A stretch of 32,987 bases of DNA, from positions 1-32,987 of the IMG/VR virus record IMGVR_UViG_3300036945_000271; one strand, given 5' to 3'. A model generated the notes under the pieces. It did no database searches, was not told the DNA's origin, and saw only the letters and a list, made by a program, of their open reading frames with translations. The DNA comes from a virus. The number at the start of each line of letters is the position of its first letter. Positions within the stretch are counted from its first letter, which is position 1. Below are positions 1 through 32,987 of the stretch, in pieces. Both the position numbers and the translations under genes were made by a program.

Positions 1-359
1 AACACGTCAAAAGCTTCGTCGCTGCGGGCGTTCAATCGCTTTTGTTTCCGCAATACCTTTGGGTTTCGGTTATCGACAGTCGAACGACCGTAATTTGCCA
101 AGACTTGAACTTGAAGCGGTTCTTTTACGGCAAAGGGCCAATTCCGCCCGCCCATGTTCGTTGTCGTTCCCACATTACCCCGTTGAACGCCGACGCCCCG
201 GTTAACGTTCCAACGGAAACCCTTTCGCGTTGGCTTGCAAGACAGCCGGAAACCGTGCAAAAGGATATTGTTGACCGTGTTGACGCGACGGGGAAGTTCC
301 AACCGACCCCGCTAACCTTGGCGCAGTTTAAGACGAAGCTGCGTTTAATTCTGGCATAG
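1..359 (+). CDS. Phage head morphogenesis protein, Mu gpF-like (3' end only)
   Basis: The reading frame is open from the left edge (first full codon at base 3) to TAG at 357-359, so only the C-terminal ~118 residues are present. They contain the signature of the Mu gpF / SPP1 gp7-like minor head protein family: a DSRTT-x-x-C segment, then a KGPIPPAHVRCRS block. In this family these conserved Cys, His and Arg residues sit near the end of the domain. The protein is a minor capsid component, usually encoded beside the portal and acting in procapsid assembly or DNA ejection. A scaffold and the major capsid gene follow directly, which supports the call. A TTG at 42 lies in frame but is not a start, because the frame continues upstream of it. 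Confidence 0.85.
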   Translation, partial: HVKSFVAAGVQSLLFPQYLWVSVIDSRTTVICQDLNLKRFFYGKGPIPPAHVRCRSHITPLNADAPVNVPTETLSRWLARQPETVQKDIVDRVDATGKFQPTPLTLAQFKTKLRLILA

Positions 360-401
360 CCCGAAACAGTGTTTCGGCAAACAACGAAGGAAGTTCCTAA
401 A

Positions 402-1127
402 ATGGCGTTAAAGCGCAAGATTACCAAAGACGAATTCGGCAAGCTTCCCGCCGACCTGAAAACCGAATATGTCGAAGACGGCGACGGTTACAAACTGGAT
501 TTGTCGGGCGACGACGGCGAAGACACGGGCGCATTGAAGCGGGCGAAAGACCGCGAAACGCAACTTCGTCGCGACGCCGAAAAGGCGTTGAAAGAAGCGC
601 AAGAAAAGCTTGACGCTTTGGGAACCGACGACGCCCGCAAGAAAGGCGACATTGAAACGCTTGAAAAGAAATGGGCGAAAGACCTTGCCGACGCCAAAGC
701 CGCAGGCGACGGCACGATTACGAAACAACGGGCGTTCATTGAAAAGTCGCTTGTCGGCAATACGGCGAAGTTGATTGCGAAAGAAATCAGCAAGTCGCCC
801 GCGCTTATGGAACGTTACGTTCGCGACCGCCTGTCGGTCGATTTCGACGGCGACGAACCGACTTTGCGTATCCTTGACGCAACAGGCAAGGTTTCCGCGT
901 TGGATATTGACGGTTTGAAGAAAGAAATCGTTGCCAACAAAGAATTCGGTGATATTGTCATTGTGTCGCAAGCTTCGGGCGGTGCCGCGAAGACGAAAAC
1001 TAACGGCGGTGCCGGAAACCCCGACGGTCTTGCAAAGACCGACAAGCCCGCCGACCTTTCTTCAATGAACCCCCGCGATTTGGCGGCTGCGTTGAAGGAA
1101 CGGCAAGCGGAAACGCAACAATCATAA
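402..1127 (+). CDS. Putative capsid scaffolding protein
   Basis: 241 residues. The ATG at 402 is chosen over an upstream in-frame codon at 369 because a GAAGGAAG ribosome site lies just before it. The middle (about residues 50-115) is highly charged, rich in Lys, Glu, Asp and Ala, and looks like a long coiled coil. The C-terminus is Gly/Asn/Thr-rich followed by a short helical end with a PRDLAAALKE segment. Charged coiled-coil proteins directly upstream of the capsid gene are the usual position and appearance of siphovirus scaffolds (gp20/DUF4355-like). I see no protease domain or catalytic triad here. The assignment rests on position and composition rather than a diagnostic motif. Confidence 0.7.
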   Translation: MALKRKITKDEFGKLPADLKTEYVEDGDGYKLDLSGDDGEDTGALKRAKDRETQLRRDAEKALKEAQEKLDALGTDDARKKGDIETLEKKWAKDLADAKAAGDGTITKQRAFIEKSLVGNTAKLIAKEISKSPALMERYVRDRLSVDFDGDEPTLRILDATGKVSALDIDGLKKEIVANKEFGDIVIVSQASGGAAKTKTNGGAGNPDGLAKTDKPADLSSMNPRDLAAALKERQAETQQS

Positions 1128-1139
1128 GGAACCTAAATC

Positions 1140-2114
1140 ATGGCCCTGTCGGACCTGAAAGTTTACAACGATTACGCCTATCTGTCTTTCACCGAAGTTC
1201 TGCGTCAACAAATCGACCTTTTCAACGGCGCGACCGGGGGCGTTATTACCCTGTCGTCGGCGGCAAATCAGGGCGATTTCAACGACGCAGCCTTTTTCGC
1301 CCGCGTGACGGGCGGCTTGGTTCGTCGGCGCAACGCTTACGGTTCGGGCGCTGTTGCCGAAAAAGTCTTGCGTCAACTGCAAGATACTTCGGTGAAAGTC
1401 GCTGCGGGAACCCCGCCCGTTCGGCTTGACCCCGGCCAATTCAACTGGATCAAAATGAACCCCGAAACCGCAGGCGCGGCCATGGGTCAACAGTTGGCGA
1501 AAGACACGCTTGCCGACATGTTGAACACCGCTTTGGGCGTCACCTATTCGGCGCTTGCCCAAGTTTCGGCGGTCGTGTTCGACGCGACGGCGGAAACCAA
1601 CAAAAAGCCGTCTTGGGTCAACTTCAACAAAACGCAAGCTTTGTTCGGCGACCAATCGTCGGCAATTGCGGCTTGGTTGATGCATTCCGCGCCCATGCAT
1701 TCGCTTTACGAAGCCAACTTGAACAACACCGAACGGTTGTTCACTTACGGCAACGTCAACGTCATGCGCGACCCCTTCGGCAAACTGTTGGTTATGACCG
1801 ACAGCCCGCAGCTTGTCGTTGCCGGGTCGCCGACCATGTATCCCGTTCTTGGCCTTGTGTCGGGCGCGGTTTCGGTCGAACAAAACGGCGACTTCGACGC
1901 GAACGAAGAAACGAAGAACGGCGACGAAAACATTGTTCGGACCTATCAAGCCGAATGGTCTTACAATATCGGCGTCAAAGGCTTCGCTTGGGACAAGACC
2001 AACGGCGGCAAATCGCCGACCGACGCGGCCCTTTTCACGGCGACGAATTGGGACAAATACGCGACCGACAACAAAGACGTTGCGGGCGTCGTTTGCCTTA
2101 CCGAACTGGCCTAA
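1140..2114 (+). CDS. Major capsid protein
   Basis: 324 residues from ATG 1140, with AAGGAACC as ribosome site. It begins MALSDLKVYNDYAYLSFTEV and carries blocks typical of a widespread phage major capsid family: GLVRRRNAYGSGAV, SVKVAAGTPPVRLDPGQF, a WLMHSAPMHSLYE segment and a DPFGKLLVMTDSPQLVV strand. Such proteins adopt the HK97 fold and form the icosahedral shell. Length is normal and there is no obvious N-terminal delta domain, which agrees with a separate scaffold gene upstream. A strong GC-rich stem-loop follows the stop, as is common after the most heavily expressed virion gene. Confidence 0.9.
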   Translation: MALSDLKVYNDYAYLSFTEVLRQQIDLFNGATGGVITLSSAANQGDFNDAAFFARVTGGLVRRRNAYGSGAVAEKVLRQLQDTSVKVAAGTPPVRLDPGQFNWIKMNPETAGAAMGQQLAKDTLADMLNTALGVTYSALAQVSAVVFDATAETNKKPSWVNFNKTQALFGDQSSAIAAWLMHSAPMHSLYEANLNNTERLFTYGNVNVMRDPFGKLLVMTDSPQLVVAGSPTMYPVLGLVSGAVSVEQNGDFDANEETKNGDENIVRTYQAEWSYNIGVKGFAWDKTNGGKSPTDAALFTATNWDKYATDNKDVAGVVCLTELA

Positions 2115-2125
2115 GTTCGGCAATG

Positions 2126-2151
2126 ACCGGGGCGCAACGTCGCGCCCCGGT
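2126..2151 (+). terminator. GC-rich stem-loop after the capsid gene
   Basis: A perfect 10-bp inverted repeat, ACCGGGGCGC at 2126-2135 and GCGCCCCGGT at 2142-2151, with a 6-nt loop. It lies 12 nt after the capsid stop. There is no clear run of T after the stem, so it may be a leaky attenuator or an mRNA-stabilising 3' structure rather than a full intrinsic terminator. Confidence 0.55.
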
Positions 2152-2180
2152 TCAACACATTCAAGCGAAAGTCGCCAACC

Positions 2181-2624
2181 ATGAAACCCGCGCTTATCCT
2201 TTACTTCGTTGACGGCCCCGCGCCTTCGCCCCAAGACTTTGTTGAAGCTTCGAATATGTCGGCGAAGGTCGTTTTCCGCAACGCCCGCGCCGTTCCTTCG
2301 GAACCGCATTGCCTTGAAATCTGCGACGGTGTTGCGGGCGTCGTTCCGCCGATTTATGCGGCGAAATATCCGACCGCCGAAACGGCAATCAAGGCGCAAC
2401 GCGACGCCCTTGCAGCCCTTGCGGCCAAGGTCGGCGACCGCCCTGCCCCGACCAAGCCCAAAACGACCGCAGCCAAGCCCGCAGCGCCCGCAGCGCCCGC
2501 GCCTGCGCCTGCGCCTGCGCCTGCGGCCCCAACGCCTGCGGCCATGACTGCCCCCGCCCCGGCTGCGCCTGCGGCCCCTGCGCCCGCGCCCAACGCCCCG
2601 GCATGGCAACCGAACGGCGGTTGA
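2181..2624 (+). CDS. Small virion protein with Ala/Pro tail, probable capsid decoration
   Basis: 147 residues. Residues 1 to about 75 form a compact N-terminal domain containing ILYFVDGPAP and a later DGVAGVVPPIYAAKYP segment. From about residue 90 the protein is almost purely Ala and Pro with a few Lys, Thr and Met residues, a flexible or extended tail of about 55 residues. The N-terminal domain is related to that of the gene at 2687-3262 (shared ILYF-x-x-GP-x-P and D-x-VAG), so the two look like a tandem duplication. Position right after the capsid gene suggests a decoration or head-fibre protein. No enzymatic motif is visible and function is not proven by sequence. Confidence 0.6.
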   Translation: MKPALILYFVDGPAPSPQDFVEASNMSAKVVFRNARAVPSEPHCLEICDGVAGVVPPIYAAKYPTAETAIKAQRDALAALAAKVGDRPAPTKPKTTAAKPAAPAAPAPAPAPAPAAPTPAAMTAPAPAAPAAPAPAPNAPAWQPNGG

Positions 2625-2637
2625 ACCGACCCCCAAG

Positions 2638-2662
2638 CCCTGCCCCGTAATTGTGGGCAGGG
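2638..2662 (+). terminator. Stem-loop between the two decoration-like genes
   Basis: CCCTGCCC at 2638-2645 pairs with GGGCAGGG at 2655-2662 across a 9-nt loop. No T-tract follows. Like the stem-loop after the capsid gene, it is best read as an attenuator or RNA-processing or stability structure between abundant virion genes. Confidence 0.4.
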
Positions 2663-2686
2663 GAAACCCGAACGAAAGTCGAAACC

Positions 2687-3262
2687 ATGACCCGGAAAAT
2701 CCTTTACTTTACCGCAGGGCCAATCCCGACCGAACTTGAACTTGAAGCAATCGACGCAATCAAAGCCGCAATCGAAGTCAAGTTTGAACTTGGCGTTCGG
2801 AATGCCCTTGCGTCGAACGCTTACGGCGCGGGCGTCGAAGCTGCGGATTACGTCGCAGGTTCCAACCCGTCGGGAACTTACCCCGATTACGTTGCGTCGG
2901 TCGCAGCGACGGGAACGTTGACCGTTGTTACGAACCCCGCAGCCGACGAAACGATTGCCGTTGCGGGAACGACCTTCACCTTCAAGGCTTCGGGCGCGAC
3001 GGGCGACCAAATCAACATTGGGGCGAACGTCAACGCGACCGCAACGGCGATTGCCGCAGCCGTCAACGCTTTGGCGTTGGTCAATGCCGCAGCCGTTGGC
3101 GCGGTCGTTACCGTTACCGCAGCGACGGCGGGAACCGCAGGGAATGCCCTTGGCTTGACCGCCAACGGCGCGAAAGTGACACGTTCGGCGGCGACCTTGA
3201 CGGGCGGCGCAGCCGCGACGGGTTATGTCGAATTCGACCCCGAAAACCCGCCTGTTGTGTAA
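2687..3262 (+). CDS. Small virion protein, paralogue of the preceding gene, with beta-rich C-terminal domain
   Basis: 191 residues from ATG 2687, with GAAAG upstream; an in-frame TTG at 2651 lies inside the stem-loop and is not used. The N-terminus (KILYFTAGPIPTELELE) matches the N-terminal domain of the previous gene. From about residue 80 it switches to an Ala/Thr/Val/Gly-rich beta domain containing TFTFKASGATGDQINIGAN and repeated Thr-Ala-Thr turns, a segment type I recognise from many phage surface and tail proteins. The two paralogues share a base but carry different appendages, an Ala/Pro tail versus a folded beta domain. A role as decoration, head fibre or adhesion protein is an inference from position and architecture. 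Confidence 0.6.
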   Translation: MTRKILYFTAGPIPTELELEAIDAIKAAIEVKFELGVRNALASNAYGAGVEAADYVAGSNPSGTYPDYVASVAATGTLTVVTNPAADETIAVAGTTFTFKASGATGDQINIGANVNATATAIAAAVNALALVNAAAVGAVVTVTAATAGTAGNALGLTANGAKVTRSAATLTGGAAATGYVEFDPENPPVV

Positions 3263-3274
3263 AGGGGAAAGTCA

Positions 3275-3796
3275 ATGCCGATTACGATTATCGTTGAAGA
3301 CGGTTCCGAAGTTACCGACGCGAATTCGTTTGTGTCGGTGCAAGACGTTCGCGACTTCGCCGAACTTCGCGGCATTGACTTGACCGCAACCGACGACGAC
3401 GGCGTTGCCGCTTGGATTATCAACGCGGGCGACTACATTGCCGCCGAAGAACCAAAGTTTCAAGGCGACCGCGTTACCGAAACGCAATCGCTTTGTTTCC
3501 CCCGCGTTGGCGTGAAAATCAACGGCTTCGACGTTGCGTCGAACGCCATTCCGAAGCATTTGACTTCGGCGCAATGTCAACTTGTCATTGTGCAAAGCCG
3601 GGGTTTGTCGCTGTTGCCCGACGTGATTGCGACCGATTATATTATCAAGGAAAAGACCGACGTTCTTGAAACGACTTACGCCGACCCGCTTGCCATTGGG
3701 TTGAAGCCCACATTTGGCGCGGTTGAAGCGTTGCTTGCGCCGTTGTATGGACTGTCGCCGACTTCGGGCTTCGGTCTTCGAACGCAGCGGGTTTAG
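3275..3796 (+). CDS. Head-tail connector (DnaT-like domain) protein
   Basis: 173 residues, ATG 3275 preceded by AAGGGGAAAG. The start, ITIIVEDGSEVTDANSFVSV, is characteristic of phage proteins annotated as putative DnaT-like ssDNA-binding (DnaT_2), which in virion operons sit where the adaptor/connector belongs. The body is mostly helical, with a SLCFPRVGV block and a terminal Leu/Pro-rich segment. Position between the decoration genes and the neck genes supports a connector that docks on the portal. The DnaT name describes sequence similarity only; I do not infer a replication role. Confidence 0.65.
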   Translation: MPITIIVEDGSEVTDANSFVSVQDVRDFAELRGIDLTATDDDGVAAWIINAGDYIAAEEPKFQGDRVTETQSLCFPRVGVKINGFDVASNAIPKHLTSAQCQLVIVQSRGLSLLPDVIATDYIIKEKTDVLETTYADPLAIGLKPTFGAVEALLAPLYGLSPTSGFGLRTQRV

Positions 3797-3797
3797 C

Positions 3798-4193
3798 ATG
3801 GGCGAATATGACCGCCAAATTGCAAGCGCCAAGCGTCAAATCGCGAAGAAGGGTCAAGCCGTTGTTTGGTGGCAAATCCCCGACGGCGTTGCCGCCGACC
3901 CGCTTTTGCCGAACCGCAAAACGAACGGTTCGCCCGTGCAATTCCCCGCAACGATTGTCTTCTTTCCGTTGACCGCCGAAAAATACAAAAGCCTTACACG
4001 TCGCCCCGAAACCGAATTGATTACGGGCGCAGTTTACGGGCTTATGGGCGCGGTCGGGTTTGTGCCGAACTTGAAAGACTATATCGAACGGGGCGACGGG
4101 TTGCGTTATCAGATTGACGCAATGAACGTCTTGGCCCCGAACGGTCAACCGATACTTTACACAATCGTTTTCAAAGCGGGGGTTCAATTCTAA
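3798..4193 (+). CDS. Putative neck / head-closure (stopper) protein
   Basis: 131 residues. ATG 3798 starts one base after the previous stop; a longer in-frame extension would overlap that gene and is not supported. The protein begins MGEYDRQIASAKRQIAKKGQ, a charged helix, then becomes beta-rich with a VVWWQIPDG strand and a repeated pattern of short strands ending in IVFKAGVQF. The size, mixed fold and position between connector and tail terminator fit a stopper of the siphovirus neck. I do not recognise a named family, so the role is inferred from gene order. Confidence 0.5.
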   Translation: MGEYDRQIASAKRQIAKKGQAVVWWQIPDGVAADPLLPNRKTNGSPVQFPATIVFFPLTAEKYKSLTRRPETELITGAVYGLMGAVGFVPNLKDYIERGDGLRYQIDAMNVLAPNGQPILYTIVFKAGVQF

Positions 4194-4194
4194 A

Positions 4195-4659
4195 ATGCCG
4201 CTTTTGTTTACCGAAGCCCGCGACGAAGTTGTAAAGGCGTTCGAAACCGCTTGGCAAGCCAACGCGGCTGCAATTGTGGGTTTTACGCCCGAAGTTCGAT
4301 ACAAGGATATTCAAACCCGCGCCCCCGAACCGACGGGCGCTTATTGGGTTCGGGTTTCGCTGCAATCGGTTGACGAAGTTCGAACGGGCGTGTCGTCATG
4401 CCCCGACGAAAACGACCAAGAACAAAAGCGTTACACTGTTTCGGGGCTTGTCTTCGTTCAATTGTTCGGCCCTGTCAACGACGACGAAGCGCAATTGAAC
4501 CTTGAATTGTTGGCAGTTATTGCCCGCAATGCCTTTCGGGGCAAAAGGCGACCGGGCGGGTTGTTCTTTCAGAACGCCCGAATTAACGACCTTACGCCCG
4601 AAGACACGAAAATTCGGTTCAACGTTGTTGCCGAATACCAATACGACGAAATCGGCTAA
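4195..4659 (+). CDS. Putative tail terminator protein
   Basis: 154 residues; ATG 4195 starts one base after the preceding TAA. The order of elements is typical of tail terminators (lambda gpU/DUF4128-like): an N-terminal helix that starts with TEARDEVVKAFETAW, then strands with YWVRVSLQSVDE, a long turn, YTVSGLVFVQLFGP, a helix with LLAVIARNAFRG, and a final strand, KIRFNVVAEYQYDEIG. Terminators cap the completed tail tube and join it to the neck. The gene lies directly before the tail tube gene, the standard place. Confidence 0.65.
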   Translation: MPLLFTEARDEVVKAFETAWQANAAAIVGFTPEVRYKDIQTRAPEPTGAYWVRVSLQSVDEVRTGVSSCPDENDQEQKRYTVSGLVFVQLFGPVNDDEAQLNLELLAVIARNAFRGKRRPGGLFFQNARINDLTPEDTKIRFNVVAEYQYDEIG

Positions 4660-4672
4660 ATAGGGGGTTCCC

Positions 4673-6886
4673 ATGCCTTGCGAAGTGAATAAACGGAATA
4701 GCAACGACGTAACCGCTTGGTTCGCCGAAGAAGAATGCTTGAAACAGCTTGCCGCGAATGCCCAATGGTTCGGCATTGAAGCGAATTCTTACCCCGATTT
4801 CGGGTCGGAAACCGCCCGAACCCGTCGGTCGTTCATTTCGCCGTCGCGTCAAAAGCGCAAGTCGCGGATTACGGGCGTCGAAGCAATGGGCGGGTTTATG
4901 GTCGATTACACCAAATCGAACGTCAACCGTATCGCGCAAGGCTTCTTCTTCGCCGACGCCCGCGAAATCGCGACGACTGCCCCGCTTTCGGCGCAGCTTG
5001 ACCGCGTGATTGCGGCTGTTGCGACGGGTTCGACTTACGACATTGCGTCGGCTGCGCCTTTCGCTGCGGGTCATTTGGTGTTGTCTTCGGGCTTCGTCAA
5101 CGTCGCAAACAACGGCGTCAAGCTTGTGTCGGCGGTCGGCGAAACGGGCGACCCCTATTTGACGACCGACGTTGCGGTTTTCATTGCGCTTGATCGGTCA
5201 ACCGACATGGGCGTTGACATGGGCGCGGGAACGACCCGGTTGCAAAAGGCGCAAGCCGACCTTGGCGAAGTTATCGACGCCATTGAAGCCCGCGCAAACG
5301 TTCTTGGCGTTCGGGTTGACTTGGTTCTTTGCCTTTGGGGGAACGCGGCTGCGGTTACGGTTTACGCCGACGCCGACGCTTCGGATTACATCGCGGCCAA
5401 AGCGGCAATCAACGCAATCACGGCTTCGGGCGTCGCGAACTTTCATACGCCGTTGAATGCCGCGACAACCTATTTCGGCACGACCAACCCGAACCCCGGC
5501 GACGGTTCGCGGAAAGACTTTGTGTTTTTCGTGACGCAGGGAACGCCCGAAGGCGCAACCTTGACGACCGCGACGACCAACAACGCCGACTTGATCGGTC
5601 GGGCCGGGGTTTTCGCGGGCGAAGCTGCGGTTGAAATTTATGGCGTCAACGTTGACAACGCAACGATTACTTCGACGCTTGCAATCGACAACACCGACGG
5701 CGACAGCGTTCCGAACCAAACGGCAAGCCTTTCGACCTTCATTATCCGCAACACGCTTCGGGGCGGCTTGCAGGAAGTCGCGGGCGCAACTGCGGTTCAA
5801 TTGACCGTTTCGCCTGCGGTCGTTGACGAAGGTTACAGCGTCGCCGACCCCTATGCGTTGGAACTGCAAACCGTTGGTTATCAGTTCGCTTCGGGCGACA
5901 TTTCGCTTGCAGTTACCGGGGAAATTCCGGCGCTGATTTCGACCGTTGCCGACTTCACGACTTACGCCAACCTTATCCCCGGCGCTTGGGTCTTTATCGG
6001 CGGCGACGACGTTGCAACCCGCTTCGCAAATAACGTCGGTTACGCCCGTATCGGTTCGGTTTCGGCGAACGCCCTTGTGTTTGACGAAGCGACCTTTGCA
6101 GCCGTCACCGAAGCGGGAACGGGCAAAACCCTGCGGTTGTTTGTGGGAACCATTCTGCGGAATGAAAGCGCCGTGTCGCTTATCAAGTCGCGGTCGTATC
6201 AGTTGGAACGTTACCTTGGCGAAGACGCCGACGGCAACGACAACGCCGAATATCTTATTGGCGCGGTTCCCAACGAAATGAAGTTGACGTTGCCGCTTGA
6301 AGACAAATACACGCTTGATTTCGGCTTTGTTGCCAGCGACACCGAATACCGCGACGGAATGACCGAAGACCAACAAATCAAGACCGGGCTGCGGTTCGCT
6401 GCGCCCGACGAAGACGCTTTCAATTCGGCGACCGACATTTACCGCCAACGCCTTTCAATCAACGACCCGACCAAAGCGAACAAGTTGCCTTTGTTCGGGT
6501 TCGTTACCGAAGGCGAAATTTCGGTTGCCAACGGCGCGACGGCGAACAAGGGTCAAGGCGTCTTGGGCGCGTTTTCCTATCAGTTCGGCGACTTCGAAGT
6601 TTCGGGAACGTTGACCGCCTATTTTACGACGGTCGCAAGTCTTCGGGCCATTCGGTCGAATGCCGACAATATGAACTTCGGCTTCAACACGATTTTGGCC
6701 TTCGACAACGCGGGCGCAATCTTCGACATTCCGTCGCTTGCGGTTGACGGTTCGAAACTGTCGATTGAAAAAGACGCGGCGATTATGTTGCCCGTCAAAC
6801 TGGACGCCAACCAAACGGCAACGAACGGTTACACCCTTCTTTATCAGTCGTTCGCCTATCTTCCCGACTTGGCAATGCCCCGATAA
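4673..6886 (+). CDS. Major tail (tube) protein with an inserted vWA-like domain
   Basis: 737 residues, about twice the usual tube subunit length. The C-terminal half matches phage tail tube proteins of the Phage_tail_tube_2 type: NVGYARIGSVSANALVFDEA, then GKTLRLFVGTILRNES, SYQLERYLGEDADG, EYLIGAVPNEM and a final YQSFAYLPDLAM. The N-terminal part (residues 1 to about 160) also looks tube-like, with SRITGVEAMGG and an interrupted strand. Between them, roughly residues 164-362, sits a vWA-like fold: DVAVFIALDRSTDMG, a TRLQKAQADLGEVIDAIEA helix, VDLVLCLWG, a Thr at 259 and DFVFFVTQGTPEG. The metal site is degenerate (D174-R-S176-T-D178, and Gln289 where Asp is usual). The insertion ends with DNTDGDSVPNQT, a motif also found in the tip protein at 11251-13506. 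The extra domain probably projects from the tail surface. Confidence 0.88.
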   Translation: MPCEVNKRNSNDVTAWFAEEECLKQLAANAQWFGIEANSYPDFGSETARTRRSFISPSRQKRKSRITGVEAMGGFMVDYTKSNVNRIAQGFFFADAREIATTAPLSAQLDRVIAAVATGSTYDIASAAPFAAGHLVLSSGFVNVANNGVKLVSAVGETGDPYLTTDVAVFIALDRSTDMGVDMGAGTTRLQKAQADLGEVIDAIEARANVLGVRVDLVLCLWGNAAAVTVYADADASDYIAAKAAINAITASGVANFHTPLNAATTYFGTTNPNPGDGSRKDFVFFVTQGTPEGATLTTATTNNADLIGRAGVFAGEAAVEIYGVNVDNATITSTLAIDNTDGDSVPNQTASLSTFIIRNTLRGGLQEVAGATAVQLTVSPAVVDEGYSVADPYALELQTVGYQFASGDISLAVTGEIPALISTVADFTTYANLIPGAWVFIGGDDVATRFANNVGYARIGSVSANALVFDEATFAAVTEAGTGKTLRLFVGTILRNESAVSLIKSRSYQLERYLGEDADGNDNAEYLIGAVPNEMKLTLPLEDKYTLDFGFVASDTEYRDGMTEDQQIKTGLRFAAPDEDAFNSATDIYRQRLSINDPTKANKLPLFGFVTEGEISVANGATANKGQGVLGAFSYQFGDFEVSGTLTAYFTTVASLRAIRSNADNMNFGFNTILAFDNAGAIFDIPSLAVDGSKLSIEKDAAIMLPVKLDANQTATNGYTLLYQSFAYLPDLAMPR

Positions 6887-6899
6887 GGCGCTAGGGTTT

Positions 6900-6925
6900 A
6901 AGGGCGGGGCTTCGGTTCCGCCCTT
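6900..6925 (+). terminator. Stem-loop with C(TTCG)G tetraloop after the tail tube gene
   Basis: AAGGGCGG at 6900-6907 pairs with CCGCCCTT at 6918-6925. Two G-T pairs and a C-G pair close the stem onto TTCG at 6911-6914, the exceptionally stable UUCG tetraloop. The sequence after the stem is pyrimidine-rich (TCTTCA) but lacks a T run. It lies 14 nt after the tail tube stop and probably reduces read-through into the chaperone genes or stabilises the upstream mRNA. Confidence 0.6.
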
Positions 6926-6952
6926 CTTCAATCCAGCCAAGGAAAACCCACA

Positions 6953-7372
6953 ATGTCACTTTTCGCCCAATTCGAAACAAGCGCCGAAAAAGAAATTGAA
7001 GGCGTCGAAATCACTTACGGCCCGAACGAAGACGGTTCAATTCCGACGTTCATTTTGTCGCGCATGGGCCAAGCGAACAAAGCTTACACCAAAGCGTTGA
7101 ACGCTGCGACGAAGCCTTACGCCCGTCAAATCAAGTTGGGAACGCTTGCCGACGAAACAAGCGACGACCTGTTTATTCGGGTCTTCGTCAAAACCGTTCT
7201 TCGCGGCTGGAAAAACGTTTACAGTAAAGACGGAACGCTTTTGCCCTATTCTTCGGCGAACGCAATTGCGCTGTTGAAGGCGCTTCCCGACCTTTACGAC
7301 GACCTTTCGGAAAAAGCCCAATCGGCGGCGCTTTTCCGCGAAGAAACGAACGAAGACGACGCAAAAAACTAA
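6953..7372 (+). CDS. Tail assembly chaperone, short (G) form
   Basis: 139 residues from ATG 6953 to TAA 7370-7372. It starts MSLFAQFETSAEKEIEGVEI, then PTFILSRMGQANKAYTKALN, and ends in an acidic EETNEDDAKN tail. Small acidic proteins between the tail tube and tape measure genes are the G-type chaperones that coat the tape measure during tail assembly. The last three sense codons, GCA AAA AAC, form a classic -1 slippery site immediately before the stop, so a minority of ribosomes should continue into the downstream frame and make the GT fusion. The paired arrangement supports the call more strongly than sequence similarity does. Confidence 0.8.
   Translation: MSLFAQFETSAEKEIEGVEITYGPNEDGSIPTFILSRMGQANKAYTKALNAATKPYARQIKLGTLADETSDDLFIRVFVKTVLRGWKNVYSKDGTLLPYSSANAIALLKALPDLYDDLSEKAQSAALFREETNEDDAKN
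7363..7369 (+). promoter_or_regulatory. -1 ribosomal frameshift slippery heptamer A AAA AAC
   Basis: In the frame of the G gene the bases read A-AAA-AAC followed directly by TAA. A -1 slip re-pairs both tRNAs on AAA-AAA, and the next codons are CTA ATC GAA, entering the overlapping downstream frame. The heptamer matches the X-XXY-YYZ rule exactly, and an adjacent stop codon can favour pausing. Confidence 0.85.
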
Positions 7373-7734
7373 TCGAAGTTTTGGCGTATTTAATCGAACA
7401 AGGGCCAACAGAACAAACGTTACTTAAACAAGCCCTTCGACTTGGCGAACCGATACCCGATAAAATCGCCAATGCGCCCGAACTTCGACTTGGTTTACAA
7501 CTGTTTATCGACGCCTTCTTTGACCTAGACAGCGAACGAACGCATGGGGATAATTTGGCGTTGATACCTTGGCGAAGCATTCGGGAATATGCTTTGGCCT
7601 TTGACTTTGACGAAGAACAAACCGCCGATTTGTTTTACTTTGTGCGGAAAATGGATAGCGACCATTTGAAGCGATTGGCGGCGAAAAGGAAGGCGAATGT
7701 CGGGAAACCTGCTAGACCTAGCAAAGCGACTTGA
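7369..7734 (+). CDS. Tail assembly chaperone, T extension made by -1 frameshift (GT form)
   Basis: This frame is open upstream of the slippery site and ends at TGA 7732-7734. It adds 121 residues after 139 residues of G, giving a GT protein of about 260 residues. The segment has no ATG at its start and no ribosome site; the only nearby initiator is a TTG at 7381, a poor candidate. It is helical, with LRLGLQLFIDAFFDLDSE, WRSIREYALAFDFDEEQT and LFYFVRKMDSDHLK. T domains bind tail tube subunits while G binds the tape measure. The end overlaps the next gene by 38 nt. Confidence 0.82.
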   Translation, partial: LIEVLAYLIEQGPTEQTLLKQALRLGEPIPDKIANAPELRLGLQLFIDAFFDLDSERTHGDNLALIPWRSIREYALAFDFDEEQTADLFYFVRKMDSDHLKRLAAKRKANVGKPARPSKAT

Positions 7735-8131
7735 AGCAAGGGCCGAAACCCTTGACGAAGACGCTTCCCGAATTGCGGTCGAAGTTGCAACGGCGGTCGT
7801 TACCGACTTGATACAGGTAACGCCCGTCGATACTTCCCGCGCTTTGTCGAACTGGATTGTCACGCTAGGGGCGTTCAACAATTACAGCATTTTCGCTTAT
7901 TACCCCGGCGTTTTCGGTTCAACGCGGGGTTCGTCGGCTGCGGCTGCAATTGCCGAAGCGGTTAGGGTTTTGGCGACCAAGAAACCGGGCGTTCCGATTT
8001 GGATTACGAATAACCTTCGTTATATCCGACCGTTGAACGAAGGTCATTCGAAACAAGAACCTGCGGGTTTTGTTGAACGGGCGGCCCTAAAGGGTCGGAA
8101 TATCGCCAAAGCGGCGAAACTGCGGGGTTAA
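7697..8131 (+). CDS. HK97 gp10-like neck / tail-completion protein
   Basis: 144 residues, ATG 7697 preceded by AAAAGGAAGG, overlapping the end of the GT reading frame. The N-terminal helix (LLDLAKRLEARAETLDEDAS) is followed by TPVDTSRALSNWIVTLG, then PIWITNNLRYIRPLNEGHSK and PAGFVERAAL. This order of a D-T/S-x-x-L-x-x-(S/N)W element, an N-N-L-x-Y-I turn and a closing helix is that of HK97 gp10-type proteins, which complete the head-tail joint. Its position between chaperone and tape measure is unusual, because such genes more often lie between connector and tail terminator. The family call is fairly good, the exact role less so. Confidence 0.62.
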   Translation: MSGNLLDLAKRLEARAETLDEDASRIAVEVATAVVTDLIQVTPVDTSRALSNWIVTLGAFNNYSIFAYYPGVFGSTRGSSAAAAIAEAVRVLATKKPGVPIWITNNLRYIRPLNEGHSKQEPAGFVERAALKGRNIAKAAKLRG

Positions 8132-8132
8132 T

Positions 8133-11100
8133 ATGTCAGACGAAAAGATTGCAATTGAAATTACCGACAACGTTGCCGGGTCAATTCAAACGAAAATTCG
8201 GGGCATTGCCGACGAAAGCCGTTCGGCATTTACCGCAGTCGAAAAGCTGAAAGCCGCGCTTGCCAGCGTGTCGGCGTCGTCGGGAACGGCGAAGCTTCAA
8301 ACCGAATTGAACAAGACGCGAACCGCTTCAACGCAGCTTGAAGCCGCCGTTGCAAAGACGGCGCAGGCGCAGGCGGTCGCAGCGACCGCAGCCCAACGCC
8401 TAGCGACCGAACAACAGAACACGGCAACGGCTGCGGCTAAGGCGGCTGCGGCGCAGGCTGCGGTTACTGCGGCCCTATCCAACGCGGCTGCGGCCCAAGA
8501 CAGGGCTGCGGGCGCGGCCATGCGCCTGCAAGCGGCCCAAGACCGACAGGCGGCTTCGGCTGCGAAACAGGCTGCGGCGTCGGCGGCTGCGGGAACCGCC
8601 GAACAACAACACGCGGCCATGTTGGAACAACTGCGAATGAAATATAACCCGTTGTTCGCGGCGTCGAAGCAATACGAAACGGCCCTTCGCGATATTGCAG
8701 CCGCCGAAACGTTGGGGGCAATTAGCGCCCGCGAAGCGACCGCAGCACGGGAACGGGCGGCGCAGGCAATGGCCCCAATGCCGGGGATTGTGGGCAAGTA
8801 TGGCGCTGCGGTCAATTCGTCTTCGGGCTATACGGCAAACTTGGCGTCGCAGTTTAACGACATTGGCGTAATGCTTGCAGCGGGGCAAAACCCGTTGCAA
8901 TTGGCGTTGCAGCAAGGAACGCAGATTTCGCAAGTGTTGAACCAAATTGCAGGTTCCGCAGGCGGGGGCGCGGTCGGCGCTTTGAAAGCTTTGGGCGCGG
9001 GTTTCCTGTCAATGATTAACCCGATTTCGATTGCAACGATTGCGATTATTGCTTTCGGCGCAATGTTCTTTCAATGGCTTATGAAGCTTATTCCCGAAAC
9101 GGTTACGCTTAAAGACCGAATGGACAACCTTTCAAAATCGGTCGCCGATTATACGCATTTCGCGGAAATTGCAGGCATGACGACCGCCGAATTGCAAAAG
9201 AAGTTCGGAACGGTCGGCGTTGAAATTCAAAAGGCGTCGAAGCTGTTGCAAGACTTCACGCAACAACAGGCGATTGCCGATATGTCGGCGGCGCTTAAAA
9301 CGCTTTCCGAAGAATTCGGCGGCTTTTCCAAGCAAATCGTCGGTGTTTCGCGAAGCGGCGGAATGGGAATGTCGGCTTACCAACAAACGGTTTGGAACCT
9401 TCGAACCGAATTCGAATTGACCAAGACGCAAGCCGAAGCTTTGACGCAATCGCTTGCCAATATGTCGAACGCGGCGACCCCACAAGCTGCGGTTCAAGCA
9501 AGCGCCGACTTCGCGCAACAGCTTGTCAACATTTACGGAACGACCCAACAAATCCCGCCCGAACTGTTGAAAATGGCAATTGCCGCGCAAAAGGTCGCCG
9601 AAAGCGGGGGCGGTATTGTCGCGACGCAACAGGCGCAATTGCAAGCGGTTCTTGCGACGGCTGCGGCGCAAGCGGGCGCATGGGCCAAAGATGCAATCGA
9701 ACGGTTGAAAGCCCGCGTTGACGCGAACGCCCTGATTAAGTCTTATCAGGATCAAGCGGCAATGGTTCTTTTGGTCGCGCAATATGGCGAAAATTCGGTT
9801 CAAGTGACGAAAGCCCGTCAAGCCGCCGAAATGGCGGTTCTTGCCGAACAAGTCAAAGGCTTGAATGTAACCCAAGACGTGAAACAGGCAATTCTTGACG
9901 CTGCGGGCGCGACCGACGCGACCATTAACGCAACGAACGCTTGGGCCGGGGCAATGGCGAACGTTGCGAACCAAGTTCGCGGCATTCTGTCGGCATTGGC
10001 GAACCTGTCGGGAACGGTTATTGCGAACGCTTCGCGCCAAGTCGAAATTGACGCATTGAAGGCGGGGAAGTCGGTTGCCGACGCAAGGCTTGCCGGGGCG
10101 CGTGACGAAATCGAACGCGAAACGACAATGCGGGTCGCAGGGGCGCAAAATATCTTTGAAAAGGGGCTTGCCTATCTGCAACGCGGCGCAGAAATGCGGG
10201 CGCTTGACCAACAAACGGAATTGACCGAACTGCAAACCGTTGCCGCAGCCCGCGACCGTGCCGCAGCGGGTTCGGGCGGTTCAAGGGCTTCGACGGCTGC
10301 AACGGCTGCGGAAAAAGAAGCGAAGAAGGAATTGAACGAACAATTGAAGCGCGAACAAGATTTACTTGACGCGACTTTTGGCAAGCGCGAAGAATTCATT
10401 AAACAGGTTCAAACCCTGTCGGCGCTTATGCATGACCCTTCGAAAGGGTTCGGTCAAAACGAAGCTTTGTCGGCATTGGCGCAAACTGAAATCAGCGCAT
10501 ATCTTGACCATTTGCCGGAAATGTTGAACGCCCGCGTCGCCGAATTCGGGGCGATGTATGAACAAATTGATTTGCTTCGGCAAAACGATTTGATTAGCGA
10601 ACAATCGGCGAAGGCTGCAAAAATCGCGATTTGGGCCGACGAACAAAAAGCCAAGACGCAAATCTTTTCGAACTTCTTCGGCGGTATCGCGCAACTGTCG
10701 TCTTCGAAGAACAAAGAATTGGCCCGTATCGGCAAAGCCGCAGCAATCACGCAAACGATTATCAACACTTATCAGGGCGCGACGGCGGCTTATGCGTCAA
10801 TGGCTGCAATTCCCGTTGTTGGCCCCGCGCTTGGCATTGCTGCGGCTGCGGCTGCGGTTGCAGGGGGCTTGGCGAACGTCGCGGCCATTCGGGCGCAAGG
10901 TTCCGAAGGCTATATGTCGGGCGGTTATACGGGCAACGGGGCGCGACACGAAATCGCGGGTTCGGTTCATGGTCGCGAATACGTTATGGACGCGGCGACG
11001 ACTTCCCGAATTGGCGTCGCTGATTTGAACGCCCTTCGGTCGGGCGCTGCAACGGTTCAACGCGACGCCCCGAACGCGGGTCAAGCTGCGGCTGCGCCGT

Positions 11101-11258
11101 CGGCGACCGCAAGCGGCGCAACGTTGAACGCCCGAATTATCAACATGATTGACCCCGCAATGGTCGGCGATTACTTGGCGACGCCCGAAGGCGAACAAGT
11201 AATTGTCAACGTCATGCATCGCAACGCCGACACATTTAAGGCTTTCCAAAATGGTTAA
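8133..11258 (+). CDS. Tape measure protein
   Basis: 1041 residues. The first ~190 are Ala/Gln/Thr-rich coiled coil. Around residues 233-265 lies a conserved block, SQFNDIGVMLAAGQNPLQLA, typical of lambda gpH/TMP_2-like tape measures. Hydrophobic segments sit at about residues 277-317 and 889-919 and may insert into the host inner membrane during DNA ejection. Long helical stretches fill the middle. The C-terminus has GSVHGREYVMDAATTSRIGV, a block found at the end of many tape measures. Length sets tail length, so this predicts a tail of roughly lambda size or a little longer. The gene starts two bases after the previous stop and overlaps the next gene by 8 nt. Confidence 0.92.
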   Translation: MSDEKIAIEITDNVAGSIQTKIRGIADESRSAFTAVEKLKAALASVSASSGTAKLQTELNKTRTASTQLEAAVAKTAQAQAVAATAAQRLATEQQNTATAAAKAAAAQAAVTAALSNAAAAQDRAAGAAMRLQAAQDRQAASAAKQAAASAAAGTAEQQHAAMLEQLRMKYNPLFAASKQYETALRDIAAAETLGAISAREATAARERAAQAMAPMPGIVGKYGAAVNSSSGYTANLASQFNDIGVMLAAGQNPLQLALQQGTQISQVLNQIAGSAGGGAVGALKALGAGFLSMINPISIATIAIIAFGAMFFQWLMKLIPETVTLKDRMDNLSKSVADYTHFAEIAGMTTAELQKKFGTVGVEIQKASKLLQDFTQQQAIADMSAALKTLSEEFGGFSKQIVGVSRSGGMGMSAYQQTVWNLRTEFELTKTQAEALTQSLANMSNAATPQAAVQASADFAQQLVNIYGTTQQIPPELLKMAIAAQKVAESGGGIVATQQAQLQAVLATAAAQAGAWAKDAIERLKARVDANALIKSYQDQAAMVLLVAQYGENSVQVTKARQAAEMAVLAEQVKGLNVTQDVKQAILDAAGATDATINATNAWAGAMANVANQVRGILSALANLSGTVIANASRQVEIDALKAGKSVADARLAGARDEIERETTMRVAGAQNIFEKGLAYLQRGAEMRALDQQTELTELQTVAAARDRAAAGSGGSRASTAATAAEKEAKKELNEQLKREQDLLDATFGKREEFIKQVQTLSALMHDPSKGFGQNEALSALAQTEISAYLDHLPEMLNARVAEFGAMYEQIDLLRQNDLISEQSAKAAKIAIWADEQKAKTQIFSNFFGGIAQLSSSKNKELARIGKAAAITQTIINTYQGATAAYASMAAIPVVGPALGIAAAAAAVAGGLANVAAIRAQGSEGYMSGGYTGNGARHEIAGSVHGREYVMDAATTSRIGVADLNALRSGAATVQRDAPNAGQAAAAPSATASGATLNARIINMIDPAMVGDYLATPEGEQVIVNVMHRNADTFKAFQNG

Positions 11259-13506
11259 GTTGACCGTCGCGCCTTACGGCGACCTTGCCTTTCTGCCCTT
11301 TCAACCTGCGGTTCCCTTTACCGAACGTTTGTCGTATTTGACCGACGTTGTTGAAGCCCATAACGGGCAAGAAAGTCGCACGGGGCGGCGAACCAAACCG
11401 CGCCAAGAAATCCGTTACAAATATCCCGCCAACCTTGAAGAAATGCCGCAGGCTTACAACGTCGCTTCGGGGGCGCTTCGGCAAAAATGGGCGGTTCCGA
11501 TTTGGGCCGAAGTTCAATACGTCGGCACGGTATCAGGAACGACCGTCGCTTGTAACGTCGGCTTGTCGAAGTTCGAAGTCGGCAAGCCTGTCTTGGTTTA
11601 CGTCAACAACGCGACCTTCGCGACGGGCTTGGTTGTGGGCATTGGTTCGGCGTCCATAACCCTTGACACGCCCCTTCCCCGGCTGCGGGGCGCGTTCCTT
11701 ATGCCCGTTCGGGTCGCTTGGTTGGTCGGCACGGTCGAACGCCCGACGACGGGCTTTAACGGCATGGCGTCGGCGGCTTTCGAAGTGATTGACCCGCCCC
11801 AAATCGAAACGGAATATATCGGGTTGCAGCTTTCAATTGACAGTTCGGTTTCAATGTCTTTGACGACGCTTGACGGCCCGACCCGTCTTGAAGCCGTCAA
11901 AACGCAACTGTTGTCGATTTTGACCAAGCTGCAAACATTCGTTGAAGAACGCGGAATTCGGCTTGACTTGTCAATTGCCGGGTTTCACGACGGCGGGTCG
12001 CAACCGTATTATTTTTCGAATGCGATTGTTGACTTTACCGCAGCCCGCGCTTTCGTTTCGGCCCTGTTGATTGCTTCGGGCGACGCCTTGCTTGAACAAT
12101 GCGCCGACAATGCCCGACAGTTCTTCGAAGTTGACAGCCCGAACAACGGCAACCGAAACGACGTTGTTATTGTTGTAACCGACGGCAACGTTTCGGATAA
12201 CGAAGCGGTCGTTTCTTCGGCTGCGGATATGATCGGGCGAACGGGCGCTTACGCTGCGCCGAAAGACCTTGATATTCGCGTGTTGCAGCTTTTGAACGAC
12301 CTTCCCCCGCCCCCTGAATTGGTGTTGAATTGGGATAACCCGCAAAGCCGGGGCGGCGACGATTGGTCGAACTTTTCGGCGCTTGGCGCAGCTTCGGGCG
12401 AAACTTACGGTTCGTTTGCAAATGCTTACCTTGTCGGAACGACAGGTTCGGGCCGAACCGAACAAAATACGCCTGTCGCCGTAACGAATGGTTTGGCTTA
12501 TACGGTAACGGGTTGGTTCAAAGAAGCAAGCGGTTCGACTGCAAACCTTGCGCTTCGCGACCCAACTGCGGGCGTCTTGTCGGTCATTAGCGGCCCGCTT
12601 TCGGCCCCTGTTGCGGGCGTTCAAAGTTGCGGCCCGATTACAAACATTCAAACCGTTGACTTGGGCGGGGGCGTTTGGAAATGGTCGTTTGATATTGAAC
12701 CCGCAGGCGCGGGAAACATTCGGGCGGGCGGGGGCAATACGGTTTCGGGTCAAACGATTGTCGTTTTTGCCGTTAGCGTCAAAGCGAAGATTAGCGGCAA
12801 CGATTACACGGCGCGGCTTGAAGACTTCGATAACACCGACGACGACGCAGTTCCGAACGCGACAAGTTACGGGGCAGATTTTCAAACGGTTTTCGACGCC
12901 ATGTTTGAAAACTATTTCGGTCGGTATTATAACGGCTTGCCGTTTGTTTCCGACGCTTCGGAATTGAACGGGGGTTCGGTCAATAAAGCCTTCGAACGCA
13001 GCCAAGACCGAATTGACTTCGACCTTGGCGTTATCACCAATCGAACGACATGGGAAGCGACCCGCGAAACGCTTGACTTCAAAGGTTCCGCCGAAGGGTT
13101 GGCGGAAATCAAAGCGGCGAAACAGTTCTTCGCAAAGCGGGTCGGCAAGCTGAATTCGTTTTATATGCCCACATTCGAACACAACATTCGGTTGTTGACG
13201 ACGGGTCTTATTACCGGGTCGGTCGCAATCGAAAACGACGATTTTTTGAATTGGTCTTCGGCCCAACATATCGGCTTTGAAGACCTGTCGGGCAATTGGC
13301 ATTTGACGGAAATTATCGGCGCGGTTCAAACGACCGACGATATTACGACGTTAACGCTTTCCCCGCCCGTGTCGGTCGAAGCTTCCCAATTGGCGCGGGC
13401 GTCGTTCTTGACCGTTAATCGGCTTGACACCGACGCCCTTGAACTGTCATTTGTTGGCAACAGTTGCGCCAACTATACCCTTCGAATGACGCAGGTTCCC
13501 GAATGA
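11251..13506 (+). CDS. Tail tip protein containing a vWA domain with an intact metal site and an inserted carbohydrate-binding-like domain
   Basis: 751 residues from ATG 11251, which overlaps the tape measure stop by 8 nt; an in-frame upstream codon at 11203 would sit inside that gene. Residues 1-185 and about 555-751 form the tail part, with EEMPQAYNVASGALRQKWAV, ERPTTGFNGMASAAFEV, WEATRETLDF, KQFFAKRVGKLNSFYMPTFE and HIGFEDLSGNWHLTEI. Between them is a vWA domain: IGLQLSIDSSVSM carries D197-S-S199-V-S201, and VVIVVTDGNVSD has T310-D311-G312, so the metal site looks functional. At about 351-512 a beta-sandwich domain interrupts the vWA fold (FANAYLVGTTGSGRTEQNTP, YTVTGWFKEASGSTANLALR, GGGVWKWSFDIEP), resembling phage carbohydrate-binding modules. 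The vWA fold then resumes with DNTDDDAVPNAT. Position before the gpL-like gene suggests a distal tail or gpM-like role; the domains suggest host surface contact. Confidence 0.8.
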   Translation: MVKLTVAPYGDLAFLPFQPAVPFTERLSYLTDVVEAHNGQESRTGRRTKPRQEIRYKYPANLEEMPQAYNVASGALRQKWAVPIWAEVQYVGTVSGTTVACNVGLSKFEVGKPVLVYVNNATFATGLVVGIGSASITLDTPLPRLRGAFLMPVRVAWLVGTVERPTTGFNGMASAAFEVIDPPQIETEYIGLQLSIDSSVSMSLTTLDGPTRLEAVKTQLLSILTKLQTFVEERGIRLDLSIAGFHDGGSQPYYFSNAIVDFTAARAFVSALLIASGDALLEQCADNARQFFEVDSPNNGNRNDVVIVVTDGNVSDNEAVVSSAADMIGRTGAYAAPKDLDIRVLQLLNDLPPPPELVLNWDNPQSRGGDDWSNFSALGAASGETYGSFANAYLVGTTGSGRTEQNTPVAVTNGLAYTVTGWFKEASGSTANLALRDPTAGVLSVISGPLSAPVAGVQSCGPITNIQTVDLGGGVWKWSFDIEPAGAGNIRAGGGNTVSGQTIVVFAVSVKAKISGNDYTARLEDFDNTDDDAVPNATSYGADFQTVFDAMFENYFGRYYNGLPFVSDASELNGGSVNKAFERSQDRIDFDLGVITNRTTWEATRETLDFKGSAEGLAEIKAAKQFFAKRVGKLNSFYMPTFEHNIRLLTTGLITGSVAIENDDFLNWSSAQHIGFEDLSGNWHLTEIIGAVQTTDDITTLTLSPPVSVEASQLARASFLTVNRLDTDALELSFVGNSCANYTLRMTQVPE

Positions 13507-14303
13507 CAATCGCGAAAGACCTTTACCGTTTTATTGAAGGCGATAGCGCCTTTATTTACACGGTTACAAGCGCCGACGACCCCGAAGATTACGACGCGGG
13601 CGACGGCGTTGAAACGTATGAAAGCGTCGCAATTGGTCGTGACGACGTGCAAAGCAAGGCGGAACTGTCGAAAGACAAGTTGACCGTTTCGCTTGCAATC
13701 GACAACCCCGTTGGTTTCAAATGGTTTACGTCGTCGCTTGATTTCCCGTTGACTTTGACCATTTTTAGCAAGGAAGGCGACGACGTTGAAGTTGAATGGA
13801 AAGGGCGCTTGGCAAACGTATCGCCGAACAAGAAAACCTTTGACTTCGGCTTTGAAAGTATTTTCACGTCGCTGCGTCGCCCCGGTCTTCGGCAACGCTA
13901 TCAAATCACTTGCCCCGCGCTTCTTTACGGGCAAGGCTGCAACCTTGACAAAGAAGACTTCGCGCATTCGGGCGCAATAACCGCAGTCGCCGACAACGTT
14001 GTAACGTTTCCGGCTGCGGCTGGATTTGCCGACGGTTACTTTACCGGGGGCATTTTCGAAGACAACGCGGGGAACCTGCGGTTTATCACCAACCAAACGG
14101 GCGCGACGTTGACCCTTATTCGGTCAATGACCCCGCTTATCGACTACATTGACGCGAACGGTTACAGCGGGTTGACCGGGCGCATTTTCCCCGGCTGCGA
14201 CCGCGCCGTTACGACCTGCAACAGCAAGTTCGGGAACCTGTTGAACAATCGTTCGTTCCCGTTCATTCCGCAACTTAACCCGTTTAACGGGTCGATTGTC
14301 TAA
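13503..14303 (+). CDS. Tail tip protein of the DUF2163/BR0599 (lambda gpL-like) family
   Basis: 266 residues; its ATG overlaps the previous TGA (ATGA), showing translational coupling. The N-terminal beta domain includes DVQSKAELSKDKLTVSLAID and FEWK-like strands. The C-terminal part holds four cysteines, C137 and C146 (CPALLYGQGC), then C232 and C239 (PGCDRAVTTC), ending with a GNLLNNRSFPFIP block. This four-cysteine layout is diagnostic of the BR0599 C-terminal domain. In lambda gpL the corresponding domain binds an iron-sulfur cluster, so the same is likely here but not shown by sequence alone. The protein joins the tape measure end of the tail to the central hub. Confidence 0.85.
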   Translation: MTIAKDLYRFIEGDSAFIYTVTSADDPEDYDAGDGVETYESVAIGRDDVQSKAELSKDKLTVSLAIDNPVGFKWFTSSLDFPLTLTIFSKEGDDVEVEWKGRLANVSPNKKTFDFGFESIFTSLRRPGLRQRYQITCPALLYGQGCNLDKEDFAHSGAITAVADNVVTFPAAAGFADGYFTGGIFEDNAGNLRFITNQTGATLTLIRSMTPLIDYIDANGYSGLTGRIFPGCDRAVTTCNSKFGNLLNNRSFPFIPQLNPFNGSIV

Positions 14304-14314
14304 GGGGGGTTTCA

Positions 14315-14524
14315 ATGTTTTGGTTCGCTATCTTATTCGTTGCAGCCTTCGCAATCGCTTACGCGACAATGCCGAAGTATGACAACAACGCCAAAGTCGG
14401 AACCTTTGAAGCGCCGACCGCCGAAGTTGGGCGACTTATGCCCGTGTTGTTTGGAACCCGCGACACGGCTGCGTCAAATGTCGTTTGGTATGGCGACATT
14501 GTAACCGAAGCGGTCAAAGCATGA
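14315..14524 (+). CDS. Small tail-module protein with N-terminal membrane segment
   Basis: 69 residues, preceded by AAGGGGGG. Residues 2-18 (FWFAILFVAAFAIAYAT) are a clear hydrophobic segment with no charged residue. The rest contains FEAPTAEVGRLMPVLFGTRD and SNVVWYGDI. That PTAE-x-GR-x-x-P-V-x-FGT then NVVWYGD pattern is shared with many phage proteins encoded just before the tail hub, and resembles the start of gpJ-like proteins. Function is unknown. It may assist hub assembly or, through its membrane segment, act at the host envelope during ejection. Confidence 0.65.
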   Translation: MFWFAILFVAAFAIAYATMPKYDNNAKVGTFEAPTAEVGRLMPVLFGTRDTAASNVVWYGDIVTEAVKA

Positions 14525-14721
14525 CGGGCGACGGCAAAATTCGAATGGCCCATATTCGCGGGGCGCAAATGTGTTCGTCGGGGGTTCGCGATTGGGCGAA
14601 GCTTCATAATATCGACTTTAACGACTTCCTTAAAAACGGAATTGACGTTGAAGTTGTCAGAAATACGGGCGACGCTTTGGCGCTTCAAGTCGTGAAGGTT
14701 TACGAAAATGGCGTCAAGTAA
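14521..14721 (+). CDS. Small tail-module protein, function unknown
   Basis: 66 residues. ATG 14521 overlaps the previous stop (ATGA), and the end overlaps the hub gene by 14 nt, so all three are translationally coupled. It is a compact alpha/beta protein with IRMAHIRGAQMCSSGVRDWA, then NIDFNDFLKNGIDVEVV and GDALALQVVKV. Small proteins with this H-I-R-x-A-x-x-C-x-x-G-x-R-x-W pattern are encoded between gpL-like and gpJ-like genes in related phages. I know of no assigned activity; a role in hub folding or tip assembly is inferred from gene order. Confidence 0.6.
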   Translation: MTGDGKIRMAHIRGAQMCSSGVRDWAKLHNIDFNDFLKNGIDVEVVRNTGDALALQVVKVYENGVK

Positions 14722-16948
14722 AAAGCAAACAATCGGTTACAAGTATTACGCGGGAATTCATATGGCCCTTTGTCATGGGCCAATTGACAAACTTCTTCGC
14801 GTCGCTGTTGACGATAAGGAAATATGGTCGGGCGAAGCGTCGGGTCATTCGTCAATTTATGTCAACTTGCCCGACCTATTCGGCGGCGAAACCAAACAAG
14901 GCGGAATTGCCGGAACGTTTGACTTCGAACCGGGCGACGCTTCGCAGGTTCAAAACGATTACCTTGTGTCGCGGCTTGGGTCGGTCATTCCAGCGTTTCG
15001 CGGTGTTGTGGGCATTGTTCTTCGGCGAATGTATCTGTCAATGAACCCATATTTGAAGGTTTGGAAATTCCGCCTTCAACGTGTTCATATCCGCAACGAC
15101 GGGGAACCGCAATGGTATGACGCGAAAGCCGGGGTTGTGCGAACGGTCGGTTCGACTTCGATTGTTTGTTTGAACCCTGCCCACATTATCCGCGAATGTT
15201 TGACAAATGGCCTTTGGGGTATGGGTTACACCGACGGCGATATTGACGACGTTTCTTTTCAAGCCGCAGCCGACACGCTTTACGCCGAAGGCTTGGGAAT
15301 GTCGCTGTTTTGGGATACGCAAACCGAAATCGGCGATTTTACGAAGTTGGTTCAAAAGCATATCGACGCAGTAACGACCGTAAATCGGCGAACGGGCAAG
15401 TTTCAAATCAAGCTTATTCGCGCCGATTACGACGTTGGCGATTTGCTTGTTTTGGACAAGTCAAACATTGTCAAGATTGACGACTTCAAGCGCCCTTCGT
15501 TCGGTGAACTTTGCAATTCGGTAACGGTCAATTATTGGGATTTCACAACCGGGCAAACTTCAAGCTTGACGATTTCCGACATTGCCCTTGCACAATCGCA
15601 GGGCGGGGAAATCAATACGAAAGTCGATTACGAAGGTTTTGTTGACGCCGAAACCGCGTCGAAAGTCGCGCAACGCGATTTGAAGTCGCTTTCAACCCCG
15701 CTTGCAACTTGCACAATTTACGCTTCGAAGGTCGCCCGAAACTTGAATATCGGCGACGTTTTCAAGTTGACTTGGCCCGATTACGGAATTGGCGAAATGG
15801 TCATGCGCGTTACTGGCATGGCTTACGGCAACGGCAAAACGAAAATGGTTCGTATCAGTTGCACCCAAGACGCTTTCGGTTATCCGACCGAAGCTTATAT
15901 TCAACAGCCGGGTTCGGGTTGGGTCAATCCCAACGGCCCGCCGACCGAACCCGACGGTCATGTTGCCTTTGAAATGCCTTATTTCGAAATGGTTCAACGG
16001 CAAGGTCAAGCGGTCGTCAACGCGGCTTTGGCGGTCAATCCCGAAATCGGTTACGCCATGGGCGCAGCGGGTCGCCCGCTTACGACCGCAGCCATTAACG
16101 CCGAATTCCAAACCGACAACGGCGCGGGTTATGTTCGGCGGGGCGAATTGGATTTTGCGCCCGTTGCAACCCTTGTCGCAGACATTGACCAATTCGTTGA
16201 TACGTTCGACATTACCGACGTTTCAAACCTGTCGGGAATTGCCCTGAATACATGGGTTCAAATCGGGCCGGAACTTATGGGCGTCGTTGCCGTGTCGTCG
16301 TCTTCGATTACGGTAAAGCGGGGCGTTCTTGACACCAACCCGGCGAAGCATCTTGCCGACGACCGCCTTTATTTTTGGGATGAATACGGCGCAGCCGACC
16401 CGACCGAATACGTTGACGGCGAAAGCATTTCGGTCAAAATCTTGCCAGTGTCGGGAAGCGGTGTTTACCCCTTGGCAAGCGCGACCGCCGACGTTGTTGA
16501 TATTGTGGGCAGGGGCGCAAAGCCTTATCCGCCTGCAAATATCGCTTACAATGGGCTTCAATTCCCGACGTTGCCAAGCTTCGGCGACGACATTATTATA
16601 ACTTGGAATTCGCGCAACCGATTGACCCAAACGGGGGGTTCGCTTGTCGGTTGGTTCGACGGCGACGTTACGGTTGAACCGGGCGTTGAATACGAAGTTC
16701 GGGTTTACGATAAAGACAACGTTCTTGCGTTGACTTACACGGGCATAACCGCGACGACTTACACTTTGCTTGACGACGACGTTAGCGATTACGAACCGTT
16801 TATTTACGTCGAAGTTCTTGCGTATCGCGGAACGAATTACAGCTTTCAAACCATTCGGCAAAAGCTTAAAGTCGTTCCGACCGAACAAACCGAAACCGGG
16901 TTGCCCATGCAAACCGAAGACACAAAACGACTAAGGCTTGAAGGGTAA
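14708..16948 (+). CDS. Central tail hub protein, lambda gpJ-like
   Basis: 746 residues from ATG 14708. The N-terminus (IGYKYYAGIHMALCHGPIDK, then LLRVAVDDKEIWSG) is that of putative phage tail proteins carrying the Phage-tail_3 hub domain. Further conserved blocks are GIVLRRMYLSMNPYLKVWKF, NPAHIIRECLTNGLWGMGY, SLFWDTQTEIGDFTKLVQKH and RTGKFQIKLIRADYDV. From about residue 500 the protein is beta-rich, with DISNLSG-like turns and a fibronectin-like section near 620-735. Hub proteins close the tail tube and carry or hold the receptor-binding fibres. Length is short of lambda gpJ, consistent with separate fibre genes downstream. Confidence 0.88.
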   Translation: MASSKKQTIGYKYYAGIHMALCHGPIDKLLRVAVDDKEIWSGEASGHSSIYVNLPDLFGGETKQGGIAGTFDFEPGDASQVQNDYLVSRLGSVIPAFRGVVGIVLRRMYLSMNPYLKVWKFRLQRVHIRNDGEPQWYDAKAGVVRTVGSTSIVCLNPAHIIRECLTNGLWGMGYTDGDIDDVSFQAAADTLYAEGLGMSLFWDTQTEIGDFTKLVQKHIDAVTTVNRRTGKFQIKLIRADYDVGDLLVLDKSNIVKIDDFKRPSFGELCNSVTVNYWDFTTGQTSSLTISDIALAQSQGGEINTKVDYEGFVDAETASKVAQRDLKSLSTPLATCTIYASKVARNLNIGDVFKLTWPDYGIGEMVMRVTGMAYGNGKTKMVRISCTQDAFGYPTEAYIQQPGSGWVNPNGPPTEPDGHVAFEMPYFEMVQRQGQAVVNAALAVNPEIGYAMGAAGRPLTTAAINAEFQTDNGAGYVRRGELDFAPVATLVADIDQFVDTFDITDVSNLSGIALNTWVQIGPELMGVVAVSSSSITVKRGVLDTNPAKHLADDRLYFWDEYGAADPTEYVDGESISVKILPVSGSGVYPLASATADVVDIVGRGAKPYPPANIAYNGLQFPTLPSFGDDIIITWNSRNRLTQTGGSLVGWFDGDVTVEPGVEYEVRVYDKDNVLALTYTGITATTYTLLDDDVSDYEPFIYVEVLAYRGTNYSFQTIRQKLKVVPTEQTETGLPMQTEDTKRLRLEG

Positions 16949-16952
16949 ACCC

Positions 16953-18131
16953 ATGAAAATTTCGCAGCTTCTTCTAACCTTCCCCGCAGCCCCGCTTGAC
17001 GGTTCCGAAGGGTTCCACGTCAAGCAAGGTTCCGACAGCGCCGGGGCGACCGTCGAACAAGTCGCCGACTACACCCTAAGCCGCGACGCCGACATTGTTG
17101 CAGCCGTCAACGCGGCCCTTGGCGGCACGGGTTGGCAAGGCGGGGGCGGTGCAACAGCCTTCACGGGTCTAAGCGACGTGCCGGGGGCTTACACGGGCGC
17201 AGGGGGGCAAGGCGTAAGGGTCAACGCAGGCGCGACGGCCCTTGAATTCTATACCCTGCCCACAATCACGGGTTCGAACACGGGCGACCAAACAACCATT
17301 GTCGGGATTACGGGAAGCCTTGCGGAATTCAACGCGGCTTTGACCGGGGCAGATTTCGCGACAGGGGGCGGCACGGTTACGGGCGCAAGTTCGGGAACCA
17401 ACACGGGCGACCAAACGTCGATTGTTGGCATTACGGGAACGCTTGCCGAATTCAACGCAGCCTTGACAGGCGCGGATTTCGCGACGGGCGGGGGAACTGC
17501 AACGGGAACCAATACGGGCGACCAATTGGTTTTTAAGACGATTTCGGTTGCGGGTCAAAGCGACGTTGTTGCCGACGGCACGACCGACACGCTTACGCTT
17601 GTCGCGGGTTCGGGCATTACGATAACGACCGACCCGACGACCGACGCGATTACGATTACGGGCGCAGCCGGGGCGACCGCCTTTACAGGTCTTTCCGACG
17701 TGCCGTCGGCTTACACCGGGGCGGGGTTGAAACCCGTTCGCGTTAATTCGGGCGCGACCGCGCTTGAATTCGGCACAATTTACCCGCCCGACGTTATGGC
17801 CCTTTCCGACGAAACTTCGAACTTGACGACCGGGCAAAAGTTGGCGTTCCGCGTCGTTGGGGCGCGAACCCTTACGTCAATTCGTCTTTCGGTCGGAACG
17901 GCCCCGACGGGTTCGACCGTGATTGTTGACGTGAAGACGAACGGAACGACTATTTTTACAACGAAACTTTCAATTGACGCTTCGGAAAAGACAAGCGTTA
18001 CGGCTGCGTCGGCTTTCGCTTTCACGGGAACCCCGACGTTTGCCGACGACGACGAAGTAACTTGCCACATTGACCAAATCGGTTCGACGGTCGCAGGCGC
18101 GGGCGCTAAAATCGCCTTTATTTGGGGTTAA
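16953..18131 (+). CDS. Tail fibre / receptor-binding protein with internal repeats
   Basis: 392 residues from ATG 16953; GAAGGG lies 7 nt before it. The N-terminal ~55 residues (MKISQLLLTFPAAPLDGSEG) probably attach to the hub. Then come two copies of a module beginning ATAFTGLSDVP-x-AYTGAG and ending GATALEF (about residues 67-99 and 241-273), flanking two copies of a NTGDQT-x-IVGITG-x-LAEFNAALTG unit plus a third partial NTGDQ. The C-terminal ~110 residues include SVGTAPTGSTVIVDVKTNG and KLSIDASEKTS and match a beta-sandwich tip common in phage fibres. Fibre shafts of this kind are usually trimers. Receptor specificity cannot be read from the sequence. Confidence 0.82.
   Translation: MKISQLLLTFPAAPLDGSEGFHVKQGSDSAGATVEQVADYTLSRDADIVAAVNAALGGTGWQGGGGATAFTGLSDVPGAYTGAGGQGVRVNAGATALEFYTLPTITGSNTGDQTTIVGITGSLAEFNAALTGADFATGGGTVTGASSGTNTGDQTSIVGITGTLAEFNAALTGADFATGGGTATGTNTGDQLVFKTISVAGQSDVVADGTTDTLTLVAGSGITITTDPTTDAITITGAAGATAFTGLSDVPSAYTGAGLKPVRVNSGATALEFGTIYPPDVMALSDETSNLTTGQKLAFRVVGARTLTSIRLSVGTAPTGSTVIVDVKTNGTTIFTTKLSIDASEKTSVTAASAFAFTGTPTFADDDEVTCHIDQIGSTVAGAGAKIAFIWG
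17150..17250 (+). repeat. Fibre repeat unit A, copy 1 (copy 2 at 17672-17770)
   Basis: Both copies encode ATAFTGLSDVP-x-AYTGAG ... VRVN-x-GATALEF. Codons differ at many positions, so the similarity is held at protein level rather than being a recent DNA duplication. Confidence 0.75.
17266..17508 (+). repeat. Fibre repeat unit B, two tandem copies plus a partial third
   Basis: Copies at about 17266-17386 and 17390-17508 encode NTGDQT-x-IVGITG-x-LAEFNAALTGADFATGGG. A truncated third start (NTGDQ) follows at about 17511-17525. These resemble collagen-free phage fibre shaft repeats. Confidence 0.75.
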
Positions 18132-18133
18132 TC

Positions 18134-18871
18134 ATGGCGGGGCTTTTGAATTCCTATAAGTTGGCGGCTGCGGTTGCGGGGCTTGTTTATGTCGGCGGTC
18201 ATACGTTCGACCAATCGTCGCAGGGCGCAGGAAATGCAACCCTGTCGCTTTCGGGCGTATTGACGGGCGGAATTGCGTCGTCGCCTCAAGCGGGCGATTT
18301 CTGCATTATTTCTTATTCGCAAGCGGGAACCGCCGACCGAACCAACAGGGCGATTTCAAACGCCGTCGGCGCTTTTACTTCGCTTATGACCCAATACGTT
18401 AACGCGACAAACGACACGTCGATAACGATTAAATATAAGTTCCTTGAAAGCCCAATTGATTACAATATTATTATTGGAACGCCAAGTTCGACAGGCAACG
18501 GCGTTTCGGTATTGGTCGAAGTCTTTAGGGGTGTCAACACGACAACCCCGTTCGACGTTGCCCATGTAATCGCAAGCGCGACGACGACAGGGCGACCAAA
18601 TCCGGCGTCAATAACGCCTATAACTGCGGGGGCGCTTATCGGCGTCTTCGGCGCGGGTTCTTGGGGGGCGTCAATAAGTTCGGCGTTGACAAGTTCCGAC
18701 TTCGACTTGTTTACGTCAACGCCGTTTTCGGCGGCGCAGCGTTCCCATGCAAACGCCTTCGGGCTAAAGGCTTGGTCGTCGGGGGCGTTCGACGCGGCGC
18801 AGTTCGGGGGCGGCAACGCGGGCGGAACCGATACGTCAATTTCGGTCGCGTTCGCCCTGCGGCCCGCCTAA
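18134..18871 (+). CDS. Putative tail fibre or receptor-binding accessory protein
   Basis: 245 residues from ATG 18134, two bases after the fibre stop. The first 20 residues (MAGLLNSYKLAAAVAGLVYV) are hydrophobic and could be a membrane segment or a hub-binding helix. The rest is beta-rich with many Ser, Thr and Gly residues. VSVLVEVFRGVNTTTPFDVA is a block I recognise from phage virion proteins of unknown fold. The final stretch, GGTDTSISVAFALRPA, is a closing strand. Its stop TAA (18869-18871) overlaps the stop of the convergent polymerase gene. Function is inferred from position. Confidence 0.6.
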   Translation: MAGLLNSYKLAAAVAGLVYVGGHTFDQSSQGAGNATLSLSGVLTGGIASSPQAGDFCIISYSQAGTADRTNRAISNAVGAFTSLMTQYVNATNDTSITIKYKFLESPIDYNIIIGTPSSTGNGVSVLVEVFRGVNTTTPFDVAHVIASATTTGRPNPASITPITAGALIGVFGAGSWGASISSALTSSDFDLFTSTPFSAAQRSHANAFGLKAWSSGAFDAAQFGGGNAGGTDTSISVAFALRPA

Positions 18872-20898
18872 ATCAATCGGGCGGTTTCCGATTTGGTGAC
18901 GCAAGCAATGTCAACCAAAATGTCGGTCGCTTCTTTGATGTAATGCCCGTAATTCAGGTCGTTCGGGAACGCTTCGGGTAAATCCATAATGGGTTTAGCC
19001 CCTAGCGTCTTCGGAACCTTATTGCCCGACCCGACGTAATGTATCGCCGTAAATTCGCCTTCGGCGTAATACCAACGAACGACTTTCCCCAAGTAAACCC
19101 CGTCTTTATGACCCCCGCCTTTAACGGTTCGAACTGCGACGAACTTGCGAATGTCTTTGCAGTCTTCGATTGTCTTTTTAAGCGGAACGCCTTTCGTAAT
19201 GTAAGCTTCGACCGCTTCGATAAGAATGGTCGTTTCGGGGTTCTTATGGAACCGGAAAATTTCAAGCTTCGGGTCGGCCCATGGGTTTGAATAAGCGCCC
19301 TTCGTTTTAACGCCGTCGGCTTCGGGCAACCAAGCTTTTGTTTTCTTGTCTTGTTTTTGCTTGACTGCGTAATAATTGTTAACGTCACGCGAATAAACGG
19401 CAAGGTAACGGGTTTCTTCGGTCTTGAAGTTCGTTACGGCTTCCCATTCTTTAATCAGGGCGTCACGCAAGGCAAGCTTCGCGGTCGGGCATTTTACAAC
19501 AATGCCGTCGGTGTTGGCGGAAATTACGGGAATGCCGTTCAATTCGAACAATTCAATAAGCATCATAAGCGAAAATTGGCCCGAAATCGTTACTTGAAGC
19601 AACAGGTCGGGCGCGTAAAGAATTGAATACTTCGACCCAAGCTTTCCGAACGAACCGTTAATTGTAATTTTCAAACTGTCGGCGACGACTTTGTTGCCGC
19701 TTCGCTTGGCTTCAACCCGACGGTTAACAATGCGTTCGTAAACCTTCAAGAACGCTTCGCCCAAGTGTTTAGGGTAAAGCCCTTGATTTAGAATAATGCG
19801 GGGGTAAAAGCTTTCAACGTCATGGTCGCTTATAATAGTGTTCGCGTCGGCGACATGCGATACGGTCTTTTCGGTCGAATGCAGCCCGCCCATTCCCATT
19901 TTGTAAACGGAACCGCCCAACGGGCATTTAAGAACCCATTTGATTTCCCCGCCTTTGGTCTTTTCAGGTTCGCCCAATCCTTCGGGCCAAAGCGGTTCCC
20001 CTGAATTCGACACGGTAAACAACGCAGCCTTGACCCGTTCGAACGCCGATTGAAAGGCGGGGGTTCGAAACGCCATGTAATCGGGGGCGATATAACGAAA
20101 CTGCGTTCCCGCCTGAATTGTGGGCTTGCGGGGGTATTGCCCCGAAATCTTGGCGATTTCCTTACCAATGACCGCTTCGGCAACTTGGGCGTCAGATTTC
20201 GACCGAAGGTCAATGTCATATTCGACCGACATTTGTTCGCGAAGCGTCAATTGTTCGCGCAATTCGTAAGCCATAAGCGCGGTAATATCTAGGTCGTTGA
20301 CGCAATAGTTTTTGACGTATTGGGCTTCGTCATATGTTAGAACGGCGTCATGGGGAAACGGCAAGTCTTGCATTCGCTGGCAATGCAGCCGCCCGCCGTA
20401 AGTCTTCAACGACGCCGACAGGGGCGCAACTTCGATAAGGTCAACGTGATTGACGTTCGGAACGTTGATTTTATATTTGCGTTCAATGTCGAAGCCGCGA
20501 AGTTCGTTGTAAATAATGTCGTTCGACATGGCTTTAAGATCGGCGTTATTCATGCCGTTTAACGCTGCAAGCAAAATGTAAATGTCGAACGACCGCGAAT
20601 TGAAGCCGACCAACAGAAACCGCCAAAGAAGAAACCGCAGCTTTGCGGCATTTAGCGGAACCGACGGCGACAATTCGAAGTCGATAACCTTGCCCGTCAT
20701 TACGTCTTTGAAGGCGACGTAAAAGAAGTTAATATAAACTTCGGCGTCGTAAACGAAGACACGCCCCGCAGGCGTCGCTTGAAGTTCGGCGTCGGTCATG
20801 TAATCGACCGGGCGAAGGGTCATATTTTTGCGTTCAAGGTCGGCGCTTGAACTGCGCCGACCCTTTGGCATAACGAAGCCTTCTTTGTCGATATTCAT
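18868..20898 (-). CDS. DNA polymerase, family B, with 3'-5' exonuclease domain
   Basis: 676 residues, compact for the family. Exonuclease motifs: Exo I at D51-A-E53 (FVYDAEVY), Exo II at N100...D105 (VGFNSRSFD), Exo III at Y198-x3-D202 (YCVNDLD). Polymerase motifs: A at D360-VESFYPRII, B at K410-ITINGSFG418, C at 462-465 as N-T-D-G. The first Asp of the usual D-T-D in motif C is Asn, while the second (D464), the main metal ligand, is kept; this variant is seen in other phage enzymes. The thumb follows to the C-terminus. It is the replicative polymerase for the phage. ATG 20898 has AAGG 8 nt upstream; an ATG ten codons in is also possible. Confidence 0.9.
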   Translation of the reverse strand: MNIDKEGFVMPKGRRSSSADLERKNMTLRPVDYMTDAELQATPAGRVFVYDAEVYINFFYVAFKDVMTGKVIDFELSPSVPLNAAKLRFLLWRFLLVGFNSRSFDIYILLAALNGMNNADLKAMSNDIIYNELRGFDIERKYKINVPNVNHVDLIEVAPLSASLKTYGGRLHCQRMQDLPFPHDAVLTYDEAQYVKNYCVNDLDITALMAYELREQLTLREQMSVEYDIDLRSKSDAQVAEAVIGKEIAKISGQYPRKPTIQAGTQFRYIAPDYMAFRTPAFQSAFERVKAALFTVSNSGEPLWPEGLGEPEKTKGGEIKWVLKCPLGGSVYKMGMGGLHSTEKTVSHVADANTIISDHDVESFYPRIILNQGLYPKHLGEAFLKVYERIVNRRVEAKRSGNKVVADSLKITINGSFGKLGSKYSILYAPDLLLQVTISGQFSLMMLIELFELNGIPVISANTDGIVVKCPTAKLALRDALIKEWEAVTNFKTEETRYLAVYSRDVNNYYAVKQKQDKKTKAWLPEADGVKTKGAYSNPWADPKLEIFRFHKNPETTILIEAVEAYITKGVPLKKTIEDCKDIRKFVAVRTVKGGGHKDGVYLGKVVRWYYAEGEFTAIHYVGSGNKVPKTLGAKPIMDLPEAFPNDLNYGHYIKEATDILVDIACVTKSETARLI

Positions 20899-20907
20899 TC
20901 GGGAACC

Positions 20908-22155
20908 TTAGAACGGAATTTCGTCGTCGCTTGCGTATTTGTTGACCTTGATAAACGAATAAGCCGAACCAAGCGCCGACGTGTCGCGTTGTTCTTGCGC
21001 GAAGCCGGGGTTTGACCAATCGTCGGCGGTTTGGAAAGCGGGCGGGGGTTCGGTTGCGGTTTCGGTTTCTGCAACGTAAAGCTTTTCGGTCGGTCGCGCA
21101 AGCCCCGCGATTGCGCCCCTTACCCTGTCGCCGACGAACCGCAGCATATCTTGACCGCCGTTTTCGGTGAATTCGACCTTCGTAATCAGGGCTTGAAAGA
21201 ACAACAACAGCTTCGCCGAATATCCCACATTGTCAGGCAACCCGGCCAACTGATAGGTCGAAGCGATTTCTTCGTTGACCGCCGACACAAGCCGACCTTG
21301 CCGAAAGTAAATCTTGCCTTCTTCGGTAAACGGCGCAATCGCGGCGACGGCTGCAAAGAAGGCTTCGGGAAGCGTCCAGTAATCAGAACCTTCGATAACC
21401 GAAACGTAATTCGGGAACCGTTCGGAAAACAGTTGCGTCTTGATAAACGACCCGTCTTCGAACCAAAACGTCGCCGAATTGGGCGAATAACCGAAGCCCG
21501 CAAGCTTCTTCGTTGCCTTCGCGATTGCAAGCGCCGACGCCTTCGGCATAAGCAAGCCGGGGGGAAGGTCAATGCCGTGCCATGCTTCGACAATTGAAAC
21601 GCCGTTCGTTGCGACCGCAGTATTCGCTTGCAACAGAACCGCAGCGTATTCGGCGCGGGGCGACCCTTCAATTGCAATCTTGGCGCAGATTTCAAGCGCC
21701 CGCTTCAAGTCGTCGGTTACGACGGCAATTGACGGGTCGGGCGGGGTAATGGGAACCGCCGACATGGGAACGCAAGGAACCATTGCCCGAAACAGCCCCG
21801 ACGAAACCGACAGGTATTCGGGCGAAAGCTGCGTAATCGACACTTCGCCCGACACGTTCGACAGGGCGTCAAGCAACGTCAAGGTTTGTGGGCAAGCCTG
21901 CAAATCTTCTTCAATCGGCGTTGCGACCGTCAACACGCCGTTTGACGCTGCGACGTAATGCCCGACAATGTTGCAAAACATTTGTTCAACCGCGCCTTGC
22001 CGCGCTTGGCAAACGGCAACAAACTTCAACGCATTGGCGAAGCCAAGCGTCGGGTTAGGGGCTTCGCTTTTCTTGGCTGCGGCCCTTTTGCGGGGCGTCT
22101 TCTTTGGTGGTTCTGTCGCGGTTACGACTTCGACCGGGGGCGTTTGAATTTCCAT
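20908..22155 (-). CDS. DnaN-like DNA sliding clamp with an SSB-like acidic C-terminal tip
   Basis: 415 residues, AGAAAGG 7 nt before ATG. Residues 1-35 are a flexible basic leader with a PKKTPRKRAAAKK run. The body resembles bacterial beta clamps: AAVLLQANTAVATNGVSIVE matches the clamp strand-turn that normally ends in a T-D/N-G, and FSERFPNYVSVIEG matches the F-P-D/N-Y-x-x-V-I signature. Clamps encircle DNA and hold the polymerase, whose gene follows 9 nt later. After about residue 355 the chain is probably disordered and ends YASDDEIPF, nearly identical to the acidic tip of bacterial SSB (DDDIPF), used there to recruit repair and replication proteins. That tip on a clamp is unusual. The clamp call is good; partner recruitment is an inference. 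Confidence 0.78.
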   Translation of the reverse strand: MEIQTPPVEVVTATEPPKKTPRKRAAAKKSEAPNPTLGFANALKFVAVCQARQGAVEQMFCNIVGHYVAASNGVLTVATPIEEDLQACPQTLTLLDALSNVSGEVSITQLSPEYLSVSSGLFRAMVPCVPMSAVPITPPDPSIAVVTDDLKRALEICAKIAIEGSPRAEYAAVLLQANTAVATNGVSIVEAWHGIDLPPGLLMPKASALAIAKATKKLAGFGYSPNSATFWFEDGSFIKTQLFSERFPNYVSVIEGSDYWTLPEAFFAAVAAIAPFTEEGKIYFRQGRLVSAVNEEIASTYQLAGLPDNVGYSAKLLLFFQALITKVEFTENGGQDMLRFVGDRVRGAIAGLARPTEKLYVAETETATEPPPAFQTADDWSNPGFAQEQRDTSALGSAYSFIKVNKYASDDEIPF

Positions 22156-22170
22156 GGTTCGACCTTTCTG

Positions 22171-23826
22171 TTACCATTCCGCCGAAAGAACTTCGGGGTA
22201 TTTCTTATTGACCCAAACCCGAATTCGCGACGGAACCCGCAATTCGGAAACCCGTTGAAGGGCTGCGTAAGTCGTCAACGGGGGTTCTTCGTAATGGCGT
22301 TGTCGCCACCAATCCCGCGCCCGCTTACCGACAAGCCCGCCGTGTTCTAACATGACCCATTCGTTGAACATTTGCAAGTTCGTAAAATACGACACTTTAA
22401 TTGACGGCGGCGAAATCAATTGCCCGTCGTTGCCTTTCTTTTCGTGCAAGTTGTAAATTACTTTCTTAACGTCGAAGTATTCAACAACGGGCAAATCGGA
22501 ACGCAACAAATCTTCATTGCCTGCGGTTTCAAACAACTTATTTTCAAAGCTGAATTCGGTTCCGCAGTTAATGCAGTTTCGGGCCGAAGCGTGATTGTAA
22601 ACCCCGCAAACGCTGCAAATCCGAACCGGGGCGTCGCCTGTCTTTTGACCGGGCTTCCCCGGAATTTTCGGGTCATTGATCGGGCCAAGCCGAACGGTAT
22701 TGCCTGCGAAGTCAAGAACAAGGCAATTGCGCTTGCCAGTGTCGGGCGACGGTCGGGTTCCGCGCCCAAGCATTTGAACCCACAACCCCGGCGACATGGT
22801 AGGGCGCAACATTCCGATAAGGTCAATCGGGGGGTGGTCGAAGCCCGTTGTCAATTTGTTGTTGTTCACTAGGCAACGGATTTCGCCCCGCTTGAACGCT
22901 TCAATTCGAAGCCTGTTTTCGTTGTCGCTTAGTCCAGAATGCGACGCAGCCGCGACGACCCCGAAGCTTTGCAGCATTGCGGCGACGTGTTCGGCGTTCT
23001 TAATGCCTGCGGCGAAGACCAACCAACTTTGACGGTCGTAACCGTATTCAACCAATTCTTTGACGGCTGCGTAAGTCGTTTCGTCTTTGTCAACTGCGGC
23101 TTCAAGTTGGGCTTTGTTGTATTCCCCGCCGACCATTCCGACGTTCGAAATGTCGATTTGTGTAAGGGTTCGTTTCGGGATTAGCGGCGACATATAGCCT
23201 TCGGCGATTAAGCGGTTGAAACTTTCAATCGTTGTCAGGTCGTAACAAATGTCGGTGAAAATCCCGCCGTCGGTCAACATTCCCTGTTTAAGACGGTAAG
23301 GCGTCGCCGTGAAGCCAATTACTTTCAAGTAAGGGTTAATCTTCAACAGTTCCGACAGAATATATTGATAAAGCCCTTCGTCGTTCGGGCTTAACAAATG
23401 GCATTCGTCAATCAAAACCAAGTCGCGAAAGCCGAAGTGTTTTGCGTGAAGCGGGCGACCGTCGGGCGCAAGCAACGACTTTTTAATTGACGGCGCGACC
23501 GATTGAACCCCGCCGAAGATTAGCGGGTTGACTGTTGCCCTACTTTTCAAACCCGCCGAATGAATACCAATTGGCGCAGCTTCCCAAACGCTTTGCATTC
23601 GTTCGGCGTTTTGTTCGATTAGTTCTTTGACATGGGTTAGCATCATAAGCCGTTGACCCGGCCATTGCATTAAAACCCGTTTAATGAAGTTGGCAATTAC
23701 GACCGACTTGCCCGTTCCCGTCGGCATTGCGACGACCGGGTTGCCAGTTTTGCCGCGCTGAAAATAATCGAAAATCGAAAATTCAGCTTCGTCTTGATAC
23801 CAACGGGAACCGAACGGGTTAGACAT
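22171..23826 (-). CDS. SF2 helicase (DEAH/ResIII type) with a zinc ribbon
   Basis: 551 residues. RecA-like domain 1: Q-type start RWYQDEAEF, Walker A PTGTGKS at 35-41, Walker B DECH at 140-143, motif III TATP at 173-176. Domain 2: SHSGLSDNEN, TTGFDHPPID and motif VI QMLGRGTR at 351-358. A four-cysteine zinc ribbon follows (C404-x2-C407 ... C418-x2-C421), then a C-terminal region with a WWRQRHYEEPP block. Similar phage proteins unwind DNA or remodel forks during replication and recombination, like T4 UvsW. It overlaps the stop of the nuclease gene by 8 nt, so the two are translationally coupled and may work together. Type I or III restriction motors share the same domains, but no specificity partner is visible. 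Confidence 0.88.
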   Translation of the reverse strand: MSNPFGSRWYQDEAEFSIFDYFQRGKTGNPVVAMPTGTGKSVVIANFIKRVLMQWPGQRLMMLTHVKELIEQNAERMQSVWEAAPIGIHSAGLKSRATVNPLIFGGVQSVAPSIKKSLLAPDGRPLHAKHFGFRDLVLIDECHLLSPNDEGLYQYILSELLKINPYLKVIGFTATPYRLKQGMLTDGGIFTDICYDLTTIESFNRLIAEGYMSPLIPKRTLTQIDISNVGMVGGEYNKAQLEAAVDKDETTYAAVKELVEYGYDRQSWLVFAAGIKNAEHVAAMLQSFGVVAAASHSGLSDNENRLRIEAFKRGEIRCLVNNNKLTTGFDHPPIDLIGMLRPTMSPGLWVQMLGRGTRPSPDTGKRNCLVLDFAGNTVRLGPINDPKIPGKPGQKTGDAPVRICSVCGVYNHASARNCINCGTEFSFENKLFETAGNEDLLRSDLPVVEYFDVKKVIYNLHEKKGNDGQLISPPSIKVSYFTNLQMFNEWVMLEHGGLVGKRARDWWRQRHYEEPPLTTYAALQRVSELRVPSRIRVWVNKKYPEVLSAEW

Positions 23827-24823
23827 TTGAAGTTATCGACCGCCATTCGTTGCAACCCTGCGGAACGAAGTCGCGGGGAATGATTTGGTCAACCTTACCG
23901 CAAACCCATTCCCCGCCTTCGACGGGTCGGGCGAACTTGCAGCTTCGGCAATTCTTCGGGGGCGTCTTGCCGTTATGGCATTCGTCAAACGCGGGGCAGA
24001 ACTTGCATTGAAAGAACGTCGGGTTGTCAGATATGCGGGCGGGGGCGGTTTGCGACGTTATAACTTGTTCGGCTTTCCAACGCATTTGCGCGCCTAGCTT
24101 ATGGTCAAGCTTCACAATTTCAACGTGTAAGTCGTCGTCGTTTTTGTTGACCGCGTTATAAAGCGCGAAGTCAAGGTTATATTCGGGCGCTGCGCCATAC
24201 GTTGACATTTGGGCAAAGTGTTGCAGGTTCGAAACGACAACGCCTTTTTCGACAAGCTTGTTAAAGCCTGCGCCCGTTCCCTTCGTCTTGAATTCCAAAA
24301 GGAACGGCTTTCGGCCCAAGCGATACCGCGCCGGGGGAATGCCTATGCCGTCAAGCGACCCGCCAAAATGACCGCCGACCGCAGAAATCCGAAACTGCGG
24401 AAACGTGCCGTCGGGTTTTGTGGGCTTCGACGTGTCGAATTCGTGAATTTCCCAACCAATGCCCCGCAGATATTCGACAAAGCGGAATTCTTCTAAATGA
24501 CCCCGTTGAAACAGGCGTTGCATTCGCGCATGGTTCTTCTTTTTTTCGCGGGGCGTTGCGCCGTTGTAATCTTCAAGGAACGCCCAACGGAACGAAAGCC
24601 AAAGATACTTTTTGCATTCATGCCCGATCATTGACCCGCCCAAATGCCAACGAAAACCGTCGTCATAAGTTTTAATGCAATAATCGTCAATGTCTTCTTT
24701 GATACGGTCAACGACCGCCAAAGCAACACCGGGGGCGTCAACGCTTAGGTCGGGCTTTTCGTTCGGCAATGGCGCGACCTGCGCCCCGGTTTTCGCGAAG
24801 GTTTCGTTTGGTTCGTTGGTCAT
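23819..24823 (-). CDS. PD-(D/E)XK nuclease, Cas4/RecB-like, with Fe-S cysteines and an extra zinc-binding tail
   Basis: 334 residues. The nuclease core shows a GH motif at 108-109, D158 (GGSLDGIGIPP), E177-F-K179 (FLLEFKTKG) and Q201 (NLQHFAQMSTYG). C70 (GHECKKYLWL) together with C273-x2-C276-x5-C282 gives the Cas4/AddB-like four-cysteine iron-sulfur arrangement. A separate C-terminal cluster (C292, C295, C308, C324) looks like a second metal site and is not part of minimal Cas4. Such enzymes resect DNA ends to make single strands for recombination, which fits the nearby SSB and Sak4-like genes. The first 86 nt overlap the end of the upstream gene, an unusually long overlap, and ATG 24823 has only a weak GGAAAG site. 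Confidence 0.82.
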   Translation of the reverse strand: MTNEPNETFAKTGAQVAPLPNEKPDLSVDAPGVALAVVDRIKEDIDDYCIKTYDDGFRWHLGGSMIGHECKKYLWLSFRWAFLEDYNGATPREKKKNHARMQRLFQRGHLEEFRFVEYLRGIGWEIHEFDTSKPTKPDGTFPQFRISAVGGHFGGSLDGIGIPPARYRLGRKPFLLEFKTKGTGAGFNKLVEKGVVVSNLQHFAQMSTYGAAPEYNLDFALYNAVNKNDDDLHVEIVKLDHKLGAQMRWKAEQVITSQTAPARISDNPTFFQCKFCPAFDECHNGKTPPKNCRSCKFARPVEGGEWVCGKVDQIIPRDFVPQGCNEWRSITSNV

Positions 24824-25247
24824 TTTTCTTTTCTTTCCGCTTCAACAGGGCTTCGCGATTTTCGGCAAGATATTCGTTTGATAGCCTGATAACGTCACGA
24901 AGTTGCGCTTCGGTCAACTGCGAAATGTGGCAAGCGTCTTCGGTAACGCCAAGCGCGACCGAAAGCCAAACGTAAGCCTTAAATCGCGTCAAAAGCTTTT
25001 CTTGCCAAATCGGGTCAAATGCCGAATGGGCGTCAAGCCGAAGCTTACGAACGCGACGGTTCGCCATGTAACCAAAAGGTCGGTTTGTGTTAGGGTGACA
25101 ACCGACCGAAGCCCCGCAGGCGGCGCAAGCCCAAATAAACGGCCAAGGTAACGACGGTTCTTCAAGTTTGGTCAACGATATATTCGCCGACCCGCAGTTG
25201 TGGCATTCTGTCGGCGGGTCAAACCCGCCCGGTTCCGACGACGACAT
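24738..25247 (-). CDS. Zinc-finger protein of the DUF3268 type
   Basis: 169 residues, AAGGAAGG before ATG 25247. Two Cys pairs near the start (C15-x2-C18, then WACAACGASVGC) form a zinc ribbon. It is followed by a conserved H-x-N-T-x-R-P-F-G-x-x-A-N block and a helix with LRLDAHSAFDPIWQ, which together are the signature of the DUF3268 zinc-finger family. The rest is helical, and the last 35 residues are Lys/Arg-rich, likely to touch nucleic acid. Members occur in phage replication modules, but I know of no established activity. The gene sits between SSB and nuclease genes, suggesting a recombination or replication accessory role. Confidence 0.72.
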   Translation of the reverse strand: MSSSEPGGFDPPTECHNCGSANISLTKLEEPSLPWPFIWACAACGASVGCHPNTNRPFGYMANRRVRKLRLDAHSAFDPIWQEKLLTRFKAYVWLSVALGVTEDACHISQLTEAQLRDVIRLSNEYLAENREALLKRKEKKNDQRTKRNLRENRGAGRAIAERKARPKR

Positions 25248-25268
25248 TCCGGTTCCTTCCTTGTGATC

Positions 25269-25291
25269 GGGGCAGGGTTGACCCCTGCCCC
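25269..25291 (-). terminator. GC-rich stem-loop between the SSB and zinc-finger genes
   Basis: A 9-bp perfect inverted repeat, GGGGCAGGG at 25269-25277 and CCCTGCCCC at 25283-25291, with a 5-nt loop. On the minus strand it follows the SSB stop by 22 nt and precedes the AAGGAAGG ribosome site of the next gene. No T run follows, so an attenuator or mRNA processing/stability element is likelier than a full terminator. Confidence 0.45.
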
Positions 25292-25313
25292 TTCGTTGCC
25301 CCGTTCGGCCCGG

Positions 25314-26099
25314 TTAACGGGGTTGACCCCAAGCGGGCGCTGCGCCCTGACCCTGCGGTTGCTGTTGGCCCCAAGCGGGTTGACCGCCTGCGGGCGCTTG
25401 ACCCTGCGGGGGCTGTTGCTGTTGCTGCGGGGGCGTGAAGCCCTGCGGCGCTTGCCCTGCGGGCGGTTGGCCCCATGCCGCGCCCTGCGGGGGTTGTTGG
25501 CCTTGCTGCGGCTGTTGCCCCTGCGGGGGTTGACCCCAAGCGGCCCCGCCCTGCGGCTGTTGCCCCTGTTGTGCGGGCGGTTGGCCCCAAGCTGCGGCTG
25601 CGGCTTGCCCTGCGGGCGGTTGCCCCGGCTGTTGCCCTTGCGGCTGTTGCGCGAAGCCCTGCGGCTGTTGCGGCGCTGCGCCCGACCCCGCTTTGCCGGG
25701 TTCGTTGCCGTTCATATCCATGACTTTTTTGACTTCGGTATATTGCGGGTCGTTCTTTTGCGGCCCAACGTCGATAACGAACGGCATGTTGTGCAACTGC
25801 GAACTGTCTTGCAGCATGAAGACGCCGACGCAATGACCAACGGCGGAAAGTTGGCGGTGCGCGATTTCTGCGGCTTGGGCGCTTGAACTGTAAAGGTTCA
25901 ACCGCCAAGCGCCGACTTGGCCTTTCTGCGGCCCGTCAATGATTGTCAAATCAAGTTGCAGATAACCGCCGTCGTTCGCTTTCGTCGCTTTGATTTCCGA
26001 CGACGAAATGACGACAGGGTGACGGCCAATCGGCAAGCCGCCAACGCCTTGCGTCGGGTCGAAGTTGTTCAAGTTGATAGGCTGGATAAATTGGGCCAT
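25314..26099 (-). CDS. Single-stranded DNA-binding protein, DUF669-like, with Trp-Gly-Gln repeat tail
   Basis: 261 residues, AGGAAAG before ATG 26099. The N-terminal ~125 residues match phage DUF669-like ssDNA-binding proteins: FIQPINLNNFDPTQG, LPIGRHPVVISSSEIKAT, GGYLQLDLTIIDGPQKG, RLNLYS and a QLSAVGHCVGV helix. From about residue 130 the chain is almost entirely Gln, Pro, Gly and Ala and contains five AWGQ units, a disordered tail whose Trp residues may act as sticky spacers. It ends AWGQPR and lacks the acidic DDIPF tip of bacterial SSB, although the clamp in the same operon has one. The operon context (nuclease, Sak4-like ATPase) supports a role coating single strands. Confidence 0.78.
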   Translation of the reverse strand: MAQFIQPINLNNFDPTQGVGGLPIGRHPVVISSSEIKATKANDGGYLQLDLTIIDGPQKGQVGAWRLNLYSSSAQAAEIAHRQLSAVGHCVGVFMLQDSSQLHNMPFVIDVGPQKNDPQYTEVKKVMDMNGNEPGKAGSGAAPQQPQGFAQQPQGQQPGQPPAGQAAAAAWGQPPAQQGQQPQGGAAWGQPPQGQQPQQGQQPPQGAAWGQPPAGQAPQGFTPPQQQQQPPQGQAPAGGQPAWGQQQPQGQGAAPAWGQPR

Positions 26100-26114
26100 T
26101 TGGTCTTTCCTAAG

Positions 26115-26795
26115 TTATGCCATGACTTTCGCGAACAACGCGGAAAGGTCGGGCGGTTCAAGTTCGGCAAGCTTGCCGCTTCTATCCCGTGCCATAATGT
26201 CGAACGCTTCGGCGGTTCGAATTCCGACAACAGGTTTCCCCATACCGGGCAAGTTCACTTGCCCCAAATGAAGAATTTCGTCGTAAAGATGTGGAACCTT
26301 TACGTTCAAATCTTGACCGGGGAAATACGGCTTTCGACGCATAACCCCGCCTTCGTCAACGACGGTTTGTTTCGCAATCAAGTAAACGTGTTTGTTGGGC
26401 AGGAAGTAAAGCCCGTTAAAGTAATCCATGCAACGACGCGACATTTCGCCGTAAGCCTTGCGACCGTCTTTGTTGCGTTTCAATTCCTGCGTCAAAATGA
26501 TTTCGGCGACTTGGCTTGCGCTATCGAACGCAACCGTGTCGAAGTTCCGCGCTTCGGGGCTGCGGAAAATCCAATCAAAGAATTCTTCGATACGTTCGGG
26601 CGTGTAAGCTTCGAACGCGGGAATGTTCGTCGCCTGTCGCATTGACAACATGCCGGGTTCAACGACGCAAAGAACGGGTCGGGGCGCGGTCATAATCAAC
26701 GGCGTCTTGCCCGACCCCGGCCCGCCATACATGACCGTTTTGACGCCGAACTTACGGGCAAGCGTCGAAGCGGGTTGAAGGTCGCGCATTTGCAT
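26115..26795 (-). CDS. RecA-fold ATPase of the AAA_24 / Sak4 type
   Basis: 226 residues. Walker A GGPGSGKT at 24-31, Walker B at 88-92 (VAFDS, D91). Other blocks are RPVLCVVEPGMLSMR, a GRKAYGEMSRRCMDYFNGLY helix and KHVYLIAKQTVVDEGG. AAA_24 proteins in phages include Sak4, a single-strand annealing or strand-invasion partner that works with an SSB. The neighbouring SSB and Cas4-like nuclease complete a likely recombination set. Two ATGs lie close together (26795 and 26789), with only a weak ribosome site upstream, so the exact start is uncertain. A possible terminator lies just upstream, so expression may need read-through. Confidence 0.82.
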   Translation of the reverse strand: MQMRDLQPASTLARKFGVKTVMYGGPGSGKTPLIMTAPRPVLCVVEPGMLSMRQATNIPAFEAYTPERIEEFFDWIFRSPEARNFDTVAFDSASQVAEIILTQELKRNKDGRKAYGEMSRRCMDYFNGLYFLPNKHVYLIAKQTVVDEGGVMRRKPYFPGQDLNVKVPHLYDEILHLGQVNLPGMGKPVVGIRTAEAFDIMARDRSGKLAELEPPDLSALFAKVMA

Positions 26796-26810
26796 GTTGT
26801 GGGCTTTCGG

Positions 26811-26845
26811 AAAAAGGTTCGCCCGCCTGCGACCTGCAAGCGGGC
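26811..26845 (-). terminator. Possible intrinsic terminator or attenuator (leftward)
   Basis: GCCCGC-c-TGC at 26821-26830 pairs with GCA-a-GCGGGC at 26836-26845 with one mismatch and a 5-nt loop. On the minus strand a TTTTT run (26811-26815) follows the stem after GAACC. It lies between the stop of the first leftward gene and the start of the Sak4-like gene, so it may act as an early attenuator inside the operon. The 5-nt gap before the T run makes it imperfect. Confidence 0.5.
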
Positions 26846-26854
26846 ATTGAAGCC

Positions 26855-27343
26855 TTACGACTTCGGGGCGACAACTTCAAGCGTCGGTGCGCCGTCGGTC
26901 GTGACAATCACGGCGTCGATAAGCTTTTTGTATTTGTCGTCAAGTTTGTTGTATTCGGAAACCGAAAGCGTCGGCGACCACGAAACCAAACGTTCGGCAA
27001 TGAACGCCCCTTCGTTGCCAGTCGCTTCGATTGCGTCAAGCGCGGTTTCAATCGCGTCGGCGTCAACCTTGTCGTCTTTCTTGATCCAGCCATAATTGAT
27101 TTTCTTGACGGCTTTGATTTTCCAGCCGTTGCCAAGGTCAACGTTTTCCGTTCCTTTGGTCTTTTCCGGGTCGAACGTGAAGGCGACGACGGCTTTGCGA
27201 AGCGTCATTTCGGCGTCTTTGGCGACTTCAAGCGTTTTCTTTTGCGCTTCCCATGCCATAATCAGGCGGTCGCGTTCGGCGTTAAATTGGGCGTCGGTGT
27301 ATTCAACAACTTCGCCTGTCGTCGGGTTCGTAACGGTTTTCAT
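26855..27343 (-). CDS. Unrecognised phage protein, first gene of the leftward operon
   Basis: 162 residues, GAAGGA 8 nt before ATG 27343. It starts MKTVTNPTTGEVVEYTDAQF, then a charged helix with AERDRLIMAWEAQKKTLEVA. The middle has GTENVDLGNGWKIKAVKKIN, and the C-terminal half is helical with DAIETALDAIEATGNEGAFI and VSEYNKLDDKYKKLID. Similar proteins of unknown function occur beside recombination genes in other phages; I cannot name an activity. As the promoter-proximal gene, directly after the divergent control region, it will be among the earliest leftward products. Confidence 0.65.
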   Translation of the reverse strand: MKTVTNPTTGEVVEYTDAQFNAERDRLIMAWEAQKKTLEVAKDAEMTLRKAVVAFTFDPEKTKGTENVDLGNGWKIKAVKKINYGWIKKDDKVDADAIETALDAIEATGNEGAFIAERLVSWSPTLSVSEYNKLDDKYKKLIDAVIVTTDGAPTLEVVAPKS

Positions 27344-27378
27344 TTCGGCAATCCTTCGTTTGCGGTTTCGGTGTATGC

Positions 27379-27407
27379 AATCTAGGTTCGACCCGACCCC
27401 TTGTCAA
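27379..27407 (-). promoter_or_regulatory. Leftward sigma70-type promoter
   Basis: On the minus strand TTGACA (27407-27402, perfect consensus) is followed by a 17-nt spacer and TAGATT (27384-27379). The leader to the start of the first leftward gene is about 35 nt and contains GAAGGA. It should drive the whole replication/recombination operon. Confidence 0.72.
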
Positions 27408-27416
27408 CAGGAATTT

Positions 27417-27431
27417 TGCGGCTTGACCGCA
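27417..27431. promoter_or_regulatory. Inverted repeat between the divergent -35 boxes (candidate operator)
   Basis: TGCGG at 27417-27421 and CCGCA at 27427-27431 separated by 5 nt; a further TGCGG lies at 27438-27442. The repeat overlaps the rightward -35 box and lies about 10 bp from the leftward -35 box, so a protein bound here could control both promoters. Confidence 0.45.
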
Positions 27432-27451
27432 GAATAATGCGGCTTTAGAAA
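27423..27451 (+). promoter_or_regulatory. Rightward sigma70-type promoter for the regulator and primase genes
   Basis: TTGACC at 27423-27428, a 17-nt spacer, then TAGAAA at 27446-27451. It lies back to back with the leftward promoter; the -35 boxes are 15 bp apart. Confidence 0.6.
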
Positions 27452-27476
27452 AGGGGCGAAGCAACCGAAACCCCGA

Positions 27477-27488
27477 ACAACATGTTGT
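27477..27488. promoter_or_regulatory. Perfect 12-bp palindrome (candidate operator)
   Basis: ACAACATGTTGT reads the same on both strands. It lies about 20 nt after the expected rightward transcription start and ends beside the start codon of the HTH gene, a position suited to autoregulation. Confidence 0.5.
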
Positions 27489-27492
27489 GTCA

Positions 27493-27690
27493 ATGTCAAT
27501 TCTTATCGCTAGAACTAGGGAATTGCTGGCAAATCGCCCGCGACCCTTGACCTATGCCCACATAGCAGGCGACACCGGGTTAACCGTTCGTTGGCTTGAA
27601 GCTTTCGCAGGCGGCAAAATGGACGACCCAAGTTGCGCCAAGGTCGAAACGCTTTACGAAGTTCTTGCCGGAAAGAAGCTTGATGTTTGA
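27493..27690 (+). CDS. Small helix-turn-helix regulator, Cro/XRE-like
   Basis: 65 residues from ATG 27493; a GTG two codons upstream (27487) is also possible. The chain has ARTRELLANRPRPLTYAHIA then GDTGLTVRWLEAFAGGK, the spacing of a Cro/CI-type HTH in which the second helix begins at the T-V-R-W segment, followed by a short C-terminal helix (AKVETLYEVLAG). It lacks a dimerisation or cleavage domain, so it is Cro-like rather than a full CI repressor. No clear ribosome site precedes it, and its start touches a 12-bp palindrome. The stop overlaps the primase start by 8 nt. It may regulate both divergent promoters, but binding is not shown. Confidence 0.72.
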   Translation: MSILIARTRELLANRPRPLTYAHIAGDTGLTVRWLEAFAGGKMDDPSCAKVETLYEVLAGKKLDV

Positions 27691-30001
27691 CCAAATCCAG
27701 AACGTTCCCGCCGAACTAAAGCTTTACCGTCAATGGGTTGTTTGGCGTTACGAAGACACGGCGAACGGAAAGCCGACGAAGGTTCCTTACAGCCCGATTT
27801 CGGGGAAGCTTGCCAAGGTCAACGACCCGCAAACTTGGTCGTCGTTTGAAGAAGCCCTTCAAGCCATGGCGACAGGTTGGTATAACGGCGTCGGCTTCGT
27901 CTTGACTTCGGGCGACCCCTTCACGTTCATTGACCTTGACAACCCCGAAGGCGACGAAGCGGTTTATCAACGTCAAATGCAGATTTACCGCGACGTTGGC
28001 GGTTACGCCGAACGGTCGCCGTCGGGGAACGGGCTTCATATCATTTGCAGGGGTTCGGTTCCGTCGGGTCGTCGTCGGGGCAAAATCGAAGTGTATTCCG
28101 AAAACCGTTATATGACCATGACGGGCAACGTTTACCGCGAAGGCTTGATTGAAGACCATTCCGACCAAGTGACGGCGCTTTATAACCTGCTAGGTCATGG
28201 CGCAGTCGCGGCGACCGTTTACGCAGGGCTTGCCGAAGCCAAGGAAAGCGACGAAGCGATTTACAACAAAGCAATGTCGGCGGCGAACGGCGACAAGTTC
28301 GTTTCGTTGTTTCGGGGCGAATGGCAAGGCGCTTATTCGTCGCAGTCCGAAGCCGACTTTGCCCTTGTCGATATTATCGCGTTTTATACGCAGAACCGGG
28401 CGCAGATTGCCCGAATGTTCGGAATGTCGGGGCTAGGCCAACGCGAAAAAGCGAAGCGGGTTGATTACGTCGCTTACATGTTGAACAAATGCTTTGACCG
28501 AATGCTTCCCCCGATTGATATTGCAGGGCTGCAAAACCAACTTGAAGCGGCGCAAATGAAGTCGTCGCAAGCTGCGACCGTAACCGCAGCCGAAGTCGGC
28601 TTTGCAACGCCTGTCGCGACGATTTCCGACATGACGACCCCGCTTGACATTTACAGTTTACCGCCCGGTTTGGTCGGGGAAATCGCCGAATTCATTTACG
28701 CCCAAGCCCCGCGCCCGGTTCGCGAAATCGCCCTTGCCGGGGCGTTGGGGCTTATGGCGGGAATTGTGGGCAGGGCTTACAACGTGTCGGGAACCGGGTT
28801 GAACCAATACGTTTTGCTTTTGGCCCCGACAGGAACGGGCAAAGAAGCAATCGCAAGCGGCATTGACAAGATAATGAACGCGGTTTTGAAGACGGTTCCA
28901 AGTTCGGCGGATTACATTGGCCCCGGCGAAATCGCGTCGCCCCAAGCCCTTGTTAAATACATGGCGCGGGGGCAAACGTCGTTCGTATCAATGGTCGGCG
29001 AATTCGGCATATACTTGCAACAAATGGCTGCGGTCAATGCGGCCCCGCATTTAATGGGGCTGCGTCGAATGATTTTGGACCTTTACAATAAGTCGGGTCA
29101 AGGCAAGGTTTTGCGACCGTCGATTTACAGCGACAAAGAAAAGAATACAGCCGCCGTTTTGTCGCCTGCGTTTACAATCTTGGGCGAAAGCACGCCCGAA
29201 AAGTTTTACGAAGCGTTACACGAAGGCATGATTACCGAAGGTTTGGTTCCGCGCTTTACCCTTATCGAATACGCAGGGAAGCGACCGCCGTTGAACCGGG
29301 GGCATTCGACCGCCCGACCGTCTTACGAACTAATCGACAAGCTTGCGACCCTATGCGCGAACGTCGCGACGCTTAACAGTCAAAACGTTGTTTGCCATGT
29401 TGACGCCGAACCCGCAGCCGACCAACTGTTGAACGAATTCGACAACTTCGCAACGTATCAAATCAACGAAAGTTCCCGCGACGTTCAAAAACAGCTTTGG
29501 ACGCGGGCGCATATGAAGGCGTTGAAGTTGGCGGGTTCAATCGCGGTCGGCGAAAACCCTTACCGCCCTGTAATAACGTTAGCGGTCGCGCATTGGGCGA
29601 TTGCCCTAGTTTCCGCCGACGTTCGCAACTTCCTGTTGAAGTTCGAAACGGGCGACGTTGGCGTTGACAACGACGAAAATAAGCAAATCGCCAAGGTTAT
29701 CGAATACACGCGGGATTTCGTGTTGAAGCCATGGCCCGAAGTCGCGAAATACGCAGGCGACGGCGCGGGCGTTCTGCATTCAAACAAGGTCATTCCTTAC
29801 AGTTACATTCAACGCCGTTGCGCTGCGGTTGCGGTGTTTAGAAAAGACCGACAGGGGGCAACGACCGCGATAAAGCGGGCGATTAAGACGCTATGCGAAC
29901 GCGGCGACCTTGCCGAAGTGTCGCGCCCGAAAATGGCGACCGAATACGGAACGTCGGCGGTTGCTTACATGATACAACACCCCGGCGTGTTCGGCTTTTG
30001 A
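27683..30001 (+). CDS. Primase-helicase (PrimPol-like N-terminus with P-loop ATPase)
   Basis: 772 residues; ATG 27683 with GGAAAGAAG upstream. N-terminal domain: LYRQWVVWRYE, KPTKVPYSPISGKLA, FTFIDLDN (D84-x-D86) and RSPSGNGLHII (S112...H119), the motif order of archaeo-eukaryotic primase/PrimPol proteins in phages such as NrS-1. A linker (about 220-270) with SEADFALVDIIAFYTQN and GLGQREKAKRVDY matches the PriCT-like helical part. The C-terminal half is a DUF3987-like ATPase with Walker A APTGTGKEA at 381-389. The enzyme should prime synthesis and unwind DNA for the polymerase encoded in the other arm. The Walker A Ser/Thr is Glu, a variant that keeps the essential Lys. Confidence 0.85.
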   Translation: MFDQIQNVPAELKLYRQWVVWRYEDTANGKPTKVPYSPISGKLAKVNDPQTWSSFEEALQAMATGWYNGVGFVLTSGDPFTFIDLDNPEGDEAVYQRQMQIYRDVGGYAERSPSGNGLHIICRGSVPSGRRRGKIEVYSENRYMTMTGNVYREGLIEDHSDQVTALYNLLGHGAVAATVYAGLAEAKESDEAIYNKAMSAANGDKFVSLFRGEWQGAYSSQSEADFALVDIIAFYTQNRAQIARMFGMSGLGQREKAKRVDYVAYMLNKCFDRMLPPIDIAGLQNQLEAAQMKSSQAATVTAAEVGFATPVATISDMTTPLDIYSLPPGLVGEIAEFIYAQAPRPVREIALAGALGLMAGIVGRAYNVSGTGLNQYVLLLAPTGTGKEAIASGIDKIMNAVLKTVPSSADYIGPGEIASPQALVKYMARGQTSFVSMVGEFGIYLQQMAAVNAAPHLMGLRRMILDLYNKSGQGKVLRPSIYSDKEKNTAAVLSPAFTILGESTPEKFYEALHEGMITEGLVPRFTLIEYAGKRPPLNRGHSTARPSYELIDKLATLCANVATLNSQNVVCHVDAEPAADQLLNEFDNFATYQINESSRDVQKQLWTRAHMKALKLAGSIAVGENPYRPVITLAVAHWAIALVSADVRNFLLKFETGDVGVDNDENKQIAKVIEYTRDFVLKPWPEVAKYAGDGAGVLHSNKVIPYSYIQRRCAAVAVFRKDRQGATTAIKRAIKTLCERGDLAEVSRPKMATEYGTSAVAYMIQHPGVFGF

Positions 30002-30034
30002 TTGAAGTAAAGCCGAAATAATTGCCGAACCCCC

Positions 30035-30063
30035 TTGACCTTCCTTTGTCGAAGCCTTAGATT
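30035..30063 (+). promoter_or_regulatory. Rightward sigma70-type promoter
   Basis: TTGACC at 30035-30040, a 17-nt spacer, then TAGATT at 30058-30063. The leader that follows (TAGATTG to ATG, 44 nt) is equal in length and similar in sequence to that of the leftward promoter, including AAGGAACCGCCGAC before the start. Confidence 0.65.
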
Positions 30064-30098
30064 GAATGCAACGACAACGCAGCCAAGGAACCGCCGAC

Positions 30099-30545
30099 AT
30101 GAAAACCGCTTTTGAAACCGAAGTTTGCAGCCGTTGCAACGGAACGGGTCGCCATTCCTTCAACGGCGAACATTCGATTTGCTATAAATGCGACGGCAAG
30201 AACGACGGCAAAGCGTTGACTAAACGGGGCGCAGCCGCAAAAGCTTACTATCTGGCAAAGTTCCAAGTCGCGGCTTCGACCGTCGTTGTCGGCGACCTGA
30301 TTTCGATTGACGCGACCAAGCTGCGGGTCAAGTCGATTGAAGTAAAACCGCAAACCATGAAAATCAACGGCAAGCCCGTCGAAGGCAACGCAATAACGTT
30401 CTTCGCCGAAACCCATTCAATCCAAGTCGGCGAATGTTCGACCGTTCGTCGCTTCCCTTCGACCGAAGAAAACGAAGCGGCGATTGCCGACGCCCTTGCC
30501 TATCAGGCGACCTTGACCAAAGCCGGAACGGTTAGGGCGCGGTAA
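30099..30545 (+). CDS. Unrecognised zinc-ribbon protein
   Basis: 148 residues from ATG 30099, AAGGAACC upstream. Four cysteines near the start (C10-x2-C13 then C29-x2-C32) with CNGTGRHSF between the pairs form a DnaJ-type or rubredoxin-like zinc knuckle. A Lys-rich helix follows, then a beta section with VVVGDLISIDATKLRVKSIE, where a small barrel is plausible. It has its own promoter, suggesting early or independent expression. I do not recognise a family; the zinc knuckle and basic patch suggest nucleic-acid or protein binding. Confidence 0.65.
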   Translation: MKTAFETEVCSRCNGTGRHSFNGEHSICYKCDGKNDGKALTKRGAAAKAYYLAKFQVAASTVVVGDLISIDATKLRVKSIEVKPQTMKINGKPVEGNAITFFAETHSIQVGECSTVRRFPSTEENEAAIADALAYQATLTKAGTVRAR

Positions 30546-30601
30546 GCGCCTTAACTTTGCCACAATCGAAGCCCACATTCAACGAAACGAAAGGAACTGC
30601 T

Positions 30602-30751
30602 ATGTCAACCGAAATGACCGCATTGATTGCCGCAATCGTCTTGGGCGGCTTGTTCGCCTTCGGCTTCGTTGGGGGCGAAACCAACCGCTTCGCGGGTCAT
30701 ATGTTCGACCCGGCTTACAACAACTTTACCGCTAAGTTTATCAAGCCTTGA
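30602..30751 (+). CDS. Very small membrane protein
   Basis: 49 residues from ATG 30602, GAAAGGAAC upstream. Residues 6-22 (TALIAAIVLGGLFAFGF) are one transmembrane segment. The rest is a short tail with a NRFAGHMFDPAYNNF segment. Single-pass small proteins in early phage regions often target the host envelope, but there is no holin, spanin or other recognised signature. Function unknown. Confidence 0.55.
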   Translation: MSTEMTALIAAIVLGGLFAFGFVGGETNRFAGHMFDPAYNNFTAKFIKP

Positions 30752-30762
30752 AAGGGCCGACC

Positions 30763-31545
30763 ATGACCGACAAAACCGACAACCCGCTTACGACAGCCGA
30801 ATACGTTGAAAGCCTTGAACTGCGGCTTGAAGCCTTTGACAAAAGGCTTGCAAACCTGTCGCAGTTGTTCAACGAAGCGTTGACCGCTATTCAGGAAGAT
30901 TTCGCCAAAGCCGACGCCCGCTTGTCGAAGGTCGAAAACAACGTTGAAGCAATCCTTCGCGCCGTCGCCAAGAACGCCCCCGCAGCCGACCCCGCGTTTC
31001 CCGTGCCATTGGTTCAACAGTTCGGCGCAGCCCTTGCAGCGACCGCCGAAGGCATGTTTGACGGCGTGTTTGACGGCGTGTTTGAAGGCTTCGGGGAAGT
31101 TGCACCGCCGACCCTATCGGAACCGGGCGACTTCGAACAACAGGCGAACCGCGCCGACCGCCCGAAGGTTCGGTTGTTTACGGGCGTTACGACCAAAGAA
31201 CAAGCCGCAGCAATGGCGAAGATTATGCAAGACCGTTGGCACGGCTTGACCGACCGCGAACAATTCGAAGCCCTTGGCAACCCGCCGTCGCTTCATTCGC
31301 TGTTGCAAGACGTTGCCAAGGAAACGAACCGCGCCCGTTCGAAATACCCCGGCGAAAACGCGAACGTCGGCGTGTTGCTTGAATATGTGGGCAAGCTTTC
31401 GGCTGCAACGCTGCGGTCGCCCCGTGCCGAAGTTCAACGTCGGGCAATCCAAGTTGCGGCAATGGCGCTGCGGGTTATCCTTGACGGCGACACGACGCTT
31501 GACGCATGGCGCGACCGCTTCGAAGTTGAACCGTTGAAGAAATAG
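30763..31545 (+). CDS. Coiled-coil protein with a MazG-like C-terminal region
   Basis: 260 residues from ATG 30763, AAAGGG upstream; an in-frame TTG at 30748 overlaps the previous stop. Residues about 10-75 form a charged coiled coil (VESLELRLEAFDKRLANLSQ). A short in-frame repeat, MFDGVFDGVFEGF, occurs near residue 100. The C-terminal ~75 residues (SLLQDVAKETNRARSKYPGE, LLEYVGKLSAATL, RRAIQVAAMALRVILDGD) resemble the helical core of phage MazG-like NTP pyrophosphatases. The expected catalytic E-E-x-x-E is E-Y-V-G-K, so it may be inactive. Resemblance is by helix pattern and is tentative. Confidence 0.62.
   Translation: MTDKTDNPLTTAEYVESLELRLEAFDKRLANLSQLFNEALTAIQEDFAKADARLSKVENNVEAILRAVAKNAPAADPAFPVPLVQQFGAALAATAEGMFDGVFDGVFEGFGEVAPPTLSEPGDFEQQANRADRPKVRLFTGVTTKEQAAAMAKIMQDRWHGLTDREQFEALGNPPSLHSLLQDVAKETNRARSKYPGENANVGVLLEYVGKLSAATLRSPRAEVQRRAIQVAAMALRVILDGDTTLDAWRDRFEVEPLKK
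31057..31080 (+). repeat. Tandem 12-bp repeat inside the coiled-coil gene
   Basis: TTTGACGGCGTG occurs twice in tandem (31057-31068, 31069-31080) and is followed by a partial third copy, TTTGAAGGC. It encodes the short F-D-G-V repeat and keeps the frame, so copy-number change would be tolerated. Confidence 0.7.
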
Positions 31546-31580
31546 CCAAAAACTATTTTCGAAATTCTGCATTGAAGGGG

Positions 31581-31609
31581 TTGACGTTTAGGGCGTTGAC
31601 CCCTATCTT
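31581..31609 (+). promoter_or_regulatory. Rightward sigma70-type promoter for the small gene cluster
   Basis: TTGACG at 31581-31586, a 17-nt spacer, then TATCTT at 31604-31609. A second TTGACC sits inside the spacer. The leader ends with GAAGGAACCGCCGAA before ATG 31647, similar to the leader of the 30035-30063 promoter. Confidence 0.55.
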
Positions 31610-31646
31610 CTTTATAACGAAGACGCCAACCGAAGGAACCGCCGAA

Positions 31647-31832
31647 ATGATACTTGCCGCAAAGACCGCTTACCGTGCCGCTTTCCGCGCCTATGCGACC
31701 GCCAACGGCAACGACCAAGCCGCGATTGACAAAGCGTCGCAAGACCTTGCCGACCGTCGCGGCGACGTTCTTGACGCGATTTTGAAGACCTTGACCGACG
31801 AAGCAACCGCCCAACAATCTTTTGACCTGTAA
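31647..31832 (+). CDS. Unrecognised small helical protein
   Basis: 61 residues; ATG 31647 is chosen because GAAGGAACC lies just before it, while the upstream in-frame codon at 31572 precedes the probable promoter. The sequence, with KTAYRAAFRAYATANGNDQA and a DVLDAILKTLTDEAT segment, is predicted fully helical. No motif or cysteine. It is the first gene of a run of small proteins and could be a host-takeover product, but nothing in the sequence identifies a target. Confidence 0.6.
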   Translation: MILAAKTAYRAAFRAYATANGNDQAAIDKASQDLADRRGDVLDAILKTLTDEATAQQSFDL

Positions 31833-31844
31833 GGAACCGCAGCC

Positions 31845-32063
31845 ATGCAACACCGCATTGAAACCAACATTGACGTAACGAACGCCGAAGAAGTGAAGCG
31901 TTGCCTTTCGTCGGTTTGCCGTCGTATTGGCGCGACCGATTACGAAGCCGCAGTTGACGTTGACGACAACTTTTCCGATAAGTTGGTTGTCGTTGTCAAA
32001 GGCAACGGGGCGACCCTTCGCGACGTTGCTTACGCCCTTGACTTGTTCGGCGCTTTGAACTGA
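31845..32063 (+). CDS. Unrecognised small alpha/beta protein
   Basis: 72 residues from ATG 31845, AAGGAACCGC upstream. It has an alternating pattern: a strand with TNIDVTNAEE, a helix with VKRCLSSVCRRIG, a strand DYEAAVDVDD, and a strand KLVVVVKGNG followed by a final helix. This is a beta-alpha-beta type small domain, similar in size to phage anti-host or DNA-binding proteins. Two cysteines lie in the first helix. No family is recognised. Confidence 0.6.
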   Translation: MQHRIETNIDVTNAEEVKRCLSSVCRRIGATDYEAAVDVDDNFSDKLVVVVKGNGATLRDVAYALDLFGALN

Positions 32064-32086
32064 AAACCCCGAAAGGATTGCCCACA

Positions 32087-32305
32087 ATGAAAACCGTTCA
32101 TATCAACCCGACGAACAACACGGTCAACGCCGTAACCCATACCGACGCGACTTTTCACGTTTACCCCGACGGTTCGTTTGACCTTGATATGAACGTCAAC
32201 GGCGAAGTCGTGTTTTTCCGTTTCAACAGCAAGGTCGGGGCTAAAGACATTGCCGAACTTCACGCCGTCTTGTTCGCGACGACGCCCGAAGAAAGGGGGG
32301 CGTAA
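32087..32305 (+). CDS. Unrecognised small beta-rich protein
   Basis: 72 residues from ATG 32087, GAAAGGA upstream; a TTG at 32078 is in frame but less likely. It contains HPT/NNTVNAVTHT-like strands, VYPDGSFDLDMNVNGEVVFF and a helix VGAKDIAELHAVLF. The shape, several strands then one helix, is common in small phage accessory proteins. The stop shares its last base with the next start (TAATG), so translation is coupled. Confidence 0.6.
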   Translation: MKTVHINPTNNTVNAVTHTDATFHVYPDGSFDLDMNVNGEVVFFRFNSKVGAKDIAELHAVLFATTPEERGA

Positions 32306-32514
32306 TGACCAAGCTTTGCGCCCAAAACCCCGTTCAACCTGAATTCACGCTTTGCGGCGACGCCTTCGACATTGTGTCAACCGAAGCGCCCGACGAAGAC
32401 ATTGAACCGTTCGACTTTGCCGTTGGTCGGGGCGACAAGGTAACTTGTGAACATTGCCTTCGGGCAATCGCGTTCATTTATGAAATCTATACACCGAAAG
32501 GCAAAGTGAAATGA
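32305..32514 (+). CDS. Unrecognised small protein with a CxxC motif
   Basis: 69 residues. ATG 32305 overlaps the preceding TAA by one base. Cysteines at 5, 17 and a C-x-x-C (TCEHCLRAI) near residue 48 suggest a small metal-binding site, perhaps with the earlier cysteines. The middle is acidic (TEAPDEDIEPFDF). No family recognised. Its stop overlaps the next gene (ATGA), extending the coupled cluster. Confidence 0.58.
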   Translation: MTKLCAQNPVQPEFTLCGDAFDIVSTEAPDEDIEPFDFAVGRGDKVTCEHCLRAIAFIYEIYTPKGKVK

Positions 32515-32987
32515 CCGCGAACCCAATGGTCAAATGGTTGTCGGCAATCGTCGCGCAAATCGCCGAAGACGAAGGGCTTGACCTAAACCAAGTCAACTAT
32601 CGGCAAATCATGGCGTTCGTTGAACGACCCGCCGAACCGAAGAAGACGTTGCAACAGCTTCGCGACGAAGCCGCAGCCAACGCAGCCGCCGACCGCAGCC
32701 CCGCGCCCCGTTGGGCCAAGCCTGCGACGCCCGCAGCCGACCGCAAGGCGCTTGGGGAAGGGTCGCCCTTGCCATGGGCCAAGACAGGGCGCAGCGCCCC
32801 GGAAACAGCCCGCCTAGCCCATGGGAAGCCCCGCAGCCCTGCCCCTGCCCCTGTCGCCACCAATGACGCAGCCGCAGGCGTTCGCAAGACGCTTGGGCAT
32901 GGTCGCAGCCCCGGCTTGCTTGGCATGGTCGAAGCCAAGATTGAACGGCACGAAAACCCGATTGAAATTGTCGGCAAGCCGTCGCGA
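32511..32987 (+). CDS. Basic, Ala/Pro-rich protein, 3' end outside the window
   Basis: The frame is open from ATG 32511 to the right edge (159 codons), so this is a partial gene. The N-terminal ~45 residues are helical (KWLSAIVAQIAEDEGLDLNQ), then a short LQQLRDEAAANAAA helix. The rest is low complexity with Arg, Pro and Ala, containing two W-A-K units (RWAKP, PWAKT) and two RK-x-LG-x-G units. The end (LLGMVEAKIERHENPIEIVG) may return to an ordered region. A disordered basic chain with repeated Trp units suggests nucleic-acid or protein binding, but no function can be assigned. Confidence 0.6.
   Translation, partial: MTANPMVKWLSAIVAQIAEDEGLDLNQVNYRQIMAFVERPAEPKKTLQQLRDEAAANAAADRSPAPRWAKPATPAADRKALGEGSPLPWAKTGRSAPETARLAHGKPRSPAPAPVATNDAAAGVRKTLGHGRSPGLLGMVEAKIERHENPIEIVGKPSR

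Follow-up and report, generated by a model that had tools for sequence, protein, structure and literature searches.

Among the closest described counterparts of the protein considered here is gp49, a distal tail protein from Pseudomonas phage JBD30. Its two-domain subunits form a trimer that adapts the six-fold tube to the three-fold baseplate, and the extra domains of the protein are N-terminal (PMC11445458). It is chiefly domains of Ig-like fold that are known to have spread among unrelated structural genes of phages. Passages in two papers (PMC10276861 and PMC10721106, citing Fraser et al. 2006) present the Ig-like domains of phages as accessory parts of several structural proteins, thought to be weak adsorption aids. 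The locus analysed here carries vWA domains in two of its tail proteins. It lies in a 32,987-base IMG/VR virus record, taken at full length and referred to below as the window, in which the tail genes follow the usual siphophage order. The closest named relatives of this virus are the Rhodobacter Titanvirus phages; Septimatrevirus is more distant.

Domain organization of the distal tail protein

The reading frame at 11251-13506 begins with an ATG at position 11251, in an 8-base overlap with the end of the tape-measure gene, and homologues of its product start alike, with MVKL or MAKV. Both observations indicate that the gene is real, as the first-pass annotation had assumed in describing a "tip protein". 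The product falls in the PHROG 1082 tail family. Its family profile matches the solved distal tail proteins of JBD30 (E=1e-38) and Chi (E=8e-24), and the AlphaFold model of the product superimposes on both at Z scores of 33-34 over some 375 residues. Two beta-sandwich halves, mutually related in a single hhalign comparison (E=4.8e-5), and the position of the gene directly 3' of the tape measure are characters of the JBD30/Chi type. Given the profile matches and the model alignment, the product is, by sequence and predicted fold, a siphophage distal tail protein of this type; the same matches ruled out a terminal receptor-binding fibre. By analogy with JBD30, it should be a trimer at the tube end. 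The features of the gene, all on the + strand, are as follows.

11251..13506, +, distal tail protein, 751 aa (PHROG 1082, profiles, fold)
11251..11805, +, first Dit-like half, aa 1-185 (AF2 pLDDT mostly 85-97)
11809..12300, +, main part of the vWA domain, aa 187-350 (homologue comparison, fold)
11839..11853, +, MIDAS motif DSSVS, aa 197-201, kept (alignment)
12085..12087, +, codon of Ala279, at the position of the MIDAS threonine of relatives (alignment of 33 domains)
12178..12186, +, MIDAS motif TDG, aa 310-312, kept (alignment)
12313..12795, +, orphan beta-rich nested domain, aa ~355-515 (homologue gap, model strands)
12829..12858, +, DNTDDDAVPN, aa 527-536, in the tip vWA, local variant of the family-wide DNTPxDGVPVV
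12880..12918, +, final helix of the vWA, aa 544-556, C-terminal to the nested domain (model)
12928..13503, +, second Dit-like half, aa 560-751 (AF2 pLDDT mostly 83-97, structural match to Chi/JBD30)

The vWA domain is located between the two Dit-like halves. Its fold occupies residues 187-557 with one long interruption and aligns with many vWA domains at VIA-align Z scores of about 18-19, the structural alignments extending to residue 555-558. The match in Pfam was weak (PF00092, E=0.0015, 19.3 bits, under the gathering score of 23.8); that score is passed by relatives from the same family, namely a hub protein (L138, 37.8) and a J protein (L323, 37.4). Hence the family is vWA, and the copies in the window are divergent members. 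By family profile the assignment is unambiguous, and this part of the annotation stands. The vWA of RcSpartan gp22 is inserted at the same junction, and the distal tail homologues of SCUT-S3 and QH3 lack the domain entirely. No hidden vWA was seen in distal tail proteins from other phages that measure about 550 aa; the extra sequence of these proteins is N-terminal and corresponds to a different insertion. A 940-aa distal tail protein (L009, 7161-9980) has its vWA at aa 548-736, preceded by a large extra region, and keeps three of the five residues of the MIDAS metal site.

A nested stretch of about 160 aa splits the core of the tip vWA from the DNTD motif and the last helix. All vWA-bearing homologues examined skip aa ~338-500 of the window protein and are thus without this nested domain, whose strands were modelled at 392-509 with low confidence. 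Searches of phage records, IMG/VR, Pfam, PHROGs and the PDB returned no credible relative of it; one candidate, 7onh (7e-5), was discarded as noise, no single stretch passing alone. In a Robiginitomaculum MAG (L316, 7527-10487), the vWA of the J protein is matched as two segments, aa 155-253 and 282-355, and is perhaps another interrupted vWA.

The tube copy, the metal site and the DNTD motif

The second vWA of the window lies in the tail tube protein.

4673..6886, +, tail tube protein with second vWA (PF18906 Phage_tube_2, E 5.5e-13; PHROG 290)
5165..5761, +, tube vWA, aa 165-363 (match to BAPIC_0004 J, fold)
5687..5716, +, DNTDGDSVPN, aa 339-348, in the tube vWA (alignment)

This domain matches the vWA of the BAPIC_0004 J protein (38.8% identical, E 3e-19) and reaches fold Z scores of up to 18.5 over residues 164-360, the only region where the model is confident; outside the vWA and its neighbouring strands the tube model is poor. 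Pfam VWA gave no match to it. Taken together, the tip and tube copies have fold Z scores of 16-19. Comparison of the tip and tube vWAs by BLASTP yielded 28% identity over 177 aa (E=4e-12), plus a short match at the DNTD motif. Together with the fold matches of both domains, this ruled out chance similarity as the source of the assignments and bore out the proposal that the tube holds a homologue of the tip domain. The site that it occupies is only a short hairpin in other tubes. Among 122 tube reading frames, two carry a vWA: that of the window and a near-identical one on a 4560-base fragment (L035) from a second metagenome (3300043137), which matches window positions 1773-6332 with one mismatch, tube vWA included. 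The protein sequence of the domain is identical in this fragment, and the tube vWA is therefore not a sequencing error, which is all that the fragment shows. Extra domains of other kinds (TVTI/GTGT-type repeats, N-terminal or internal) were seen in the tubes of L001 (RcSpartan, 1356-3569), L178 (1265-3205) and L167 (1146-3074). Since these lie at places unlike that of the window's vWA, the tube family tolerates several kinds of insert.

A complete MIDAS (DxSxS, T, D) is present in 28 of 33 distinct domains of the family. In a wider survey all five residues were found at 167 of 176 loci, many of them near-copies, so that these are not 167 independent cases. The DSSVS and TDG motifs described at the tip are indeed there. 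The loop between helices alpha2 and alpha3, however, reads SGDALL against GGTxxx in relatives, which puts Ala279 in the place of the threonine and leaves four of five MIDAS residues. The tube copy has DRSTD, Ala255 and TQG, that is D-S-D, A and Q at the five positions, with two of five kept. Helix alpha3 starts at aa 281 (tip) and 258 (tube) in the models, in agreement with the register of the alignment; both window copies thus lack the MIDAS threonine, and neither has the full DxSxS, T and D set. Contrary to what the first-pass annotation stated, then, the site at the tip is not intact. Its contrast between one functional and one degenerate copy holds insofar as the tube domain is the more degenerate of the two but is overstated, the tip domain being damaged as well. 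In integrin I domains the MIDAS threonine coordinates the metal in the ligand-binding state. Judged from these residues, the tip copy may bind metal weakly, or bind a ligand without metal; for the tube copy, the likeliest role is that of a surface decoration without metal binding. In the J-protein vWAs of Gilliamella (L307, L308, L310, L313), glutamate replaces the MIDAS threonine at all four loci.

Both copies end in a DNTD-x-D-x-VPN motif, which had been taken to imply a common origin by duplication or recombination. As an argument for a pairwise duplication it fails: the form DNTPxDGVPVV is near-invariant throughout the whole vWA family, and the motif therefore supports family membership rather than a private link between tip and tube. 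Only the exact DNTD..VPN spelling is confined to the two window copies, whose DNA matches at 74% in this stretch.

Distribution and origin of the tail vWA family

Surveys took in viral contigs and a collection of bacterial and archaeal genomes. They revealed a single vWA family in four tail proteins, J/megatron (the commonest), hub, distal tail and tube, in counts biased to hub and J because the peptide pattern of the last two scans was drawn from hub and J copies. The J-slot domains occur in many Rhodobacteraceae genomes and also in Halomonas, Gilliamella and Luteimonas. Traces of the family are visible in databases: PHROG 15205 unites vWA with the hub family, and RcTitan gp22 bears the UniProt name "VWFA domain-containing protein". 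The proposed search of siphoviruses for vWA pairs showed that pairs recur, as hub and J in PaMx28, QH3, BAPIC_0004, V45iii and CN1, as distal tail and J in Wenxinia marina, and as tube and distal tail in the window phage, the only one to use the tube slot. The two remaining carrier slots are represented in the window by the following genes.

13506..14303, +, baseplate hub protein (PF09356/PF09931, alignment with QH3, survey)
14708..16948, +, J/megatron tail protein (PF13550, survey)

Neither contains a vWA, although the hub slot bears one in PaMx28, QH3 and CN1 and J is the family's commonest slot.

In a prophage-like region of Wenxinia marina DSM 24838 (L323), both the distal tail gene (4183-5874) and the J gene (7167-10553) carry the domain. 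The distal-tail vWA shares 71% identity with the J copy of its own genome and as much as 73% with the J copies of related genomes, a situation best explained by recent copying from J into the distal tail gene. The 71% identity thus points to recent copying between unrelated tail genes. Over the family as a whole the vWA tree follows the slot closely, with four changes of slot where three is the least possible and shuffled labels give a mean of 19; moves between slots are accordingly rare but real.

A first tree of 33 rows failed to place the window copies, owing to long rows. The longest rows were omitted from later trees, a choice made after the first tree had been seen. In two such trees, the tip and tube copies grouped with the distal-tail vWAs of Titanvirus type (91% and 87% bootstrap). 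The tube copy fell nearest to the Titan copies, with bootstrap values of 89% and 87% and SH-aLRT values of only 71 and 35. The hypothesis that all distal-tail vWAs go back to one origin was rejected (AU p=0.003; L077 and L009 were left out as too divergent), so that by these trees the distal-tail vWAs have at least two origins.

The common origin claimed for the tip and tube domains is therefore upheld in part. Both are vWA domains of one family and belong to one group of the tree (87-91%), rather than having unrelated folds or distant positions; the trees do not make them each other's closest relatives, a sister pairing appearing in just 5-12% of bootstraps, and do not reject such a pairing either (AU p 0.37 and 0.45). 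Direct mutual duplication within the phage's own lineage would agree with the shared Titan-type grouping and with the private DNTD..VPN spelling and its 74% alike DNA. We nevertheless regard it as somewhat unlikely in view of the low sisterhood values and of the tube copy being closer to BAPIC_0004 J (38.8%) than to the tip (28%). Our preferred reading is an old transfer of a distal-tail vWA copy into the tube gene within the window lineage; because the branches are long, the evidence for this origin is moderate.

Possible roles of the module and comparison with known systems

We propose that both vWA domains of the window are copies of one accessory module able to move between tail genes. Within the distal tail protein it lies in the linker of the Dit-like halves and, with a trimer as expected from homology to JBD30 gp49, three vWA domains would surround the tip. 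In the tube it occupies the beta-hairpin region, one per subunit, which would probably amount to hundreds per tail; display on the outer surface of the tube is inferred, the model being poor beyond the vWA and neighbouring strands. The role of the family would be adhesion to the host surface, dependent on metal and probably both weak and multivalent. To this reading as a whole, an accessory mobile module at tip and tube from a family of metal-dependent adhesins, we assign a probability of roughly 55%.

The adhesin role is suggested by the retention of the MIDAS at 167/176 loci, by adhesin vWAs (LapA, Aeromonas) among the best sequence matches of solved structure, and by the location of the module at the tail tip. 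On these grounds the family probably mediates metal-dependent adhesion to the host, with a weaker case for the two window copies, which lack the MIDAS threonine. For the tip vWA, adhesion is plausible from fold and family, and is likely to take a weakened or altered form in this phage. Two further points count against an adhesive role: profile matches to collagen VI vWAs are as good as those to the adhesins, and vWA domains also have intracellular assembly roles.

The modules might instead be structural, bracing the tip ring or docking fibres or hub, with a metal site that serves folding or contact between subunits rather than host binding. The frequent involvement of vWA domains in protein-protein assembly fits this idea, as do the insertion at the junction of two ring-forming halves and the occurrence of hub and J, or distal tail and J, pairs in neighbouring tip proteins that could touch. 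Many relatives in the same slot are without a vWA, however, and the domain must therefore be dispensable for assembly of that type of tail; moreover, the window phage has a vWA on the tube, away from the tip. We consider a purely structural role unlikely. Still less probable is that the two domains are remnants in decay that no longer have a function in this phage. Loss of MIDAS residues from both, their long branches and the interruption of the tip copy by another domain would be expected of decay; against it, the reading frames are open and the fold-defining elements are intact on either side of the nested insert. The identity of the tube protein in the second metagenome (one mismatch in 4560 bases) excludes only a sequencing error.

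The proposed accessory adhesin could be extended, tentatively, to a vWA/MIDAS module that moves among siphophage tail genes, from J to hub, from J to distal tail at least twice and, in this phage, from distal tail to tube, and that gives the tail a metal-gated, multivalent hold on the host surface at several levels, the length of the tube among them. This wider scheme is possible, with the odds somewhat against it. If true, the tube copy would line the entire tail shaft with a domain of adhesion type, an arrangement for which we found no description.

The first-pass annotation knew of no account of paired vWA tail proteins, and our searches agree: pairs exist, and the open-access papers searched describe no vWA modules in phage tails, mentioning only unrelated vWA genes. 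Both "vWA" and "Willebrand" are missing from a paper on tail and adsorption proteins of Mesyanzhinovviridae (PMC11946847). The set of phage-tail vWA modules is widespread and apparently undescribed.

Among known systems, JBD30 gp49 (8rk3) and the Chi distal tail protein (8vjh) share the two-half Dit-like core of the window protein; no vWA is reported in either solved core, whereas here a vWA with a nested domain separates the halves. As the cores of vWA carriers have solved structures in JBD30 and Chi, the role of accessory tail domains is directly testable. RcTitan gp22 and other Titanvirus distal tail proteins are the same protein, with the same insertion site and vWA family; unlike the window, RcTitan has a full MIDAS and neither a nested domain nor a tube vWA. 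The hub and J proteins of PaMx28, QH3, Bordetella CN1 and Rhodobacteraceae prophages carry the window's vWA family, often in pairs, but in other carrier proteins, with an intact MIDAS in nearly all and none together with a tube vWA. The vWAs of the bacterial adhesins LapA (9no5) and the Aeromonas large adhesin (9das) have the same fold and give strong profile matches, yet belong to giant cellular adhesins and not to phage tails; as collagen VI vWAs match about equally, these matches denote likeness and are no argument for descent. Finally, the module works like Ig-like decoration without being a member of it, having a different fold and a metal site and being inserted, in the cases seen here, into proteins of the tail tip and into one tube. 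It thus appears as a promiscuous tail decoration with a fold uncommon for that role and, if our reading is true, vWA would be a second such mobile module, one whose metal site can be abolished by single changes.
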